Assembly: GCF_002019695.1 (NCBI RefSeq)
Contig: NZ_KV917376.1
Coordinates: 3,438,040-3,502,039 of the forward strand
DNA from: Evansella clarkii
Lineage (GTDB): Bacteria > Bacillota > Bacilli > Bacillales > Salisediminibacteriaceae
Length of the DNA stretch: 64,000 nucleotides
Reading direction: 5' to 3'
The position numbers and the translations under genes are program-made. The notes beneath the pieces are model-generated. The model did not search any database and was not told the origin of the DNA. It saw nothing but the letters and a program-made list of their open reading frames with translations. Of the stretch, positions 1 through 64,000 are shown in pieces; the first letter of the stretch is position 1; each line of letters starts with the position of its first letter.

Positions 1-114
1 ATTCTGCTTTATTTTATTTTTAAAATTCTTCCGGCTTTTAACCTGTTTACAAACATCGTACCATTCTAGCAGAAAGTTTCCAGTGATTAAAGCATTTTAT
101 TTCAAAGAAATTAT

Positions 115-156
115 AAAAAAAAACTGAGCCTCAATTAAAAAAGACACAGTTTTTCT
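115..156 (-). terminator. Weak intrinsic terminator after the RNase H-like gene
   Basis: On the minus strand an imperfect AAACTG/CAGTTT stem is followed by a long T-run ending near 112. It lies just downstream of the gene that ends at 176. The stem is imperfect, so confidence is modest. Confidence 0.4.
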
Positions 157-175
157 GACTCCTGGGCCGATCATG

Positions 176-835
176 TTATTTTTCAATTTCCATTGTACTC
201 ATTATTTCAATTTCTTTTAATGCCTGTGTTGCGAGCTGATCCGCTTCTTTGTTCTCTTTTCTTCCTACTAGTTCATATTCTGCGTCCAGTCCCATTTTTT
301 CAAGTTTCTCCTCAACCCGGTCAATCCATTTATTGAATTCTTCCTCATAGACCGCCCACTCCCCTTTCAGCTGATTGATAACGACCTGGGAATCACCAAT
401 AAAGCGGACTGGGAGATGATGGACACCTAACTCCTCCAGTTCCACCAACGCCAGATGAATAGCTGCATACTCCGCCTCATTATTAGAATCCAGTTCCGTT
501 ACTAAAGCGTTTCTCCGAAGCCTTAATGCCTTCCCATTTTGCTCATAATAAATGACACAGCCTAATCCTGACTTCTTCGTTTGAATATCAAACCCTCCGT
601 CAAAATAAACGGTGAGGTTGTGGGGCTCTGTTTTTACACCTTCAAGGTATTTTTTAAGCTCTTTCATCGTCATGGAACTATCATATTTATCGATAAACTT
701 TAGTTCTTTGGCGCGCCCGGTTTTCAGGAGGTCCTCCCCGATCAAGTGCGCTTTTTCAGCGGGCATTTCTTCTGAACTGAAGACTGTTTCCGTCCCTTTT
801 TTAGTCTTATACTGCAGCTCAATTCTCAAAATCAT
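176..835 (-). CDS. RNase HI-like (reverse-transcriptase-like fold) protein
   Basis: This 219-residue protein has an N-terminal region of about 70 residues and a C-terminal RNase H fold. The fold shows the acidic pattern of the family: YFDGG near residue 78, a Glu in NNEAEYAAI near 118, GDSQVV near 147 and a terminal NKEADQLA. The expected activity is cleavage of RNA in RNA-DNA hybrids in the cytoplasm, with divalent metal. It resembles the B. subtilis YpeP/YpdQ type rather than a classical RnhA, because of the extra N-terminal part. The ATG at 835 has an AAGGGGG site. It is transcribed alone and divergently from guaC. Catalytic activity is inferred from the motifs. Confidence 0.82.
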   Translation of the reverse strand: MILRIELQYKTKKGTETVFSSEEMPAEKAHLIGEDLLKTGRAKELKFIDKYDSSMTMKELKKYLEGVKTEPHNLTVYFDGGFDIQTKKSGLGCVIYYEQNGKALRLRRNALVTELDSNNEAEYAAIHLALVELEELGVHHLPVRFIGDSQVVINQLKGEWAVYEEEFNKWIDRVEEKLEKMGLDAEYELVGRKENKEADQLATQALKEIEIMSTMEIEK

Positions 836-961
836 ATTTATCCCCCTTTAATTCATCTCTTCTTATATTACCCCTGCTGTTTATGTACTAATTAACATTG
901 TCTATTCCTGCTAAACAATTTTTCCATTCAAATATACTTTAAATGACTCGTTAAAAATATT

Positions 962-990
962 TTGACATACTGTTCAAAATGAGGTAAAGT
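962..990 (+). promoter_or_regulatory. Sigma-A promoter of guaC
   Basis: A perfect TTGACA at 962-967 is separated by 17 bp from TAAAGT at 985-990. The start codon of guaC follows at 1055, leaving a short leader of about 58 nt. No purine riboswitch was seen in this leader. Confidence 0.75.
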
Positions 991-1054
991 ACTCTAGGGA
1001 CGAACAATTATTAAGATATTAATTTTAAATATTCGTGTTTAGGAGTGATTTCTC

Positions 1055-2038
1055 ATGGATAACGTATTCGATTATGAAGATATTCAATTGATTCCTGCAA
1101 GATGTGTAGTAAACAGTCGATCTGAATGTGATACAACAGTGGAACTTGGAGGACATACTTTTAAACTGCCTGTTGTACCGGCAAATATGCAGACAATTAT
1201 AGATGAGAACATTGCAACAGCTTTAGCTGAAAACGGCTATTTCTATATTATGCACCGATTTGAGCCGGAAAAGCGTATTGGTTTTACAAAAGAAATGCAT
1301 TCCCGCGGCTTAATCGCCTCTATCAGTGTTGGTGTAAAAGATGAAGAATATCAATTTGTAGAGCAGCTTGCTTCTGAGCAGATTACACCTGAATTTATAA
1401 CGATCGACATTGCCCATGGCCATTCTAATGCCGTGATCGATATGATCCAGCACATTAAAAAACACCTCCCGGAGAGCTTCGTCATTGCCGGAAATGTAGG
1501 TACTCCTGAAGCGGTACGGGAATTGGAGCATGCCGGTGCAGACGCAACGAAAGTTGGAATCGGCCCCGGGAAGGTTTGTATTACTAAGATCAAAACTGGA
1601 TTTGGTACTGGCGGATGGCAGCTTGCTGCCCTTAGATGGTGTTCCCGTGCAGCCAGCAAGCCAATTATTGCCGACGGCGGTATTCGTACTCATGGTGATA
1701 TTGCCAAGTCAATCCGCTTTGGCGCGACAATGGTAATGATCGGTTCTTTATTTGCCGGCCACGAAGAATCACCAGGTGTGACCGTGGAAAAAGACGGTAA
1801 GAAATATAAGGAATACTTCGGATCAGCTTCCGAATTCCAAAAAGGCGAAAAAAGAAACGTAGAAGGCAAGAAAATGTTTGTTGACTATAAAGGTCCTCTG
1901 CAGGATACCCTGACAGAGATGGAACAGGATCTCCAGTCTTCAATTTCTTACGCTGGCGGCAGCACACTTGATGCGATTCGCCACGTAGATTATGCGATCG
2001 TGAAAAACTCTATTTTTAACGGCGATAAAGTATATTAA
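1055..2038 (+). CDS. guaC: GMP reductase
   Basis: GuaC reduces GMP to IMP with NADPH and release of ammonia, returning guanine nucleotides to the adenine branch of purine salvage. The 327-residue protein has the IMPDH/GMPR TIM barrel with no CBS insert, which separates it from IMP dehydrogenase. Visible marks are the N-terminal [13 protein letters not shown] segment, the GPGKVCITK loop near residue 170 with the catalytic Cys, and the phosphate-binding [12 protein letters not shown] segment. Length and sequence match the B. subtilis-type GMP reductase. Its start has an AGGAGTG site. A strong promoter lies upstream and a terminator 12 nt after the stop, so it is a single-gene transcript. Confidence 0.95.
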
Positions 2039-2049
2039 TAGATAATTGA

Positions 2050-2076
2050 GCAGGCCTGCATGCGGGCCTGCTTTTT
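2050..2076 (+). terminator. Intrinsic terminator of guaC
   Basis: A perfect 7-bp GC-rich stem (GCAGGCC / GGCCTGC) with an 8-nt loop is followed by TTTTT at 2072-2076. It starts 12 nt after the guaC stop codon. Confidence 0.9.
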
Positions 2077-2133
2077 GCGAATGGGACTGGTTTGTTGGCA
2101 GTGAAGCGAAGGATTTATTGCTTATATTGGCGG

Positions 2134-2227
2134 TTCGCCGATAAAAATGGAATTTCGCCGATAAAATTTGTTTTTCGCCGATAAAAGCACCGGTTTCGCC
2201 AATAAAACAACTTTTTCGCCGATAAAC
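2134..2227. repeat. Five-copy TTCGCCGATAAA intergenic repeat
   Basis: The core TTCGCC(G/A)ATAAA starts at 2134, 2154, 2174, 2195 and 2215, giving a 20-21 bp period with variable spacers. It fills the gap between guaC and the convergent kinase-like gene. The fourth copy has A for G in the core. The function is unknown; similar short intergenic repeats are, to my knowledge, frequent in Bacillaceae genomes. Confidence 0.85.
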
Positions 2228-2262
2228 CAACTTCCCTCCCCTCCTCCTCCCCTTTTATCAGC

Positions 2263-2916
2263 TCATCCAGCCTGTCTTCCCTTCCATTTCGGGGACTTCA
2301 CCGAAAGCAGTCTCTCTAAATAATTCTTTTTGTATAAAAAAGCGATCGTATTTAATAAGTAATCAGGAATTTTCTTCGGAAAAAGCCTGTGATGATAAAA
2401 TTTATAATAAGCTGTTTTAAGATCTTTCCACTGAGAGCAGACCTTACTCTGCCGGAAGCGGGCGACATCGATCAGTTTAACGTTACCGTCGTTTGTTATA
2501 AATATATTCCTTAAATGAATATCAGAAGGGTTTAACCCCTTTTCTCTTGCAAACTTAATCGCACGGTCTACTTCTTTTATATACTCCGGCATGATTTGCG
2601 TTCCAGAGGCAGCACAGCTGAAAAACGTCTTCCCGTTGATGAGGTCCATGACGAGATAGTTTGTTCCGGCTTCATACAGACGGGGAAAATATGACACGCC
2701 CGCAAGACGTTGGTATATTTGCGCCTCTTCTCGAGCAACAGCAGTAAACTCCGGAAAAAATACTTTCAATGCTTTGTCAGTGCCGGCAACAGAAAAAACA
2801 AAAGCGCTCCGCCCTTTACCCAAAAGCTGAAGCCGGTTATCTTTTTCTGCCAGCAACACCCTCCTGCCGATTTTTTTATACTTTACACTTTCGGCTAATT
2901 TATTATAGTTTGCCAT
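2263..2916 (-). CDS. Kinase-fold protein (Ser/Thr kinase or RIO-like) under a Mn riboswitch
   Basis: The 217-residue product has a reduced protein-kinase fold. Visible are a glycine-loop-like LLGKGRSAFVFSV, a Lys in KALKVFF, an LVMDLINGK hinge, a catalytic-loop-like PSDIHLRNIFI (Asp with downstream Asn) and a DFG-equivalent LIDVARF. It is much shorter than a full eukaryotic-type kinase and resembles the small YrzF-type kinases of Bacillus; substrate unknown. The reading frame is open to 3033, but I chose ATG 2916 because it has a GGGGG site and the longer form would run into the riboswitch terminator. Its only visible control is the manganese riboswitch 100 bp upstream. No exporter gene lies between the two. 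Confidence 0.75.
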   Translation of the reverse strand: MANYNKLAESVKYKKIGRRVLLAEKDNRLQLLGKGRSAFVFSVAGTDKALKVFFPEFTAVAREEAQIYQRLAGVSYFPRLYEAGTNYLVMDLINGKTFFSCAASGTQIMPEYIKEVDRAIKFAREKGLNPSDIHLRNIFITNDGNVKLIDVARFRQSKVCSQWKDLKTAYYKFYHHRLFPKKIPDYLLNTIAFLYKKNYLERLLSVKSPKWKGRQAG

Positions 2917-3015
2917 AGTTATACCCCCTGATTTGTGGTGGCAGCTGTTCATTCCACTCTGTTTACACAACTGAAAGCCAATCAAAATACACGGTCTCAG
3001 CCCCTTTTTTAAAAA

Positions 3016-3184
3016 CAAAAAAACCTTTACCATCTATGAAATGGTAAAGGTTGATTAATAGTGTAATTGTACCTTTACCTGCTTCCGGTAAAGGTCTTGC
3101 TAACAACGTTATGTTGCCGGCACAGCCGGGAGGAAACCTCCGAAATGACGACTGTGCAGTAAAAGCTACTCCCCTTTAAGAGAA
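3016..3184 (-). promoter_or_regulatory. yybP-ykoY manganese riboswitch with terminator
   Basis: Read on the minus strand, the aptamer (about 3184 to 3068) has the diagnostic yybP-ykoY elements: AAAGGGGAGTAGC at the 5' end, TGCACAGTCGTCATTTCGG, then AACATAACG and AGCAAGACCTTTACC with its pairing GGTAAAGG. It is followed by a terminator stem ACCTTTACCAT / ATGGTAAAGGT (3022-3052) and a T-rich run. The aptamer 3' arm and the terminator share CCTTTACC/GGTAAAGG, which would allow alternative pairing. In this RNA class Mn2+ binding favours antitermination. The next gene is the kinase-like gene at 2263-2916. Confidence 0.93.
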
Positions 3185-3203
3185 TATTCAGCTGTATAAA
3201 ACT

Positions 3204-3232
3204 ATCATAAGTATATTTTAATGTTCTGTCAA
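3204..3232 (-). promoter_or_regulatory. Sigma-A promoter of the riboswitch transcript
   Basis: On the minus strand TTGACA (3232-3227) and TATGAT (3209-3204) are separated by 17 bp. Transcription would begin near 3197, a few nucleotides before the aptamer, which supports the riboswitch call and its orientation. Confidence 0.85.
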
Positions 3233-3279
3233 TTATTATATTTTCCATAATATATCACGAGTAAGCGTCCGAAAAAAAC

Positions 3280-4125
3280 TTAGAAATCAAAATTATCCGG
3301 GTCTGGCCCTACCCGGTGGTCTTCGTTCAGTTCGTCAATTCTGCCCATTTCCTCATCTGACAATTCAAAGTCAAACACGTCCGCGTTGTCTCTGATACGG
3401 TGCTCTTTCACAGATTTAGGAATCGTCACTACTTCATTTTGCAAATCCCAGCGTAAGATCACCTGTGCTGATGATTTGCCATATTTTTCACCGATTTCCT
3501 GAAGTACTTCATTGTTTAAGAGTTCACCCTGCATTAACGGAGACCACGCTTCCAGTTGAATGCCATGTTCCTTACAGAAGGCATGAAGCTCTTTTTGAGT
3601 GAGACGGGGATGGTACTCAACCTGGTTGACCATCGGTACAACTTCTGCATCCTTCAGTAAATCCTCCAGGTGATGAATGTGGAAGTTACTCACACCGATT
3701 GCTTTAACCCGGCCGTCTTTATAGAGCTTTTCAAATGCTCTCCAGGCGTCCTTATATTTCCCTTCCACAGGCCAGTGGATTAAGTATAAATCCAGGTAGT
3801 CGAGACCGAGTCTTTCCAGGCTTTCCTCGTAAGCCCTTATTGCAGACTCATATCCAAGATCAGAGTTCCACACTTTCGATGTGATAAATAACTCCTTCCT
3901 GGAGATTCCGGCAGCCTCCATTCCTTCCCGAATCCCCTGCCCTGTTCCTTCTTCGTTTTTGTAAATTGCTGCAGTATCAATGCTTCTGTATCCGTGCTTG
4001 ATTGCAGTGCGGACAGAACTGACTGCTTCATTCCCATCCTTTACTTTAAATACACCAAGGCCGAACCATGGCATGTTCACCCCGTTATGCAATTTCACAG
4101 TATCTGCTAAATTTTTTGCTGGCAT
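3280..4125 (-). CDS. yvgN: Aldo/keto reductase (YvgN-type glyoxal/methylglyoxal reductase)
   Basis: This 281-residue NADPH-dependent reductase has the AKR barrel. Catalytic residues fit the family: Asp and Tyr in YRSIDTAAIYKNEEG, Lys in ITSKVW and His in YLIHWP; the C-terminal IPKSVKEHRI segment binds the 2'-phosphate of NADPH. The sequence follows B. subtilis YvgN closely along its whole length, including the VGPDPD tail. The likely role is detoxification of glyoxal, methylglyoxal and other aldehydes in the cytoplasm. It is a stand-alone gene with ATG at 4125 behind an AGGAG-like site. Confidence 0.92.
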   Translation of the reverse strand: MPAKNLADTVKLHNGVNMPWFGLGVFKVKDGNEAVSSVRTAIKHGYRSIDTAAIYKNEEGTGQGIREGMEAAGISRKELFITSKVWNSDLGYESAIRAYEESLERLGLDYLDLYLIHWPVEGKYKDAWRAFEKLYKDGRVKAIGVSNFHIHHLEDLLKDAEVVPMVNQVEYHPRLTQKELHAFCKEHGIQLEAWSPLMQGELLNNEVLQEIGEKYGKSSAQVILRWDLQNEVVTIPKSVKEHRIRDNADVFDFELSDEEMGRIDELNEDHRVGPDPDNFDF

Positions 4126-4279
4126 AGATCTGTTCCTCCTTCAGAATGTATAGTGCGAATTATATGTAAACCTGTTTTAAAGTTTACAGTCTCTTCAGGC
4201 AAACAGTCAATTTCCTGCTTTGCTCAACCATTACAGCGACTAGTGTTAAGCATGCAGCATCCAGTTTCACAGTAAAAAA

Positions 4280-4642
4280 TTAAAAGATAACAAATTCATC
4301 AAACCTCGCTTTTAATTTTGCAAGCAGTTCCAGTGATGTTTCTTCGTTTCTGCTCCTTACTGCTTCTATTAAAGAAACAACTTTGTATCTGGCAACAGTA
4401 ACGTGCTCGACTGGCCCGAAAAACTCCATTCTCCATCGTTTATCTTCAAACATTTCCCAAAGAATTTCCGCTTCCTTTTCAGCCTCTTCCCAGTTTTCTT
4501 CCTCCACAAGGTGCCAGACTGTTTCCGCCTGCCTTGACAGAGGATTATCTGCATTCTCGTAACTTGTATGAAGCCAGCTCCCAATCGCTATAATGAGAGC
4601 AGTTAAAAAGGTGAGGAACAGCCTGTTTGTCAAAACTTTCAT
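4280..4642 (-). CDS. DUF4363 family small membrane-anchored protein
   Basis: A 120-residue protein with one N-terminal hydrophobic segment (about residues 8-24) and an acidic alpha-helical domain rich in Trp and Glu. The pattern ENWEEAEKEAEILWEMFEDKRW and an EHVTVARYKVVSLIEAV helix fit DUF4363. It probably sits in the membrane with its soluble part outside. It is divergent from the DUF421 gene at 4720, and DUF421 and DUF4363 are often adjacent in Bacilli. Function unknown. Confidence 0.78.
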   Translation of the reverse strand: MKVLTNRLFLTFLTALIIAIGSWLHTSYENADNPLSRQAETVWHLVEEENWEEAEKEAEILWEMFEDKRWRMEFFGPVEHVTVARYKVVSLIEAVRSRNEETSLELLAKLKARFDEFVIF

Positions 4643-4719
4643 ACAGGAACCCCCTTGCTTTGTTTATTTTTTCTATTTTGTCCAATAATAAGGGCAGTAT
4701 GATACGGGAGGTTCGAAGA

Positions 4720-5412
4720 ATGTATGATTCAGGTTTTTTCATTAAGGCTTTATTAAGCTTTTTGTATCTGTTCCTCCTGACCCGGTTAATGGGAAAAAAA
4801 CAGGTGGCCCAGCTTACATACTTTGATTATATCGTTGGAATAACTATCGGTAACTTTACCGCAAGCATGGTTATTGAACCGGAAATACGTCCGGTTAACG
4901 CTCTTGTAGCTGTTTCTGTATGGGGTCTCCTCCCTGTTCTTCAAAGTGCTCTCAGCAGAAAAAATTTAATGCTGAGGCGTGTTTTTGAAAGTAAACCAGC
5001 GATTTTAATAGAAAATGGCAAATTACGTGAAGAAGAAATGCGAAAAGAGAACCTAACTGTCCATAATGTGATGGTGCTTCTCAGAAAAGGCGGCAATTTC
5101 AAGCTGGATGATATTCAGCTTGCTGTACTCGAGACTACTGGTGATCTCAGTGTTTTAAAGAAGAAAAGCGCCAGTAATGCCACGGTAAATGACCTTCACT
5201 CCAAACCTCAGCGGGAACCACGTGTGCTTGTCATTGAAGGGCATATTATGGATGGAACCCTGAAAGAACTGCAATTAACGAGAGACTGGCTGCTTAAAGA
5301 GTTAGAAAAACAAGGAGTAAAGCACTTAAAAGAAGTACTCCTTGCCCAGCTGCAGAGTGACGGAACGCTGTACATTGACCAGTGGAGCGGAATAATCGAA
5401 GACGCACTTTAA
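4720..5412 (+). CDS. DUF421 domain membrane protein (YetF/YrbG type)
   Basis: Three N-terminal membrane segments (roughly residues 5-100) are followed by two soluble DUF421 repeats ending in LLAQLQSDGTLYIDQW. The TRLMGKKQVAQLTYFDYIVGITIG segment is typical of the family. An open frame extends upstream to 4627, but the GGGAGG site at 4706-4711 sets the start at ATG 4720, giving 230 residues. Homologues are linked in Bacillus to spore or envelope functions without a defined reaction. It is followed after 9 bp by the DUF2243 gene, so the two are probably co-transcribed. Confidence 0.85.
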   Translation: MYDSGFFIKALLSFLYLFLLTRLMGKKQVAQLTYFDYIVGITIGNFTASMVIEPEIRPVNALVAVSVWGLLPVLQSALSRKNLMLRRVFESKPAILIENGKLREEEMRKENLTVHNVMVLLRKGGNFKLDDIQLAVLETTGDLSVLKKKSASNATVNDLHSKPQREPRVLVIEGHIMDGTLKELQLTRDWLLKELEKQGVKHLKEVLLAQLQSDGTLYIDQWSGIIEDAL

Positions 5413-5421
5413 GGAGGCATT

Positions 5422-5928
5422 ATGGAGAAGTTTTCTGATTCCGGGAAAAAAGAAATAAACTCTGCTGACAGGAGTCTGTATTCCCGTAGGAACCTGTGGG
5501 CAGGAATATTATTCGGTTTGGGTCTGGTCGCTTTTTTTGATGAAACAGTTTTTCACCAGCTTCTGCACTGGCACCATTTTTACGATAAATCAACAACGGC
5601 TGCAGGTCTTGTTTCTGATGGCTGGTTTCATGCATTCAGCTGGTTTGCCACGGTTGGAGGATTGTTTATGTTCGCTGATCTGCGCCGCAGGAAAGGGTTC
5701 TGGATGAAACGCTGGATAGGCGGGATTCTCCTTGGAGCAGGCACGTTTCAGCTTTACGACGGGACGGTTCAGCATAAAATTATGAGAATCCATCAGATCA
5801 GATATGTGGACAACGTATTTTTATACGATGTGGTCTGGAACGTTATCGCTGTCGCCATGATTACCGCAGGGGCTATACTAATTTTTTTAACAGGCCGAAA
5901 GAACAAGGTAAAGGGAGCAGCATTTTAG
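5422..5928 (+). CDS. DUF2243 integral membrane protein
   Basis: A 168-residue protein with four predicted membrane segments. The histidine-rich FDETVFHQLLHWHHFYD and QLYDGTVQHKIMRIHQIR motifs are characteristic of DUF2243. These conserved His and Asp residues suggest metal or heme association; this is inference. In many genomes the next gene encodes a CtaG-type cytochrome oxidase assembly protein, but here the operon ends and a convergent gene follows. The ATG has an AAGGAGG site overlapping the end of the DUF421 gene. Confidence 0.85.
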   Translation: MEKFSDSGKKEINSADRSLYSRRNLWAGILFGLGLVAFFDETVFHQLLHWHHFYDKSTTAAGLVSDGWFHAFSWFATVGGLFMFADLRRRKGFWMKRWIGGILLGAGTFQLYDGTVQHKIMRIHQIRYVDNVFLYDVVWNVIAVAMITAGAILIFLTGRKNKVKGAAF

Positions 5929-5992
5929 TACTGCAGATTTTCAGGAATGGATGCTGCCCCATGTATACTTTGAAAAGGGACCTGAGGCGGCG

Positions 5993-6487
5993 CTATGTTA
6001 ATGTGGAGACCCTCCCCGTATTCATCTTTCTGACCAGTCCAATAATGAGCCTGCACAGCATGAACTTAATAAACATCGACACAAATGAATGGCCCCATGT
6101 CCAACCCTTTCGCCACGTTATTAATTCTGTTTTCTTTTCAGCAAACGTTTCGATGAGAATTTGCGGGATAATAACCAAAATAGCCTTGCCTATTATTCCT
6201 GCCGGTTTGCTGTTCAGTGTCCACTGGTTAAAGTATAACAGCAGCAAGGGATACTGAATGAAGTCAAATGGCAGGTGTATGGCGAGCTTATTCTTGAACG
6301 GCCTGACTTTATACTTTAAATAGCCTTTCGATACAAGCATCCGATCAGAAAAGTAATTGCCGATACAGCTTACAAGATAAACGATAAGCCAATCTTTAAA
6401 CGAGCGCTTATATATGGCAAACGGGAGTATGAACAACCCGATAATAGCTGTAACGTATAAAAATAAACCTGATTGTTTTCTGTTCAA
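5993..6487 (-). CDS. CBO0543 family membrane protein
   Basis: A 164-residue, very hydrophobic protein with about four membrane segments. Family marks include the KRSFKDWLIVYL region, the central PFDFIQYPLLLLYFNQW, and the ETFAEKKTELITWRKGWTW segment. The start is TTG at 6487 behind a strong AGGAGGTG site. It is convergent with the DUF2243 gene. A second member at 19921-20374 appears frameshifted. Function unknown; in Bacillus some members are sporulation- or germination-linked by context only. Confidence 0.8.
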   Translation of the reverse strand: MNRKQSGLFLYVTAIIGLFILPFAIYKRSFKDWLIVYLVSCIGNYFSDRMLVSKGYLKYKVRPFKNKLAIHLPFDFIQYPLLLLYFNQWTLNSKPAGIIGKAILVIIPQILIETFAEKKTELITWRKGWTWGHSFVSMFIKFMLCRLIIGLVRKMNTGRVSTLT

Positions 6488-6641
6488 AAAAACACCTCCT
6501 GTAATATTAAGGTGCCTTTGTTTTAACGTCTTATGTACAGGCTTTCACTTAAGTGAGTTGTAAAAAAATGGGTATTTAGTGAAAGAGAAATAAAACAGGA
6601 ACGAATTGGATATTCGTCCCCGCTTTGGACATATTTCGTAG

Positions 6642-7868
6642 TCATATACCGGCGCCATCTCCTTCATTTAAATGGTTAATAAACGGAATGGTTGGTACGT
6701 CTTCTGTTTTACATATCAGGTCCCTCGGGAAATTTGCCAAAATTTCGCACCCTGATTCAGTCACGCGAAAAGTTTCGCTGAATTCTACCCCATAGTCTTC
6801 AAACCATATGCCAGGAATGATATGAAAGGTCATATTCGGCTGCAGAATTGTTTTGTCTCCCTGTCTCAGGCTTGCAGTATGCTCTCCCCAGTCCGGCGGA
6901 TAATTGAGGCCCACCGAATAACCGATTCGGGAATCTTTCTGATAGCCATGCCTGGCTATCGTTTTTCGCCATTTTTCTTCCACCATCTCACACGTGATCC
7001 CCGGCCTGATAATCGCAAGTGTCTCATTCAGCCCTTCCAGTACAACATCAGCCAGCTCTCTTACGTGAAGAGAAGGCTGTCCTAATATAATCGTTCGTGC
7101 CAGTGGTGAATGATATCTTTTGTAACAACCTGCCAATTCGAGAATAACGGTATCGTCTGGCTTATATCTTTCATCTGTCCATGTTAAATGAGGGGAGGAA
7201 GTCTTTTTGCCTGATGGCATAAGCGGTACAATTGCAGGGTAGTCACCGCCGAATTCTTCTGTGCCCGAGATTTGTGCGTGGTAAATATCTGCCGCCACAT
7301 CACACTCTCTGACACCAGGTGCTAAGGAATCGACTCCGGTGCGCATCGCATTTTCCACAAGTCTTGCTGCCCTTTTCATATACTCAATTTCTGTTTCCGA
7401 CTTTATCATCCGGATATGGTTCACCAGCCCTGTACCATTTTTAAACTGCACATTGGGCATCCCATTCTGCAAACGTTCATAGCATAATGAGGAGAAATAA
7501 TACGTATCGAGCTCGGCGGCAATAGATTTTCCAAGAAGCCTTTTGTCTTTCAGAATGCTGCAGATAAAATCCATCGGGTGTCTTTCCGCCGACTGAACGT
7601 ACTCATCTGTATAGGAAATAATATTTTCTGGTTTCAGCCAGGTTGTCATTTTAGCCCCGTTTGCATCCATCTGCCTTCCTGCCCATATTGGCTCCTCGAG
7701 CTCTAAAGCCACAATTAGCAGCTGATGCACGTAAAAAGCCCAACCGTCATATCCAGTGAGATAATTCATATTCGCCGGATTAGTTATCAGCAAAACTTCA
7801 ATACCTTCCGACTCCATTTTCTGTTTCGTTTTGCGGATTCTGTCATTGTATTCCTCATTTGAAAACAT
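6642..7868 (-). CDS. doeA: M24-family hydrolase, ectoine hydrolase (DoeA)-like, copy 1
   Basis: A 408-residue creatinase/prolidase-fold protein. It carries the segments typical of DoeA: NYLTGYDGWAFYVHQ near residue 34, MDANGAK, a HPMDF patch, GGDYPAIVPLMPSG, SPHLTW, ELAGCYKRYH and LNYPPDWGEHTASLRQGDK. DoeA opens the ectoine ring to N-alpha-acetyl-2,4-diaminobutyrate. The usual M24 metal-ligand DxG...D region reads ELAGCYKRYHSPLA, so like creatinase it may work without metal. It is the last gene of a same-direction group, 102 bp after the trans-sulfuration-like gene. No doeB, doeC or doeD gene is in the window, so the real substrate is open. Confidence 0.78.
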   Translation of the reverse strand: MFSNEEYNDRIRKTKQKMESEGIEVLLITNPANMNYLTGYDGWAFYVHQLLIVALELEEPIWAGRQMDANGAKMTTWLKPENIISYTDEYVQSAERHPMDFICSILKDKRLLGKSIAAELDTYYFSSLCYERLQNGMPNVQFKNGTGLVNHIRMIKSETEIEYMKRAARLVENAMRTGVDSLAPGVRECDVAADIYHAQISGTEEFGGDYPAIVPLMPSGKKTSSPHLTWTDERYKPDDTVILELAGCYKRYHSPLARTIILGQPSLHVRELADVVLEGLNETLAIIRPGITCEMVEEKWRKTIARHGYQKDSRIGYSVGLNYPPDWGEHTASLRQGDKTILQPNMTFHIIPGIWFEDYGVEFSETFRVTESGCEILANFPRDLICKTEDVPTIPFINHLNEGDGAGI

Positions 7869-7969
7869 GGCTGATCCCTGCCTTTTTGTCAGACTTAGTT
7901 GTCCCCCCTGTATGCCGAAATCCCCGGCATAGGTTTCTGCCTCTGCCGGGAGTAAACATTTCCTGGTAA

Positions 7970-9175
7970 TTATATTTTCACTACATTCTTCACGTAGGAA
8001 AACGCCTGGTCGAAATCGTTAATAATATCTTCTGCATCCTCTATCCCGCATGATACGCGGATGAGGCCTTCCGGGATACCCATCGCGGCCCGTTCTTCCG
8101 GAGTACATTCTATATGGCTTGTAGTTCTTGCAGGGCCTACAGTCGTTTCAACGGCTCCAAGGTTAGCTGCCCGGTGAGAATATTGCAGCTGCGGGAGGAG
8201 ATCCCTTACTGTATCCACGCCCCCTTTTACAGAGAAGCTGAGCATTCCGCCAAAACCGCTCATTTGTTTTTTCGCAATATCATGATTTGGATGTGTTGGC
8301 AGTCCAGGATAGAACACTTCGTCAACAAGCTCTTTCCTCTGAAGGTGCTGTGCCAGTTTCATCGCGTTCTCTGCCTGGCGTTTTACTCTCAAATCGAGAG
8401 TTTTCATGCCTCGTAACAGCAAATATGCCGCGAATGGATCCATTGTTGCTCCATTTATTTCACGATAATGGAAGATCTTTTCCACTAATTCTTCATCATC
8501 ACCGAGGACAATGCCCCCCAGTGCATCCGCATGTCCGCCTAAAAACTTCGTCGCACTGTGGATGACAAGATCCGCGCCAAGCTTGAGAGGGTTCTGATTT
8601 ACTGGTGTGGCAAACGTATTATCGACAACGACAAGAGCACCAGCAGCTTTTCCTGCCCTGGACATCCGCTCAATGTCAGTAATTTTGACTGTAGGGTTTG
8701 TTGGCGTTTCAAGGTAAAGAATCTTACAGCCTTTCTCCAATTCCCGCTCGATTTCCTCATGGTTCCCTGTTTCACAGAACTGCACCTCGATAGCCTTCGG
8801 AGGAAGGAATTCTGTAAATATTTTGTTCGTCCCTCCGTACGTATCTTTAATTGTTACAATTCTGTCTCCAGGACGGAGAAACGTATCAAGAGTATTGCTG
8901 ATTGCCGCCATTCCCGTAGAAAAACTTGTTGCTGCTCTTGCGCCTTCAAGAACTTTTACTTTATCCTCAAAAGCCTGCACGGTTGGGTTTGTATTCCGCC
9001 CATAAATATGCCCTTTCTTTTTCCCGGTTGCAACCTCATACCATTCGTCCATATCGTCATACGTATACGCTACACTCGGAACAATCGGCACCTGTGATGC
9101 ACCATGGACAAGATAATCTTTTTCGCCGCCCCAGACTGATTTGGTCCCCATCTTTGCTTTTTCATGATAATTCAT
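7970..9175 (-). CDS. Trans-sulfuration family PLP enzyme (cystathionine gamma-lyase/synthase fold)
   Basis: A 401-residue PLP fold-type I enzyme. The cofactor lysine lies in HSATKFLGGHAD near residue 208, with YGRNTNPT for substrate and phosphate contacts and VVVDNTFATP for the PLP-binding Asp. Family members perform gamma-replacement or beta/gamma-elimination on cystathionine, homocysteine or O-acylhomoserine. I place the start at ATG 9175, behind GAGGAG; a GTG at 9184 is also in frame. It lies between two DoeA-like genes, which is not a normal methionine-biosynthesis setting, so the substrate may be an amino acid released by those hydrolases. This last point is inference. Confidence 0.85.
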   Translation of the reverse strand: MNYHEKAKMGTKSVWGGEKDYLVHGASQVPIVPSVAYTYDDMDEWYEVATGKKKGHIYGRNTNPTVQAFEDKVKVLEGARAATSFSTGMAAISNTLDTFLRPGDRIVTIKDTYGGTNKIFTEFLPPKAIEVQFCETGNHEEIERELEKGCKILYLETPTNPTVKITDIERMSRAGKAAGALVVVDNTFATPVNQNPLKLGADLVIHSATKFLGGHADALGGIVLGDDEELVEKIFHYREINGATMDPFAAYLLLRGMKTLDLRVKRQAENAMKLAQHLQRKELVDEVFYPGLPTHPNHDIAKKQMSGFGGMLSFSVKGGVDTVRDLLPQLQYSHRAANLGAVETTVGPARTTSHIECTPEERAAMGIPEGLIRVSCGIEDAEDIINDFDQAFSYVKNVVKI

Positions 9176-9381
9176 ACATAACACTCCTCGTCTGTTATAT
9201 TTAAGCCCTCAAGGAGGAGCTTATTGCAATGTCCCTGTTTCCTCTCCTGTTATTTACTTTTCTTGCTGCAGCAACAGAGGATAAAAAAATCCTTATGAAA
9301 CCGGCTTTCTTTATGATTATCCAATTAGATCCCGGCTTCTCCCAGGTGTTTTCCTTCAGTTAACGGAATTTCAGCCGGAAC

Positions 9382-10575
9382 TTAAGAAACGTCTTCAATG
9401 CTTGCTGGTTTAACAAACAGTTCTCTCGGATAATCAGCCAGAACTTCACAGCCTGCCTCCGACACCCGGAAAGATTCGCTCAGCTCCACACCGTAATCAT
9501 CAAGCCAGATTCCAGGAATCATATGAAACGTCATGTTGGGCTGTAAAACAGTTTTGTCTCCCTGCCTTAGGCTTGCAGTGTGCTCCCCCCAGTCCGGAGG
9601 ATAATTTAAACCTAAGGAATAGCCGATTCTTGAATCTTTTGTAAAGCCGCTTTTGGCTATCGTCGTTCTCCAGACAGCTTCCACCTCTTCACATGTGATG
9701 CCAGGTTTAATAAAATCGATCGCCGCGTTGAGCCCTTCAATAACAACTTTAGAAAGCTCGCTGACTTCATGTGAAGGCTGTCCAATAACAAGCGTTCTGG
9801 CCAGGGGGGCGTGATAACGTTTATAGCATCCGGCCAGCTCCAGAATTACGGTATCTCCATCTTTATAGCAGTCATCTGACCAGGTCAGATGAGGAGTGGA
9901 GGTTTTTCTCCCTGCAGGCATGAGCGGTACAATCGCAGGGTAATCACCCCCATATTCTTTTGTTCCGGATATTTGTGCCCGGTAAATTTTCGCTGCAACG
10001 TCACACTCCCTGACTCCTGCTTCCACGGATTCTACTGCTGTCTGCATCGTCATCCCGGCAATTTTACCTGCTTTTTTCATATATTCAATCTCTTTGGGAG
10101 ATTTAACAAGCCGCACCCAGTTTACGAGGTTTGTGCCATCTTTGAAAACAGCGTTTGGCAGACCTGCCTTCAGGCGGATGAAACACATGGCTGTAAAATA
10201 GTAAGAATCCTTCTCCACTCCAATTACCCTTTTCGACTGTCCTATCTCTGTAAGAATTTTTGCCACAAAATCCATTGGGTGTTTTGTAAGCGACTGGACG
10301 TGATCGTCAGGATAAGAAATTATATTTTGATGATAAAGCCAGGTTGTTGCCTTGGCTCCATTTGCGTCCTGCCCTCTGCCAATCCAGATTGGCTGTTCTT
10401 CATCTATCATTACGACCAGCATCTGATGCACGTAAAAAGACCATCCGTCATAACCTGTGAGATAATGCATATTTGCCGGATCGGTGATCAGCATTACTTC
10501 AATACCTTCAGAAGCCATTCTTTCTTTTGTTTTCAGCATTCTAACTTTGTACTCGGAAAGTTCAAACGGCAGCAA
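9382..10575 (-). CDS. doeA: M24-family hydrolase, ectoine hydrolase (DoeA)-like, copy 2
   Basis: This paralogue of the 6642-7868 product keeps the same motif order: HYLTGYDGWSFYVHQ, GQDANGAKATTW, HPMDF, GGDYPAIVPLMPAG, ELAGCYKRYHAPLA and LNYPPDWGEHTASL. The two are alike along almost their whole length. The start is uncertain: GTG 10584 overlaps the AGGAAGG site, so TTG 10575 with about 9 nt spacing is preferred. It probably begins the transcript DoeA copy 2, PLP enzyme, DoeA copy 1. The PucR regulator lies just upstream in the same direction. Confidence 0.78.
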   Translation of the reverse strand: MLPFELSEYKVRMLKTKERMASEGIEVMLITDPANMHYLTGYDGWSFYVHQMLVVMIDEEQPIWIGRGQDANGAKATTWLYHQNIISYPDDHVQSLTKHPMDFVAKILTEIGQSKRVIGVEKDSYYFTAMCFIRLKAGLPNAVFKDGTNLVNWVRLVKSPKEIEYMKKAGKIAGMTMQTAVESVEAGVRECDVAAKIYRAQISGTKEYGGDYPAIVPLMPAGRKTSTPHLTWSDDCYKDGDTVILELAGCYKRYHAPLARTLVIGQPSHEVSELSKVVIEGLNAAIDFIKPGITCEEVEAVWRTTIAKSGFTKDSRIGYSLGLNYPPDWGEHTASLRQGDKTVLQPNMTFHMIPGIWLDDYGVELSESFRVSEAGCEVLADYPRELFVKPASIEDVS

Positions 10576-10749
10576 TTTTATCACCTTCCTTTTCCATTCA
10601 TCGTACTTCCATTGTAATACGAAACTGAAAATTCCAACAATTGCAATAATGTATGAATTTTTAATGAACTTTTAGTCAAATTGGCTAGAGTTATTCGGAT
10701 TAAATATCCTGCAGCCTGTTTCCAGCAACCTATTGAAAAAGGAGCTCCA

Positions 10750-10935
10750 GGGAAGTGTAACGGCTCCTCATTCCGCTGAGTGGGATAAAATAGTGTTTTA
10801 TGAAGGTGCAGCGGAACCACGATCCGAAAAAATCACAAAATCAATGAATTTTACGTAATAACGGAATGAGGATCCGCAAATAAGCACATCCGCTATAAAC
10901 AAACAAAACGCCTGGATACTAAGATCCCAGGCGAA
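10750..10935. repeat. Interspersed intergenic repeat, copy A
   Basis: The element has three blocks: CGGCTCCTCATTCCGCT at the left, GGTGCAGCGGAACCACGATCC in the middle, and AACGGAATGAGGATCCGCAAAT near 10862, followed by AAGCACATCCGCTATAAACA and a hairpin. The same blocks in the same order occur at 41371-41621, and the left blocks occur at 17648-17800. It occupies most of the 480-bp gap between the DoeA copy 2 and PucR genes. No open frame of note is inside. Confidence 0.82.
10904..10932 (-). terminator. Terminator-like hairpin at the end of repeat A
   Basis: On the minus strand CGCCTGGGATCTTAGTATCCAGGCG is closed by a CGCCTGG/CCAGGCG stem and followed by TTTTG. It sits 130 bp after the PucR stop and may end that transcript. 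Copy C of the repeat carries the equivalent hairpin. Confidence 0.65.
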
Positions 10936-11062
10936 TATGTTTTCTTCTTTTATTTCATCAGTTTTCCCCGATCTTCTCCACGGGACTTCAACGGAACTGC
11001 TAAATTAAAACAAGCAAAGGCTATTTTTGTTTCCTTCCTTTTCCCGATACCCTCATGACCCA

Positions 11063-12766
11063 TTACTCTTCTTCTGCCATCCCGATTTTCCAGATGCGGA
11101 TGCTTAGATCCATTAGAAAAACATCATCCGGGTTGGCCAGCGATAATCCGGTGAGGGACTCGACTTTTCTCAGCCGGTACAAAAGGGATTGACGGTGAAG
11201 GTTTAAAGCTCTGGCAGTCTGGCTTACTTTGCTTTGGTTCTCATAATAAGCCATGAAAGTATCAATCAGATCCATCTTCCTTTGCTTTTCATAATCGGTG
11301 AGCGGTTTGATTGTAGAAGAAACAATATCTCTGACCTCCTCGTTTTCAGCTAAGCTGAGGAGGATACGGTCCATTCTTGTTTCTGAAAAAGCGGAACGGT
11401 GGCCGGCTCCTTTTCTTTTTTTACCAATCCGCAGTGCAGTTTCCGCTTCCTCAAAGCTCTTGCTGAAGCGAATTTCTCCAACATGGAGGGTTCCTATCCC
11501 CCATGACATGATGACTCCAGGCAGCAGATTCATCAGGCGGCGCTCGATGAGATTCAGAAAGGTATTCACTGTTTCCCTGCTGTTATCAATAGGGACTTCC
11601 AGGAAGATAATCACCATGTTCTTCTGGTAAGTTACCATCGTTTTTCGCTGCATGGACTCGCCTGTATAATAGATCTCATCTTCAATGAAGTGGATCATAC
11701 TTTGAAGCCAGTCCCTGTAGGATTGCTCTTTTTTGCCAATCTCGTTATACAGTTCTTTCAGGTTTTCCGGCGTTCCTGAAATACACTGATACGGCAGCTC
11801 AATATCATAGCCAAGAACCTTTGAACGGGACAGGACATTGCTCCATGTACCCATCTGTCCTCGTGCAAGATTCCATACGAAATCCTCTCTTAACCTGAGC
11901 TCTGTTTCCTCTACGGCGCTTTCTCTTAAAAACCATAGTGCTGCCGCTGTTACTGCATGTTCAAGTACTACGAGACGGCGGTAATTAAAATATTCTTCAG
12001 GGGATTCATTTTCCTTGAGGAGGACGAATAGATACCCCTTCTTTTTATTTGTTGTCTGGACAATGGGCAGCTGGAGTATGATTCTGCCGTTCGAAGCTTC
12101 CACCTTGTGCACCTTTGTCTGAAACGGATCGTTTGAAAGCTCTTCCTCGATTTGCTCCTGGGGAATAACTTTGGAGCCCAGAAGCTGGTCCCAGACTGCA
12201 GAGAGCTTCCTGGATAAAAAGCTTGCTCCCTTTCTGACACCTTGCCTGTTCGTTATTAAAATTGGAGCCGAAATTTTTTCACTGGTGTATCTCGCCAGCG
12301 CATTTAAGTCGGCCCCCTGTAAAATTAAGTTAAGCATATGCTGTTGAGTTCTTTGGGAATGTTCAAAGTCCTTTTGCTGCAGCTCGTTAATTTTCCTGGT
12401 CACTGCTTTAGTAATATCAGCAAACCGGATTTCCCAGGGGATTTCTATAATCGGAAACTGGTTTTCCTGTGCGAACTCAATACTTTCTCTGTCGATATAA
12501 TACGTATGCCGCCCTGTGGCGACGGCAAGCCCTGAAGCTTTTGAATTGATAATGTCCTCTACAAAACGCCTGAACAGTACCGGGTCATTGCCGCATCCCA
12601 TGCCTGTTGTCAAAACAAGCTCATTGTTGCGAACAAAGTTCTCAACAGGTGTCTCGGTTACAGATACCCATTCTACATGTCTGTTTTCAAGACAATCCCT
12701 GGAAGTTTTCATGATGGCATTTCCCATGATCTCCAGATCCATAACTTCTTCCATCGTTAACCCCAT
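11063..12766 (-). CDS. PucR family transcriptional regulator
   Basis: A 567-residue cytoplasmic regulator with three parts: an N-terminal PucR sensing domain (about residues 1-120), a central CdaR GGDEF-like region (about 290-420), and a C-terminal PucR-type helix-turn-helix (about 500-560) containing YYENQSKVSQTARALNLHRQSLLYRLRKVE. PucR proteins commonly control purine, allantoin and amino-acid catabolism. I chose ATG 12766 because AGGGGG lies 8 nt upstream; GTG 12775 overlaps that site. It lies between the cyclase/hydratase pair and the DoeA group, all in one direction, and is the natural candidate regulator of both. Confidence 0.88.
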   Translation of the reverse strand: MGLTMEEVMDLEIMGNAIMKTSRDCLENRHVEWVSVTETPVENFVRNNELVLTTGMGCGNDPVLFRRFVEDIINSKASGLAVATGRHTYYIDRESIEFAQENQFPIIEIPWEIRFADITKAVTRKINELQQKDFEHSQRTQQHMLNLILQGADLNALARYTSEKISAPILITNRQGVRKGASFLSRKLSAVWDQLLGSKVIPQEQIEEELSNDPFQTKVHKVEASNGRIILQLPIVQTTNKKKGYLFVLLKENESPEEYFNYRRLVVLEHAVTAAALWFLRESAVEETELRLREDFVWNLARGQMGTWSNVLSRSKVLGYDIELPYQCISGTPENLKELYNEIGKKEQSYRDWLQSMIHFIEDEIYYTGESMQRKTMVTYQKNMVIIFLEVPIDNSRETVNTFLNLIERRLMNLLPGVIMSWGIGTLHVGEIRFSKSFEEAETALRIGKKRKGAGHRSAFSETRMDRILLSLAENEEVRDIVSSTIKPLTDYEKQRKMDLIDTFMAYYENQSKVSQTARALNLHRQSLLYRLRKVESLTGLSLANPDDVFLMDLSIRIWKIGMAEEE

Positions 12767-12933
12767 GTCTTTCACCCCCTGAGATGCACTATTGCAGCTT
12801 CTTATACTTCTACTATTAAAATTATTTATATTTATGCCTCTGCTCTGTACTGCTTTACTGGAGCCAGTGCCTGCCCCCTGGTTGTATAAGAAGCTTCTCC
12901 TCAGGTTAAGCAGGCACCGGAAAAGCTCAGCTT

Positions 12934-13719
12934 TTATTTAGGGAATTCGGGCTTTCTTTTTTCCAGAAATGCATTTATTCCTTCCTGCCCTTCCGGGGAC
13001 GCTGTTTTCTCTGCAATCAGCAAGGACTCTTTTTCTGTCTGATCTTCAAGGCTGTGATGGAAGGAGCTGTATAATAATTCTTTAGTGAGTCCGAAGGCTT
13101 CGGTTGCTCCTTCTGCCATGCTCTCCGCAAGTTTATTTGTGGTGTTCTCCAGTTCTGTGTCGCTGCATGTTTCGGTAATCAGGCCCCATTCTTTTGCTTC
13201 TTCAGCTGTAAGCATACGGTTCAGGAGAGATAGCTCCAATGATTTTTTCAGGCCGATAAGACGCGGCAAAAAGTAGCTCGTGGCACCGTCCGGAGTTAGA
13301 CCTGCTTTCGTATATGCCATGACGAATCTTGCCTTTTTAGTTGCGACGACGATATCTGCAGCACAAACGAGGCCCATTCCTGCTCCTGCTACTGTGCCGT
13401 TAACAGCAGCAATGACAGGCTTTTTCATTTTTACAAAATTTATAATTGCCTTATTCAGATGGAGGGTAACCTGGCGAAGGTGGGGCGAGATACCGGAGCC
13501 CTCAGCCGCAAAGGCTTTCAGGTCGCCTCCAACGGAAAAATGGCTCCCGCTGCCTTTTAGGACAACGACTCTGATATTTTTGTCTTCTTTATATATTTCT
13601 GATATATGGGCAAGCTCCTCCATGAACTTAAGCATTACACTGTTTCCTTCGTCGGACCGGTTGAAGATAATAATTCCAGTATGGTTTTTTATTTCTGGCT
13701 TTATAGTGGTGTATTCCAT
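12934..13719 (-). CDS. Enoyl-CoA hydratase/isomerase family protein
   Basis: A 261-residue crotonase-fold protein. Oxyanion-hole regions are visible at GSGSHFSVGGDLKAF (near residue 60) and NGTVAGAGMGLVCAADIVVA (near 107). The first catalytic Glu of classical hydratases, normally in the A-G-G-G-x-E stretch, is not obvious here (AGAGMGL), so isomerase or another crotonase reaction is possible. The substrate is unknown. It starts at ATG 13719 behind AGGAGG, 43 bp after the cyclase gene, so these two probably form one transcript. Confidence 0.85.
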   Translation of the reverse strand: MEYTTIKPEIKNHTGIIIFNRSDEGNSVMLKFMEELAHISEIYKEDKNIRVVVLKGSGSHFSVGGDLKAFAAEGSGISPHLRQVTLHLNKAIINFVKMKKPVIAAVNGTVAGAGMGLVCAADIVVATKKARFVMAYTKAGLTPDGATSYFLPRLIGLKKSLELSLLNRMLTAEEAKEWGLITETCSDTELENTTNKLAESMAEGATEAFGLTKELLYSSFHHSLEDQTEKESLLIAEKTASPEGQEGINAFLEKRKPEFPK

Positions 13720-13762
13720 TTCCGCAATTCCTCCTGTATAAGTAGTTTTGTTAAAATGAGTG

Positions 13763-14425
13763 CTATTTTAATTCAGCGAATGCTCTTACCGGAAAGGTAC
13801 CAAAGCCCTTCACTTTCGGAGGGACAGCATAAAATTGAAACGATTTATTCTTTAATGCTTCAAGATTACAGAGATGTTCCGCAATTACTATTTCTTCTGC
13901 CAGCAGTGTGCTGTGGACGGGGCGGGAATTTACGGATGTGTCATCGATGTTTACAGAATCGATACCTACGAGTGCCGCTTTTTTCTGTACCAGGTATTTT
14001 GCTGCTCCTTTTGTTAAAAACGGGTGGTTTTCGAAATACTGGTCTGTGTTCCAGTGTTTATCCCAGCCGGTATGCACTAAAACGGCTTTCCCCTGCACGT
14101 CCAGTCCGGAAAAAAACTGTTCGCCGATTTCCTTTATCCCGTTATCAATGTGAATCAGCACGCCTTCAAGTCCTGCAAGCTTGTCAATGGTTACTTCAGT
14201 CAGATCCTTACCTGTCCTGTAACGATGGAACGGAACATCTACATATGTACCAGTGTTAGAGACCATTTCAATTTTTCCTATCTGGAATTCTGTCCCTTCC
14301 TCGTAGTGCTTCCGGGACTCTTCCCTGCTGAGAAAATCGCAGATCAGCGGGGCAGGAAGTCCTTTGTATGTAACAAGCCCGTCTTCTATCGTGTGGCTCA
14401 GATCAATGAATCTTTTCTTCAGCAT
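13763..14425 (-). CDS. Cyclase family protein (kynurenine-formamidase-like fold)
   Basis: A 220-residue protein of the cyclase/KynB family. The usual metal motif HxGTHxDxPxH appears as NTGTYVDVPFH near residue 78, so two canonical His positions are Asn and Tyr while Asp and the last His remain. Other family marks are DLSHTIEDGLVTYKGLP at the start and VLVHTGWDKHW near 120. Members hydrolyse amide or lactam bonds, for example N-formylkynurenine. The changed metal motif marks a divergent subgroup whose substrate I cannot name. It is the first gene of the cyclase/enoyl-CoA hydratase pair, with a GAGGTG site. Confidence 0.82.
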   Translation of the reverse strand: MLKKRFIDLSHTIEDGLVTYKGLPAPLICDFLSREESRKHYEEGTEFQIGKIEMVSNTGTYVDVPFHRYRTGKDLTEVTIDKLAGLEGVLIHIDNGIKEIGEQFFSGLDVQGKAVLVHTGWDKHWNTDQYFENHPFLTKGAAKYLVQKKAALVGIDSVNIDDTSVNSRPVHSTLLAEEIVIAEHLCNLEALKNKSFQFYAVPPKVKGFGTFPVRAFAELK

Positions 14426-14536
14426 GGTTTCACCTCACTAATTTTGTTTCTCTATCTATTCTCTTTTGATCAGCAGATTCCCTTTTAATTATGGAACAAA
14501 GGAGAGTTGAGGATAACTGTTGGATAGTTACTATAT

Positions 14537-14584
14537 AAAAAAATAAGCACCCTGTTGTGAGCTGCAGCTCAGACAGGATGCTTA
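14537..14584 (-). terminator. Intrinsic terminator of the acidic exported protein gene
   Basis: On the minus strand TAAGCATCCTGT pairs with ACAGGGTGCTTA around an inner GAGCTGCAGCTC, then TTTTTTT. It is 110 bp after the stop at 14695. The remainder of the gap up to the cyclase start shows nothing recognisable. Confidence 0.85.
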
Positions 14585-14694
14585 TACAGGTACAGTCTGT
14601 CCCGGTGAAGGGATAAACTATGTTAACCGCACAGTGTTGCCGGCACCGGCGGATATGATAATTATGTGGAGTCATTGAAGAAATTATACAGTTT

Positions 14695-15501
14695 TCAGTT
14701 GAACTTAAATGTGCTGATTATTTTCGGCAGATCAGTGTATATCATGTGCTGCACCAGTTCCAGTTTTTCGCTGTTTTCAGGTGCTAATAATTCCTCGGTT
14801 GGTTCTCCGGGTATGATGTAACCAAAAGTATAACCGTTATTTGTGGCGATTGGCATCCAGAAAGGATTGTCTTCCTGCTCTTTACCTTTTTCTTCGGTGT
14901 AAATTATTACAGAGAAAACAAGCTGGTTAATTTCTGCGGAAGGTTCGTAATAGAAATTTACCGCTCCTTCCTGATCAGGAGAAAATGCATTTGTGTCTAT
15001 ACGAATGATATCTTGCCACGTTTCCGGAAGTTCCATTGTAAAACCAAACTGGCTGTTCGTATACAGATTGCTGTCTGACAGAGAATCTCCCCCTCCATTG
15101 CCGTTAGGCTGTCCAGATTCAGTTTCCTCTTCCTCTTTTTTTACTTCCTCTTCAGTCAGTTCCTTCTCAATGTTATTAGAAGCAGCTTCGTTTTCAGTCT
15201 CCGTCTTTTCACCTTCAACAAGAGTATTATTCTCGCTGCCGCCCCGGTCTGAATCTTTTGTAGTTTCGGAGATTTCCTCTGTTTCTTCAATTACCTCGTT
15301 ATCAGGGAGTTCATTTTCAGTATGATTGCTGTTTTCTTCATGTTCCTCGTCCTGAATTACTTCTCCACTGTTATTACTTCCATCTTCTGCTGCGTCCCCT
15401 GTAGTCGGCTCTGCAGAATCCCTGAACCATAATAATAAAAGCAGCACGGAAAGGAGAACGATAAATATTGCTCCCTTCCCTTTAATACCTGGCTTCATCA
15501 T
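14695..15501 (-). CDS. Membrane-anchored acidic-linker protein of unknown function
   Basis: A 268-residue protein with a positively charged start, one membrane anchor (about residues 10-26), a linker of about 120 residues very rich in Glu, Asp, Asn, Ser and Thr, and a C-terminal globular domain from about residue 145. The domain begins YTNSQFGFTMELPETWQD, a form seen in PsbP-like and other extracytoplasmic domains of Gram-positive bacteria. The protein most likely faces the outside, with the acidic linker crossing the wall. No function can be assigned. It is monocistronic with its own terminator. Confidence 0.72.
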   Translation of the reverse strand: MMKPGIKGKGAIFIVLLSVLLLLLWFRDSAEPTTGDAAEDGSNNSGEVIQDEEHEENSNHTENELPDNEVIEETEEISETTKDSDRGGSENNTLVEGEKTETENEAASNNIEKELTEEEVKKEEEETESGQPNGNGGGDSLSDSNLYTNSQFGFTMELPETWQDIIRIDTNAFSPDQEGAVNFYYEPSAEINQLVFSVIIYTEEKGKEQEDNPFWMPIATNNGYTFGYIIPGEPTEELLAPENSEKLELVQHMIYTDLPKIISTFKFN

Positions 15502-15802
15502 ATGCTTTTGCCCCCTGTTCTGTACCGTCCTGTTAAATATTAATCATTATCTCATGAAGCATAGATTTTAAACAGAGACTTCAGGTGAATTTTAGCGTTT
15601 TTTCCAGGTTGTTTCACAACTTTCTATAATTAGACATATATTTGACATGAACATGCCCGGCTGCGATAATCGCTGTAATTTATCAAGGGCCTCGAATCAC
15701 TGCGCATCATAAATGAATTAATATTAAGGTTAGGCATAAAAAATAAGCTGCTGAACATTGATTCAGCAGCCAGGAACGTATTATTGCCAGGTATAAGATA
15801 AG
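15502..15802. other. Intergenic region with one terminator
   Basis: About 300 bp between the GGDEF gene stop and the acidic protein start. It holds the terminator at 15740-15770 and AT-rich sequence without a recognisable RNA motif or open frame. Confidence 0.6.
15740..15770 (-). terminator. Intrinsic terminator of the PAS-GGDEF gene
   Basis: On the minus strand GCTGCTGAA / TTCAGCAGC forms a 9-bp stem with a short loop, followed by TTATTTTTTA. It is 33 bp beyond the stop at 15803. Confidence 0.9.
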
Positions 15803-16726
15803 TTAAACAGGGGCATTAATTTTTTTATCATAAAGGAAGAAACTGTTTTTTTCTTCGTTTTTTGTAAAATACATTGCTTTATCTGCGTTCTTAAGCAGCA
15901 TCTCAATAGTAATCCCATGGTCCGGATATATAGTGGCACCAATACTTGCCGATAATTTAATTGGCTTGCCGAACAAATCAACTGGTACATTAAAGGACCT
16001 GAATATTTTCTCTGTTACTTTGTTAACATCGTCGGAGTCGGCAATATTGTCAAGAAGGATAGTAAACTCGTCTCCGCCAAATCGGCCGACAATGCCCTCG
16101 ATTCCAATTACATGCTGGAGTTTCCGGGAAACCTGCAGAAGAAGCTCGTCCCCAGCCAAATGTCCAAAAGTGTCATTGACCAGTTTAAACTTGTCCAGAT
16201 CAAGAAAAAGCAGAGCTAATTTTTTGTCATTGTGTTCGGCATGTGTAATTGAATCTTTTAGTTTCTCAAGAAACAAAGCTCTGTTTGGAAGCTGAGTCAA
16301 TGAATCATGATATGCCATATGCTGCATTTTGTCTTCCATTTGTTTTCGTTCGGTAATGTCACGCATAATCCCGATGTAATACGAATCCTCAGGTTCAGCT
16401 TTATTTATTTTTGTAATGGTTATGTAAGACCAGAATAATTCTCCGCTCTTCCGTCTGTTTACCAATTCCCCAGTCCAGGTCCCCGTTGTGAAAAGGCTGT
16501 TCCACATCTCCTGAAAAACGAAAGGATCTGTTTTGCCGGATTGTAAAAATTTTGGGTTCTTACCTGTTACTTCCTCCAGCCTGTAACCTGTAATCTTTTC
16601 GAACGATGGGTTCACTGCAATAATTTGCTGTTTAAAATCGGTAATCATCAGCCCGTCATTCATTAATTGAAAAAGCTCCCACATGTTTTCACGATCATTC
16701 GCAAACTTTTCAAAAGATGTATTCAT
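15803..16726 (-). CDS. PAS-domain diguanylate cyclase
   Basis: A 307-residue soluble protein with a PAS domain (about residues 12-125, containing GLMITDFKQQIIAVNPSFEKITGY) and a GGDEF domain (about 135-300). The active-site loop RFGGDEFTILL near residue 218 is intact, so it should make c-di-GMP from two GTP. The LDLDKFKLVNDTFGHLAGD segment carries the metal and substrate residues. An RxxD-type inhibitory site is not evident before the motif. There is no membrane segment, so the PAS domain should sense a cytoplasmic cue. The ribosome-binding site before ATG 16726 is weak. It is one of two c-di-GMP genes in the window. Confidence 0.9.
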   Translation of the reverse strand: MNTSFEKFANDRENMWELFQLMNDGLMITDFKQQIIAVNPSFEKITGYRLEEVTGKNPKFLQSGKTDPFVFQEMWNSLFTTGTWTGELVNRRKSGELFWSYITITKINKAEPEDSYYIGIMRDITERKQMEDKMQHMAYHDSLTQLPNRALFLEKLKDSITHAEHNDKKLALLFLDLDKFKLVNDTFGHLAGDELLLQVSRKLQHVIGIEGIVGRFGGDEFTILLDNIADSDDVNKVTEKIFRSFNVPVDLFGKPIKLSASIGATIYPDHGITIEMLLKNADKAMYFTKNEEKNSFFLYDKKINAPV

Positions 16727-16948
16727 TTTTTCGCCGACTTTTATCTCCTTTAAAACTCAAAAGTCTGCTTCCCCCCGCTGTCATTTTAGTTAATACAATC
16801 GCATGACACATAAAAAAATATAACTGCTGAAATTATTATAGTAAACAGGCCTGTAAATTACAAAACATTATTATATAAGAAAATTTTTTTTCCTTATTGT
16901 AGTCCGTTGTTTGTTGGAAAAAGCAGCTTAATGGATTGAATTGAACCA

Positions 16949-17215
16949 TTGACAATTTTTAATGAAGCTAATACGATTGTACTACTCGGAAAACAATAGC
17001 GTTTCCGTTTTAAAAATGGTGTCTCGCAATTTTTATAACGAGACGGCTGAAAATCAGCATCAATCTATACCATAGCCTTTTTTATATGAAATATGTTTGA
17101 TATTTTATGAACAGTTAACATACGTGGGTAAGATGCCGCAGACAGTAGTGCTGAAGGTAAAGCCGAAAAGGAAAGTCCATTTTATGGGCTCTTTTCGGCT
17201 TTTTTTATTGAAATG
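16949..17215 (+). promoter_or_regulatory. Promoter plus long structured leader, unassigned
   Basis: A sigma-A promoter (TTGACA 16949-16954, 17 bp, TACGAT 16972-16977) precedes a leader of about 265 nt before the ATG at 17249. The leader has several stems: CGGAAA/TTTCCG followed by TTTT (16989-17014), GTCTCG/CGAGAC (17022-17043), and a terminator AAGCCGAAAAG/CTTTTCGGCTT with a T-run (17160-17208). The layout resembles a transcription-attenuation leader or a small RNA. I do not recognise any known riboswitch class in it. Confidence 0.6.
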
Positions 17216-17248
17216 GAATTTTACTGAAAAGGAGAGGAAAGGGTCCAA

Positions 17249-17458
17249 ATGAGTTATTTTATTGACCATAAACATAAATTAATACATCGAAAACTTTTTG
17301 CGAAAGATCGTTGCGGATTTATCGGCACGCCGGTAGACCTAAGAGAATTCACCAATTCCCTTGAATATATATCAGAACTTCAGGAAGAAAAGCATTATTC
17401 AAAATGCCCTCATTGCCAGGGGATGAAGCCTGCAGTGAAGGATTCGTTTATTGATTAA
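17249..17458 (+). CDS. Small CPxC-containing protein of unknown function
   Basis: A 69-residue protein with a strong GGAGAGGAAAGGG site before ATG 17249. It contains a Cys at about residue 22 (RCGFIGTP) and a CPHCQG pair near 54-57, which could bind Zn2+ or act as a redox pair. It has no signal peptide or membrane segment. Its expression appears to pass through the long leader upstream. I do not recognise the family. Confidence 0.7.
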   Translation: MSYFIDHKHKLIHRKLFAKDRCGFIGTPVDLREFTNSLEYISELQEEKHYSKCPHCQGMKPAVKDSFID

Positions 17459-17806
17459 TTATTTATTGTTCTGTCGATTTCCATTTGTCCAGAGGAGTAA
17501 CAGAATCAGAGCGGTTCACTACGCAAAGCCTTCTTCAGCTTGAGTTGTTCTGAGAGAATGTTAATTTGTTAATTTGTCCTTTTGAACTGATCCGTTGCGT
17601 AATTAGTTGAAATACATAGCGAGGAACTTTTGAAGATTTATAAGTCCGTGCTTATTGGTGCGGCTCCTCATTCCGCTATTCGCCTCTTTCACCTATGAAA
17701 ATACTGTATTTTATGCTGTTAGCGGAACGAGGAACCGTTCCAAGTGTATTTTTCTTTTTTACGGCTCCTCATTCCGTTATTCTGCTAAACAGCACGATTT
17801 CTGACT
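17459..17806. other. Intergenic region carrying repeat B
   Basis: No gene is seen. The right half (17648-17800) contains the interspersed repeat blocks; the left half shows nothing recognisable. Confidence 0.6.
17648..17800. repeat. Interspersed intergenic repeat, copy B
   Basis: It contains GCGGCTCCTCATTCCGCTAT near 17660, its inverse AGCGGAACGAGGAACCG near 17722, and ACGGCTCCTCATTCCGTTAT near 17760. These match the left and middle blocks of copies A (10750) and C (41371), partly inverted, so the blocks could also pair into long hairpins. The hairpin tail of copies A and C is absent. Confidence 0.75.
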
Positions 17807-18526
17807 TTACTGCTTTTTATCCTCCTGGACAGGATCTTTTTTCAGAATCAGAACAATAAAACCTTCATCTTTATCGAAATTCCAGTCGACAAAGTATTCA
17901 CTAATGTTTCTTTTTAATGCTGTTTCCAGCTGTACCTCTTTTAATGCTCTCCGTTCCAGAGGCCTTTTGGACAGCTTTAAATCTTCTATTACTCCGTTCT
18001 TTATTAATTCTTTTTCAATTGGTACAAGGATTTCTTTGCGCCTGACTAAGATTGTTCTGTCATTCAGCCAGTAAGCTTCTGTACTTCCGGGTTTTTTCTG
18101 AACAAGGACACTTGCTCTGTCTATTCCCTCGATAAACTCTCCCTTACTTAACTCCTCCGGCCAGAAGGAGTCTTCTTCTTTTTCCCCATCAACCAGTAAT
18201 ATTCCGAATATGGTACCTGACTCCTTCTCCAGATCCCAGTCTGCATATAAGTGTTTCACATCCAAACCTGATTTCTTCCATAATTCCAGGATAATTTCCT
18301 GTTTCAATTCCTGCATCAGCAGGTCCCTTGTTTCCAGCACACGCTGATATTCTTTCTGGCGAAGCAGGATTTTCTCCATTGGAGCAATAAAGCCCCTGAT
18401 ATGAGCCGTGAAAAAAGGAGGCTTTATTGTTACGTAAACAGAGGAGGGACCCTTTCCAAAATTATTGCGCAGCATGGATGAAATAAACCTGGCTGTCTCA
18501 GAGTGAATATTTGTTTCTGAAGCCAT
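17807..18526 (-). CDS. MpsC/DUF2294 family protein, two tandem domains
   Basis: A 239-residue soluble protein. The first half (about residues 8-115) shows the DUF2294/MpsC pattern: MLRNNFGKGPSSVYVTIKP, IRGFIAPMEKILL and a conserved DWDLEKESGTIFGILL end. The second half (about 130-235) repeats it in degenerate form, ending VDWNFDKDEGFIVLIL. Some family members are described as parts of a sodium-translocating, membrane-potential-generating system; most have no assigned role. The frame extends to 18580, but ATG 18526 has AAAGGAG at proper spacing. It is followed closely downstream by repeat B and preceded by the alcohol dehydrogenase gene ending at 18616. Confidence 0.72.
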   Translation of the reverse strand: MASETNIHSETARFISSMLRNNFGKGPSSVYVTIKPPFFTAHIRGFIAPMEKILLRQKEYQRVLETRDLLMQELKQEIILELWKKSGLDVKHLYADWDLEKESGTIFGILLVDGEKEEDSFWPEELSKGEFIEGIDRASVLVQKKPGSTEAYWLNDRTILVRRKEILVPIEKELIKNGVIEDLKLSKRPLERRALKEVQLETALKRNISEYFVDWNFDKDEGFIVLILKKDPVQEDKKQ

Positions 18527-18615
18527 TAAATAGAACTCCTTTACGATAATTTTCGGTACTTCTATTTGTACTCTTCCCAAAGTATTGGAATAGAAACCGA
18601 AAAGTATTTAGTGAG

Positions 18616-19782
18616 CTATGGTTTTGATTCAAAAGCTTTATAAAAGAGGTTTTTGTAATCCTCTTCTGTTATGTCTCTCGCATTGCTTGGAGTGGACCCG
18701 TTTTCAAATGCAGATTTCGCCAGGTAATCAAAATCCTCAGTACGAGCTTCCAGTAAGGACGCAAAGGAAGGGATTTCAATATCTTTAGCAAGCTGCTTTA
18801 CTTCGTGAACCAGAGCAGCAGCAGCTTCCGAATCGGATTCTTTTTCACCCGCTAATCCGAAAGTTCTGGCAATTTCAGCGTGTTTATACGTATCTGCTTC
18901 AGCATTAAACTCGATAAGATAAGGTAAAAACATGGAGTTAGCCACCCCATGCGGAGTATCATACAGCCCGCCAATTGCTTCTGCCATACAATGAACAGAA
19001 GCCACATCAGCGTGTGAAAAAGCCATTCCTGCAATCATTGAGCCTGTCATCATATGGTACCGGGCCTCTTTGTCGGAACCATTTTCCACTGCCCTCCGGA
19101 GATTCGGATATATATGCTTCATTGCCTGAATCGCAAGCCCGTCTGAAACAGGGTTCGAAAGTTTGCATGTGTATGCCTCTATTGCGTGTACAAGTGCGTC
19201 CATACCGGTGGAAGCGGTTAATGCTGGCGGGAGCCCGTACGTAAGCTCAGGGTCCACAATAGCTGCCGCGGGAGCAATTCTTACATCCTTAATTGTAAAT
19301 TTGATTTTTCTTTTTGTATCCGTAATGACAGAAGATCTTGTTACTTCAGCGCCTGTCCCGGCTGTTGTAGGGATCGCCACAAGGGGCTTTACTGGTCCTG
19401 GCACATTCCCCCGCCCTGCATACTCCTGTGGCATTCCGCCATGCATTTGCAAGACTGCGATCGCTTTCGCTGCATCTATTACCGATCCTCCTCCAAGAGC
19501 CACAATACAATCAGCGTCAAAACTCCGGGCTGCTTCTCCCCCTTCTGCACAGTCTGCGTCTTTTGGATTTGGCACCACTTTTGAGAAAATTTCCACTTCG
19601 AAACCGTTCTTTTGAAGCTGTTTTAAAAGTATGTCCGCAAGGCCGATTTTTTCCATCCCCTGATCGGTTACTAAGAAAACTCTTCTGCCTTTAGTAATAT
19701 TGCTTATGTAATCTGCTGTTTTGTAAAAAAGTCCATTACCTAAGTAAATTTTTGTTGGTAAATCGAATGTGAAATTATTCAT
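18616..19782 (-). CDS. Iron-containing alcohol dehydrogenase
   Basis: A 388-residue group III alcohol dehydrogenase. The NAD-binding GGGSVIDAAKAIAVL is near residue 97, PTTAGTGAEVT near 139, and the metal ligands are given by DALVHAIEAYT (Asp and His) and HCMAEAIGGLYDTPHGVANS (two His). It oxidises or reduces an alcohol/aldehyde pair with NAD(P)H in the cytoplasm; the substrate cannot be read from sequence. The ATG at 19782 has TGGAGG. It is probably monocistronic or co-transcribed with the MpsC-like gene 90 bp downstream. Confidence 0.9.
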   Translation of the reverse strand: MNNFTFDLPTKIYLGNGLFYKTADYISNITKGRRVFLVTDQGMEKIGLADILLKQLQKNGFEVEIFSKVVPNPKDADCAEGGEAARSFDADCIVALGGGSVIDAAKAIAVLQMHGGMPQEYAGRGNVPGPVKPLVAIPTTAGTGAEVTRSSVITDTKRKIKFTIKDVRIAPAAAIVDPELTYGLPPALTASTGMDALVHAIEAYTCKLSNPVSDGLAIQAMKHIYPNLRRAVENGSDKEARYHMMTGSMIAGMAFSHADVASVHCMAEAIGGLYDTPHGVANSMFLPYLIEFNAEADTYKHAEIARTFGLAGEKESDSEAAAALVHEVKQLAKDIEIPSFASLLEARTEDFDYLAKSAFENGSTPSNARDITEEDYKNLFYKAFESKP

Positions 19783-19920
19783 CCTGTTTCCTCCAGTTTG
19801 GCAGTTTAGTTAGTCTATTGATTAGATTCGACACCTATTGCTAAACTCCTCCACTTGTTCAACCGATCTAAACAGCACAGCAAAAAAAGCGTTCCAGTTT
19901 AGAACACTCTCTGCCTGATT

Positions 19921-20374
19921 TTATGAAAACTCAGCTGATTGAGAAGTAAAATCTTCTCTGAAAAACCATTTGTAAAATATCCGGGAAAGATAATTAGTGA
20001 TGCCCAGGGTCTGAAAACTCCAGTACCACTTCCATTTTCTGTACTTAATTAAATTAGTGTATCTTTCTATAGCAACTTCCCCCAAGGTCATAATTCCCGC
20101 ATAGAAGACTATGTATAACAGTTTAACAAAAGAATTGTATTTTTCCGGATATTTAATGTTAAAGATTGCACATAAAGCAGTGTAAATAAAATACTCGAAT
20201 GAAAAACTGGATTTATTTTCTTTTTTAAAAAATCTTACCGGATACGTGATATAGTCTTTTTTCACGACCATCAGTCCCAGTGGCCAGGTAAGCATCTGCT
20301 TAAATAAAAATGCTGCAATAGCATGTCTGATTTTATTTTCATATTAAATTTAATAATACTTTATTGTTGACCAT
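19921..20374 (-). pseudogene. CBO0543 family membrane protein gene with a frameshift near its 5' end
   Basis: A well-formed start (AAGGGAGG, 8-9 nt spacing, ATG 20374) opens a frame that ends after only 11 codons at a TGA near 20340. The frame of the main body, open from about 20343 to 19921, encodes the family-like segment KIRHAIAAFLFKQMLTWPLG before its first ATG at 20295, which itself has no ribosome-binding site. Joining the two with one frame change gives about 150 residues, near the length of the intact family member at 5993-6487. So the gene is probably inactivated, or the read contains an indel error. Confidence 0.75.
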
Positions 20375-20505
20375 TATGAAAACCTCCCTTGTACTTAAAT
20401 TATCCTTTTAAAGGATATAAATACGGTTTAAGGGAGGTTCAGCCCTTCTTTACGGGATTTATCAACATGCAGGAGGAGTGCTTTAAATTACTGGGCGTGC
20501 AAATA

Positions 20506-23094
20506 TTATTCTCCCGCTTTAGTTCTTCTTAAAAACCCTTCGATTTCTTCTGCTGGAAGGGGCTTGCTGTAGTAATACCCCTGCCCGATAACACCTTTTT
20601 GCTTCAGAAAGTTAACCTGGTCTTCCGTCTCAATCCCTTCTACAATAACATCAGAACCAATTTCAGTGCCTATTCGTATAATCGTATCCAGCAGACCTGC
20701 TGATTTACTGTTTTTCATGACATCCCTGAGGAATGACTGATCAATTTTCAGGCTGTCTATATCAATGATTTTTATCATATTCAGTGAAGAGTAGCCGATG
20801 CCGAAATCGTCGATCGCAATGCGTACTCCTGATTCTCTTAGTTTATTCACGCTGTCTGCCGCTTCATTTACATCCATCAGTATCCGTTCGGTTATTTCAA
20901 GCTCTAAACAATGAGGCTGAAGGCCTGTTTCCTTTAATATGCGTGTAACCATCTCTGTAAAATCAGGATCCATAAACTGCCGGGCGGAAACGTTGACAGA
21001 AACAGGGGCATTTAATATTCCAGCATCATGCCATGCTTTTCCCTGTATACAGGCTTCATACAAAACCCATTCTCCAATATCGACAATCATTCCTGTTTCC
21101 TCCGACAGAGGGATAAACTCAGCCGGAGATACGGTACCAAATTCCGGCTTCCACCTAAGTAATGCTTCCAGGCCGGTAATCTTAGACGTCTCCAGTTCAA
21201 ACTGCGGCTGATAATGCAGGGAAAATTCTTTCCGATGGAGTGCTTTTCTGAGAGAACTGACGAGCTGGTTTCTTCGCATGACTTTTTCGTGAAGATGTTC
21301 TGTATAGAACTGATATTTGTTTTTTCCTGTATCTTTTGCATGATACATAGCTAAATCAGCATTCTTTATTAAATTTACGGCATTCACTTTATATTCAGGG
21401 TACATGCATACACCAATGCTCGGCGTAATAAAGACTTCATTTCCGTATAGCTCAACAGGCATTGTTAATTCATTAATGATTGTTCTGCAAAGTGTTCGCA
21501 TTTCAGAGATGCCTGCTTGTTCAGTTAAAATTAAGAATTCATCACCGCCCTGTCTGGAAAGTATATCTTCATCTCCTATACATGATTTCATTATTTCAAC
21601 AAGCTTTTTGAGCAATTCGTCCCCGAAATCATGTCCTAAGGTATCATTAATAGATTTGAAATTATCAAAATCAATAAATAAAATACCCAATGAACTACTG
21701 TTTTCATCAGCCCGATTAATCGCTTCTTCCAGTTTCAGCTTAAACAGTGAACGGTTTGGCAGGCCGGTTAAGGCGTCCTTATATGCAAGTTCTCTGATCT
21801 CCTCGACTGCCTGCTTTTTTTCTGTAATATCCTGAACAAAAGCTAGGACAGTACAGGAATTATCCTTATAAGAAACAGGAACTACATTCACATCAATAAA
21901 TAAGTGATGCCCTTCTTTATGAATAAGCCAGTTTTCAAAACGGAATGACTGGCCATCTTTTACCTTTCGAAAAACTTCTTCGGCTTCTTCTTTAAACAGC
22001 ATTAGGTTATTAAAATGCATTCTGAGCAGTTCCTGTTTACTGTATCCGGTTAGTTTTTCCGCTACATTGTTAACTCTTGCGTAATTGCCTACTTCATCGA
22101 TTTCAAAAATTGCGTCAAGAGAGTTGTTGAACAGAGAATCGAATTTTTCCTGGGTCTCCTGAAGATCCTCGATTACTTCTTCCAGCTGCTGCTCGGCCTT
22201 TTTCTGATTTGTGACATCTCTCGTAATGTAGGCAAAATGAGTGATGCCCTGGTTATTATCTCCAATCGGGTTTCCTTTAGTGTCCAGATACACCCAGTGG
22301 CCTTTTTTATGTTTAAACCGAAACACTGCCTGGTGCTCCTGTTGATTGGTTTTAAGTGATTCTTCAAATGCCTCCACTACAAAATTAATATCATCAGGAT
22401 GCATAAATTCAAAGCAGTTTTTACCTAACAGCTCCAGAGAAGAATAACCTAAATACTTTTCATGGGACGGTGATACATAAACATAATTACCCTCAAGATC
22501 CACAATACCGATAAAATCAGAAACATTATCTGCAAGGAGCCGGTAGTGCCGTTCGCTCTCTGATAGTTTCTCATCTGTCTTTTTATGTTCCAATGCCATA
22601 GCTGTTATATATGTAAAAGTTTCTATTATCTGTACATCATCTGCTGAAGGCTCATTCGGAAAACTGTGATAAAGGGCAAAAGTACCCAGTATTTTTCCTT
22701 CAGAGGAAAGAATCGGTTCGGACCAGCATGACCTCAGGCCATGTGAAACACCAAGGGATTGAAATTCATTCCAGAGCGGATCCTTTGTAATATCTTTTAC
22801 GATTACTCTTTCTTTTCTGTATGCTGCAGTTCCGCATGAACCTGAATGAGGAGCTATTTTGATTCCTTTGACAGCACGTTTATATGAATCGTCAAGGCTT
22901 GGAGCCACAGTGTCTGCTAAAATGTTTTCTGCTTCATCACATATCATTATTGAACAGTATGTATCCTTAAAAATACTTTCAATTTCCACGGTCACTCTCT
23001 CGAGGATGCTCATAAGGGATTCCCCGGTTGCAATCATTTCCAGAATAATATTTTGCGATTTCAGTAGTTTTGTATCCGGAATATTTAATGTCAT
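20506..23094 (-). CDS. GAF-PAS-PAS-GGDEF-EAL c-di-GMP turnover protein
   Basis: An 862-residue soluble protein. In order: GAF domain (about 10-170, with SGSCGTAAYRKERVIV), PAS (about 180-300), PAS (about 310-430), GGDEF (about 437-600) and EAL (about 610-860). The GGDEF loop SRQGGDEFLIL near residue 515 and the EAL motif LEALLRW near 643 are both intact, as are the downstream EAL residues in DDFGIGYSSL and DSLKIDQSFL. It can therefore be expected to make or degrade c-di-GMP, with direction set by the sensors. ATG 23094 has AAAGGGAAG. The leader carries a c-di-GMP-I riboswitch, a likely feedback loop. Confidence 0.93.
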   Translation of the reverse strand: MTLNIPDTKLLKSQNIILEMIATGESLMSILERVTVEIESIFKDTYCSIMICDEAENILADTVAPSLDDSYKRAVKGIKIAPHSGSCGTAAYRKERVIVKDITKDPLWNEFQSLGVSHGLRSCWSEPILSSEGKILGTFALYHSFPNEPSADDVQIIETFTYITAMALEHKKTDEKLSESERHYRLLADNVSDFIGIVDLEGNYVYVSPSHEKYLGYSSLELLGKNCFEFMHPDDINFVVEAFEESLKTNQQEHQAVFRFKHKKGHWVYLDTKGNPIGDNNQGITHFAYITRDVTNQKKAEQQLEEVIEDLQETQEKFDSLFNNSLDAIFEIDEVGNYARVNNVAEKLTGYSKQELLRMHFNNLMLFKEEAEEVFRKVKDGQSFRFENWLIHKEGHHLFIDVNVVPVSYKDNSCTVLAFVQDITEKKQAVEEIRELAYKDALTGLPNRSLFKLKLEEAINRADENSSSLGILFIDFDNFKSINDTLGHDFGDELLKKLVEIMKSCIGDEDILSRQGGDEFLILTEQAGISEMRTLCRTIINELTMPVELYGNEVFITPSIGVCMYPEYKVNAVNLIKNADLAMYHAKDTGKNKYQFYTEHLHEKVMRRNQLVSSLRKALHRKEFSLHYQPQFELETSKITGLEALLRWKPEFGTVSPAEFIPLSEETGMIVDIGEWVLYEACIQGKAWHDAGILNAPVSVNVSARQFMDPDFTEMVTRILKETGLQPHCLELEITERILMDVNEAADSVNKLRESGVRIAIDDFGIGYSSLNMIKIIDIDSLKIDQSFLRDVMKNSKSAGLLDTIIRIGTEIGSDVIVEGIETEDQVNFLKQKGVIGQGYYYSKPLPAEEIEGFLRRTKAGE

Positions 23095-23201
23095 ACTTCC
23101 CTTTCCTTTCTCTGTTCATACTGATCTTAAATTCTCATGGAATGGTGCTGCCAAATACAGGGACCCCGGACTCTTACCAATGAAAACCTTCATTTAAATA
23201 C

Positions 23202-23322
23202 AAAAACACATCCGTTTTCAGAATGTGCTATCCATTAAAACGGTAACTGGCTGGCATAACTTTGCAGTTGTAGCCCCTGTAGTTTTGCGTCCCATCATTT
23301 CTGAAGGTTTGCCCTGAACGTT
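23202..23322 (-). promoter_or_regulatory. Cyclic di-GMP-I (GEMM) riboswitch with terminator
   Basis: On the minus strand the aptamer (about 23322 to 23232) has the class I signature: AGGGCAAACC, a GNRA-like hairpin (TTCAGAAATGA), GGGACGCAAA, then a second helix and AGCCAGTTACCG near its 3' end. A terminator follows directly: CACATTC / GGATGTG stem with TTTTT at 23206-23202. The coding region of the GGDEF-EAL protein begins 107 bp further. Whether ligand binding promotes or blocks termination cannot be told from sequence. Confidence 0.93.
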
Positions 23323-23621
23323 TAGTTTTAAAATTTTCCAATTAATTACACTGATTCCTTTTGAAGTTACCATAAGTACTTTGTCTGTACGATAAGAAAT
23401 TTTTATAATTACAGGACTTGGGATGAGAGAGGGAAACAATTAACTTCATAGGGTTATAGTCATCCTGTAAAAGTACCGTTCCCTTGTCTGAAATTTTTAA
23501 AACTACCAGAGTGGATAATATATCCATGTAAGAGTTATGTTAGTGGTTAAAAACTAAAGAAACAGGCTGATGAGAAAAAATTCTCAACAGCCTGCCAGGG
23601 TCATAATTAATCTGAATAGCT
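23323..23621. other. Intergenic region upstream of the c-di-GMP riboswitch
   Basis: About 300 bp of AT-rich sequence between the AbgT stop and the aptamer. It includes a hairpin near 23567-23597 (CAGGCTGATGAG / TTCTCAACAGCCTG), a plausible terminator of the AbgT operon on the minus strand but without a strong T-run. No open frame is supported and no clear -35/-10 pair for the riboswitch transcript was found. Confidence 0.5.
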
Positions 23622-25205
23622 TTAATTATTCAGGTGGATAAATTCTCCTGGTCCCAGTGGAAGCCCAAGGAAGTACCATGCTGCGAAAAGGATAATCCAG
23701 ACGATTGCGAATGCAATTGAGTATGGGAGTAAAGAAGCCATAAATGTTCCGATACCGATTTTCGGATCGTATTTTTTCGCAAATGTCAGGGCGATAGCGA
23801 AATACGCAAGCATTGGAGTAATTGGGTTCGTGATCGAGTCTCCAATGCGGTATGCGAGCTGGGTGAATGCCGGGCTGTATCCTACAATCATAAACATAGG
23901 CACAAAAACCGGCGCGAGGATCGCCCATTTCGCAGAAGCACTTGCAACCATGAGGTTGATCAGCGCTGCCACAATAATAAATCCAAGGAGAAGCGGAAGG
24001 CCGGTTAATCCTAATGCCTGAAGAAGGTCTGCTCCCTTAATGGCAACGATCGGACCTAAATTACTCCAGTTAAAGAAGGCAATCATTTGTGCAGCAACGA
24101 AGGCGATAACAATGTACATTCCCATGCCGGACATTGCTTTTGCCAGATGGTCAGCAATATCTTTAGAAGATTTCAGAACCTTAGTAACGAGTCCATAAAC
24201 GAGCGCTGGCACCAGGAAGAATACCATCATTAGCGGCACAAGGCCTGTCATGAATGGTGAAACAGTTAACGAACCTGTCTCAGCATCCCGGAGCAATGCA
24301 TCCTGAGGGATTGTAAGGAACAGAACGATTACTGAAAGAACAGCAATGGATATACCTGCCCAGAGCAATCCTCTTTTTTCTGATTTTGTAACTTCTTCAA
24401 TCTTTTCTGTAGTACCTGTATACGAGCCGAGACGGGGCTCTACGATTTTTGTAGTTACAAGTACAGCTACAGGGACGAGAACAAAACAGGAAATAGCAAG
24501 GAAATAATAGTTCATTGCCGGATTTGCAACATAGTTAGCATCGATAATTTGTGCGCCGGTTTGTGTGAAACCAGCTACTAAAGGATCAAGCATGCTTAAT
24601 ATCAGGTTTGCACTAAACCCTCCGGCTACTGAAGCATATGCTGCAGCCAGACCGGCGATCGGATGCCTTCCGAGAGCTATGAAGATCATTGCTACGATTG
24701 GCGGAAGAACAACCATCGCTGCATCTGCTGCTGCATTCCCGAGCATTGCTACCAATACAATTACCGGAAGGATCAGTTTCTTTGGTGTATTCATAATGGT
24801 TGTTTTCATTAGCGCTGAAATCAGTCCGGTAGATTCCGCTAAGCCAACCCCCAGCATGACCACTAATACAATCCCAAGTGGAGGGAAACTTGTAAAGTTC
24901 GGAACGAGTTCGGTTAAAATCATAATTAACCCTTCCCCGTTCAATAAGTTCACGACGAAAATCTCTTCATCGGTTGCCGGGTTGACAGCCGATGTGCCTA
25001 AAGCGGCAAACACTGCGGAACAAAGAAGTATAATACCAGCAATAATTACAAATAGCATTACAGGATCAGGAAGTTTGTTACCGTACTTTTCCACAAAGTC
25101 TAAAAATTTAGAAAATAATCGATTCGCTATGCCTGGCTTTTTATTATTAGGATCCATTTGCGGGTCTGGTTTCACCCCTGGATTATTTTGTGGGATTGCG
25201 CTCAC
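23622..25205 (-). CDS. AbgT family transporter
   Basis: A 527-residue inner-membrane protein with about 13 segments of the AbgT/IT superfamily. Conserved features include GVGLAESTGLISALM, the GNAAADAAMVVLPPIVAMIF helical hairpin, and NLMVASASAKWAILAPVFVPMF. Known members import p-aminobenzoyl-glutamate or export sulfonamides; other substrates are likely. Start is GTG 25205 behind AAGGAGGG. It is the last gene of the operon with RidA, PLP dehydratase, amidohydrolase and YheO-type regulator, so its substrate is probably an amino-acid conjugate that the amidohydrolase cleaves. That link is inference from position. Confidence 0.92.
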   Translation of the reverse strand: MSAIPQNNPGVKPDPQMDPNNKKPGIANRLFSKFLDFVEKYGNKLPDPVMLFVIIAGIILLCSAVFAALGTSAVNPATDEEIFVVNLLNGEGLIMILTELVPNFTSFPPLGIVLVVMLGVGLAESTGLISALMKTTIMNTPKKLILPVIVLVAMLGNAAADAAMVVLPPIVAMIFIALGRHPIAGLAAAYASVAGGFSANLILSMLDPLVAGFTQTGAQIIDANYVANPAMNYYFLAISCFVLVPVAVLVTTKIVEPRLGSYTGTTEKIEEVTKSEKRGLLWAGISIAVLSVIVLFLTIPQDALLRDAETGSLTVSPFMTGLVPLMMVFFLVPALVYGLVTKVLKSSKDIADHLAKAMSGMGMYIVIAFVAAQMIAFFNWSNLGPIVAIKGADLLQALGLTGLPLLLGFIIVAALINLMVASASAKWAILAPVFVPMFMIVGYSPAFTQLAYRIGDSITNPITPMLAYFAIALTFAKKYDPKIGIGTFMASLLPYSIAFAIVWIILFAAWYFLGLPLGPGEFIHLNN

Positions 25206-25269
25206 GAAGTTTCCCTCCTTATTTTCAATTATTTAGTGTTCTTTTTTCACATAGTTTTTGTGTCTTTTG

Positions 25270-25923
25270 TCAGCTCTGCGACTTGTCCAGATAGTTGTAC
25301 ATCGTATACTTGGAAATATCCAGCAATGTAGCTACTCGCTGTACGGCTCCTTTGATAAGAAATAATCCTTTCTTATCAAGGTAAGCAATAAAGGCTTCTC
25401 TCTCCTCCTTATTCATTAATGCAACTGGCTTGCCAATCTGATTGACTGCATCTTCAATGATTTCATCCTCAAGTTCTGTAATAGACTGGGAAAATTCCTC
25501 CTTTCTCGTTTTCTTCTGGTTTGTTGCCATGAGGCTTTCGGCAAAAGTGTGATTCATCTTTAAATATGTTAAATCCATATTAATGCATAAACAGCCAATC
25601 ATTTCGTCATGCTCGTCCCTGATGATCATGGAGCTGGACTTTATATACTTCTGAGGAACGGTAGAATTAGGATAGTTCAGTATAAGATCCTCACCGTTTT
25701 CCCCTTTACGGAGTATTTCAAGCCCGAGATTTGTAACCGGAGAACCAATCCGGCGACCTGTCACCTCTCCATTAAAGATAGCGACGATGGAAGAAGAAAC
25801 GTCTGAAAAATCATGCAATGTTACTTCACAGAACTCACCGAAAGTAGATGCTATCCCTTCAGCTATTGGAAGGTAGCTTCTTAGCAAAGGATGGATATCG
25901 GTTTTTACGAGCTGTTTTTCCAT
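25270..25923 (-). CDS. YheO-type PAS / helix-turn-helix regulator
   Basis: A 217-residue regulator. The N-terminal YheO-like PAS domain (about 12-120) includes EVTLHDFSD, GRRIGSPVTN and a CLCINMDLT strand. The C-terminal helix-turn-helix (about 150-215) ends RVATLLDISKYTMYNYLDK. DauR, a family member, controls D-arginine catabolism in Pseudomonas; others act on amino-acid and peptide use. Its ATG begins one base after the amidohydrolase stop, and AbgT follows 64 bp later, so it sits inside the operon it most likely controls. Confidence 0.88.
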   Translation of the reverse strand: MEKQLVKTDIHPLLRSYLPIAEGIASTFGEFCEVTLHDFSDVSSSIVAIFNGEVTGRRIGSPVTNLGLEILRKGENGEDLILNYPNSTVPQKYIKSSSMIIRDEHDEMIGCLCINMDLTYLKMNHTFAESLMATNQKKTRKEEFSQSITELEDEIIEDAVNQIGKPVALMNKEEREAFIAYLDKKGLFLIKGAVQRVATLLDISKYTMYNYLDKSQS

Positions 25924-25924
25924 C

Positions 25925-27136
25925 TTACTGTACCTCCGGAACTTTATTCAGTGCTGTTCCCTGATAAAGCCTGCCATCCTTAAAAACGTGAACTGGATTT
26001 TTCAGAATACTAATGTCTGTAAGCGGATCCCCGTCCACAACCACTAAGTCAGCAGTTTTTCCTGCTTCAACGGTTCCTATTTTGCTGTCCGCTTTAACCG
26101 CTCTGGCAGCTGTGATAGTTGCTGATCTTAAAGCTTCCGCTGGACTCATCCCGCAATCCACCATCAATGCGAGTTCATCAGCGAGCAGCCCCGGTACATT
26201 AAATGGGGTTCCTGCGTCTGTTCCGGCTGCGATCGGCACCCCCGCTTCCAGAGCCAGCCGGAAACTATTAATATGGTCATCGACTATCTGATTCAATTTA
26301 TTCAGCATATAGTCAGGAACGATCCCCTGCTTGTCCAGTATGAGGCGTGGTGCCAGTAAGGTTGGAACAAGATACGTCCCCATCTGGACCATGAGCTGGA
26401 CTCCTTCTTCGTCAAGAAGATAAGCGTGCTCAATCGTTGTTACTCCAGCTCTGACTGCGTTCTTTATCCCCTCCGTGCCTATAGTGTGGGCCGCAACAGT
26501 TTTAGAAAGGTTTGCAGCTTCTTCACAGGCGCAACGGAGCTCTTCTTCATTTAACTGAACTCCCCCGGGTCCTTCGTTGCTTTCTGTGAGAACTCCGGCA
26601 GTAGCCATTACTTTTAAAAGATCAGCTCCTGCTTTAAACTGTTGGCGTGCTGCTTTTCTTACCTCGTCAGGTCCATCAGCTTCTACTGCCATAACGTGGC
26701 CGTGTCCGCCTGTCATAACGATGGGCCGCCCAGCGGCAAAAACTCTTGGCCCTTCAATGAGGCCTTCCTTTACTGCCCTGGAATATTTAATGTCTGCATT
26801 GTACCGGGTCCCGAGATTTCTTACCGTCGTAATTCCAGCAGCCAGAAATTCGTATCCTTGTTTTACAGCTTTAAAGGCAATTTCCTCAGACCCGTCATCT
26901 TTCATCTTTGCGAACGGATCGGGAGAAGCATCCATTCCGAGATGGACATGAGAATCTATTAATCCGGGAATTACCGTTTTACCGGTGCCGTCTATTTCCG
27001 TAACAGCACCTTCTGGTTTTTTCACTGATATGCCAGCTTCTGTTATCCCTTCTTCGCTGAACAAAACCTCCCCGTTTTCAAAAATATCATCGCCGTTACA
27101 GGTGATCACGCGAATGTTTTTCAGCAAATATGTCAT
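25925..27136 (-). CDS. Metal-dependent amidohydrolase (imidazolonepropionase/prolidase-like)
   Basis: A 403-residue amidohydrolase-superfamily TIM barrel. Metal-site motifs are complete: GLIDSHVHLG near residue 60, the VLTESNEGPGG region, AAHTIGT near 218, TIEHAYLLD near 238 and GTDAGTPF near 308. A KVMATAG strand supplies the probable bridging Lys. Relatives include Xaa-Pro dipeptidase-like and imidazolonepropionase-like hydrolases that cleave dipeptides or N-acyl amino acids. The start ATG overlaps the preceding dehydratase stop by 4 bases (ATGA), which indicates translational coupling. No signal peptide, so it acts in the cytoplasm on an imported compound. Confidence 0.9.
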   Translation of the reverse strand: MTYLLKNIRVITCNGDDIFENGEVLFSEEGITEAGISVKKPEGAVTEIDGTGKTVIPGLIDSHVHLGMDASPDPFAKMKDDGSEEIAFKAVKQGYEFLAAGITTVRNLGTRYNADIKYSRAVKEGLIEGPRVFAAGRPIVMTGGHGHVMAVEADGPDEVRKAARQQFKAGADLLKVMATAGVLTESNEGPGGVQLNEEELRCACEEAANLSKTVAAHTIGTEGIKNAVRAGVTTIEHAYLLDEEGVQLMVQMGTYLVPTLLAPRLILDKQGIVPDYMLNKLNQIVDDHINSFRLALEAGVPIAAGTDAGTPFNVPGLLADELALMVDCGMSPAEALRSATITAARAVKADSKIGTVEAGKTADLVVVDGDPLTDISILKNPVHVFKDGRLYQGTALNKVPEVQ

Positions 27137-28128
27137 CGGGCCACCTCCTGTTTTGCAGCATTACGCTCTGTGTATTCTCTAATCAGCTTATGATAAAGCT
27201 CAAAGCTTACGTTCCCTCCGCTGACCATCACTACAGTTTTCTTGTCTTTTATGTTGACTCTTCCGCTTAGAAGCGCTGCTGTTGCAGCTGCACCGGAAGG
27301 CTCCACAACAAGCTTTGCCCTTTCAGCCATAAAAGCAACACTGTTTGCAATATCTGCTTCAGAAACGAGAACGAGGTCATCCACATATTTTTTCGTATGA
27401 GCGAAAGTCAGGTCTCCTGGTTTTTTTGCCATCAGGCCGTCAGCAATTGTATTTACTTCACTCACTTCAGTCGGCTGGCCATGCTGTAAAGAGGTATACA
27501 TCGCAGTTGCCCCTTCTGTGTTAACTCCGATTACTTTAATCGTCGGTTTGATTTCCTTTAGAGCGGCTGCAAGCCCGGATATCAGCCCTCCACCGCTTAC
27601 AGGGATGATGACTACCTCTGCATCCGGAAGATCTTCAAGTATTTCCAGCCCTATCGTCCCCTGACCAGCAATGATATATGGGTCATCAAAAGGATGGATC
27701 ATTACACGGCCTTCTTGCTGATGTAATTCGAATGCCTTTTCAAACATGGCAATCGAAGTAGTTCCGTGTTCGATTACTTCCGCCCCGTACTCAAGGATGG
27801 CGTTCTTTTTGCTTAACACTGGGTTTTCCGGCATTACTACAGTTGATTTAACCCCGAGCTTTTGTGCCGCGTATGCAGTGCCTGCTCCATGGTTTCCCGC
27901 AGAAAAGGCAACTACTCCTTTTTTCCTCTCTTCTTCAGGCAGATTAGCAATTTTGTTATAGGCACCGCGGATTTTAAAGGAACCAGTCTTCTGGAGGTTC
28001 TCGGTTTTTAAATATACGTCATTACCTGTTAATGTGGATATTGTCGTGCTGTTTTCGAGCGGTGTTCTGTTAATTACACCTGCCAGATTAGCCCTGGCCT
28101 GGTAAATATCATTAATCGTAACTAGCAT
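27133..28128 (-). CDS. PLP-dependent threonine/serine dehydratase family protein
   Basis: A 331-residue fold-type II PLP enzyme. The cofactor Lys is in KTGSFKIRGAYNKI near residue 53, with SAGNHGAGTAYAA for substrate binding, the phosphate-loop-like PVSGGGLISGL near 179 and a terminal VVMVSGGNVS. Catabolic dehydratases of this type turn threonine or serine into the enamine of a 2-keto acid plus ammonia. There is no C-terminal ACT domain, which fits a catabolic rather than biosynthetic IlvA role. EutB of hydroxyectoine catabolism has the same fold, but no eutA/eutC is present. RidA is encoded directly upstream, as expected for an enamine-producing enzyme. Confidence 0.9.
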   Translation of the reverse strand: MLVTINDIYQARANLAGVINRTPLENSTTISTLTGNDVYLKTENLQKTGSFKIRGAYNKIANLPEEERKKGVVAFSAGNHGAGTAYAAQKLGVKSTVVMPENPVLSKKNAILEYGAEVIEHGTTSIAMFEKAFELHQQEGRVMIHPFDDPYIIAGQGTIGLEILEDLPDAEVVIIPVSGGGLISGLAAALKEIKPTIKVIGVNTEGATAMYTSLQHGQPTEVSEVNTIADGLMAKKPGDLTFAHTKKYVDDLVLVSEADIANSVAFMAERAKLVVEPSGAAATAALLSGRVNIKDKKTVVMVSGGNVSFELYHKLIREYTERNAAKQEVAR

Positions 28129-28138
28129 AGTAGCCCTC

Positions 28139-28600
28139 CTAATCTTCTATTTCTGCGACCATCTCGATTTCTACTGGTATATTAAATGGCAGGACACTTG
28201 TCCCAATCGCGGACCTGGCATGTTTTCCTTTCTCGCCAAGGAGTTCTGCGAAAAGATCTGAAGCAGCATCGATGACTTTTGGCTGATCATAGAAGTCTGG
28301 TGAACTATTTACAAATCCAAGAAGTTTAATTATTTTGATTTTATGTAAATCGCCTGCTTCACTGCTTACCATGCTTAATAAATTCACTACAGTTATTCTG
28401 GCTGCTTCTCTCGCCTCTTCAAATGTTACTTCTGCCCCGACTCTCCCCTGGTAAACAGGTTTTCCATTTACAAACGGACCGGCCCCTGAAACAAATAATA
28501 AATTACCAGTTCTTCTTACAGTGACGTAGTTAGCCATTGGTGCAGGCGGCTCGTCCGGCCATTGAAGCCCTGTGCTGTTTAATTTCTCCTGAATTGTCAT
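28139..28600 (-). CDS. RidA family protein (enamine/imine deaminase)
   Basis: A 153-residue YjgF/RidA-type protein of the longer (about 150 residue) subgroup, with NYVTVRRTGNLLFVSGAGPF at the N-terminus and an SAIGTSVLPFNIPVEIEMVAEI C-terminus. RidA proteins hydrolyse 2-aminoacrylate and related enamines before they damage PLP enzymes. In this subgroup the canonical catalytic Arg is not clearly in place, so its exact activity is uncertain. It is the first gene of the operon, 10 bp before the PLP dehydratase, with a GGGAGG site and its own promoter. Confidence 0.9.
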   Translation of the reverse strand: MTIQEKLNSTGLQWPDEPPAPMANYVTVRRTGNLLFVSGAGPFVNGKPVYQGRVGAEVTFEEAREAARITVVNLLSMVSSEAGDLHKIKIIKLLGFVNSSPDFYDQPKVIDAASDLFAELLGEKGKHARSAIGTSVLPFNIPVEIEMVAEIED

Positions 28601-28625
28601 GTACAGCCTCCCTTCTCTTTATGTT

Positions 28626-28654
28626 ATAATATTCTAAAAATTTAATAAATTCAA
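28626..28654 (-). promoter_or_regulatory. Promoter of the RidA-AbgT operon
   Basis: On the minus strand TTGAAT (28654-28649), a 17-bp spacer and TATTAT (28631-28626) precede ATG 28600. The 122-bp region up to the divergent AlaX gene is extremely AT-rich, with near-symmetrical A/T tracts that could hold an operator for both directions. Confidence 0.6.
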
Positions 28655-28722
28655 TAACTTTTTGTAATTATAAAAATTTTTTGTTATATTAAATAAAAAT
28701 ATTTTGCCTGGAGGGTGTTAGG

Positions 28723-29454
28723 ATGACGGAAGAACTTTATCTGGAAGACAGTTATTTAAAAACATGCAGCGCAAATATCATTGAAATTAACGATGGTACG
28801 GTAATACTTGATAAGACAGTTTTTTATCCATCCGGCGGCGGACAGGAATGCGACCATGGTCATATCATACAGAACGGACAGGAATTTGAAGTACATAAAG
28901 TGAAAAAAGAAGCGGGGAAAATACTCCACTATGTACGGGATGCAGAAAGGCTTATTCCCGGTCCTGCTGAAGCGGTAATTGACTGGGAACGAAGAGAAAA
29001 CCTTATGCGGCATCACACCATGCTTCATGTGCTTGCTGCGGTATTCCATAAAGAGTATGGCTCTCTTTGTACCGGTAACCAGATTTACCCGGAAAAAGCG
29101 AGAATTGATCTTACAGATATTACAGAGCTTGACCGGGATGAAATTAACAGGATCGTAGCTTTAGCTAATGAAGAAGTAAAGAAAAACCATCCTGTCTCAG
29201 CGAGAACCCTCCCTCGAGAAGAAGCGGAAGCAATTTCAGGCGCGATTAAAACAGTAGTGAATCTTATTCCAAAGGCTGTGAAAGAAATCCGTCTCGTGAA
29301 AATCGGAGAGATAGACGAACAGGCATGCGGCGGGACCCATGTGAAAGGAACAGAGGATATCGGGGAAATTGTTCTGGATAAAACAAAAAATAAAGGAAAA
29401 GGAACAACAAGGCTTGAGCTTCGGGCTGTAACTAAGAGTGTTGAAGCAGTTTAG
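28723..29454 (+). CDS. AlaX-type alanyl-tRNA editing protein
   Basis: A 243-residue trans-editing protein that resembles the editing domain of AlaRS. The zinc motifs are intact: His98 and His102 in HHTMLH, and Cys202 and His206 in CGGTH. It begins with a short AlaRS beta-barrel part containing FYPSGGGQECDHG, as in AlaX-M/L forms. It deacylates Ser-tRNA(Ala) (or Gly-tRNA(Ala)) made in error. The gene is divergent from the RidA/PLP dehydratase operon across a shared AT-rich promoter region, which hints at linked control where serine-like amino acids are catabolised. GGAGGG precedes ATG 28723. Confidence 0.9.
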   Translation: MTEELYLEDSYLKTCSANIIEINDGTVILDKTVFYPSGGGQECDHGHIIQNGQEFEVHKVKKEAGKILHYVRDAERLIPGPAEAVIDWERRENLMRHHTMLHVLAAVFHKEYGSLCTGNQIYPEKARIDLTDITELDRDEINRIVALANEEVKKNHPVSARTLPREEAEAISGAIKTVVNLIPKAVKEIRLVKIGEIDEQACGGTHVKGTEDIGEIVLDKTKNKGKGTTRLELRAVTKSVEAV

Positions 29455-29479
29455 ATGTGTATTGGTGGATTTCTCTATA

Positions 29480-29526
29480 AAAAACAGAGGCAGCCTTTTA
29501 AAAAGGTCTTGCCCCTGTTTGTTTTT
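29480..29526. terminator. Bidirectional terminator between AlaX and LLM genes
   Basis: AAACAGAGGCA pairs with TGCCCCTGTTT around a T/A-rich loop; GTTTTT follows on the plus strand and a T-run on the minus strand. It lies between convergent genes. Confidence 0.85.
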
Positions 29527-29542
29527 CCTATGTGTTAGTCTC

Positions 29543-30592
29543 TTACCGGCCTTTCTCCCACTCCGCTATCTCGCCTTTTACACGGGGAGCTACCTCTTTG
29601 CCAAGGAGTTCAATCGCATTCATGACTTCATCATGAGGCATTGTTCCAAGAGGAAGATGGAGCATAAAACGGGTGATCCCTACATTTTTTCTAAGGTGGA
29701 TAATCTTCTCCGCCACATAATCAGGATCCCCGACATAAAGAGCCCCTTCAAAACTTCTGGCATGGTCGAAGCTTGACCGGTCATAATGCCCCCAGCCTCT
29801 CTCCCTGCCAATAACATTCATCACCTGCTGGGTTGACGGGAAAAACTTATCTGCTGCTGTTTCTGTTGTTTCCGCTATAAAACCATGTGAGTGGGAAGCG
29901 ACTGGAAGTTTGGAAACATCATGGCCCGCTTCCGCTGCTGCTCGTTTATACAGGTCAACAAGGGGAGCAAACTGCAGCGGGCTTCCACCAATGATCGCCA
30001 ATACGAGCGGCAGCCCCAGATATCCGGCCCGCACAACGGATTCAGGATTCCCGCCGCTTCCGATCCATACAGGCAGCGGATCCTGTACAGGACGAGGATA
30101 TATCCCCCGGTCATGAATGGATGGACGGTGCTTTCCTTTCCAGGTGATTTTTTCTGTTTTTGTAAGTTGAAAGAGCAAATCGAGTTTTTCTTCAAACAAT
30201 TCATCATAATCCTGCAGATCATAACCGAACAATGGGAAGGATTCAATAAAGGATCCCCTCCCTGCCATAATTTCCGCCCGGCCGTTTGAAATACCGTCAA
30301 CCGTAGCGAAATCCTGGAAAACTCTTACCGGATCATCTGACGAAAGCACCGTAACCGCGCTCGTCAGTCTTATGTTTTTTGTCTGAGATGCGGCAGCTGC
30401 CAGAAGAACAGCGGGCGAAGAAGCGGCGAAATCTTCCCTGTGATGCTCCCCCACTCCAAAGACATCCAGCCCCACCTGGTCAGCAAGGACAATTTCCTCC
30501 ACTACCTCTCTGAGACGCTGCGCATGGCTGATTACTTCACCAGTTTTCGGATCTGGCGTTGTTTCTACAAATGTACTGATTCCAATTTCCAA
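29543..30592 (-). CDS. LLM-class flavin-dependent oxidoreductase
   Basis: A 349-residue luciferase-like TIM barrel. It has the N-terminal GISTFVETTPDP, GVGEHHREDFAASSP near residue 48, a TAVTVLSSDDPVRVFQDFATVD strand-helix, and a C-terminal FMLHLPLGTMPHDE. Such enzymes use FMNH2 or F420 to oxidise organic substrates; F420 is unlikely here by general distribution, so FMN is assumed. Start is TTG 30592 behind GGGGGA. It stands alone between the AlaX and MATE genes. Confidence 0.88.
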   Translation of the reverse strand: MEIGISTFVETTPDPKTGEVISHAQRLREVVEEIVLADQVGLDVFGVGEHHREDFAASSPAVLLAAAASQTKNIRLTSAVTVLSSDDPVRVFQDFATVDGISNGRAEIMAGRGSFIESFPLFGYDLQDYDELFEEKLDLLFQLTKTEKITWKGKHRPSIHDRGIYPRPVQDPLPVWIGSGGNPESVVRAGYLGLPLVLAIIGGSPLQFAPLVDLYKRAAAEAGHDVSKLPVASHSHGFIAETTETAADKFFPSTQQVMNVIGRERGWGHYDRSSFDHARSFEGALYVGDPDYVAEKIIHLRKNVGITRFMLHLPLGTMPHDEVMNAIELLGKEVAPRVKGEIAEWEKGR

Positions 30593-30749
30593 TGTATATC
30601 CCCCTCTTTTTGATTAGAAAATTATGTATTGCATATTTTGTTCATTGTTTATTATTTTGAGGTTTATTAGTATGGAATACAAGGTTTTTGAACCGATGTG
30701 ACGCTGTATCTTACACTGGCAGAGTTGACAATATGTTAAAAAGAAGGTT

Positions 30750-30804
30750 TAACTGCGAAATCGCCCCTCCAACTTGCGAAATCCACCCGTCTGCCAGCGA
30801 ATTA
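30750..30804. repeat. Short intergenic TGCGAAATC repeats
   Basis: Two copies of (C)TGCGAAATC and a degenerate CAGCGAATTA occur with a spacing of about 23 bp in the gap between MATE and LLM genes. This resembles in style the TTCGCC repeats at 2134. It is short, and only two copies are clean. Confidence 0.5.
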
Positions 30805-30821
30805 AATATTAACTGCTAATA

Positions 30822-30856
30822 AAAAACGCGAGCAGGGTTCATCCCCTGCTCACGCT
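30822..30856 (-). terminator. Intrinsic terminator of the MATE gene
   Basis: On the minus strand GCGTGAGCAGGG pairs with CCCTGCTCGCG, followed by TTTTTTATT. The 5' arm overlaps the last codons of the MATE gene. Confidence 0.85.
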
Positions 30857-32211
30857 ATTTCTTCCGGCTTATTTTTAACAAGTGCTTTCTTTTCCCACTT
30901 TCTGCTTTTCCAGCGGTACCAGAGAGCTATTCCCCGGATCCATTCATCTATAATGAATGCAGCCCAGATGCCAATTAACCCCCATCCAAAATGGATACCG
31001 AATATATAATACATTGGCACACTGAGCCCCCAGATGACGATAATCGAAACAGCCATCACGAATCGCGCATCCCCTGTTGCCTGCAGAGTTGCTCCATAAA
31101 CAAGATTGAAGCATCTGCCAGGCTCCAGAAGCAGGCCCATCAGCAGGAGAATCATACCCATTTCGATTATTTCCGGATCGTTTGTAAATAACCGGAGCAA
31201 CGGTTCCCTTACTGCTATAACCACAAGAGCAACAACTACTGCAGCGATAATGCTGATGCGGATAGTCCTCAGCCCTTCCCTGTATGCTTCCTCCATTTTA
31301 CCTGCACCAACAAGGTGGCCGGTAATTATCTGAGATCCCCTGCCAAGAGAAATGCCAAGAATGATTACTAAAAAGAGGACATTTAATGTGTATATCCTTG
31401 TTGCAAGCATTTGTGTGCCTAAAAGAGTGATAATTGCTGTTGTTACTATCTGGCTTAGATTGTAAGAGAGATTACCGATAGACGATGGAATCCCGATACT
31501 AAGGACTTTACTGAGCCTTTCTTTTTGAAGATCAATAAAGTCATTCCAGGTAAGCTTCAGTTTTACCCGGTAATAAAGAACTACCGCATAAGCAATCAAT
31601 GCGAGAAACTGGCTGACTGCTGTTGACAGAGCTACCCCGGGGACTCCCCACTGAGGAAAACCGAGTGCTCCATATATAAATAAATAGTTTCCAAATATAT
31701 TAATGATGTTCATACAGCCGCTTACAATCATTGTATCTTTCGTGAATCCGTGCGTCTGGATAACCATAGACATCGTAATGCTCATCGCCTGAAAAACAAG
31801 CGCTCCACCGACAATAATCAGGAATGTCCTTGCCTGATCAAATAGTGCAGGTTCTAAGGAAAATAACCCAAGAAGCTGCCTGCTGAACGCTATAAGAATC
31901 GCGGAAATCAAGATTCCGAATAAGAAGTTGATCAAAATTCCATTTCCAGTATATTTCCTGATTTCATCATGTTTATTTGCGCCAAGATACTGTGCAACTA
32001 CGACAGAAGTCCCTGCAGCAATAAACTGAAACAGAAAAAACATAAACATAATCAGCTGGTTGGCGACGCCGACCGATGCGACTGCTTCGTCTGATACTTT
32101 ACTAAGCATAAAAGTATCTGCAGTTCTTAATGACATATGCAGAAGTGATTCAATAAAAATCGGCCATGTAACAGCAAAAAGAGAGATATTCTTAACTTGT
32201 GATTTTGTCAT
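30850..32211 (-). CDS. MATE family efflux transporter
   Basis: A 453-residue membrane protein with 12 predicted segments in two MatE halves. The start SLFAVTWPIFIESLLHMSLRTADTFMLS and VGVANQLIMFMFFLFQFIAAGTSVVVAQYLGA are typical of NorM/DinF-like MATE proteins. Such transporters expel cationic drugs or metabolites using Na+ or H+ gradients; the substrate is not predictable. The ATG at 32211 follows a GAGGAAG site. It appears monocistronic. Confidence 0.92.
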   Translation of the reverse strand: MTKSQVKNISLFAVTWPIFIESLLHMSLRTADTFMLSKVSDEAVASVGVANQLIMFMFFLFQFIAAGTSVVVAQYLGANKHDEIRKYTGNGILINFLFGILISAILIAFSRQLLGLFSLEPALFDQARTFLIIVGGALVFQAMSITMSMVIQTHGFTKDTMIVSGCMNIINIFGNYLFIYGALGFPQWGVPGVALSTAVSQFLALIAYAVVLYYRVKLKLTWNDFIDLQKERLSKVLSIGIPSSIGNLSYNLSQIVTTAIITLLGTQMLATRIYTLNVLFLVIILGISLGRGSQIITGHLVGAGKMEEAYREGLRTIRISIIAAVVVALVVIAVREPLLRLFTNDPEIIEMGMILLLMGLLLEPGRCFNLVYGATLQATGDARFVMAVSIIVIWGLSVPMYYIFGIHFGWGLIGIWAAFIIDEWIRGIALWYRWKSRKWEKKALVKNKPEEIA

Positions 32212-32567
32212 AGGTCTTCCTCGCTGTATGGTATTAAAAACATTTTCTATTCCCGGGGTTTCGTACTGCTCAGCCTCTGTTTCTCTGGGGCAAGGAAAAT
32301 TGCTTCAGAGATAACCGCTCAGCTTTAATCAATGTAAGAATTTTACCACTAAAGTTCCTTAATAAAAACAATTTATTTCGTATTCCTAAAAAAATATAAA
32401 ATCATCCTGCTCAATATGCCCCTCCCTCAGCCCTAACCTCTCTGGAGCCTGACACCGAACCGACAAGGGCCAGACCCCCGACAATTACTGTGTTCCCCTA
32501 TCTTAGGAATAGGATTGTGTGCTATATTAGTTTTGATTGTGTTTTCCGGAAAGGATGTTTAAAACAG
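32212..32567. other. Intergenic region between MATE and topB
   Basis: About 355 bp between divergent genes. It contains the phrase CGACAAGGGCCAGACCC near 32461, which is also present in similar form at 60625-60657. An open frame runs from 32490 into topB but has no ribosome-binding site. No riboswitch was recognised. Confidence 0.5.
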
Positions 32568-34769
32568 ATGAAAAAAAGTGTTGTTATTGCAGAGAAGCCT
32601 TCTGTAGCCCGAGATATTGCCCGGGTGCTGAATTGCCATAAGAAAGGAAATGGTTTTCTTGAAGGCGACAAATACATTATTACCTGGGCGCTCGGCCACC
32701 TTGTGACACTTGCCGACCCTGAAGTGTACGATGAAAAATATAAGACGTGGAAAATAGAAGATCTTCCGATGATGCCAAAGAACCTTAAATTAACGGTAAT
32801 CAAAAAGACGAGCAAACAGTTCCACGCTGTAAAAAGCCAGCTGCACCGCCCTGATGCTGGTGAAATAATTATTGCTACTGATGCAGGCCGTGAAGGTGAA
32901 CTTGTAGCCCGCTGGATCATTGAAAAAGCTAAAATAAATAAGCCGATTAAACGGCTCTGGATTTCCTCCGTTACTGATAAAGCGATAAAAGAAGGATTCC
33001 AGAAGCTCAAGAACGGAAAACAGTATGAAAATCTCTACCATGCAGCGGTAGCCCGGTCTGAGGCTGACTGGTATGTGGGATTGAACGCTACGAGAGCACT
33101 CACAACAAAATTTAATGCCCAGCTTTCGTCCGGCCGGGTGCAGACCCCTACTGTTGCGATTATCGCAAAAAGAGAAGAAGAAATCCGTAATTTTAAGCCG
33201 AAAAAATACTACGGGATTAAAGCGAAAGCGAGCGATGGCCTGTCTCTTACGTGGCAGGACAGCCATTCCGGTGACATTCGCACTTTCTCTAAAGAAAAAG
33301 CGGATAAGCTGCTGCAGAAAACGAATAAAAGCCAGGCAAAAATAACAGAAATCAATAAGAAACAGAAGAAAAGCTATGCTCCTCAACTGTACGATCTGAC
33401 TGAGCTGCAGCGTGATGCAAATAAAGCATTCGGTTACTCGGCAAAAGAAACACTATCTATAATGCAGAAGCTCTATGAGCAGCATAAAGTCCTCACCTAT
33501 CCGAGAACCGATTCAAGATATTTATCGAGCGACATAACTGATACACTGAAGGACCGGATTAAAGCATGTGGTAATGGAGGCTATACGAAGCTTGCCCACC
33601 AGCTGCTGAAAAAGCCGATTAAAACGAATAAATCTTTTGTGGACGATTCAAAAGTGAGCGATCACCATGCGATTATTCCTACTGAGGAAACCCCAGTCGT
33701 AAGCAAGTTTTCCGATAAAGAGAGGAAAATTTATGATCTGGTTGTAAAACGATTTTTAGCAGTTATGTATCCTCCGTTTGAATACGAACAGACAACAATC
33801 AAGGCGGACCTGGCAGGAGAAACTTTCCTCGCCAAAGGGAAAACAGTCCTCTCCCCTGGCTGGAAAGAAGTATATGAAAACAAGTTTGAAGAGGACGAGG
33901 AAAACAGTGATGACATGAAAGAGCAGCTACTCCCTCAGCTGGCACAGGGAGACCAGCTGAAAATCGTCTCTGTAAACCAGACTTCCGGGGAAACGAAACC
34001 TCCTGCAAGATTTAATGAGGCAACTCTTCTCTCCGCCATGGAAAATCCTGCGAAATATATGGCCGGCGAAGAAAAGGATCTTGCTAAAACGCTGCAAAAA
34101 ACAGGCGGCCTCGGTACTGTGGCTACCCGTGCGGATATTATTGAAAAACTGTTCAATTCCTTCCTTATCGAAAAGAAAGGAAAGGATATTTTCCTCACTT
34201 CCAAAGGGAAGCAGCTCCTGGACCTGGTACCGGAAGAGTTACGGTCCCCTGCTCTTACTGCAGAGTTGGAGCAAAAACTTGAGGCGATCGCTCAGGGGAA
34301 GCTGGCTAAAAATCAGTTCATCGGAGAGATGAAAGACTACGCTAAATCCGTCGTGTATGAAATTAAAAACAGCACGAAAAAATACAAGCATAATAATATC
34401 ACCGGAACGAAATGCCCTGACTGCGGAAAAAACATGCTTGAAGTAAACACGAAAACAGGTAAAATGCATGTGTGCCAGGACAGGGAATGCGGTCACCGGA
34501 AGAATATTTCCAAAACAACAAACGCCCGCTGTCCGAAATGTAAAAAGAAACTGGAACTGAGGGGACAAGGCGAAGGTCAGGTCTTTGTCTGCCGTTGCGG
34601 CCATAAAGAAAAGCTCTCCACCTTCAATGAAAGAAAGAAGAAAGAGAAAAACACGAAGATTTCCAAGCGTGATGTTAATAAATATATGAATAAACAAAAC
34701 AAGGATAATGACGAGCCGTTTAACCCAGCTCTTGCCGATGCCCTTGCCAAGCTAAAACTTAAAGATTAA
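32568..34769 (+). CDS. topB: DNA topoisomerase III
   Basis: A 733-residue type IA topoisomerase. It starts with the Toprim domain (VVIAEKPSVARDIARVLN, then IIATDAGREGE near residue 105), followed by the four-domain core with the catalytic Tyr at about 311 in LTYPRTDSRYLSSD. The C-terminal tail has two Cys4-type zinc motifs (CPDCGKN...CQDRECG and CPKCKKK...CRCG) and a basic end. It relaxes negatively supercoiled DNA and decatenates replication intermediates. The frame is open to 32490, but ATG 32568 matches the family N-terminus and has AAAGGA upstream. It is monocistronic with its own terminator. Confidence 0.95.
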   Translation: MKKSVVIAEKPSVARDIARVLNCHKKGNGFLEGDKYIITWALGHLVTLADPEVYDEKYKTWKIEDLPMMPKNLKLTVIKKTSKQFHAVKSQLHRPDAGEIIIATDAGREGELVARWIIEKAKINKPIKRLWISSVTDKAIKEGFQKLKNGKQYENLYHAAVARSEADWYVGLNATRALTTKFNAQLSSGRVQTPTVAIIAKREEEIRNFKPKKYYGIKAKASDGLSLTWQDSHSGDIRTFSKEKADKLLQKTNKSQAKITEINKKQKKSYAPQLYDLTELQRDANKAFGYSAKETLSIMQKLYEQHKVLTYPRTDSRYLSSDITDTLKDRIKACGNGGYTKLAHQLLKKPIKTNKSFVDDSKVSDHHAIIPTEETPVVSKFSDKERKIYDLVVKRFLAVMYPPFEYEQTTIKADLAGETFLAKGKTVLSPGWKEVYENKFEEDEENSDDMKEQLLPQLAQGDQLKIVSVNQTSGETKPPARFNEATLLSAMENPAKYMAGEEKDLAKTLQKTGGLGTVATRADIIEKLFNSFLIEKKGKDIFLTSKGKQLLDLVPEELRSPALTAELEQKLEAIAQGKLAKNQFIGEMKDYAKSVVYEIKNSTKKYKHNNITGTKCPDCGKNMLEVNTKTGKMHVCQDRECGHRKNISKTTNARCPKCKKKLELRGQGEGQVFVCRCGHKEKLSTFNERKKKEKNTKISKRDVNKYMNKQNKDNDEPFNPALADALAKLKLKD

Positions 34770-34788
34770 AACTAAATGATTCCTGCTG

Positions 34789-34832
34789 AAAAAAACTGCA
34801 CCCCGATTGCTAATCCGGCGGTGCAGTTTTTT
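34789..34832. terminator. Intrinsic terminator of topB
   Basis: AAAAAACTGCACC pairs with GGTGCAGTTTTTT around an 18-nt loop, 20 bp after the topB stop. It is symmetric, so it could work both ways. Confidence 0.88.
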
Positions 34833-34975
34833 CGCTCTGTTAAAGGCTTTACAACAGTTTGTAACAAGAATGTTCCCTGTAAAAATACTTTTGTAAAGAA
34901 ATTGATATTTTTAAATAACGAAAAACGGGTATGAGATAGAGTAATAAGCAACAAAATTCACAGTGGAGGGATAAT

Positions 34976-35263
34976 ATGAAAACTTCAACATTAAGTCTAA
35001 TAGTCGGATCAATTGCGGGCGGAGCGGTTCTCGCTTCTCGTATGTACAAGAAAAAGCAAACAGTAAATTCTGAAGCAGATAAAGACACCCACTGGAGAGC
35101 GAGTGAAAAGATTGATGACATAGAAAGTGTCTATGCAGAAGATGATCCGGAAGAAAAAGGGCTGACGCAATTTGATTCTGCGCACAGAAACGACTGGATC
35201 GCAAACCGCATACCAGATGAACAGGCGAGAAAAGAACTGGAAGAACTCAAAAACAACCAATAA
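34976..35263 (+). CDS. Small membrane-anchored protein of unknown function
   Basis: A 95-residue protein with a GTGGAGGG site before ATG 34976. Residues 5-22 form a hydrophobic, glycine-rich anchor (SLIVGSIAGGAVLASR) and the rest is a charged, probably helical tail. This layout is like the YtxH-type small proteins of Bacillus but I do not assign it. Two terminators follow on the plus strand. Confidence 0.65.
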   Translation: MKTSTLSLIVGSIAGGAVLASRMYKKKQTVNSEADKDTHWRASEKIDDIESVYAEDDPEEKGLTQFDSAHRNDWIANRIPDEQARKELEELKNNQ

Positions 35264-35321
35264 AAATTCAATGACCATAATAATACAAATAGGCTGGGAC
35301 ACAACAGCCTCTCTCAAGTAC

Positions 35322-35361
35322 AAAAGGGTCCAGTTACCATTATCCATAACTGGACCCTTTT
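35322..35361 (+). terminator. First terminator after the small membrane protein
   Basis: AAAAGGGTCCAGTTA pairs with TAACTGGACCCTTTT, a 15-bp stem with short loop and T-run. An AGGCTG/CAGCCT hairpin lies just upstream at 35291-35310. Confidence 0.85.
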
Positions 35362-35381
35362 CAGGTGATAAAAAGGCATTC

Positions 35382-35416
35382 ACAGTCGTATGAACCCTTT
35401 ATACGACTGTTTTTTA
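35382..35416 (+). terminator. Second terminator after the small membrane protein
   Basis: ACAGTCGTAT pairs with ATACGACTGT, followed by TTTTTTAT. It is a tandem back-up to the terminator at 35322. Confidence 0.85.
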
Positions 35417-35454
35417 TATTCAGGACTGATTTTCGGCCGTTATGAGACTCAAAC

Positions 35455-35489
35455 AGAAAAGACGTATGATTATTCATACGTCTTTTCTT
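35455..35489 (-). terminator. Terminator of the RNase J gene
   Basis: On the minus strand AAAAGACGTATGA pairs with TCATACGTCTTTT with a very short loop, 37 bp past the stop of the RNase J gene. Confidence 0.85.
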
Positions 35490-35525
35490 CAGCCATCATC
35501 CAATTCTCCTGTCATCCTGGTCAGT

Positions 35526-37187
35526 TTACACTTCAATAATAAACGGCAGAATCATTGGTTTCTTTCTTGTCTGTTTATATAAGTAGTCCCCTGTCACCTT
35601 TTTTAGTTCATGCTTGATCATGCCCCATTCATTTCTTTTAGAGGATGTCATCTCATTCACTGTCTGGGAAACAAGGACATTGATATTATTTAACAGCTCT
35701 GTAGATTCTTTTTCAAAAACAAAGCCCCGGGAAATAATATCAGGATTCGTGGCAAGTTTTTTATCTGTTTTGCTCATGGTCAGAAAAATAATAAGAATTC
35801 CGTCTTCTGAAAGCTGTCTTCTGTCACGGAGAACAATCTCGCCAGTTTCCCCTACACCAAGGCCGTCTACATAGGTATTTCCGGCGTGTACGGACTTCGT
35901 CTGCCTTGCTTCCCCGTCCTGAATATCCAGCACGTCGCCATTTTTCAAAATAAAGGTGTTTCCTTCTTGCACCCCGACAGATTCAGCAAGCATACGGTGG
36001 TGATGGAGCATCCGCAGCTCCCCGTGAATCGGAATAAAATACTTTGGCCGCATTAAGGTGAGCATCAGTTTTAAGTCTTCTTGATAACCGTGGCCAGATA
36101 CATGCATTCCTGAAGAGCTTCCGGAACCGTAGATAACTTTTGCTCCGAGGCCATACAAATTATCGACGATACGGCTCACTGCTTTTTCATTCCCGGGAAT
36201 CGGGCCGGCAGCTAGAATAACCGTATCTCCCGGAAGGACTTCCGCATCCCGGAAATCTCCGGTAGACAGCCTGGACAGAGCCGCCATTATTTCTCCCTGG
36301 CTTCCGGTACATAATATTGCAACCTGCTGAGGAGGGAGCTTGTTAATATCCCGTTTATCAATAAGCATGCCGTCCGGCACATTCAGATAGCCTCTCTCCA
36401 TCGCCACTTCGACTACATTTACCATCGTCCGGCCAAGCAGCGCCAGTTTCCTGCCTGTTTTTGCTGCTGCGTCCACCGCTTGCTGCAAACGGCTTACATT
36501 TGAAGCGAAAGTCGACAGGAACACCTTCCCATCCGCCTTCATAAATGCTTCATCCACATGCTCCCCCACCCTTCGTTCCGTTGGAGTAAGCCCGGGACGT
36601 TCGGCATTTGTACTTTCAGAAAGAAGCAGCAGCACTCCTTTTTTCCCTATTTCCGCCATCTTATGAATATCTGAGTACTCTTCAATAGCCGGAGTCAGAT
36701 CAAATTTAAAATCACCTGTATGAACTACACTACCCTCCGGTGTATTAAATACAACACCTAAACAGTCAGGAATACTATGGATGACTTTAAAAAATTCGAC
36801 CTGGACACTTCCAAAGTCCAGCTGCGTATCCTCCTTTATTTCTTTCAGCTCTGTAGTGCCAAGGAGCTTATGGTCCTGCAGTTTCAGCTCGATTAAACCG
36901 ATCGTAAACCTGGTTGCGTAAACCGGAACATTTATTTCTTTCAGTAAGAATGGAATGCCGCCAATGTGGTCTTCATGACCGTGAGTGACAATCAGCCCTT
37001 TCACCTTCTCTTTATTTTTAATAAGAAAACTTATATCAGGAATGATAAGGTCGATCCCTAACAAACTTTCATCAGGGAATTTATTGCCGCAGTCAATAAG
37101 AAATATGTCATCGTCGTATTGCACGGCATACATATTTTTTCCAATCTCATGCAAACCACCTAAAGCAAACACCGATAAACCGCTCAA
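35526..37187 (-). CDS. Ribonuclease J family protein
   Basis: A 553-residue beta-CASP metallo-beta-lactamase nuclease. Metal motifs HGHEDHIGG, HSIPD, HTGDFKFD and SGHG are all present, and the C-terminal domain ends RKKPMILPFIIEV as in RNase J1. RNase J has endo- and 5'-3' exoribonuclease activity in mRNA turnover and rRNA maturation. It follows B. subtilis J1 in length but differs at many positions otherwise conserved in J1, so it may be J2-like or an extra paralogue. I choose TTG 37187 because GGAGGG lies 7 nt upstream; ATG 37202 overlaps that site. Confidence 0.88.
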   Translation of the reverse strand: MSGLSVFALGGLHEIGKNMYAVQYDDDIFLIDCGNKFPDESLLGIDLIIPDISFLIKNKEKVKGLIVTHGHEDHIGGIPFLLKEINVPVYATRFTIGLIELKLQDHKLLGTTELKEIKEDTQLDFGSVQVEFFKVIHSIPDCLGVVFNTPEGSVVHTGDFKFDLTPAIEEYSDIHKMAEIGKKGVLLLLSESTNAERPGLTPTERRVGEHVDEAFMKADGKVFLSTFASNVSRLQQAVDAAAKTGRKLALLGRTMVNVVEVAMERGYLNVPDGMLIDKRDINKLPPQQVAILCTGSQGEIMAALSRLSTGDFRDAEVLPGDTVILAAGPIPGNEKAVSRIVDNLYGLGAKVIYGSGSSSGMHVSGHGYQEDLKLMLTLMRPKYFIPIHGELRMLHHHRMLAESVGVQEGNTFILKNGDVLDIQDGEARQTKSVHAGNTYVDGLGVGETGEIVLRDRRQLSEDGILIIFLTMSKTDKKLATNPDIISRGFVFEKESTELLNNINVLVSQTVNEMTSSKRNEWGMIKHELKKVTGDYLYKQTRKKPMILPFIIEV

Positions 37188-37814
37188 ACGAAATCCCTCC
37201 ATAAAATAAATGTAAATTTATTCTGCCCATTACTTGCTGCATTATAAGACAGGAGACACAGCGGTCCCCTTCGTATAAAACTAATCTGGTTTAAATTATT
37301 TAAAGTATGTATTAATCTTTTTACACCCTGAATGAATTCCATATATAGACTTTACATTTAAAAAGACGAACATTACTTTTCGATTGCAGCGTAAGGCGGC
37401 GGTGACTGTCTCTTCATCTGCTCCTGCGGTTACTCGTCGCAAAAAGAGTTTTGCTCCTGCGGTTACTCGTCGCAAAAAGAGTTTTGCCAGCATAGCTCCG
37501 TAGAATATCCGTCGAGACAACTCGACGCATTTGCGGTGAAGAAGATGCTCGTTCTTGCGGGAAAAGCATAAAAAGCTGAAAATCCATTTTTGACGGCGTA
37601 CAGCCGTCAAAAATTATTTGAAGCCGTGCCCGCAGAACGCGTCCGTCTGTAGCGTAAATCGATCAACAAAGTAACATTTCCTGAATTATAAAATTGATTC
37701 ACTCTAAGTATATATAGCGAAGAAATCAATCCGACAATGGAATTTTATGGCTAAAGTACAAGTGCAACCATGCCTCTGTCTTCGCAAATCGGCTGGTTTT
37801 CTTTACTTATGCCC
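37188..37814. other. Gene-free region with a tandem repeat
   Basis: About 600 bp without a supported gene. It contains the repeat described at 37380-37620 and AT-rich flanks. A GACGGC..GCCGTC palindrome (TTTTTGACGGCGTACAGCCGTCAAAAA) lies near 37588-37614. Confidence 0.6.
37380..37620. repeat. Intergenic repeat element with a 33-bp tandem duplication
   Basis: A 33-bp unit beginning GCTCCTGCGGTTACTCGTCG occurs at 37420 and 37453, ending in GCAAAAAGAGTTTT. The remainder of the element has CGTCGAGACAACTCGACG and the terminal hairpin at 37588-37614. Because 33 is a multiple of three, a minus-strand frame stays open through it (repeated AKLFLRRVTAG), but it has no convincing start signal. The whole looks like a dispersed structured element rather than a gene. 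Confidence 0.6.
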
Positions 37815-38129
37815 TTACTTTGTTTTTTTAAACCTGTTCCCGGTGTTCACATAGTAAAGAATAAAAAATATAACAATGAAAAAAAGCGCAAGCCCAAAAT
37901 AAAAAAGCCATCCGATTTTCAGCAGTTCACTGAGCAGCATAAAAACCTGAATGAATGCAAGGGCGAACATCATTTTTCCCATGAATTTTGTTAGAGCAGT
38001 TTTGTCATATTTATCTCTTTCTTCCTTTGGCATCGTGTTGAAACCGGCTATAAGGAAAGAGCCTTTTCCGAAAGAAAACAGTATTCCAAGCAGAATCAGG
38101 CCAGCCATTACTATTAAAGCACTTACCAT
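37815..38129 (-). CDS. DUF3784 family small membrane protein
   Basis: A 104-residue protein with three membrane segments (about 1-20, 50-70, 74-94). The conserved loop FSFGKGSFLIAGFNTMPKEE after the first segment identifies DUF3784. Function unknown. The ATG at 38129 is preceded by GGGG. It is monocistronic and followed by repeat-rich sequence. Confidence 0.85.
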   Translation of the reverse strand: MVSALIVMAGLILLGILFSFGKGSFLIAGFNTMPKEERDKYDKTALTKFMGKMMFALAFIQVFMLLSELLKIGWLFYFGLALFFIVIFFILYYVNTGNRFKKTK

Positions 38130-38239
38130 AATTTCACATCCCCCTGTCGTTACTAGTAATACGGGGGACTTTCGGGAAAGTTCCCTGGAGAGTCAAAGAC
38201 TATCTCCATACATTACAAATTTTTATAATTATCTAATGC

Positions 38240-39085
38240 TCACCAGGCTCGATCAGCTGTTACGTCTGCTTCCGGTTTCCTTCTTTCCAGGAACTTATTA
38301 AACTGTGTGGGAGTTACACCTGCCAGTCTCTTGAAATCCCGGTTAAAATGGGCGTGGTCATAATAACCGTTTTCCTGAATAATTTCCAGAAATAATTCCT
38401 GTGTGATCTGCTCCTGACGGATGATTTTCTTCACGGAATTCTGGAATTTAACAATGCTGCAGAACTGCTTCGGTGAAAAGCCAATATATTCGGCAAATTT
38501 ATTGCGTACATACCTGTCTGAATAGCCGGTTTCCTCTGAAAGCTGGCGGACGGTTACTGTACCATTCGACGCATAAATTCTCCTGCTGCAGTATTGAATG
38601 ATTTTATGATCATACCTTACCCTGCCCGTCATATTCACAAAAATGCTTTCAAACAATTTAACTCTCTCAGAAAAGGAATTACATTCAAAAATCTGATGAA
38701 GAAGTGCAGTATCAAAGTTAGCTGTAACACTTTCTGCAGGAAAATTCTGATCAATAATTTCGTTCATAGGGCTTTTTACTTGCAGCGTAGTCTGTTCCGG
38801 GATGAACCTGATGCCAAAATATAAACTATTTTCTTTGAAATCGGGCTGTATTTTTCTCACAGGTGGGCTCGTCCAGAGTACAGCTTCAGGATGAGCAGGT
38901 TCGCAGCAGAAAATACAGTCAATACAACCATCAGGAATAACAGGGATCGCATAGGAAGTGGCTTCCTTTGTTCTGAACTGATAATACAAAGCAATGTCTT
39001 TATTCCAGGCACTCCGGGGCGGCTGAAACTCAGTGTAATCATATGTATTTAATGCTATTTCAGGCTGAGAAGGAAAAAATAGCAT
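38240..39085 (-). CDS. AraC family transcriptional regulator
   Basis: A 281-residue regulator. The N-terminal domain (about 1-150, with IPDGCIDCIFC) resembles the DUF6597-type ligand domain, and the C-terminal AraC helix-turn-helix (about 180-270) has SEETGYSDRYVRNKFAEYIGFSPKQF and NGYYDHAHFNRDFKRLAGVTPTQF. I choose ATG 39085 because of the GGGGGA site; the frame also has TTG at 39088. It is divergent from the copper amine oxidase gene with 290 bp between, so amine oxidase control is a fair guess. Confidence 0.88.
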   Translation of the reverse strand: MLFFPSQPEIALNTYDYTEFQPPRSAWNKDIALYYQFRTKEATSYAIPVIPDGCIDCIFCCEPAHPEAVLWTSPPVRKIQPDFKENSLYFGIRFIPEQTTLQVKSPMNEIIDQNFPAESVTANFDTALLHQIFECNSFSERVKLFESIFVNMTGRVRYDHKIIQYCSRRIYASNGTVTVRQLSEETGYSDRYVRNKFAEYIGFSPKQFCSIVKFQNSVKKIIRQEQITQELFLEIIQENGYYDHAHFNRDFKRLAGVTPTQFNKFLERRKPEADVTADRAW

Positions 39086-39375
39086 CAAATTCCCCCTTAT
39101 TAGTAATAGTCTAAACCAGCATTCTAATAATGAGGTTAGTATAACACGGGCGTTTAAAATAATTTGTAGTAATTTGTATATTGAAAATATTCATAAAGTT
39201 CCGTTTCTTCCTATTATCATACTCATAACAGGGATATGCTTAAAAATGAGGCACAAAGGTCTGAACTGGATTGTTTTGCTGCCATCATCGCTTATTAACC
39301 CCGGGAAGTTGTTAAACTGCAGTGCAGGCTCTCCAGCAGGACCATTTGTGAATATCCCTGTCAGGAGGAGATCAA

Positions 39376-41331
39376 ATGGAAATTAAGGAAAAAACTCAAT
39401 TAATTAATCACCCGCTCGAACCGCTTACAGCAGAAGAAATCAGAGAAGCCGTTGCAATTGTAAAGGAAAAACAGAACCTCTCCCTCTCGGCTCGTTTCGT
39501 ACAAGTAGTTCTCTACGAGCCTCTGAAAGAAACCGTCCTTTCCTTTGAAAAAGGAGATCCGATTATACGGGAAGCATTTATGATTATACTTGATAATGAA
39601 ACGGAGAAAACATATGAAGCTGTCGTTTCACTTACAGCTAAAGATGTGCTTTCATGGGAGCACATTCCCGGAGTACAGCCCGGTGTCATGCTCGATGAAT
39701 TCGAACAGTGCGAACAGGTTGTAAAGAACAGTCCCGAATTTCAGGAAGCGCTGTTAAGACGGGGAATTTCTGACCCTGATTTAGTGATGGTCGACCCTTG
39801 GTCTGCAGGTAATTTCGGGATAAAAGAAGATGAAGGAAAACGCCTGGCGAGAGCCATTTGCTGGGTGAAAAAATTTGCCGACGATAACGGATACGCCTAT
39901 CCCCTGACAGGGATTGTCGCTTATGTTGATCTCCATAAAATGAAAATTCACCGTTTTGAAGACCATGGAGTTCGTGAACTTCCGCCTAATGATGGAAATT
40001 ATACACCAGAAACTTCTGAGAGCATTACACTCCGGACAGATTTAAAGCCGCTGGAAATTGTCCAGCCGGAAGGGCCAAGCTTTGAGATTGAGGGCCATTA
40101 TATCAAATGGCAGAAATGGCATATCCGATTCGGATTCACTCCAAGGGAAGGACTTGTCCTCCACCAGGTGGGATATGAGGATAAAGGAAAGATCCGGCCT
40201 ATACTCTACCGGGCAGCACTATCGGAAATGGTTGTCCCTTATGGGGACTCAAGCTTCGCCCATAATACCCAGAACGCATTCGATGCCGGTGAATACGGGC
40301 TGGGCCAGCTGGCAAATTCCTTAACCTTAGGCTGTGACTGTCTCGGAGAAATCCGTTATTTTGATGCAGTCATGACTGACAGCAGCGGAGAAGTTCGCAC
40401 GATCCCAAATGCGATATGCCTACATGAAGAAGATTATGGAGTTGCGTGGAAGCATACTGACTGGCGAACAGAGAAAGTAGAAGTCCGGAGATCACGCAGG
40501 TTAGTCCTCTCCTTCTTCTGTACTGTCGGAAACTATGATTATGGTTTCTACTGGAGTTTTTACCAGGATGGCACAATAGAAAACGAAGTAAAACTGACTG
40601 GAATCTTAAATACGGGAACATATGATGAAAGCGGCCAATCCAAATATGGCACCGAAGTTGCTCCGAAAATGAACGCCGCCTACCATCAGCACTTTTTCAA
40701 TTTCCGGCTGGATACAATGCTCGATGGAATTAATAACTCTGTCGTTGAAATTAATACAGTACCTGAAGAAAAAAGCCCTGATAATCCAAATAATAACGGC
40801 TTCTATATTAATACACATACCTTTAAAACAGAAACGGAAGCGCAAAGAAACATGGACCTTGCTTCCCAGAGGACGTGGAAAATTATTAATCCGGAGTCAC
40901 TAAACGCCGTTGGCACACCTGTAGGGTACAGGATCCTCCCTGGTGAGAACTGTTTTCCGTTTGCTAATGATGATTCGAGCGTAATGAAACGAGCCGGATT
41001 TTTGAAAAATCATTTATATGTCACTAAATACGACCCAGATGAAAAATATGCAACAGGCAATTATCCATACCAGCATCCAGGAGGCGACGGGCTGCCTAAA
41101 TACGCAGCTGCAAACCGGAACATAGAGAATGAAGATGTGGTAGTTTGGTATACGATGGGCCACCATCATATCACCCGCCCGGAAGACTGGCCGGTAATGC
41201 CTACCGCCTATATTAATTTTCAGCTGAAGCCCGCTGGTTTCTTTGACCGGAACCCTGCAATTGACCTGCCGCGGCCGAAAGCGAAAACAGGTGCCTCATG
41301 CCATTCTGATAAAGGATCGTCGTGTCACTAA
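39376..41331 (+). CDS. Copper-containing primary-amine oxidase
   Basis: A 651-residue copper amine oxidase. The catalytic base Asp303 is in NAFDAGEYGLG, the TPQ precursor is Tyr387 in VGNYDYGF, and copper ligands are the His pair in YHQHFF and a later His in YTMGHHHITRPEDWPV. The enzyme oxidises primary amines to aldehydes, with H2O2 and ammonia. No signal peptide is visible, so it should be cytoplasmic. The last residues (ASCHSDKGSSCH) add two Cys-His pairs after the family core, a possible copper-handling tail. GGAGGAG precedes ATG 39376. Confidence 0.93.
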   Translation: MEIKEKTQLINHPLEPLTAEEIREAVAIVKEKQNLSLSARFVQVVLYEPLKETVLSFEKGDPIIREAFMIILDNETEKTYEAVVSLTAKDVLSWEHIPGVQPGVMLDEFEQCEQVVKNSPEFQEALLRRGISDPDLVMVDPWSAGNFGIKEDEGKRLARAICWVKKFADDNGYAYPLTGIVAYVDLHKMKIHRFEDHGVRELPPNDGNYTPETSESITLRTDLKPLEIVQPEGPSFEIEGHYIKWQKWHIRFGFTPREGLVLHQVGYEDKGKIRPILYRAALSEMVVPYGDSSFAHNTQNAFDAGEYGLGQLANSLTLGCDCLGEIRYFDAVMTDSSGEVRTIPNAICLHEEDYGVAWKHTDWRTEKVEVRRSRRLVLSFFCTVGNYDYGFYWSFYQDGTIENEVKLTGILNTGTYDESGQSKYGTEVAPKMNAAYHQHFFNFRLDTMLDGINNSVVEINTVPEEKSPDNPNNNGFYINTHTFKTETEAQRNMDLASQRTWKIINPESLNAVGTPVGYRILPGENCFPFANDDSSVMKRAGFLKNHLYVTKYDPDEKYATGNYPYQHPGGDGLPKYAAANRNIENEDVVVWYTMGHHHITRPEDWPVMPTAYINFQLKPAGFFDRNPAIDLPRPKAKTGASCHSDKGSSCH

Positions 41332-41370
41332 AATGAGTATCGGATTGGTTGAAAAATTTGCTTCCGGGAG

Positions 41371-41621
41371 GTGTTGAGGATCCTCATTCCGTTAAGTTGA
41401 TAAAAATGTCGTTTGGGGAGGTGCAGCGGTTCCTCGTTTCGTTATCAGATCAGCATAAAATCTGGTGATTTAAGGGGGGAAATGAGCAAATAAAGGAACT
41501 AGGATCCTAAAACGTACGTAAAATTAAGTATTTTAAGGAAGAGCGGATCGAGGATCCACAGTAAAAGCACATTCGTGATAAAACAAAGAGAACGCCTGGA
41601 TAATATTATCCAGGCGTTTTT
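41371..41621. repeat. Interspersed intergenic repeat, copy C, with terminator
   Basis: Blocks GGATCCTCATTCCGTTA (near 41388), GGTGCAGCGGTTCCTCG (near 41422), GCGGATCGAGGATCCAC (near 41545), AAGCACATTCGTGATAAAACA and the hairpin AACGCCTGGATA / TATCCAGGCGTT with TTTTT at 41591-41621 match copy A in order. Copy C is longer by an insert in the middle. The hairpin is a good plus-strand terminator for the amine oxidase. The rest of the gap to 41776 shows nothing recognisable. Confidence 0.82.
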
Positions 41622-41776
41622 GTATACAATTCATAATGTCTCCAACGGTCAGGAAGTGCGCTGGAGAACCCGCGCGCTTCTTTTTATTAGAAATTTACTT
41701 GTTAATTATTATAAATATAATAGCTGAGGGGCTAAACCATTTTAATAATGCAGACAACTACATGATTCTTCGCTGA

Positions 41777-42157
41777 TCAGGACTTTTTATCTTCGCCTTC
41801 ACTCTTACTGTCTTTTTTATTTTTCTCTGGAAACAACGCCTTCATATACCCGCTGTCCTGAAGAACAACTCCCTTTTTCACTAGTTCAGACCATAGGAGC
41901 CAGTCTAATGAAAATGGACTCTCTTCCTTTCTCCTCTCAACTTCTGACTGACTTACACCAATGTTCAATACACGGCCATTAAGGATTAAGGTGATTGCTA
42001 CATCCCTTTCATTTTTACCCGGCCAGCTGCAAACTAAAATTACATCATTGCCTGCTTCCTCCAGCTCTCTTTCCACACAGCCCATCACATGGTTAAAGTA
42101 ATCTTCCACACCCATTGACTTTGCCATCATTCCCCGCTTCCATCCTGAAACATTCAT
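41777..42157 (-). CDS. Small cytoplasmic protein of unknown function
   Basis: A 126-residue protein with GGGGGC before ATG 42157. The centre (about 30-75) has an alternating strand pattern, VILVCSWPGKNERDVAITLILNGRVLNIGVSQ, and the C-terminus is a Lys/Glu/Asp/Ser-rich tail. There is no membrane segment or signal peptide. I do not recognise the family. It stands alone between the repeat and the protease gene. Confidence 0.6.
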   Translation of the reverse strand: MNVSGWKRGMMAKSMGVEDYFNHVMGCVERELEEAGNDVILVCSWPGKNERDVAITLILNGRVLNIGVSQSEVERRKEESPFSLDWLLWSELVKKGVVLQDSGYMKALFPEKNKKDSKSEGEDKKS

Positions 42158-42317
42158 TAAATCAGCCCCCTCATGTTTTTATTTTTAGTATAGTTGTCAG
42201 ATAATTATGATAAATTATAATTATTCTACTAAAGTTTTTGTCAGATTACCACTGTTTTTTTAAATATTTTTAAAAAGTTTTATAAAAATAATATTTAAGG
42301 TGATTAATTTAGTAATG

Positions 42318-42346
42318 AAAAAGAGCTCCACTAAGGGAGCTCCTCT
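42318..42346 (-). terminator. Terminator of the S8 protease gene
   Basis: On the minus strand GAGCTCC pairs with GGAGCTC, followed by TTTTT, 8 bp after the stop at 42354. Confidence 0.88.
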
Positions 42347-42353
42347 TCATAAT

Positions 42354-44744
42354 TTATTGGTTTCTTGTTAAAACTCCGCCTTCCAGCTCAAACTCTCTGT
42401 CACCTTTTTTCGCATAAACAGTAATCAGGAAACTTCCCCGAGGAAGCTGGTTCGTATTGTAAGTGAATGAACGTGTTCCAGGAGCTACATTTGTTGCCCG
42501 GGCAGTCTCGGCGACGACTTCGCCAGTTGAAGTGTTTTTAAACCGGACAACAAACTCATCTGCACCATGGGGTACGTTTACGCTGCCGATAAGGAAATTA
42601 AACAGCATAGACAGCTGCAGTCCTGATAACAGCGGATAATCAGGCTCCCCTACAAAAACGATTGTCGGCACTTCAATTGTTGATGTTCCATCACTAAGAA
42701 TAAAAGTACCTTCATAGTAACCAGGATCAAGATTTGCCACATCTACCTGTACACCAAAGTTCAGGTTTTGGGTCTTTCCTGGCTGTACCTGAAGGTTATT
42801 ACTGTGCATTACCTTAATACCTTCATGCCCGGTAAACTCGATAGAGAAGCGTTTTCTCTCATCGGAAAGATTCTGGACAGTAAAGAACTGGCGTCTTACT
42901 TCTTTATCTTCTTCATTCGTGAAGATACCGAAGCTGTGGCTTCCTGGTGTTGCAAGTACTTCTGCATTAATGGCATCCAGCACACGGATGCTGCCTGCCC
43001 CCTGACTGTTATGCGGGTAAAGGTTCCCATTCTCATCATACATATTTTCCGCCGTATTCTTTAGAGCTGCCTTCACAAAGTCCACGCTCCAGTCAGGGTG
43101 TGCCTCCAGGATTAGTGCCGCTGCTCCAGCAACATGCGGAGCTGACATGCTTGTCCCCTGGAAGGAAGCGTAGCCGTGAGGATTTGCCGGGTTGTGAGTC
43201 GGCACAGTGCTTACGATTGCTACCCCAGGTGCTGAAACATCAGGCTTGATCATCCATGTATTCATTACAGGTCCTCTGGAAGAGAAATTAGCCATTGTTT
43301 CTCCAACCAGTTGTTCAAAATCAATATCAAAAGAGATAGTATCGTTTCCTGAAGCCAGCTCCGCAAGGATTTTCTGCCCGTCTTCCTGTGTGAGCATAAT
43401 CATTGGAATTGCCGTTCCAGGCACCTGCGGCTGGACCCCTGCCACATTATTATAAATCACTGCGCCAATTGCTCCGTGGTCCTTCGCATTCTGTGCTTTA
43501 TCAACAAATGCGTAGTCCCCCCGGCGCATAAGCGCGATTTTTCCTTCTAGATTTTTGCCTGCGAAATCAGCTTCTGTACCAGCAAGCCCTACATCAATGA
43601 ATTCAAACTCCCATTCATTGAGAGCAAGAAGTTCTTCTTCTGAAGGATATCCCATGATTGCTGCGCTAGGGTAACTTGTATCTCCTCCAGTAGAAATATC
43701 TACACCGAACAAATTGTAAGGAAGCTGTGTTGCGCCAACAGAAATCGCTTCACGGGAAGTTCCCGGCGAGCCGACTGTCCAGTTGTTCGGTCCGCTGTTA
43801 CCATTCGACGTTACCGCTACTACTCCTTCTGTCATCGCCCTGTCTAATGCGATACTCGTAGCATAATCAGGATCGTTGACATTTGCACCGAGTGATAGGT
43901 TCATAATGTCGGCACCGTCCTGTACTGCACGTTCGATCCCTGCGATAACATTTTGAGTTGTACCGCTTCCCCCTGGGCCTAAAACACGGTAAGCAAGCAA
44001 TGTGGCATCTGGAGCCACCCCTTTAATTTGCCCGTTAGCAGCAACTGTCCCGGCAACATGAGTACCGTGATTCGTCCTTTGGCTCATGTTCCCTGTGTTT
44101 GTTTCCTGAGGGTCAGCATCATTGCTTACAAAATCCCATCCAAGATAGTCGCCAAAAGCGTGCGTCAGATCAGGATGAGTGTAATCCACGCCAGTGTCGA
44201 TGATGGCGACAGTTACTCCTTCTCCTGTGTATCCTGCATCCCACGCTTCGTCAGCGCCAATAAAAGGAGCACTGTCCATCATCATCGGGCTGAAGCTTTC
44301 CGGGTCAAGGAGCTCTGCCTCTTCTATTTGCGACACTTCATACGTCTGGTTTGGATAGACAGCTTTTACACCTTCGATCTCAAATAATTCTGGAAGGTCT
44401 GCCTGGGAAATTTCCACGGAAAATCCGGAAAAAAGATAGTCATATTCCCTGTTCACAGTTACATCGGCTGCTTCTTCCAGTTCAGCAATTATTTCCTGGC
44501 GCACTTCTTCCAGGTTTTCTTCTGTCTGTACTTCACCTTCTTGTTTTGCCTCAATAATCGATGCTTCGTCAAGCTCAACAATAACTGTCAGTATTTCCTC
44601 TGACTCTCCGTCAAAATCAAGATATACTTCCGGTTCACCGGCTGCATCCCCCTCTGCAGCCATCCCCAAACCGCTGAAGCCAGAGAACATAAGCAGAAAA
44701 ATAAGTGAATAAATGAATAAAACATTCTTCTTTTTTCTTGCCAT
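42354..44744 (-). CDS. vpr: Secreted subtilisin-family protease (Vpr-like)
   Basis: A 796-residue exported serine protease. It has a signal peptide (about 1-30, after MARKKK), an I9-type propeptide (to about 135), an S8 catalytic domain with Asp near 181 (IIDTGVDYTHPDL), His near 227 (NHGTHVAG) and Ser near 532 (GTSMSAPHVAG), and a PA domain inserted between His and Ser (about 375-455). The C-terminal 220 residues are beta-rich. Order and length fit minor extracellular protease Vpr of Bacillus. The mature protein is acidic, which fits salt or alkaline habitats. GAGGAGATGG precedes ATG 44744. Confidence 0.92.
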   Translation of the reverse strand: MARKKKNVLFIYSLIFLLMFSGFSGLGMAAEGDAAGEPEVYLDFDGESEEILTVIVELDEASIIEAKQEGEVQTEENLEEVRQEIIAELEEAADVTVNREYDYLFSGFSVEISQADLPELFEIEGVKAVYPNQTYEVSQIEEAELLDPESFSPMMMDSAPFIGADEAWDAGYTGEGVTVAIIDTGVDYTHPDLTHAFGDYLGWDFVSNDADPQETNTGNMSQRTNHGTHVAGTVAANGQIKGVAPDATLLAYRVLGPGGSGTTQNVIAGIERAVQDGADIMNLSLGANVNDPDYATSIALDRAMTEGVVAVTSNGNSGPNNWTVGSPGTSREAISVGATQLPYNLFGVDISTGGDTSYPSAAIMGYPSEEELLALNEWEFEFIDVGLAGTEADFAGKNLEGKIALMRRGDYAFVDKAQNAKDHGAIGAVIYNNVAGVQPQVPGTAIPMIMLTQEDGQKILAELASGNDTISFDIDFEQLVGETMANFSSRGPVMNTWMIKPDVSAPGVAIVSTVPTHNPANPHGYASFQGTSMSAPHVAGAAALILEAHPDWSVDFVKAALKNTAENMYDENGNLYPHNSQGAGSIRVLDAINAEVLATPGSHSFGIFTNEEDKEVRRQFFTVQNLSDERKRFSIEFTGHEGIKVMHSNNLQVQPGKTQNLNFGVQVDVANLDPGYYEGTFILSDGTSTIEVPTIVFVGEPDYPLLSGLQLSMLFNFLIGSVNVPHGADEFVVRFKNTSTGEVVAETARATNVAPGTRSFTYNTNQLPRGSFLITVYAKKGDREFELEGGVLTRNQ

Positions 44745-45288
44745 TACCCCATCTCCTCATGTAGTAGTTACCTGCCGTTTGCTGGCAGGCTTGCTGCTCA
44801 GCAGGTGTTGCTATGTATCCCTCCTCTTTCTATATTTAAAGGGCCGGACTATGAGTCTATTTTTCAGTGATATCATAAAAATGTCAATAAATTCTGAATT
44901 TAAAGAAATTTGTCGTTTCATTATCCTTTTTACTTTTTCAGGAAAATATATAATGTTTAAGAAATCCATCTATAAAGGATTTTTGTTCGTTCAGGAAGGA
45001 TTTTTCGCCGATTGCTCTGCTTATTACACGACTTATTTCTTTTGCTTAGCTATTCTAATAGAGTAAGTATAAATGTAGCAAAAACAGAATTATGCAGTAA
45101 TCAAATGCCTTTTCTGTTTTATTGTCGCGAGGAACGGCAAACTTGTCGGATTCTTCCTGGAAGAATACAGAAATAGCGAGTATATGCCTACTCAGAAGCC
45201 TGTGAATTGCTGCAAATCTAGTTCATTTGCTCCCCTTTAAAAATAGGGATTTCATCTTTAAAAACATATGTCGAAAAAAATGGTGAAT
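44745..45288. other. Long intergenic region upstream of the protease gene
   Basis: About 540 bp. It begins with a GC-rich inverted stretch (CTGCTGGCAGG / CTGCTCAGCAGG forms near 44771-44806) and continues AT-rich. No gene or known RNA motif was seen. Confidence 0.5.
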
Positions 45289-45322
45289 AAAAAATACGGC
45301 AAGTTCCCTGCCGTATTTTTAT
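45289..45322 (-). terminator. Terminator of prsA
   Basis: AAAAATACGGCA pairs with TGCCGTATTTTT around a short loop, 36 bp beyond the prsA stop; T-runs on both strands. Confidence 0.9.
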
Positions 45323-45357
45323 AAATCTTGCTATTCTGTTTTCATTAAGAATTAAAT

Positions 45358-46281
45358 TTACTCCTCTTCTGGCTCAGTTTCAAAGCTTTCCAGATTAAAA
45401 ATATCTTCCATACCTTCTATAGGGATGTCGGTCACTGCTTCGTCGAGCATATCAGCGATTTTCTTCTGTGCAGCAGATAATTCTACTTTTTCGTCAACGA
45501 GCATTCTCCGGATATCCCCTTTCATTTCATCAAATGACTGGTTAACATCATCCATTTCCTGCTTTTCCAGCACTTTAATGATATGGTAGCCGAATTCAGT
45601 TTCTACCGGGTCACTGATCTCGCCTTCTTCCAGTGAAAAAGCGGCGATCTCAAATGGTTCAACCATCATCCCCGAAGTGAAAAAGCCGAGTTCTCCCCCT
45701 TCTTCTGCATTTGAGCTGTCTATCGAGTGCTCTTTAGCAAGCTCGGCGAAATCTTCCCCGCCATCCAGTTTTTCTTTTATCTCCAGTGCTAGTTCTTCCT
45801 CTTCGACCAGAATATGTGAGGCATTTACCTCGGTTATTAAGCGGGTATACATCTCTTCCATCTCTTCTTCGCTGATTTCAACACCATCAGCTTTTGCTTC
45901 GTCCTGCAGAAGCGCCAAGTGGACCGCTTCCCTGAAAGCTTCTTCATCTTCAAAATTCAGATGACCGAGCCACTGTTCGAAGTCGTCGCCATACTGGTTT
46001 TTATAAAGGTCAACCTCCTGGTCAATCTGTTCTTCTTTAATTTCATATTTTTCATTCAGAACCTGTCTTGTAATGAGATCCTGCAACACTTCTTTTCCAT
46101 GCCGGGACAGCAGCTCTTCATATAATTCTTCCTTGGTGATTGTGCCGGCGGTAGTTTCAACAACTACTTCTGAATCGCCCTCACTTGCACTTGCCGCCTC
46201 AGAGCTTTGCTCCTCATCTGTACATCCTGAAGCAAGGATGGCTGATGCTATTAAAATTCCTGTGAGACCATATTTTTTCAT
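45358..46281 (-). CDS. prsA: PrsA-type foldase lipoprotein (parvulin PPIase)
   Basis: A 307-residue lipoprotein. The signal peptide ends in a lipobox (ILASGC, Cys at 20), so it is anchored on the outer face of the membrane. A parvulin PPIase domain (about 150-240) contains ASHILVEEEELA, FAELAKEHSIDSSNAEEGGELGFF and FGYHIIKVLE, flanked by N- and C-terminal helical parts that form the PrsA chaperone core. PrsA folds exported proteins after Sec passage. Here it lies between two exported proteases, 91 bp after the M6 gene in the same direction. The protein is strongly acidic. Confidence 0.92.
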   Translation of the reverse strand: MKKYGLTGILIASAILASGCTDEEQSSEAASASEGDSEVVVETTAGTITKEELYEELLSRHGKEVLQDLITRQVLNEKYEIKEEQIDQEVDLYKNQYGDDFEQWLGHLNFEDEEAFREAVHLALLQDEAKADGVEISEEEMEEMYTRLITEVNASHILVEEEELALEIKEKLDGGEDFAELAKEHSIDSSNAEEGGELGFFTSGMMVEPFEIAAFSLEEGEISDPVETEFGYHIIKVLEKQEMDDVNQSFDEMKGDIRRMLVDEKVELSAAQKKIADMLDEAVTDIPIEGMEDIFNLESFETEPEEE

Positions 46282-46331
46282 TAGTCATTCACCTTCCTCT
46301 GTTTTCTCTTAAGTGCCCATTCAATATGTAC

Positions 46332-46359
46332 GGAGAACGAACCAGCAGGTTCGTTCTCC
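46332..46359. other. Perfect hairpin between the M6 protease and prsA genes
   Basis: GGAGAACGAACC and GGTTCGTTCTCC form a 12-bp perfect stem with a 4-nt loop, with no T-run on either side. In the likely M6-prsA transcript it would be an intercistronic stem that could protect upstream mRNA from decay. It is not a typical terminator. Confidence 0.7.
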
Positions 46360-46372
46360 ACTGACAAACTAT

Positions 46373-48409
46373 TTATCTTCCATTTCCTTTACCAGGCCCT
46401 GCACGGCGAACTGCTGTATCAGACTGTTCAGGGTCGGTTTCAGACGATGCTGTAAATACCAGGTCATTAGGATTTGGTGTGGAACCTCTTCCTGGTTCTG
46501 GTATTTGAACGTAAACAGGTACGTCTACTGTTTCCCCTGCTTCAACTTCGATAAGGTTATTCAGGAGACGGAGGTCCCATCCGCTTTCAGACTCAACATC
46601 GAGACGGAAAATGTCTGTCTCTTCCCCGGTATTTGTAACCTGGAAAGTATATTCAGCGATTCTTCCTGGCGCTGCATGCTCCACATCTCCGTTCTCTACT
46701 TCAACGCCTCGCTCATATGGTCCAGCTCCATCCATATGGCGGACTGCAACACGATAGGATAGTGCTTCGTCGTCAGCAACAATCTTATCTAGCATATAGA
46801 AATGCAGGCGGTTGTACTCATCCACGTATTCGTTCACTACCCCATCAGCAGTACCAACTTTAAACAGTGCATCGGCAAGCTGCTGGTAGTCTCCAAGAGA
46901 AAGCATTTCAGTTTCTCCGTTAGGTCGCACAAAGTCAACTTCTTCAATGTCTTCCGGATGAGCATCAATTACCCAGATGTTCGGCCATGCTTCGTTGTCT
47001 CTCGTTTTAGCCAGAAGTACGCCGGAATCCATCTGGAAGGAGTCGTATCCTACACGGTCAACAACTTCAATAGTGTAGTTGTTGTACCATCTTTCACCAC
47101 GCTGCATGTCTGCTCTCCAGTCATCCTGCAGGGAATTCCTCGGTGTATGGTCAACCATTTCAATGTTAATGCCATAAATACCGTCGCGTCCGAATTCCTC
47201 GCCAGATGGGACAGCACGAGTAAGTATTTCAGCAAAAACAGGACCTGTTTCTGCCAGTTCATCCCTGTCTACTCTGATGTACTGATCTTCGTCAAGGTAA
47301 CCTTGCTTAATTTTGTTACGAAGCATATGGTGTGACGGAGCTGATGCACCTTCATAGGAAGGAACTGTCCAGCGAGTATGGTTCCCCCCTGGCCCGTTAA
47401 AGGCACCACGGCTCATTAATTCCCATGGACCAGAGTAAGTTCTGGAAACCGGGTCTGCATATGGGTTGTTGTAGTTATCAAGGAGATTCATAATATGTCC
47501 GAATTCATGGGCGAAAACTGCCATTCCGCTCGTTTCCCCTTGTAAAGACATACCTGCAGATATATTTGCACGTGCCCATGGAGCAGCAGCTGCAGCCCAG
47601 GAAGTCCAGGAAACATAACGGGTGTTCGCCCAGTTATTCAGTTCATCTCTGAATTCCTCAGGAGGTCCGAACTCGTCAGTAACATCTTCCGGAGAATCGA
47701 ACATCATTTCCCCAAACTGCTGCCATACGTCTGATTCAGATAAGCCAGCATGGAGAACAAAAACGAAGTCGTAGTCTTCCCCAGAGGCATCTATATCTTC
47801 CTGCGCAGCGGCAACTCCATGATTCATCAGATTATATGTCTGATAACCTGCTGGCATATCGGCTTGCTGTCCCCATTCACCCATTCCATACTGGAAATAA
47901 CGATGGTCCATTTCATATACACCGAAAGCGTCCAGCTCCACGCCCCACTGGCCAAAAGAATTTTCCCGCCAGTAGCCATCAATGGATGTATAATTGTTGA
48001 TTTCCTGCGGTGTATTTAAGTAATCCACCCACCACTGTGGCAGGTCTTCTCTAGGAATTTCTCCAATACCAATTGGGTTACCTCCAGCCTGGGAACCTTC
48101 CGGCTGGCTGATAATGAATTCCTGATCAGGGAAATCTACTAAAATCAAAGCCCCTTTAATATTCAGTTCTGGCTCAATATCCGTATCATGCCAGTCGATC
48201 CCGGGAACCGGGCGGTAATCATCCCATGTCATGTCTCTCGGGAGTACCCAGGATTCTTCATCAATTGGATCAGGAAATTCTGTAAGGCCAGGCTTCCCTG
48301 CAGCTTCGCCGGCATTTGGGTTACCAGGAGGGGATGCGAAAGCAGTGGTAGATGAAAATAATAACAACACACTGGAAAGAAGGACTGCGGATTTCTTTCT
48401 GAGTTTCAT
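46373..48409 (-). CDS. Secreted M6 family metalloprotease (immune inhibitor A-like)
   Basis: A 678-residue exported zinc protease. The signal peptide (about 1-26, ending AFASP) is followed by an M6 catalytic domain with HEFGHIMNLLD near residue 302. A C-terminal beta-sandwich from about 575 has YTFQVTNTGEETDIFRLDV, typical of a CARDB/NPCBM-like extracellular domain. The protein is rich in Asp and Glu. It probably degrades extracellular proteins. GTGGAGG precedes ATG 48409. PrsA, encoded next, may be needed for its folding. Confidence 0.9.
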   Translation of the reverse strand: MKLRKKSAVLLSSVLLLFSSTTAFASPPGNPNAGEAAGKPGLTEFPDPIDEESWVLPRDMTWDDYRPVPGIDWHDTDIEPELNIKGALILVDFPDQEFIISQPEGSQAGGNPIGIGEIPREDLPQWWVDYLNTPQEINNYTSIDGYWRENSFGQWGVELDAFGVYEMDHRYFQYGMGEWGQQADMPAGYQTYNLMNHGVAAAQEDIDASGEDYDFVFVLHAGLSESDVWQQFGEMMFDSPEDVTDEFGPPEEFRDELNNWANTRYVSWTSWAAAAAPWARANISAGMSLQGETSGMAVFAHEFGHIMNLLDNYNNPYADPVSRTYSGPWELMSRGAFNGPGGNHTRWTVPSYEGASAPSHHMLRNKIKQGYLDEDQYIRVDRDELAETGPVFAEILTRAVPSGEEFGRDGIYGINIEMVDHTPRNSLQDDWRADMQRGERWYNNYTIEVVDRVGYDSFQMDSGVLLAKTRDNEAWPNIWVIDAHPEDIEEVDFVRPNGETEMLSLGDYQQLADALFKVGTADGVVNEYVDEYNRLHFYMLDKIVADDEALSYRVAVRHMDGAGPYERGVEVENGDVEHAAPGRIAEYTFQVTNTGEETDIFRLDVESESGWDLRLLNNLIEVEAGETVDVPVYVQIPEPGRGSTPNPNDLVFTASSETDPEQSDTAVRRAGPGKGNGR

Positions 48410-48966
48410 AGAAAACCTCCACTAATTCAGATTTTTTGTCGTACAGCTTTAACCTTCCGGGCAATGCAGTTGATCCCTGTATTCTTATAGGCACTCCTCC
48501 CTGTTTTTCTCACACATTTCGCTGTATTTTACTGGATCAGTTTCATAATAAAACAAATTTTCTGTAAATTTATAAAACTTAAGCAATTGTATAAATAAGT
48601 CTCACACTTCTCAGAGTCAACTTATTTCGACAGGCAAATAAAGAAATGTAATAGGACCATCTATTATATTATGAAAGTATTACTCTTCAATAAGTTACCA
48701 GTCTAAAGTAAAGAAGCTTACTCTAATGCCAATTAATAAAACGATTTTGCAATGTCCGGCTTTTAAAAATTATTTATAGTTTTTGAGCACTATTTTTAAT
48801 GGTGGTGCTTTTGTAATGCATTTTTTGAAAAAACAGGATATATTTACTTCGGATGTCGAAAAGTTTTTTCTCCATTTATGATTATAAAAGATACGATAGA
48901 GAGTATTTATTTAAATTACAGTAATAATTATTTTATAAAAGAGTTTAATCAGGGAGGTTAAACGAC
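48410..48966. other. AT-rich divergent intergenic region
   Basis: About 555 bp between the M6 protease and the acetyltransferase genes. No gene, riboswitch or clear promoter pair is recognised; long A/T runs make unaided promoter calls unsafe. Confidence 0.5.
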
Positions 48967-49398
48967 ATGATCATGCCTGCCACAGAAGAAGAAAAGCAGT
49001 TCATTATTTCAAGAGCAGCAGTCACAGCAAAGGAAAGTACGGGATCGGCCATGGAAATCAGCCAGGAAAAAGCAGAAGGCCTGTTAGAGGCAGCATTATA
49101 CAGCGGCGCCTCCTTTTATGTCACGAGAGGGGATGTTGGTCAATTGACCGGGTGGATTCTTCTTGGAAAACAAATGGATTTTATTACTGGCAAACCGGTG
49201 GGTTTTATGTTTGAACTTTATGTACTCCCTCCCTATCGCAAAAAGGGATTAGGTAAATTACTTATTCAGGAAGGTGTGAGCATTCTGAAGGCCCGGGGGT
49301 ACGAGGAAGTCCGCTTCAATGTATATACAGCTAATCCGGCGAAAGAAATGTACAGCAGACTCGGGTTCAAGGAACTTCAGACCATTATGTATATTTAA
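48967..49398 (+). CDS. GNAT family N-acetyltransferase
   Basis: A 143-residue acetyltransferase. The acetyl-CoA loop RKKGLGKLLIQEG is near residue 98, preceded by FMFELYVLPPYR and followed by the conserved VYTANPAKEMYSRLGFKEL. It has one GNAT domain and no other part. Substrate unknown. GGGAGGTT precedes ATG 48967. A terminator follows and the gene stands alone. Confidence 0.88.
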   Translation: MIMPATEEEKQFIISRAAVTAKESTGSAMEISQEKAEGLLEAALYSGASFYVTRGDVGQLTGWILLGKQMDFITGKPVGFMFELYVLPPYRKKGLGKLLIQEGVSILKARGYEEVRFNVYTANPAKEMYSRLGFKELQTIMYI

Positions 49399-49402
49399 CA
49401 TC

Positions 49403-49446
49403 AAAAAAAAGGATGGCGGCCTGTTACTGTTGCCGCCATCATTTTT
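49403..49446. terminator. Bidirectional terminator after the acetyltransferase
   Basis: GATGGCGGC pairs with GCCGCCATC around an 11-nt loop; ATTTTT follows on the plus strand and T-runs on the minus strand. It serves the convergent acetyltransferase and methyltransferase genes. Confidence 0.88.
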
Positions 49447-49468
49447 AGTTATATCACCTTATTATAAT

Positions 49469-50032
49469 TTATTTGCTTGCTTCATAGATTCTCATCGGGG
49501 GCAGATTTCTGAAGAAGTACTGATCGTGTACATTGGCAAAATGCTTTTCAAGATACTTTTTCAGGTGCTCATCCTTCTGGTAAAACGTCTGGTATGGGAG
49601 GAATTTTCCTTTTTCTTTTAATACCAGGCTTGTATTTTTCACAACCTTGTCTCTTAATTCAGGAGTAAGGAATGAAAACGGAATGCCAGATAACACATAA
49701 TCCGCTTTCCCGTCTGCATATTTCCGGGTAATTTCCTCCACCTCTTCGGCACTTCCGTGATGCACGATCAGTCGTTCATCCGTTATATTTTCATTTAAAT
49801 ACTGGACAAAGTTTTCATTTAATTCGATAGCGATAATGAGTGAATCATGCGTGATCCGTTCAAGCAGATAGTTCGTGAAAACCCCGGTTGCCGGTCCGTA
49901 CTCCACGATGACAACTCTGTTATCCAGGTTCATCCTCCCGCAAATTTCCTGTACTCCTTTTTTAGAAGTCGGGGTAATAGAAGCGATATTTTTGTCCCGG
50001 ATTATATTTTTTACATACTCTTTTGTACTCAT
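49469..50032 (-). CDS. SAM-dependent methyltransferase (rRNA adenine/phospholipid methyltransferase-like)
   Basis: A 187-residue Rossmann methyltransferase with motif [19 protein letters not shown] near residue 40 and a motif IV-like [11 protein letters not shown] near 120. The sequence resembles the small RrmA/PmtA-like group in which some members methylate phospholipids and others RNA; the substrate is not determined. The frame is open to 50179, but ATG 50032 has AAAGGAG directly upstream. It is divergent from the ykuD gene. Confidence 0.82.
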
Positions 50033-50195
50033 CCTTACACTCCTTTTTTTCCTGTACTTAGCAGCGAGATATATTTTCCCCTTTCCGAAGGGATTTAAGC
50101 GCTTATTTGAAAAATGCCTTATAAAATATGCCCTCTTTGAAACTTTGTTGCATACACTGGTCTTAAACCTATTTTCCATCTGGAGGAGTGCTCTT

Positions 50196-50690
50196 ATGAT
50201 TCACATTGTGAAAGCCGGTGAAACACTTAATCAGATTTCCAGGGATTTTCGAACTCCCTTAGATGCCATTTTAAATGCAAACCCGGGCTTTAATCCTGAT
50301 ATGATTTTTCCGGGACAGGCAATTCTCATACCTGGTTTCCCCTCCCCTGAAACAATTCCCTATAAAATTGATGTGTCTATTACTGAGAGGCGGCTCAATT
50401 TGTTCCTCAATAACGTTATTATCAAACAATATCCAATTGCAGTCGGGAGAATTCTCCACGAAACCCCGATAGGGAATTTTATTATTATTAATAAAGCGCC
50501 AAACCCGGGAGGCCCGTACGGCACAATGTGGATGAGCTTGTCAAAGCAGCATTATGGAATTCATGGTACAAACGACCCGAGTTCTATCGGCCAGGCAGTG
50601 TCCAGGGGCTGTATTCGTATGTTCAATCATGATGTGGAAGAATTAGCAAGCATTGTCCCGATTGGCACTGGTGTGATGATTCATCCGTAA
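50196..50690 (+). CDS. ykuD: L,D-transpeptidase with LysM domain
   Basis: A 164-residue protein, the same length as B. subtilis YkuD and similar along its whole length. The N-terminal LysM (about 2-48, [16 protein letters not shown]) binds peptidoglycan, and the YkuD domain (about 55-163) has the His in [11 protein letters not shown] and catalytic Cys139 in AVSRGCIRM. It forms 3-3 cross-links in peptidoglycan, often in spore or stationary-phase wall. No signal peptide is seen, as in YkuD. A longer frame upstream (from 49875) is ruled out by the TGGAGGAG site at ATG 50196. Confidence 0.95.
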
Positions 50691-50884
50691 TAGTCCAGTT
50701 AATTTGAAAAGAAGGTGTAGCATCCAGCCCCTGTCAGGAGAATAAATAGCAAGATAATAATACTTGTGGTAAAGTTTAAGAAGTTGATAATATCTTCCAA
50801 AACACTACTAACAGCAGTCACAGACCAAAAAGATTAGCCTGTGTAAATGAAATACTATTTCTATTATAAGCAGGAGGAATTAAT

Positions 50885-51376
50885 ATGACAAATAGTGAAA
50901 AAAGCGAAAGCCAGGAACTGATCGAACTAAAAGAGAGAAATAAACAATATCAAAATGAAATCTATGAATTATCAACACCTATTATTCCCTCAATTGTTCC
51001 TAACACCATTCTCGTCCCATTAATGGGTAAACTTACAAGTGAGCGACTTGAACACATCCAGGAAAAGCTAGTTAATAACATTCATAAACAATCAGCTGAT
51101 ACAGTGTTAATCGACTTTACCGGGATTAGCTCCTATGGCGTTGAAGAAAATATGGAATACGATTTTTTAATGGGTCAGATACATAACTTAGTAGATTCTC
51201 TTCGATTAATGGGCGCAGAAACGCTGTTTGTAGGATTGTCTCCGAAATTAGTTCAGAAACTCGTTTCTTCTAATGTGAGAGGGTTGACAGAACTCAATGC
51301 TCATGCGACCTTCCGTACTGGCCTGCAGTATCTTCTAGACAAAAAAGGCCTGGAAATCCGGGAAAAAACAAAATAA
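50885..51376 (+). CDS. STAS domain protein, RsbR-like
   Basis: A 163-residue protein consisting of a short coiled N-terminus (1-28) and a STAS domain of RsbR/stressosome type (LSTPIIPSIVPNTILVPLMGKL, then VLIDFTGISSYGVE). The position where RsbR proteins carry the phosphorylated Thr (in D-x-TG-x-x-x-x-DT) is here GISSYGVEE, so the usual site is changed. It has no N-terminal sensor domain. It may be a minor stressosome component; this is inference. GGAGG precedes ATG 50885 and there is no kinase gene next to it. Confidence 0.8.
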   Translation: MTNSEKSESQELIELKERNKQYQNEIYELSTPIIPSIVPNTILVPLMGKLTSERLEHIQEKLVNNIHKQSADTVLIDFTGISSYGVEENMEYDFLMGQIHNLVDSLRLMGAETLFVGLSPKLVQKLVSSNVRGLTELNAHATFRTGLQYLLDKKGLEIREKTK

Positions 51377-51484
51377 TTTTTTGAGAATGGACTGGCTGTG
51401 TGTTTATTTGCGGCCGGTTTTTTTGTTTTTATAACCCGAACTTAGAGAATATGCCCGGGATCGGTATCAGGAGATCGTCTTGCA

Positions 51485-51900
51485 TGCCCGCTCCAGGAAA
51501 AATTGATGGCGAGCGGTAACGTGAGGGCGTCTCACATGCCCGCTTGAGGAGAAATTGAAGGCAAGCGGTAACGTGAGATCGTCTCGCATGCCCGCTTGAG
51601 GAAAAATTGATGGCAAGCGGTAACGTGAGAGCATCTCGCATACCCGCTTGAGTGAAAATTGATAACAAGCGGTAACGTGAGAGCATCTCGCATGCCCGCT
51701 CCAGGAAAAATTGAAGGCAAGCGGTAACGTGAGAGCATCTCGCATGCCCGCTCGAGGGAAAATTGATGGCAAGCGGTAACGTGAGAGCATCTCGCATGCC
51801 CGCTCCAGGAAAAATTGAAGGCAAGCGGTAACGTGAGAGCGTCTCGCATGCCCGCTTGAGGAAAAAATGATAGTAAGCGGTAACGCAAGATCGTCTCACA
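51485..51900. repeat. Minisatellite: eight 52-bp hairpin-forming units
   Basis: Eight direct units of exactly 52 bp start at 51485, 51537, 51589, 51641, 51693, 51745, 51797 and 51849. Each unit runs from TGCCCGCT through an AAAAATTGA stretch and GCAAGCGGTAACGTGAG to ATCTCGCA. Two nested inverted repeats occur per unit: AGCGG/CCGCT across the unit boundary and GTGAGA/TCTCRC inside. Variable positions are concentrated in the TTGAGGAAAAAT part. Since 52 is not a multiple of three, all three minus frames stay open through it, which yields look-alike but false proteins. Confidence 0.93.
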
Positions 51901-52345
51901 TACCGAACTAACGAAAAAGTTTTCGCCACCTCCCCCACCTCCTCAAACTCCTCTAAACAGAGCCTTCTTAACTATTAATCAGACAGATAGCACGTGAAAA
52001 TCCTCCCCATTTTTTATAAAAAAACTTTCAAAATATCCACCACTCTTCAAGTCCAACCTAAAACACCCTCTTCAACACTTGGTGTATCAACATTTAATGT
52101 GATTTTAAATTTTCTATATTTTCAAGCCATTATGAAGCATTAGAGAGCATAAGTCCACATAACCGAGGAATAAGCTATATTTTTATGACAAAGTCCTCTT
52201 GACATGAAATAAATATGCTAAATAGAAAAATATATCAATATACTGAATTTGTGGAAAATTGTCGAAACCACTAACCTAGTAAACATGTGACAAAACAAAA
52301 TGTTTTCTTAATAACCAGACAGAAAACAACCAGGAGGATATGAAT
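51901..52345. other. Upstream region of the ABC transporter operon
   Basis: About 445 bp. A TTGACA at 52199-52204 is followed by a poor -10 (TAGAAA at 18 bp spacing), so the promoter is only tentative. A CT-rich stretch lies near 51925-51965. No riboswitch or T-box was recognised. Confidence 0.5.
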
Positions 52346-53206
52346 TTGAAGAAATTTAAAGTAAGAAATTCAGCGAAAGTAACAAAAAAGGTTGCTCCAT
52401 TTTTAGCAGCTTCTGCATTGCTGGTAATGGCCGGCTGTGGAGAAGGTGAAGAAACGCAGGCAGACAACACTGACTCTCAGGGAGAAAATAATGAAGCCGA
52501 GGAGAATGACAGCGAAGCTTCACAAGGAGATGCAGAGGAAATCAGTGTGGCCGTAGTACAGGACTACCCGCCATTCGAATACATGGAAGACGGTGAATTA
52601 ACTGGCTTTGATGTAGATATAATTGAAGCGATTGCAGAGGATCAGAACCTGGAAGTTAACTGGGAGATTATGAGATTTGACGCGATCATCCCTGCACTGC
52701 AGGCAGACCAGATGGATGCAGCGGTTTCCGCGATTTCTATCCGTGAAGACCGTGCAGAAGTAGTAGATTTCAGTCAGCCGTACTTCGAATCCGGACTTTC
52801 ACTTGTTGTGCCTGTGGACAGCGAGATTAACAGCCTTGATGATTTAGAAGGCGCTACGATCGTTGCGAAACAAGGTACTTCCGGTCTGGAGAAAGCTAAT
52901 GAACTAGCTGAAGAGTATAACGGGGAAGTCACTACTTTCCAGGAAGATGCCATGATGTACATGGAGATCATTTCCGGGAACGCTGATGCGGTAATCAATG
53001 ACTACCCAAGTGCTGCATATAAAATCGTTACTGACGGAGATGAGTCTGATATCCGTATCGTTGGCGACAGACTTACTGGTGAAGATTACGGAATTGTAGT
53101 CTCTAAAGGCTCAGACGGCCTGGTGGAAAAAATGGATGCCGGGCTTGATTCCCTGTTTGAATCAGGTAAATATGATGAAATTTATGATCAGTATTTTGGT
53201 GAATAA
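52346..53206 (+). CDS. Amino-acid ABC transporter substrate-binding lipoprotein
   Basis: A 286-residue lipoprotein of the polar amino-acid (family 3) type. A lipobox VMAGC follows the hydrophobic part, then an acidic linker, then the binding domain with DYPPFEYMEDGELTGFDVDI, MRFDAIIPALQADQMDAAV and AISIREDRAEVVDFSQPYF. It captures glutamine, glutamate, cystine or a similar substrate outside the cell. Two starts compete: ATG 52340 is only 2 nt from AGGAGG, so TTG 52346 with 8 nt spacing is preferred. A terminator-like attenuator separates it from the permease gene. Confidence 0.9.
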   Translation: MKKFKVRNSAKVTKKVAPFLAASALLVMAGCGEGEETQADNTDSQGENNEAEENDSEASQGDAEEISVAVVQDYPPFEYMEDGELTGFDVDIIEAIAEDQNLEVNWEIMRFDAIIPALQADQMDAAVSAISIREDRAEVVDFSQPYFESGLSLVVPVDSEINSLDDLEGATIVAKQGTSGLEKANELAEEYNGEVTTFQEDAMMYMEIISGNADAVINDYPSAAYKIVTDGDESDIRIVGDRLTGEDYGIVVSKGSDGLVEKMDAGLDSLFESGKYDEIYDQYFGE

Positions 53207-53308
53207 GTTTAAGTGATTTGCAGGAAGGGATTATTCGGGAGACAGAGGCTGCCTTATCGCAGCCCCTTCCCCCATTCCTTTCGGGTAATTAATCTAGCTT
53301 TTTTGCCC

Positions 53309-53357
53309 AAAAAAGGTGTGACTGATCCACTCTCTGGAATCCGGTCATACCTTTTTT
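53309..53357 (+). terminator. Intercistronic attenuator between binding-protein and permease genes
   Basis: AAAAAAGGTGTGAC pairs with GTCATACCTTTTTT (one mismatch), followed by a T-run. A partial terminator here would give more binding protein than membrane components, a common arrangement in such operons. Confidence 0.85.
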
Positions 53358-53382
53358 ATGTAAAAACAAGGAGGAGTCAACC

Positions 53383-54036
53383 ATCGATACCATTAACGTT
53401 ATGCTTGATGCTATGCCAGTCCTGTTAAAAGGACTGCAGATGACAGTTTTAATTACAATAATTTCACTGGCAATTGCTTTAGTAATCGGTCTTGTTTTCG
53501 GGCTTTTCAGTATTTCAAAAAACAAGCTGCTCCGCGGCATATCCACTGTGTATGTAAACATCATTCGCGGAACACCTATTTTAGTTCAGATCCTATATAT
53601 ATATATCGGTATCCCCGCAGTAACTGATATTCGTTTTTCTGCTTTTACAGCAGGTATAATTGTAATCAGTATAAATGCCGGAGCCTATCTCGTGGAAATT
53701 TTCCGGGCTGGTATTAATTCAATAGACAAAGGGCAAATGGAAGCTGGACGAACACTCGGTTTTTCATACGGAGAAACAATGCGGATCATCATTCTGCCAC
53801 AGGCCGTAAAACGAATGCTACCTGCTTTTGTTAACCAGTTTATCGTCAGCATTAAGGACACTTCCCTTCTGTCAGTGATAGGGATTGCCGAGCTGACCAT
53901 GTCAGGACAGTCTATTTACTCAGCGAATTTCCGCGCATTTGAAATCCTGACTGTCGTAGGAATTCTGTATTTTATAATAATCTACGCCCTCACACTCGTG
54001 TCCCGCTGGCTTGAAAGGAGAATGGATGTCTCATGA
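53383..54036 (+). CDS. Amino-acid ABC transporter permease with probable ATC start
   Basis: A permease of the HisMQ type, about 217 residues, with five membrane segments. The EAA loop reads [29 protein letters not shown] near residue 120 and contacts the ATPase. The first ATG (53401) has no ribosome-binding site. A good AAGGAGG lies 8 nt before an in-frame ATC at 53383, which would give [17 protein letters not shown]; a Met in that place is usual in such proteins. So either ATC is the start or the codon has mutated. The stop overlaps the ATPase start by 4 bases. Confidence 0.88.
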
Positions 54037-54755
54037 TTAAGATAGAAAACTTGAAAAAATCATTTGGAAAACTTGAAGTACTGAAAGATATAAATGCGGA
54101 AGTGGAACGCCAGGAAGTCGTCTGCGTAATCGGGCCTTCCGGTTCTGGTAAAAGTACGTTTCTCCGCTGTATAAACCGGCTGGAAGATCCTACTGGAGGT
54201 TCAATCTATATCGAAGAAACAGACATCACTGATCCGAAAAATAATATTAATAAAATGCGCCAAAAGTTAGGGATGGTTTTCCAGCAGTTCAACCTCTTCC
54301 CTCATATGACAGTGCTTGAAAACATAACAGCAGCTCCTAAGCGTCTAAAAAAGAAATCTCAGGAAGAAGCTGAAGAGATTGGCATGCAGCTTCTTAAAAA
54401 AGTTGGCCTGGCAGAAAAAGCAAAGGTCTACCCTGATAATTTGTCAGGAGGACAAAAACAGCGTGCTGCAATAGCCCGCGCTCTCGCAATGGAGCCCTCC
54501 ATCATGCTTTTTGACGAACCAACGTCTGCCCTCGACCCGGAAATGGTTGGCGGTGTGCTGGAAGTTATGAAAGATCTGGCGAAGGAAGGTATGACAATGG
54601 TCATTGTTACCCATGAAATGGGTTTTGCCCGGGAAGTGGCCGACAGGGTGATCTTCATGGACGGCGGTTATATTGTAGAGGAAGGAAAACCGGAAGAAAT
54701 TTTCGACAACCCTCAGCATGAAAGAACGCAGGCGTTCTTATCGCAGGTCTTATAA
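54033..54755 (+). CDS. Amino-acid ABC transporter ATP-binding protein
   Basis: A 240-residue ATPase of the polar amino-acid (GlnQ-like) family. Walker [10 protein letters not shown] is near residue 34, the Q-loop [11 protein letters not shown] near 87, the signature [15 protein letters not shown] near 138, Walker [15 protein letters not shown] near 158 and the H-loop VTHEMGF near 196. It powers uptake together with the two upstream genes. Its ATG overlaps the permease stop (ATGA). Confidence 0.95.
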
Positions 54756-54767
54756 AGTGAACCTTCA

Positions 54768-54798
54768 ATCAGTGGGGGTTATTCATCCCCCACTGATT
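54768..54798 (+). other. Strong hairpin after the ABC operon
   Basis: CAATCAGTGGGGG pairs with CCCCCACTGATTG around an 8-nt loop. A T-run does not follow, so it may act with the true terminator at 54943-54977 or as a 3'-end stabiliser. Confidence 0.7.
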
Positions 54799-54805
54799 GT
54801 TAGTT

Positions 54806-54912
54806 GAACAAATCGGGATGTTAGCGTCCGTTATCTTCCGCCTAAACCTCTTCGCTTCCACTCATGTTTGGAAGCGGGAGTTTTGCGGACGGTTACATCG
54901 GGATAAATTATC
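54806..54912. repeat. Large imperfect palindrome of about 100 nt
   Basis: ATCGGGATGTTAGCGTCCG at the left is nearly the inverse of CGGACGGTTACATC at the right, with ATCGGGATAAA following. Inside are CCGCCTAAACCTC / GGAGTTTTGCGG and GCTTCCA/TGGAAGC arms. It can fold into one long hairpin. It lies downstream of the ABC operon and has no open frame. It could be a non-autonomous element or a structured RNA; it does not match the TnpB element end at 58847. Confidence 0.55.
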
Positions 54913-54942
54913 ACCGGTTCAGCAGGTAAAACAACTTTACGT

Positions 54943-54977
54943 AAAAAAAGTCGCATGGCATTTGCCATACGGCTTTT
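54943..54977 (+). terminator. Intrinsic terminator after the palindrome
   Basis: AAAAAAGTCGCATGGCA pairs with TGCCATACGGCTTTTTT, with G-T and one mismatch tolerated. It would end a plus-strand transcript of the ABC operon. Confidence 0.75.
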
Positions 54978-54999
54978 TTATGAAGAAAACCTGATTATC

Positions 55000-55040
55000 A
55001 AAAAAGGAGGCTGAAAATACAGCCTCCTCCTGATTTTTTA
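55000..55040 (-). terminator. Terminator of the catalase gene
   Basis: On the minus strand GGAGGCTGT pairs with ACAGCCTCC-like arms (AGGAGGCTG / CAGCCTCCT), followed by TTTTTTG. It is 17 bp after the catalase stop. Confidence 0.85.
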
Positions 55041-55056
55041 CAAGTACAATCGGGTA

Positions 55057-56706
55057 TTAATATGGTTCAGCATCGTGCCCTTTTTTCGGGGCTTCTTCTG
55101 CTGCTTTATTTGCTCCTGGGTATCCCTGGCCGAATTTAGACTTGCTGCCTGCTTCGCGGCCTGGTACTTCCTCTTCATTATTCTCTTTAAGTTCTTTCAT
55201 TTTTTGTTCGATCCCATCTTTTACGCGGCGTCCGTAATCTTCATCTGCTTCGGTGAAATAACCGATCATGGCATCCTGAATACGTTTGTCACATATGGCT
55301 AAAGCGTCGGACAGATTTTTAATTAGCTCGTCTCTTTCCCAGTCTTCAAAGCTGCGGTACGTCTCCCCTGCCTGACCGAAGTTGTTAGGACGGTCAATAG
55401 GCGCGCTCATTGCAGATGCACTATACTTTGGCTGGTGTTTAGGACGATCTTCTTTACTTGCTTCCTCAAACCCGCCAAGCGTGGAAGGCTCGTAGTTAAT
55501 ATGCGGGTTGTCCCCTGATTCCCTGGGATTGCGCATATCCATCTGCCCTCTGTGTTGATTTGTCCGTACTGTAGTTTTCGGCGCATTTACCGGTAATTTC
55601 AGGTAGTTTGCACCTACACGGTAGCGCTGTGTATCTGAATAGGAGAAAGTTCGGCCCTGCAGCATTTTATCATCAGAGAAGTCCATCCCGTCTACAAGTA
55701 CCCCGGTGCCAAAGGCAGCCTGCTCGATTTCAGCGTGGTAATCTTCCGGATTGCGGTCCAGGACCATTCGCCCAACCGGCAGCCATGGGAATTTATCTTC
55801 CGGCCACAGTTTTGTATCATCAAGTGGATCAAAGTCCAGTTCCTCATGATAATCATCTTCCATAATCTGAACGAACAGCTCCCATTCGGGATAATCCCCA
55901 TTTTCAATTGCCTGATACAGATCCTGCGTAGCGTGGGAAACGTTTTTCGCCTGTATCATATTTGCTTCTTCCTGTGTCAGGTTGCGGATACCCTGCTTAG
56001 GCTCCCAATGGTATTTCACCAGCACAGCTTTTCCTTCGTCATTCACCCATTTATAAGTGTTAACACCTGACCCCTGCATATGGCGGTATGTTGCCGGGAT
56101 TCCCCAAGGAGAGAACAGGAATGTTACCATGTGTGTAGCTTCCGGCGTCTTAGAAAGGAAGTCAAACATGCGTTCTGGATTTTTAACATTGGATACAGGG
56201 TCTGCCTTGAAAGCATGAATCATATCAGGGAACTTCATTGCATCTCGGATAAAGAATATTTTTAAGTTGTTCCCAACGAGATCCCAGTTTCCGTCTTCTG
56301 TGTACATTTTTACTGCGAAACCACGAGGGTCCCTGTCTGTTTCAGGTGAATCTTTCGCTCCTGCAACTGTAGAGAACCGAACAAGTAATGGCGTCCTTTT
56401 TCCAGCGCCGGAAAATACTTTCGCCCGTGTATATTTTTCTACTGGCTCATCACCGACTTTTCCGTATGTCTCAAAGTAGCCATGGGCTCCTGCTCCACGT
56501 GCGTGGACAACCCGCTCCGGCACTTCTTCCCTGTCAAAATGAGAGATTTTTTCAATAAAGTGATAGTTTTCAAGAGTAGCTGGCCCGCGATTGCCGATGG
56601 TGCGGATATTCTGGTTATCCGTCACTGGATGGCCCTGCCGCGTTGTCAGCGTCTCGCGGTTTTGTTCTTGTTCTTTTGAAGAATTCTTATCTTTGTTCTC
56701 TGCCAT
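55057..56706 (-). CDS. katA: Monofunctional heme catalase
   Basis: A 549-residue catalase. The catalytic His is in [13 protein letters not shown] near residue 68, the distal Asn in [18 protein letters not shown], and the proximal heme Tyr in [18 protein letters not shown] near 350. The core follows B. subtilis KatA; the extra length is a charged N-terminus (about 15 residues) and a C-terminal tail of about 50 residues rich in Lys, Glu and Gly. It removes H2O2 in the cytoplasm, including that made by the amine oxidase in this window. GAGGAGG precedes ATG 56706; a PerR-like box and a Fur-like box lie upstream. Confidence 0.93.
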
Positions 56707-56790
56707 GAATAAAAACCTCCTCGAGAAATTTTAGGAATAACACTGTATTAAATGTTATAACAGTGTCTGTTGATTAAACCTATTACTAAA

Positions 56791-56805
56791 CAATAATAAT
56801 TTTAA
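56791..56805 (-). promoter_or_regulatory. PerR-box-like site upstream of the catalase gene
   Basis: On the minus strand TTAAAATTATTATTG matches the Bacillus Per box TTATAATNATTATAA at 12 of 15 positions. It is 85 bp before the catalase start. In AT-rich DNA this score is not conclusive, but the position and gene are as expected. Confidence 0.5.
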
Positions 56806-56890
56806 TCAACTGATTATATTATATTAAAATAGGGTTTTATGAACAAGTGATATGCTCTTGATGGGTAAAAATATTTTCAATAAGGAATGG

Positions 56891-56905
56891 TGATTATCAT
56901 TATCA
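56891..56905. promoter_or_regulatory. Fur-box-like palindrome
   Basis: TGATTATCATTATCA matches the 7-1-7 Fur consensus TGATAATNATTATCA at 14 of 15 positions. It lies in the gap between the catalase (185 bp away) and the yppF-like gene (190 bp away). Which one it controls, if either, is not shown. Confidence 0.6.
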
Positions 56906-57095
56906 CTGTTGATAGTCCGTCCACTGCATGCCAGTAACACGGTTCATGTAAAGGAAAAGATCTTCGAACCCTTGCAGGAAGCGGAGATTTTTGTAGCTAT
57001 CTGTCGGAAGTTAAAAAATTTAAAATATAAGAGAATAGTAAATTCCTGTGATAAGGTAAAAGTGTAACCAATACTCATATGAGGAGGAACATACT

Positions 57096-57269
57096 ATGTT
57101 GCAAAATCTCATTTTGAAGTTTATTGAAGTAAAAAAACATAATCCTAATCACGTAAACGAACTTTTAGACTTACTGCAAAGTGAATATGTCCGAGGCCTG
57201 ATTTCTTTCACCGAATATCGTGAAATTTACCGTGAGCTGCACGAACTGGGCGCAGTAAAACCTATGTAA
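57096..57269 (+). CDS. YppF-like small protein
   Basis: A 57-residue protein missed by length filters. GAGGAGGA is 8 nt before ATG 57096 and TAA is at 57267. The sequence (NHVNELLDLLQSEYVRG then ISFTEYREIYRELHELGA) follows the pattern of Bacillus YppF-family proteins, which have no known function. It is probably a small helical cytoplasmic protein. A GAGCAGAC/GTCTGCTC hairpin follows at 57284-57310. Confidence 0.8.
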   Translation: MLQNLILKFIEVKKHNPNHVNELLDLLQSEYVRGLISFTEYREIYRELHELGAVKPM

Positions 57270-57487
57270 TATAATACAAATCAGGGAGCAGACCCGCCCG
57301 ATGTCTGCTCTCCTCCCTTTGAAATTGTAATAGTGTTTTCTTCTCTTATGTAATGAACTTTTGCACTTACTCCTATGTCATCAAGCCAATATTTAACTTC
57401 AAACGAATACGAGAGTTAATTTTTTCCTTCCTGTATGGTTTCTCCCCTTGTCTTAGCGCCTCCTAAGAAATTCAAACGAAGTTAATA

Positions 57488-57520
57488 AAAAACAGCTGCC
57501 TGGAAAAAGGAAGCTGTTCC
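57488..57520 (-). terminator. Terminator of the DUF2812 gene
   Basis: On the minus strand AACAGCT pairs with AGCTGTT, followed by TTTTTTA, 13 bp after the stop at 57533. Confidence 0.85.
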
Positions 57521-57532
57521 TGTATCAAAAAG

Positions 57533-58753
57533 TTAATCTTCTATCTTTTTCATTCGGAAATAATACAGCCACGATCTTATAGTGAAAGAAGAAAAGAGGA
57601 TAACGATTATAGAGAAGATAATAATCACTGGCCAGGTGATTGTATAATATATACTTTCTGTGGCTAAGTTAATATCCGTCCATATATAAAAGCTATAAAG
57701 AGCGATTACCGGGATAAATATAAGTGTGGAATTAATCGCCATTTTCAAGGCTTGCTTTTGTTTTGTTGGCTGATCACTGTACAACACTGGTTTTGCTCCA
57801 TCTTTGCTATATTCCTGTGACCAGATCCTCCATTTCGGAAAAGAGCTTGCAGATGAATATACTTGTTTCCATCCTGCTTCCTTGTGCATACCAGCAGATC
57901 TCTCATCTGGCATATTTTGAAACTCCGTTTTATAACTTACCCGCCGGGGGCTGCCGCTGAGAAAGTAAAAGCTGATGCCTGACCAGCTGATCCGGTAGAG
58001 CTGGAAACCTTTTGCCTCCATTTCCTCCAGCCGTTTTTCCAGTTTGTCTGGTGCAAACTTCCAGCCAAAATACCGTTTAACGACCAATTTCCCTTCCTTT
58101 TTAAGGCTTGTTTCCTCTTCAAAAGGAATGAGCTCTTGCCCTTCCACAACCCCATGTTCAAGGTCTTCTTCTTCGGAGTTTCTGTGGGTAAGCTGTTTAT
58201 TTGAATTCCTGATAGTGTTTAGAAAATAGGCCAGAAGGCTGATTAGCAATACATTAATAATAATCCCTGGAAAAATTACGAGCGGATTAGTTACCATTCC
58301 GCCAGTGTCCCTCAAATGTTCCTGTATCGCTTCAGGCAAACTCTGCATCCACATATAATCCATTACAAAATTAAACATCCAGACAGTCAGGAATACGAGA
58401 ATACTAATGAATAAATAAAACAGCTTTTGATTCCGCTTTACAATGTTATCCTGAACTATGCTTGTTTTGATCTGCTCCTGAGGCTGTTCATTTACCGCTG
58501 CATACCAGGCACCTTTTCTGGAAACCATGCGCCATCCGTCGTTCACAAGGGCGTCCGGAAGAACATCACTCTTCTTTTTATCCAGGCCGATTTTAAATTC
58601 TGCTCTTCCCGGGCTGCCCTGTTTAAACAGAAACGTGCTGGAGCTTTTTCTGAATTCGTATAAAAGATAGCCTTGTTCGGCCATTTCAGAGAGCCAGGTT
58701 TCTGTTTTTGGCACATCAAAACTCCATAAGGGCCTGAATACTTTTTTATCCAT
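57533..58753 (-). CDS. DUF2812 membrane protein with two DUF2812 domains
   Basis: A 406-residue protein with two DUF2812 domains (about 3-95 and 228-315), each beginning with a FRPLWSFDVPKTETWL / FGWKFAPDKLEKRL-type motif, and each followed by two membrane segments (about 108-130 and 155-180; about 330-350 and 365-395). DUF2812 genes are usually coupled to padR regulators. The start ATG 58753 overlaps the stop of the padR remnant (ATGGATAA), so the two were one operon before the IS insertion. Its expression is probably changed by that insertion. Function unknown. Confidence 0.85.
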   Translation of the reverse strand: MDKKVFRPLWSFDVPKTETWLSEMAEQGYLLYEFRKSSSTFLFKQGSPGRAEFKIGLDKKKSDVLPDALVNDGWRMVSRKGAWYAAVNEQPQEQIKTSIVQDNIVKRNQKLFYLFISILVFLTVWMFNFVMDYMWMQSLPEAIQEHLRDTGGMVTNPLVIFPGIIINVLLISLLAYFLNTIRNSNKQLTHRNSEEEDLEHGVVEGQELIPFEEETSLKKEGKLVVKRYFGWKFAPDKLEKRLEEMEAKGFQLYRISWSGISFYFLSGSPRRVSYKTEFQNMPDERSAGMHKEAGWKQVYSSASSFPKWRIWSQEYSKDGAKPVLYSDQPTKQKQALKMAINSTLIFIPVIALYSFYIWTDINLATESIYYTITWPVIIIFSIIVILFSSFTIRSWLYYFRMKKIED

Positions 58754-58846
58754 CAAACTCCCCCTTTATTGCGGATCCATTTTCATACAGCTCTTTAAGC
58801 CTGCCGATTTCAGCACTGATCAGTTTTTTACCAGCAGGTGTGATTT

Positions 58847-59000
58847 CTTGAACTACTCCACCTTAATTTCACTAGAAATTTGAAGATGGAGATTCCTAAG
58901 AACACCAACCTAAGTCAGTTTTGATTAGGCTATCCCCGCAGTTCCTGCGGTTAATCGTAAGGCTTCTTTACGAAGGTTTATGCTTGCGTTAATATCTCTT
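58847..59000 (-). ncRNA. Probable omega RNA/right-end RNA of the TnpB element
   Basis: TnpB guide RNAs in this superfamily run from the 3' end of tnpB through the right end, with the sequence just past the element acting as guide. The region has the expected stable hairpin (58853-58890). Here the guide would begin AAATCACACCTGC at 58846, inside padR. The call rests on family knowledge, and the 5' limit is a guess. Confidence 0.5.
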
Positions 59001-60097
59001 TGGTGATGCGTGTTGCACACAGGGCAATCCCATTCACGCATCGCAAGATTTTTAACGCCTTTATGCTTGTGGCCGCAGTTCGAGCACAGTTGACTGCTGG
59101 CAAAGTTTTTGGCTGCCGTAACGACTTGTTTGCCGTACCAGCCAGCCTTGTACTCCAGCATTCTGTGAAATTGCGACCAGGCAACTTCACTGATGGATTT
59201 AGCGAGTTTGTGATTTTTTAACATGTTTTTCACAGACAAATCTTCCATTCCGATAATATCGTGGTTTTTGACTATTTCGGTGGAGATTTTATCTAACATG
59301 TCTTTTCTCGCATTGGCTATCTTCTCGTGAATGCGGGCAACTTTCCTTTTTTGTTTATGCCAGTTGGACGAACCCATATACCGTCTGGACAGAATGCGCT
59401 GCGCTTTTGCCAATTTTTCTTCCAATGTACGAAGAAAATTTGGGTTTTTATAGATGGTTCCGTCAGACAGAATAGCGAAATCCTTCAACCCAACATCGAT
59501 CCCAATAGACGTCCCTGTCTTTTCAAGGTGCTCAACTTCTGTTTCAGCTAAAATGGAAATGTAGTATTTGCCTGAAGGGCTTCGTCTAATGGTAGCGTTG
59601 ATGATCCGTCCGTCCACCTCACGGCTCTTCGCAAACCGGACAAGACCAAGCTTTGGCAGTTTTATGTGTTTAGGGTGAATCTGGATATTACCATTTACAG
59701 ATTTCGTGGTGTAGGACTGAACAGGGTTCTTTTTGGATTTGAAACGTGGTTCGCGGTTTTGTTTTTTGTAGTACCGGCTGTAGGCGTCATTAACAATTTC
59801 AACGGACTTTTGGAGGGCAATACTATCGACTTCTTTTAAGAAAGGATGATTCTTCTTCAATTCACGAACAGCTTTAATGGATTTGTTTTTGTTGAAAAGC
59901 TCACCTTTCCAGTTATTTTGAGGCAGCTGTCCGTTTTGGACCATTTCCTGAACGATACACCAATAAGCATCTTTTTCCTTTTGTTTACCAACAAAATAGT
60001 TGTAGACAAAACGTGCGCAGCCAATCGTTTTATTGATCAGTTCAGCCTGTTTTGAGTTTGGATAGATGCGGAATCTGTAAGCCTTTTTTACTTGCAT
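58925..60097 (-). CDS. tnpB: TnpB RNA-guided endonuclease
   Basis: A 390-residue TnpB. The RuvC acidic triad is complete: Asp201 in [12 protein letters not shown], Glu285 in IGMEDLS and Asp368 in [10 protein letters not shown]. The zinc ribbon has [10 protein letters not shown] and [10 protein letters not shown]. The N-terminal [17 protein letters not shown] is typical. TnpB cuts DNA using an RNA from the element's right end and helps the element persist. The frame extends to 60193, but ATG 60097 matches the family start, with a GGAGGAGG site. All motifs suggest an intact protein. Confidence 0.95.
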
Positions 60098-60622
60098 TTG
60101 GTTTTCACCTCCTCCTATTATTATACCAGATGAAACAGGAGGGTCCGAACATTTGTTCCTTTTATTTTCGGGTAATTGAGATACCAAAGCCATTTCTTGC
60201 CTGAAGGCGATTCATCTTCCCCTTACCCTTGGGCTCCGCCCTTCACACGCTTGAAGAGGGAGTTTTCTCGCCTATTTTGATAATTTGTTATACGCTGTTC
60301 GTCTGCATATACAGTCATTACTCCGTCACGCTGCATTTTCGTTAATGTCCCGTAAACCGTACCTGACCTGAGGCGGATCCGTTCGTTTGTCAATTTCTCC
60401 ACATGTTTAACTATTCCGTATTCATGGCGAGGTTTATTCAGGGAAAGAAGAATATAATAAGCGGTTTCCGTCATTGGCAAATAAGCCTTCATCATTTTAT
60501 TTACATCCAAATCAACCGCCTCCATCGTTGTTTCCTTCATACATCAAGCAACATGTTATGTAATACCATGACTATATCACACCGTGACATAAAAAAAGAA
60601 ATCAGAAAATTTTAAAAAAACA

Positions 60623-60657
60623 ACAAGGGCCAAAACAACAAGGACCAGACCCTTGTC
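60623..60657 (-). terminator. Terminator-like hairpin downstream of the SDR gene
   Basis: ACAAGGGCCAAAACAACAAGGACCAGACCCTTGT contains an ACAAGGG/CCCTTGT pair and, on the minus strand, a T-rich tail. The phrase resembles 32461-32480. The stem is imperfect, so function is uncertain. Confidence 0.5.
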
Positions 60658-60671
60658 GGTTTCGTTTAAAC

Positions 60672-61478
60672 TTACATCACACTTCCGCCGGATATTTTCA
60701 CTGATTCTCCCACGATGTTTTCAGCTGCGTCAGTTAAGAGAAAAGCGATAGTGTTCGCCACTTCCCTGGCAGTAGTGATTCTTCCTGAAGGAATGCCGCT
60801 CTCCACTTCCTTCATCTTCTCTTCAAAACTCTTGCTTTCCCGTCCGGCTTTTCGTTTGATTGCATTGATTCCCATGTCTGTGTCTACAAAACCTGGACAT
60901 ACGGCGTTGACTCGAATGTTATGTTCAATCGCTTCCACTGCGAAAGACTGGGTAAAGCCGGTGATTGCGAATTTACTGGCCGCATAGGCGGAATTGCCGT
61001 ATGTACCTCTTAATCCCGATAACGAGGAGACATTCACGATCGCTCCGCCCCCGGCTTTAGTCTGTTCCATCATTCCTTCGTAAACAAGCTGTGTAAGCCG
61101 CACAGTTGCAAAGTAGTTAAGCTCCATAATGTCTCTCATTTTATTTTCCTCAAGCTCTCTTACAACAGAACCTCCTGCAATGCCGGCAGAGTTAACAAGA
61201 TGGGTAACCGGTCCAAATTTATCTCTGCATTCTTTTATAAGCTCCAGCCTGTCCCCTTCCTTTGTTATATCCGCCGCCTTCATAAAAAGATTTTCTTCCT
61301 GTGCGACCTTTTTCAGTTCACCCATCAACTCTTCCAGTTTTAGCTCGTTTCTTCCTGTAACGGATACTTTTGCTCCCATGGCAGCTGTAACTTTTGCAGT
61401 TTCATAGCCAATCCCCCCTGTGGCTCCTGTGATTAATACGTGTTTTCCTTTCAATGCCTTATCTGAAAATATGTCCAT
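60672..61478 (-). CDS. Short-chain dehydrogenase/reductase
   Basis: A 268-residue classical SDR. The cofactor motif TGATGGIG is near residue 17, NSAG near 95, and the catalytic Ser-Tyr-Lys in VNVSSLSG and YGNSAYAASKFA near 148-165. The end SGGSVM closes the fold. The Arg after TG (GRNEL) suggests NADP(H). The substrate is unknown; it is close to 3-oxoacyl-ACP-reductase-like enzymes. ATG 61478 has AAGGAG and proper spacing; the frame extends three codons upstream. Confidence 0.9.
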   Translation of the reverse strand: MDIFSDKALKGKHVLITGATGGIGYETAKVTAAMGAKVSVTGRNELKLEELMGELKKVAQEENLFMKAADITKEGDRLELIKECRDKFGPVTHLVNSAGIAGGSVVRELEENKMRDIMELNYFATVRLTQLVYEGMMEQTKAGGGAIVNVSSLSGLRGTYGNSAYAASKFAITGFTQSFAVEAIEHNIRVNAVCPGFVDTDMGINAIKRKAGRESKSFEEKMKEVESGIPSGRITTAREVANTIAFLLTDAAENIVGESVKISGGSVM

Positions 61479-61657
61479 AGTTATCACTCCTTATCTTATC
61501 TATTATCGGACACTTTCCTATACCCTGTTTCCTGAAACTGTGCTTAGGAAAAAAAGAGTAAACACATAGAAAATTCTGTTTTCATACGTTAGAATAATGG
61601 AAGGATATATCATAATTTGTAAAAATAAGAATCATTGTACATAAGAGGTGGTTTCCT

Positions 61658-61888
61658 GTGATTCAGAAAGCAAAAGATAAAGTACTGGAATACGGTATAG
61701 TAAAATCAATTTTAACGTTTCTTGTTCTCTCTGCCAGTTTAATAGTATTACTTGCTGTTGGTGTATTTTTCACCTTAATGCTCATGGAAAGGTATGACAA
61801 CCGGTACACTGAACCTGTAGGGGCCGGAAAAATGAAAACTGAGCTGCACGAAGAATATGACTCAGAGTTGCTGCAAAGCCGGCTCTGA
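61658..61888 (+). CDS. Small single-span membrane protein
   Basis: A 76-residue protein with one strong hydrophobic segment (about 16-42, SILTFLVLSASLIVLLAVGVFF) and a charged C-terminal tail. The start is GTG 61658 with AGAGGTGG 7 nt upstream. No family is recognised. It lies between the divergent SDR and convergent DinB genes. Confidence 0.62.
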   Translation: MIQKAKDKVLEYGIVKSILTFLVLSASLIVLLAVGVFFTLMLMERYDNRYTEPVGAGKMKTELHEEYDSELLQSRL

Positions 61889-61908
61889 GCTTTTGTTATG
61901 TAAAAAGC

Positions 61909-62430
61909 TTATTTGCTTCCGGAAAGCATACGTTTGAGCATTCTGATTTGCCCTCGGTGGTTTATCTCATCTTCCATGACATGAAACCAAAGATAATAAT
62001 TATTATGAGGAACACCGTTTCCCCATTTCTTCTCTTCAAATAACCAATCATCGTTTATAACTTTGAATTTCAGCAAAGTCTTTTCTCTGACTTTAGCCAA
62101 TTCATTCATATAATAACTAACAGGGTTTTCGCAAATGATTTTTCTGGCTTCCGGCCCAAGCTCCAGAGCAGTTTTCCATTGTTCCATTTCCGCCTCGTTA
62201 ATATCCCGTCCTTCAAATGAAATAACCTGATGTACATATTCAATGGAAGCAATATGGTGTAAAAGGGCGCCGATCGTATTTGAAGTTTCATCTGCCACTG
62301 AATCTAAGTCCTCTTCGCTTAAATCCTTTATTTCCTCCAGAGTAACAGCTCTGGTATGTTCCAGCATTGAAACAAGTTCACCAATTTTTTGTGCATAATC
62401 CCCTGCGTTTTTAATCCTGTAGTCTATCAT
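61909..62430 (-). CDS. DinB family protein
   Basis: A 173-residue four-helix protein of the DinB/YfiT-like superfamily. Probable metal ligands are His in GALLHHIASIEYVH near residue 50-57 and HVMEDEINHRGQIRMLKRM near 148-156. Related proteins act as metal-dependent thiol transferases or have unknown roles. GGGGGAA precedes ATG 62430. No partner is suggested by context. Confidence 0.85.
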   Translation of the reverse strand: MIDYRIKNAGDYAQKIGELVSMLEHTRAVTLEEIKDLSEEDLDSVADETSNTIGALLHHIASIEYVHQVISFEGRDINEAEMEQWKTALELGPEARKIICENPVSYYMNELAKVREKTLLKFKVINDDWLFEEKKWGNGVPHNNYYLWFHVMEDEINHRGQIRMLKRMLSGSK

Positions 62431-62531
62431 CCAATTCCCCCAATCAAGTATATTCTAAGCTTACCAGTCTGATTGAAGAAATAAAGACTGATTAAAACTG
62501 GAAATTAATGCTATAATTAAATCAGATACAG

Positions 62532-62566
62532 AAACAGGCAGCCTCAATTAAAGGAGGCTGCCTGTT
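62532..62566. terminator. Terminator of the sulfurtransferase gene
   Basis: ACAGGCAGCCTC pairs with GAGGCTGCCTGT around a short AT-rich loop, 20 bp past the stop at 62586. The flanks are only partly T-rich. Confidence 0.8.
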
Positions 62567-62585
62567 CCTATTTGATAAGGGATCC

Positions 62586-63482
62586 TTATTTCTTCCCTTT
62601 ATCTAATGGCAGGTCCGGATCGGCGGTCCATTCGTTCATGGAACCGTCATAGATTGCAACGTTTTTTTGTCCCAGCTTGTTTAAAACAAGCGCGTTCCAT
62701 GTGGCAGCGATTCCGCCACCGCAATAAGTGATTACTTTTTTATCCGGATCAAGAGCTCCCGTTTTTACAAAAGTCTCCCGGAGATCTTCCTCATCGTGGA
62801 GCTCCTTTGATTCCATGTCTGATAAGTCTCCGAAAAATACATTCTTACTTCCGGGGATGTGGCCATTGCGGGCATACGTATTTGTCTCGCCGAGAAAATC
62901 TGCCTCTGACAAGCTGTTAATGAGAACTGTATCTTTGTCGTCCATCGCCCTTTTTACGTCTTCTTTTGTTGCCAGAAGTTCAGGGCGGCGCTCCCCTTTA
63001 AAGTTACCTTTCGGATAAGCTCCCGGTTTATCGGTTACTGGCCTGCCTTCATCTTTCCATTTCGGCAGTCCCCCTTCCAGTACCGCTACATTATCGAATC
63101 CTTCATATTTAAGCTGCCATGCAAGCCGGGATGCCCAGTAAGAAGCGACAACAGGGACACCAACGAGTGGGCCCTGGTCGTAAATGACAACGTATGTCCC
63201 ATCTCCGACACCTAATTCACTCATTTTTTCAATAAATTTATCTCTTGGGGGTACGGTAAATGGGAGCTCGGCTTCCGGATCGGACAATTCACTTAAGATG
63301 TCCGCAAACACTGCCCCAGGAATATGCTCTTTGTCATATGCTTCCTTTCCGGGCCATGCCTCTGCCTGTCCGCCATCTTCAGGAATCTTCAAAAATGTTG
63401 TTGCATCAATCAGCCTTAAATCCGGATCATCAAGTCTTTTATCAAGCCACTCTGTATCAACAAATAAAGGTACCTGTTCCAC
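62586..63482 (-). CDS. Thiosulfate/mercaptopyruvate sulfurtransferase (two rhodanese domains)
   Basis: A 298-residue two-domain rhodanese. The N-terminal, inactive domain (about 1-140) has WLDKRLDDPDLRLIDAT and GDGTYVVIYDQG; the C-terminal domain (about 160-295) has the catalytic Cys near 253 in TYCGGGIAAT. The loop CGGGIA is not the CGSGVT of mercaptopyruvate sulfurtransferases nor the CRKGVT of bovine rhodanese, so the sulfur donor is open. Start is GTG 63482 with AGGAGG. Confidence 0.9.
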   Translation of the reverse strand: MEQVPLFVDTEWLDKRLDDPDLRLIDATTFLKIPEDGGQAEAWPGKEAYDKEHIPGAVFADILSELSDPEAELPFTVPPRDKFIEKMSELGVGDGTYVVIYDQGPLVGVPVVASYWASRLAWQLKYEGFDNVAVLEGGLPKWKDEGRPVTDKPGAYPKGNFKGERRPELLATKEDVKRAMDDKDTVLINSLSEADFLGETNTYARNGHIPGSKNVFFGDLSDMESKELHDEEDLRETFVKTGALDPDKKVITYCGGGIAATWNALVLNKLGQKNVAIYDGSMNEWTADPDLPLDKGKK

Positions 63483-63589
63483 AGAAACTCCTCCTTTTGG
63501 TAAAAAACTGTATGCCTACTTTTCAGATTGCGGTTGATTTTGTGGTAAATTTACCTATATACTATCATCCCCGGAAATACCCGCTAAAT

Positions 63590-63622
63590 AAACAAAACCA
63601 GGCAGCCTCAGCCACCTGGTCA
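63590..63622 (-). terminator. Terminator of the UPF0316 gene
   Basis: On the minus strand ACCAGGTGGCTGAGGCTGCCTGGT forms a stem, followed by TTTGTTTAT, 13 bp beyond the stop at 63635. Confidence 0.75.
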
Positions 63623-63634
63623 TAATAATATATG

Positions 63635-64000
63635 TTATGCTGATTTTTTCTTCCTTAACCAGCGTTCTCTGCGCTGCTTCATACCTTTTGTAATGTAACC
63701 GCCTTTGAAGTTCCGCGGTTCATACGAAGCGACAAACGCTTTTTCTTCAAACTCATCAATGATCCGGTAAAATTCTTTTTCTCTGTCCCGTCTCGCTGTA
63801 CAGTAAAGCAAATAACGGTCTGTGGAGATCCCTTCCACGCTTGACGTGGAAACACTGAAGCCCACTTCCCTCAGCCTGCTGATCAACGCTTCATTTCTTT
63901 GCGGAATATTTGCTTCAATGGTTACATAACCAATCGCCAGTTTTTCCTCAATCCACGCACCTATATATAAACCTGCCCCGAATCCTAACGCGTAGGCAGC
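63635..64000 (-). CDS. UPF0316/DUF2179 membrane protein, 5' end outside the window
   Basis: The reading frame continues without a break to the window edge, so only the C-terminal 121 codons are seen. The visible part starts [23 protein letters not shown], the end of a membrane segment, followed by the DUF2179 domain with [18 protein letters not shown] and a basic tail ([15 protein letters not shown]). It matches the UPF0316 proteins of Bacilli. The TTG near 63886 is internal. DUF2179 is a small ligand-binding-like fold; function unknown. Confidence 0.88.

Follow-up and report, generated by a model that had tools for sequence, protein, structure and literature searches.

A transcriptional ON switch responding to Mn2+ probably drives, in Evansella clarkii, a unit whose single gene encodes a small RIO-like kinase. 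The unit lies in a stretch of 64,000 nucleotides of contig NZ_KV917376.1, called here the window. While the riboswitch class is known, its recurrent association with a kinase, a client that is not a transporter, was not encountered in the literature searched. The ligand and the direction of switching are those that we infer from the known class; the activity of the kinase and its place in the Mn2+ response are putative.

The leader and its switch

All elements of the unit lie on the minus strand. A sigma-A-type promoter (TTGACA at 3232-3227, 17-nt spacer, TATGAT at 3209-3204) matches the consensus at 11 of 12 positions and precedes a yybP-ykoY / Mn2+ riboswitch aptamer at 3182-3089, whose P1 helix joins 3178-3173 to 3094-3089. 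An intrinsic terminator, detected by the terminator scan, consists of a 14-pair hairpin (3052-3022) and a U-rich tract extending to 3011; at its looser thresholds, the promoter and terminator scan yields 1.2 promoters and 0.3 terminators in shuffles. The kinase ORF (2916-2263) encodes 217 aa from an ATG start, and a putative ribosome-binding site, GGGGG, stands 7 nt before this start codon (2928-2924). A 256-aa version of the ORF, present in the ORF list, was rejected, its start falling within the terminator. Upstream of the switch, an aldo/keto reductase (AKR) gene recognized by Pfam lies on the same strand as the kinase (3280-4125). The next ORF downstream of the kinase (1055-2038), which we take to encode a GMP reductase, is on the plus strand, so that the kinase is the only gene of its transcription unit. 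The 201-nt leader folds with a z of -5.0, none of 200 shuffles being equally stable. The initial annotation had placed an aptamer, a terminator and a promoter on the minus strand, with a small kinase-fold protein as the sole next gene. The first claim is borne out by the RF00080 match, the promoter and terminator scan and the leader fold, the second by the 217-aa ORF and the strand of its downstream neighbour.

Two other features were seen in the window. Tandem-like TTCGCCGATAAAA units occupy 2110-2225 (plus strand), between the kinase and the gene at 1055-2038, and are also found in the sister genome G003 (locus L004). A c-di-GMP-I riboswitch lies at 23239-23323 on the minus strand (72.6 bits).

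The Rfam model RF00080 (release 15, 177 positions, gathering score 45) gives the window aptamer 22.8 bits, with an E value of 2e-4 in 421 nt and of 6.2e-4 over the 5.5-Mb genome. The aptamer is one of only two matches of this genome at E <= 10, and the other, at 29.5 bits, is likewise below the gathering score; when this score of 45 bits is applied, RF00080 has no match at the window aptamer. A sub-threshold score had been named beforehand as grounds for refutation. This is formally the case (22.8 against 45), but the cut-off does not discriminate, TerC-linked loci also falling below it. Among ten TerC-linked and ten kinase-linked Bacillales loci, seven and five, respectively, gave a match at E <= 0.5, with scores of 23-37 bits that all fall short of 45; the remaining eight were not listed at this E value. 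The cut-off was given little weight because TerC-linked switches of relatives miss it too, and many Mn2+ switches of this bacterial order may escape RF00080 with the gathering score now in use. The window RNA is thus filed in the yybP-ykoY class by its predicted structure and its motifs, not by its RF00080 score.

These motifs were compared in 21 aptamers, 20 of them kinase-linked and one being the other, exchanger-linked copy of the genome. The L1 (GGGGAGUAG) and L3 (CGUCA..CGG) motifs, Mn-sensing adenosine included, are invariant in all 21, the aptamers having been picked by a scan for GGGGAGTAG then CGTCA, so that these letters are partly selected. In solved structures, Mn2+ is contacted through the N7 of an adenosine, A41 in L. 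lactis and A48 in X. oryzae (extract of PMC6754395). Mapped by motif, the adenosine at 3146 (minus strand, UCA motif of L3) corresponds to this Mn-sensing residue. The consensus structure of the 21 aptamers has 29 pairs, with 97.0% of cells paired and two-sided changes in 17 of the 29; none of 500 shuffles scored as high, and slid controls were 32-51% paired. Covariation backs the helices P1, P3 and P4, the invariant core pairs of P1 carrying no covariation information. No P2 hairpin appears in the predicted structure of the window aptamer. A second model, R1, was built from related aptamers; it gives the window aptamer 102.5 bits, a score that is not independent, R1 having been trained on kinase-linked aptamers including that of the window.

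The expression platform appears to be coupled to P1, a prediction drawn from complementary sequences and from folds computed under constraints. The 3' strand of P1 can form six pairs with the P1 5' strand or nine pairs with GGUAAAGGU just downstream. The latter pairing, between ACCUUUACC (3095-3087) and GGUAAAGGU (3079-3071), would produce a predicted anti-antiterminator hairpin at 3096-3071 (minus strand). Alternatively, the same GGUAAAGGU segment can form nine pairs with the terminator 5' arm, ACCUUUACC at 3051-3043, in a possible antiterminator at 3079-3043 (minus strand). Computed up to the terminator 5' arm, the energies of the P1 state (-43.0) and of the anti-antiterminator state (-44.2) are so nearly equal that a bound ligand could tip the balance. 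Over the whole leader, the balance lies with the terminator fold (-51.3 including P1, versus -44.9 for the antiterminator fold). Since it is the more stable fold when both halves are present, the ON state must rest on co-transcriptional kinetics.

At low Mn2+, the P1 3' strand would be paired with the GGUAAAGGU segment just downstream, letting the terminator form. At high Mn2+, the docked aptamer would hold and stabilise P1, leaving the GGUAAAGGU segment free to pair with the terminator 5' arm; this antiterminator pairing would avoid the terminator and allow transcription into the kinase gene. Comparable leader logic was seen in most of the kinase-linked leaders inspected, and many relatives use the P1 3' strand directly as the 5' arm of a terminator-like hairpin; a crude scan of kinase-linked leaders found no terminator in six. 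In L. lactis, P1.1 competes with the terminator and Mn2+ leads to the ON state (PMC11087558). By analogy with it, both designs, that of the window and that of the relatives, read as giving Mn2+ = ON.

Like the leader of L. lactis yoaB and the Bacillales ykoY/TerC leaders (RF00080), that of the window has the L1/L3 motifs, the Mn-sensing adenosine, the helices P1, P3 and P4, a P1 3' strand shared with a downstream hairpin and a terminator platform. It differs from known yybP-ykoY leaders by its client, a kinase and not a transporter or TerC, by the absence of a predicted P2 and by an RF00080 score below gathering. It also has an extra segment between P1 and the terminator, from which the anti-antiterminator/antiterminator pair arises.

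The kinase protein

The 217-aa protein scores below both relevant Pfam cut-offs (Pkinase, 27 bits for a cut-off of 31.7; RIO1, 20.5 bits for a cut-off of 22). A kinase fold is predicted by its AlphaFold2 model (pLDDT 89, pTM 0.81), whose top Foldseek matches in the PDB are the A. fulgidus Rio2 structures 1zar/1zao, solved with Mn2+ and either ADP or ATP (E of about 1e-7, 1.2e-7 for the best, with a TM-score of about 0.54 and 18% identity). The protein would thus be RIO-like by fold, the RIO1 cut-off of Pfam not being reached. GxGRSA (G33-x-G35-R-S-A), K51, E64, D132, N137 and D150 do not vary in either of two sets of orthologues, of 23 and of 30 sequences. By motif, these residues are assigned to the G-loop, the Lys, the Glu, the catalytic Asp, the Asn and the DFG-type Asp; the catalytic loop has PSD in place of HRD. 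From the model and these positions, we read the protein as an active RIO-like kinase, its activity being predicted.

The likeness to Rio2, a RIO-type atypical kinase, extends to the fold, the short C-lobe, the glycine-rich loop, the Lys and Glu, the catalytic Asp, the Asn and the metal-binding Asp. However, identity is only 15-18%, the TM-score is about 0.55, the RIO1 score is below its cut-off and the HRD-type motif is replaced. Its catalytic core also resembles, weakly, that of the Hanks-type Ser/Thr kinases PknA, PknB and PrkC in sequence and fold. Unlike these enzymes, the protein is soluble and has 217 aa; the searches reported no PASTA or transmembrane part for it, and its Pkinase score is below the cut-off. 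Between the window genome (G000) and the sister genome G003, the dN/dS of the kinase is about 0.20. A plasmid search for annotated relatives of the kinase gave 25 records, none with at least 60% identity, several of which are labelled serine/threonine protein kinase.

Recurrence of the pairing and other clients of the switch

R1 was run over the 80 best of 262 kinase loci, so that the counts describe close orthologues only. A strong match (72-102 bits) was found at 65 of these 80 loci, each time upstream of the kinase and on its strand. Two weak matches at the usual place (L098, 18.3 bits; L082, 17.7 bits) were scored as absent, and beyond these 67 R1 has no match in the 673 kb covering the 80 loci. 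Among the 15 loci without a strong upstream aptamer, at least one (L085) is truncated, its contig ending 971 nt ahead of the kinase. At 44 of the 65 loci, no gene of at least 70 aa was accepted between aptamer and kinase. The distance to the kinase start is 183-363 nt in 41 of them and 443-492 nt in three, 37 of the 44 having 183-223 nt from aptamer start to start codon; four (L070, L073, L128 and L131) hold a small ORF of a recurrent family in this interval. The other 21 loci have intervening genes, encoding Spo0M (11), Spo0M and TerC (4), a DUF6376 lipoprotein (4) or TerC (2); TerC is thus found between aptamer and kinase in 6 of the 65 and Spo0M in 15.

A further set of relatives' loci has the switch upstream, on the kinase strand, in 23 of 48 cases (20 of the best 30, the window's own included, and 3 of the next, less similar 18, where a fourth match, L259, is divergent), and 25 of the 48 have no strong upstream aptamer. 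No switch was found at 20 loci of distant paralogues (28-35% identity). Genera with kinase loci include Cytobacillus, Mesobacillus, Peribacillus, Sporosarcina, Paenisporosarcina, Viridibacillus, Metabacillus, Salipaludibacillus and Halobacillus. Chance adjacency was considered and rejected. For a given gene, an R1 match on its strand and no more than 400 nt upstream is expected about once in 10,000, a figure which derives from about 2.2 R1 matches per genome and genomes of about 4 Mb and which, the loci being related, is no formal probability. Comparative genomics, with 65 of 80 and 23 of 48 loci against none of 20 for the paralogues, lends support to the proposal of the initial annotation that Mn2+ induces the kinase.

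Two records of other bacteria, L104 (Chryseobacterium sp. ISL-80) and L136 (Pseudomonas sp. ISL-84), have a kinase and a switch that group closely with those of Bacillaceae; these are probably mislabelled or contaminated assemblies.

Within the genus of the window, the unit of switch and kinase is present in two of nine genomes, G000 and G003. The aptamer of G003 shares 91 of its 94 positions with that of the window, and both promoter hexamers are kept. The two genomes have in common the block DUF421-DUF4363-AKR-switch-kinase-guaC; in other genomes of the genus, AKR homologues 60-69% identical have neither switch nor kinase adjoining, a pattern that does not tell gain from loss. On a tree of 147 kinases, made by a quick method with no bootstrap and with a long-branch warning, the presence or absence of the switch changes at least 18 times, the direction not being given. 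Kinase and switch remain associated even though the genes lying between them vary, an argument in favour of a functional link.

The clients of the switch were also counted by running R1 over 51 genomes, most of them selected to represent one family each of the order. This census gave 114 matches in 50 of the 51 genomes (about 2.2 per genome). The 112 stretches taken account for all of them when the window's own and one tandem pair within L145 are added; in this pair (G054:C3:427024 and 427535), two Mn2+ aptamers lie about 500 nt apart on the same strand. Ten loci whose strand was unsettled by the motif scan were oriented by the strands of their R1 matches. By mechanical ORF calls, which left 3 of the 112 loci without a called gene, and with family names checked by Pfam on ten representatives only, the downstream runs contain TerC at 57 loci, Na_Ca_ex at 16, Spo0M at 12, the kinase at 7, DUF1232 at 7 and CNNM at 5. 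Rarer clients are DUF6376 (4), a second kinase family (3), BacA (3) and DUF5392 (3). No TerC, exchanger or CNNM gene was called at 35 of the 112 loci, nor in the same run at any of the seven kinase loci, a count which leaves out the window, which would be the eighth. Recurrence of such kinases downstream of the class, raised as a check by the initial annotation, is therefore observed, as that of a minority client (7 of 112 census loci). The second Mn switch of the window genome precedes a cation exchanger of Na_Ca_ex type, according to Pfam on a representative.

The company of the kinase is varied. Among the neighbours at the 80 best loci, a DUF6376 lipoprotein gene occurs 21 times on the same strand (17 downstream, 4 upstream), Spo0M upstream 16 times, TerC upstream 6 times and CNNM downstream 6 times. 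FbpB-family ORFs follow the aptamer at 16 of these 80 loci and at 9 of the 112 census loci, some loci being counted twice. Genes for these small basic proteins, three representatives of which score above the PF13040 cut-off, come immediately after Mn2+ riboswitches in 27 locus entries, several of which are duplicates of a locus already counted; the leaders concerned include L064, L066, L070, L073, L158, L163, L167, L170 and L177. In B. subtilis, FbpB and the small RNA FsrA act in iron sparing, the role of RNA chaperone being only postulated (PMC8464778, in part). The proteins found after Mn2+ switches could possibly be a Mn2+ counterpart of this iron-sparing FbpB.

Other recurrent genes were noted. 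A second family, of very basic proteins about 36-43 aa long, is encoded in kinase-linked leaders (L019, L023, L025, L027, L028, L128, L131 and L257), and two representatives have no Pfam or NCBIfam match. The same is true for one representative of a third recurrent small ORF found after Mn2+ switches, whose product is possibly membrane-bound (L171, L199, L202, L203 and L211). Genes of the Spo0M family lie under Mn2+ riboswitches at 12 of 112 census loci and at 15 of 65 kinase loci, a link between Mn2+ and a family of sporulation control. The second kinase family, of canonical Ser/Thr type, lies in the run downstream of Mn2+ switches at L169, L174 and L181, the L174 protein reaching 117 bits with Pkinase.

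In the literature covered, Mn2+ riboswitches are described as controlling transporters and genes of Mn2+ homeostasis. Client genes that do not fit Mn2+ have been noted (PMC7266159, in part). A recurrent kinase client was not found in the portions covered (for example of PMC4342826, PMC10898510, PMC7266159, PMC9495176 and PMC3871023), a search which left out key discovery papers of 2015. Among the matches listed for riboswitch, manganese, protein kinase and Spo0M, nothing concerned a kinase client; no literature on yybP together with fbpB was found, and the mention of yrzF was incidental where examined.

Alternative explanations and biological meaning

The initial annotation had also proposed that an exporter was lost and that a kinase captured its switch. 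The kinase would then be a passenger, the real clients of the switch being classical metal genes, with the exporter or TerC gene lost from the operon. The six of 65 kinase loci where TerC intervenes, the lead of TerC among all clients in the census (57 of 112 loci, against 16 for Na_Ca_ex) and a tree that needs at least 18 changes of switch presence, in no given direction, are compatible with such a loss. It is nevertheless quite improbable given the 44 of 65 loci that have no gene of at least 70 aa between and that are spread across many tree branches. Furthermore, none of the seven census kinase loci has TerC, exchanger or CNNM in the same run, the kinase keeps its switch as the intervening genes change, and this genome has another Mn switch, located before an exchanger. 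It is very improbable that the aptamer is tuned, as a variant of its class, to an ion other than Mn2+, so that the kinase would answer to something else: the discriminator adenosine and the L1/L3 motifs show no variation among the 21 aptamers, of which 20 are linked to kinases and one to the exchanger. Such tuning has nevertheless been considered for the class, some yybP variants probably sensing other divalent ions, which would explain client genes unrelated to Mn2+ (PMC7266159, in part). Moreover, a mgtA switch with a three-way junction, responsive to Ca2+/Mn2+, is cited second-hand in a portion of PMC9495176, and the structure predicted for the window aptamer is also without P2.

The leader hairpins have a match to the PyrR-binding site RF00515 (27.5 bits) that spans both of them, and a (yybP-ykoY)(PyrR)-ykoY leader is listed for B. 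methanolicus (PMC4342826, in part). However, this match has an E value of 0.077 and a score far below the gathering score of 54, and the hairpins behind it are those of the anti-antiterminator and the terminator; pyrimidine control in place of a Mn2+ platform was rejected as extremely improbable. Concerning the protein, it is rather unlikely that a pseudokinase or a small-molecule kinase is encoded and that no protein phosphorylation follows. The replaced histidine of HRD (PSD), the short C-lobe and the weak family scores would fit this, as would, for a small-molecule kinase, weak matches to sugar and antibiotic kinases. Against this reading, every catalytic and metal-binding position is invariant, and the nearest folds are Rio2 and kinases of PknA/PknB type.

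With a Mn2+-induced, active kinase as the preferred reading, it is proposed that the enzyme would phosphorylate a protein of the Mn2+ response. Proteins encoded by operon neighbours, namely TerC, the DUF6376 lipoprotein, the FbpB-type protein and Spo0M, would be the first candidate substrates.

The pairing of switch and kinase across related bacteria suggests that high Mn2+ is answered by a signalling enzyme as well as by metal transport. Tentatively, the Bacillales Mn2+ riboswitch may command a module of Mn2+-stress signalling and post-transcriptional control that goes beyond efflux and TerC metalation and that comprises the RIO-like kinase, FbpB-family proteins, Spo0M, the DUF6376 lipoprotein and, at three census loci, the second kinase. 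If this is true, the kinase would serve as the output, converting a sensed Mn2+ level into protein phosphorylation. The presence of FbpB, Spo0M and DUF6376 genes under the same switch class points to a Mn2+ response wider than export. The conserved kinase client ties a kinase family to a known signal and provides a directly testable link from Mn2+ to phosphorylation in Bacillales.
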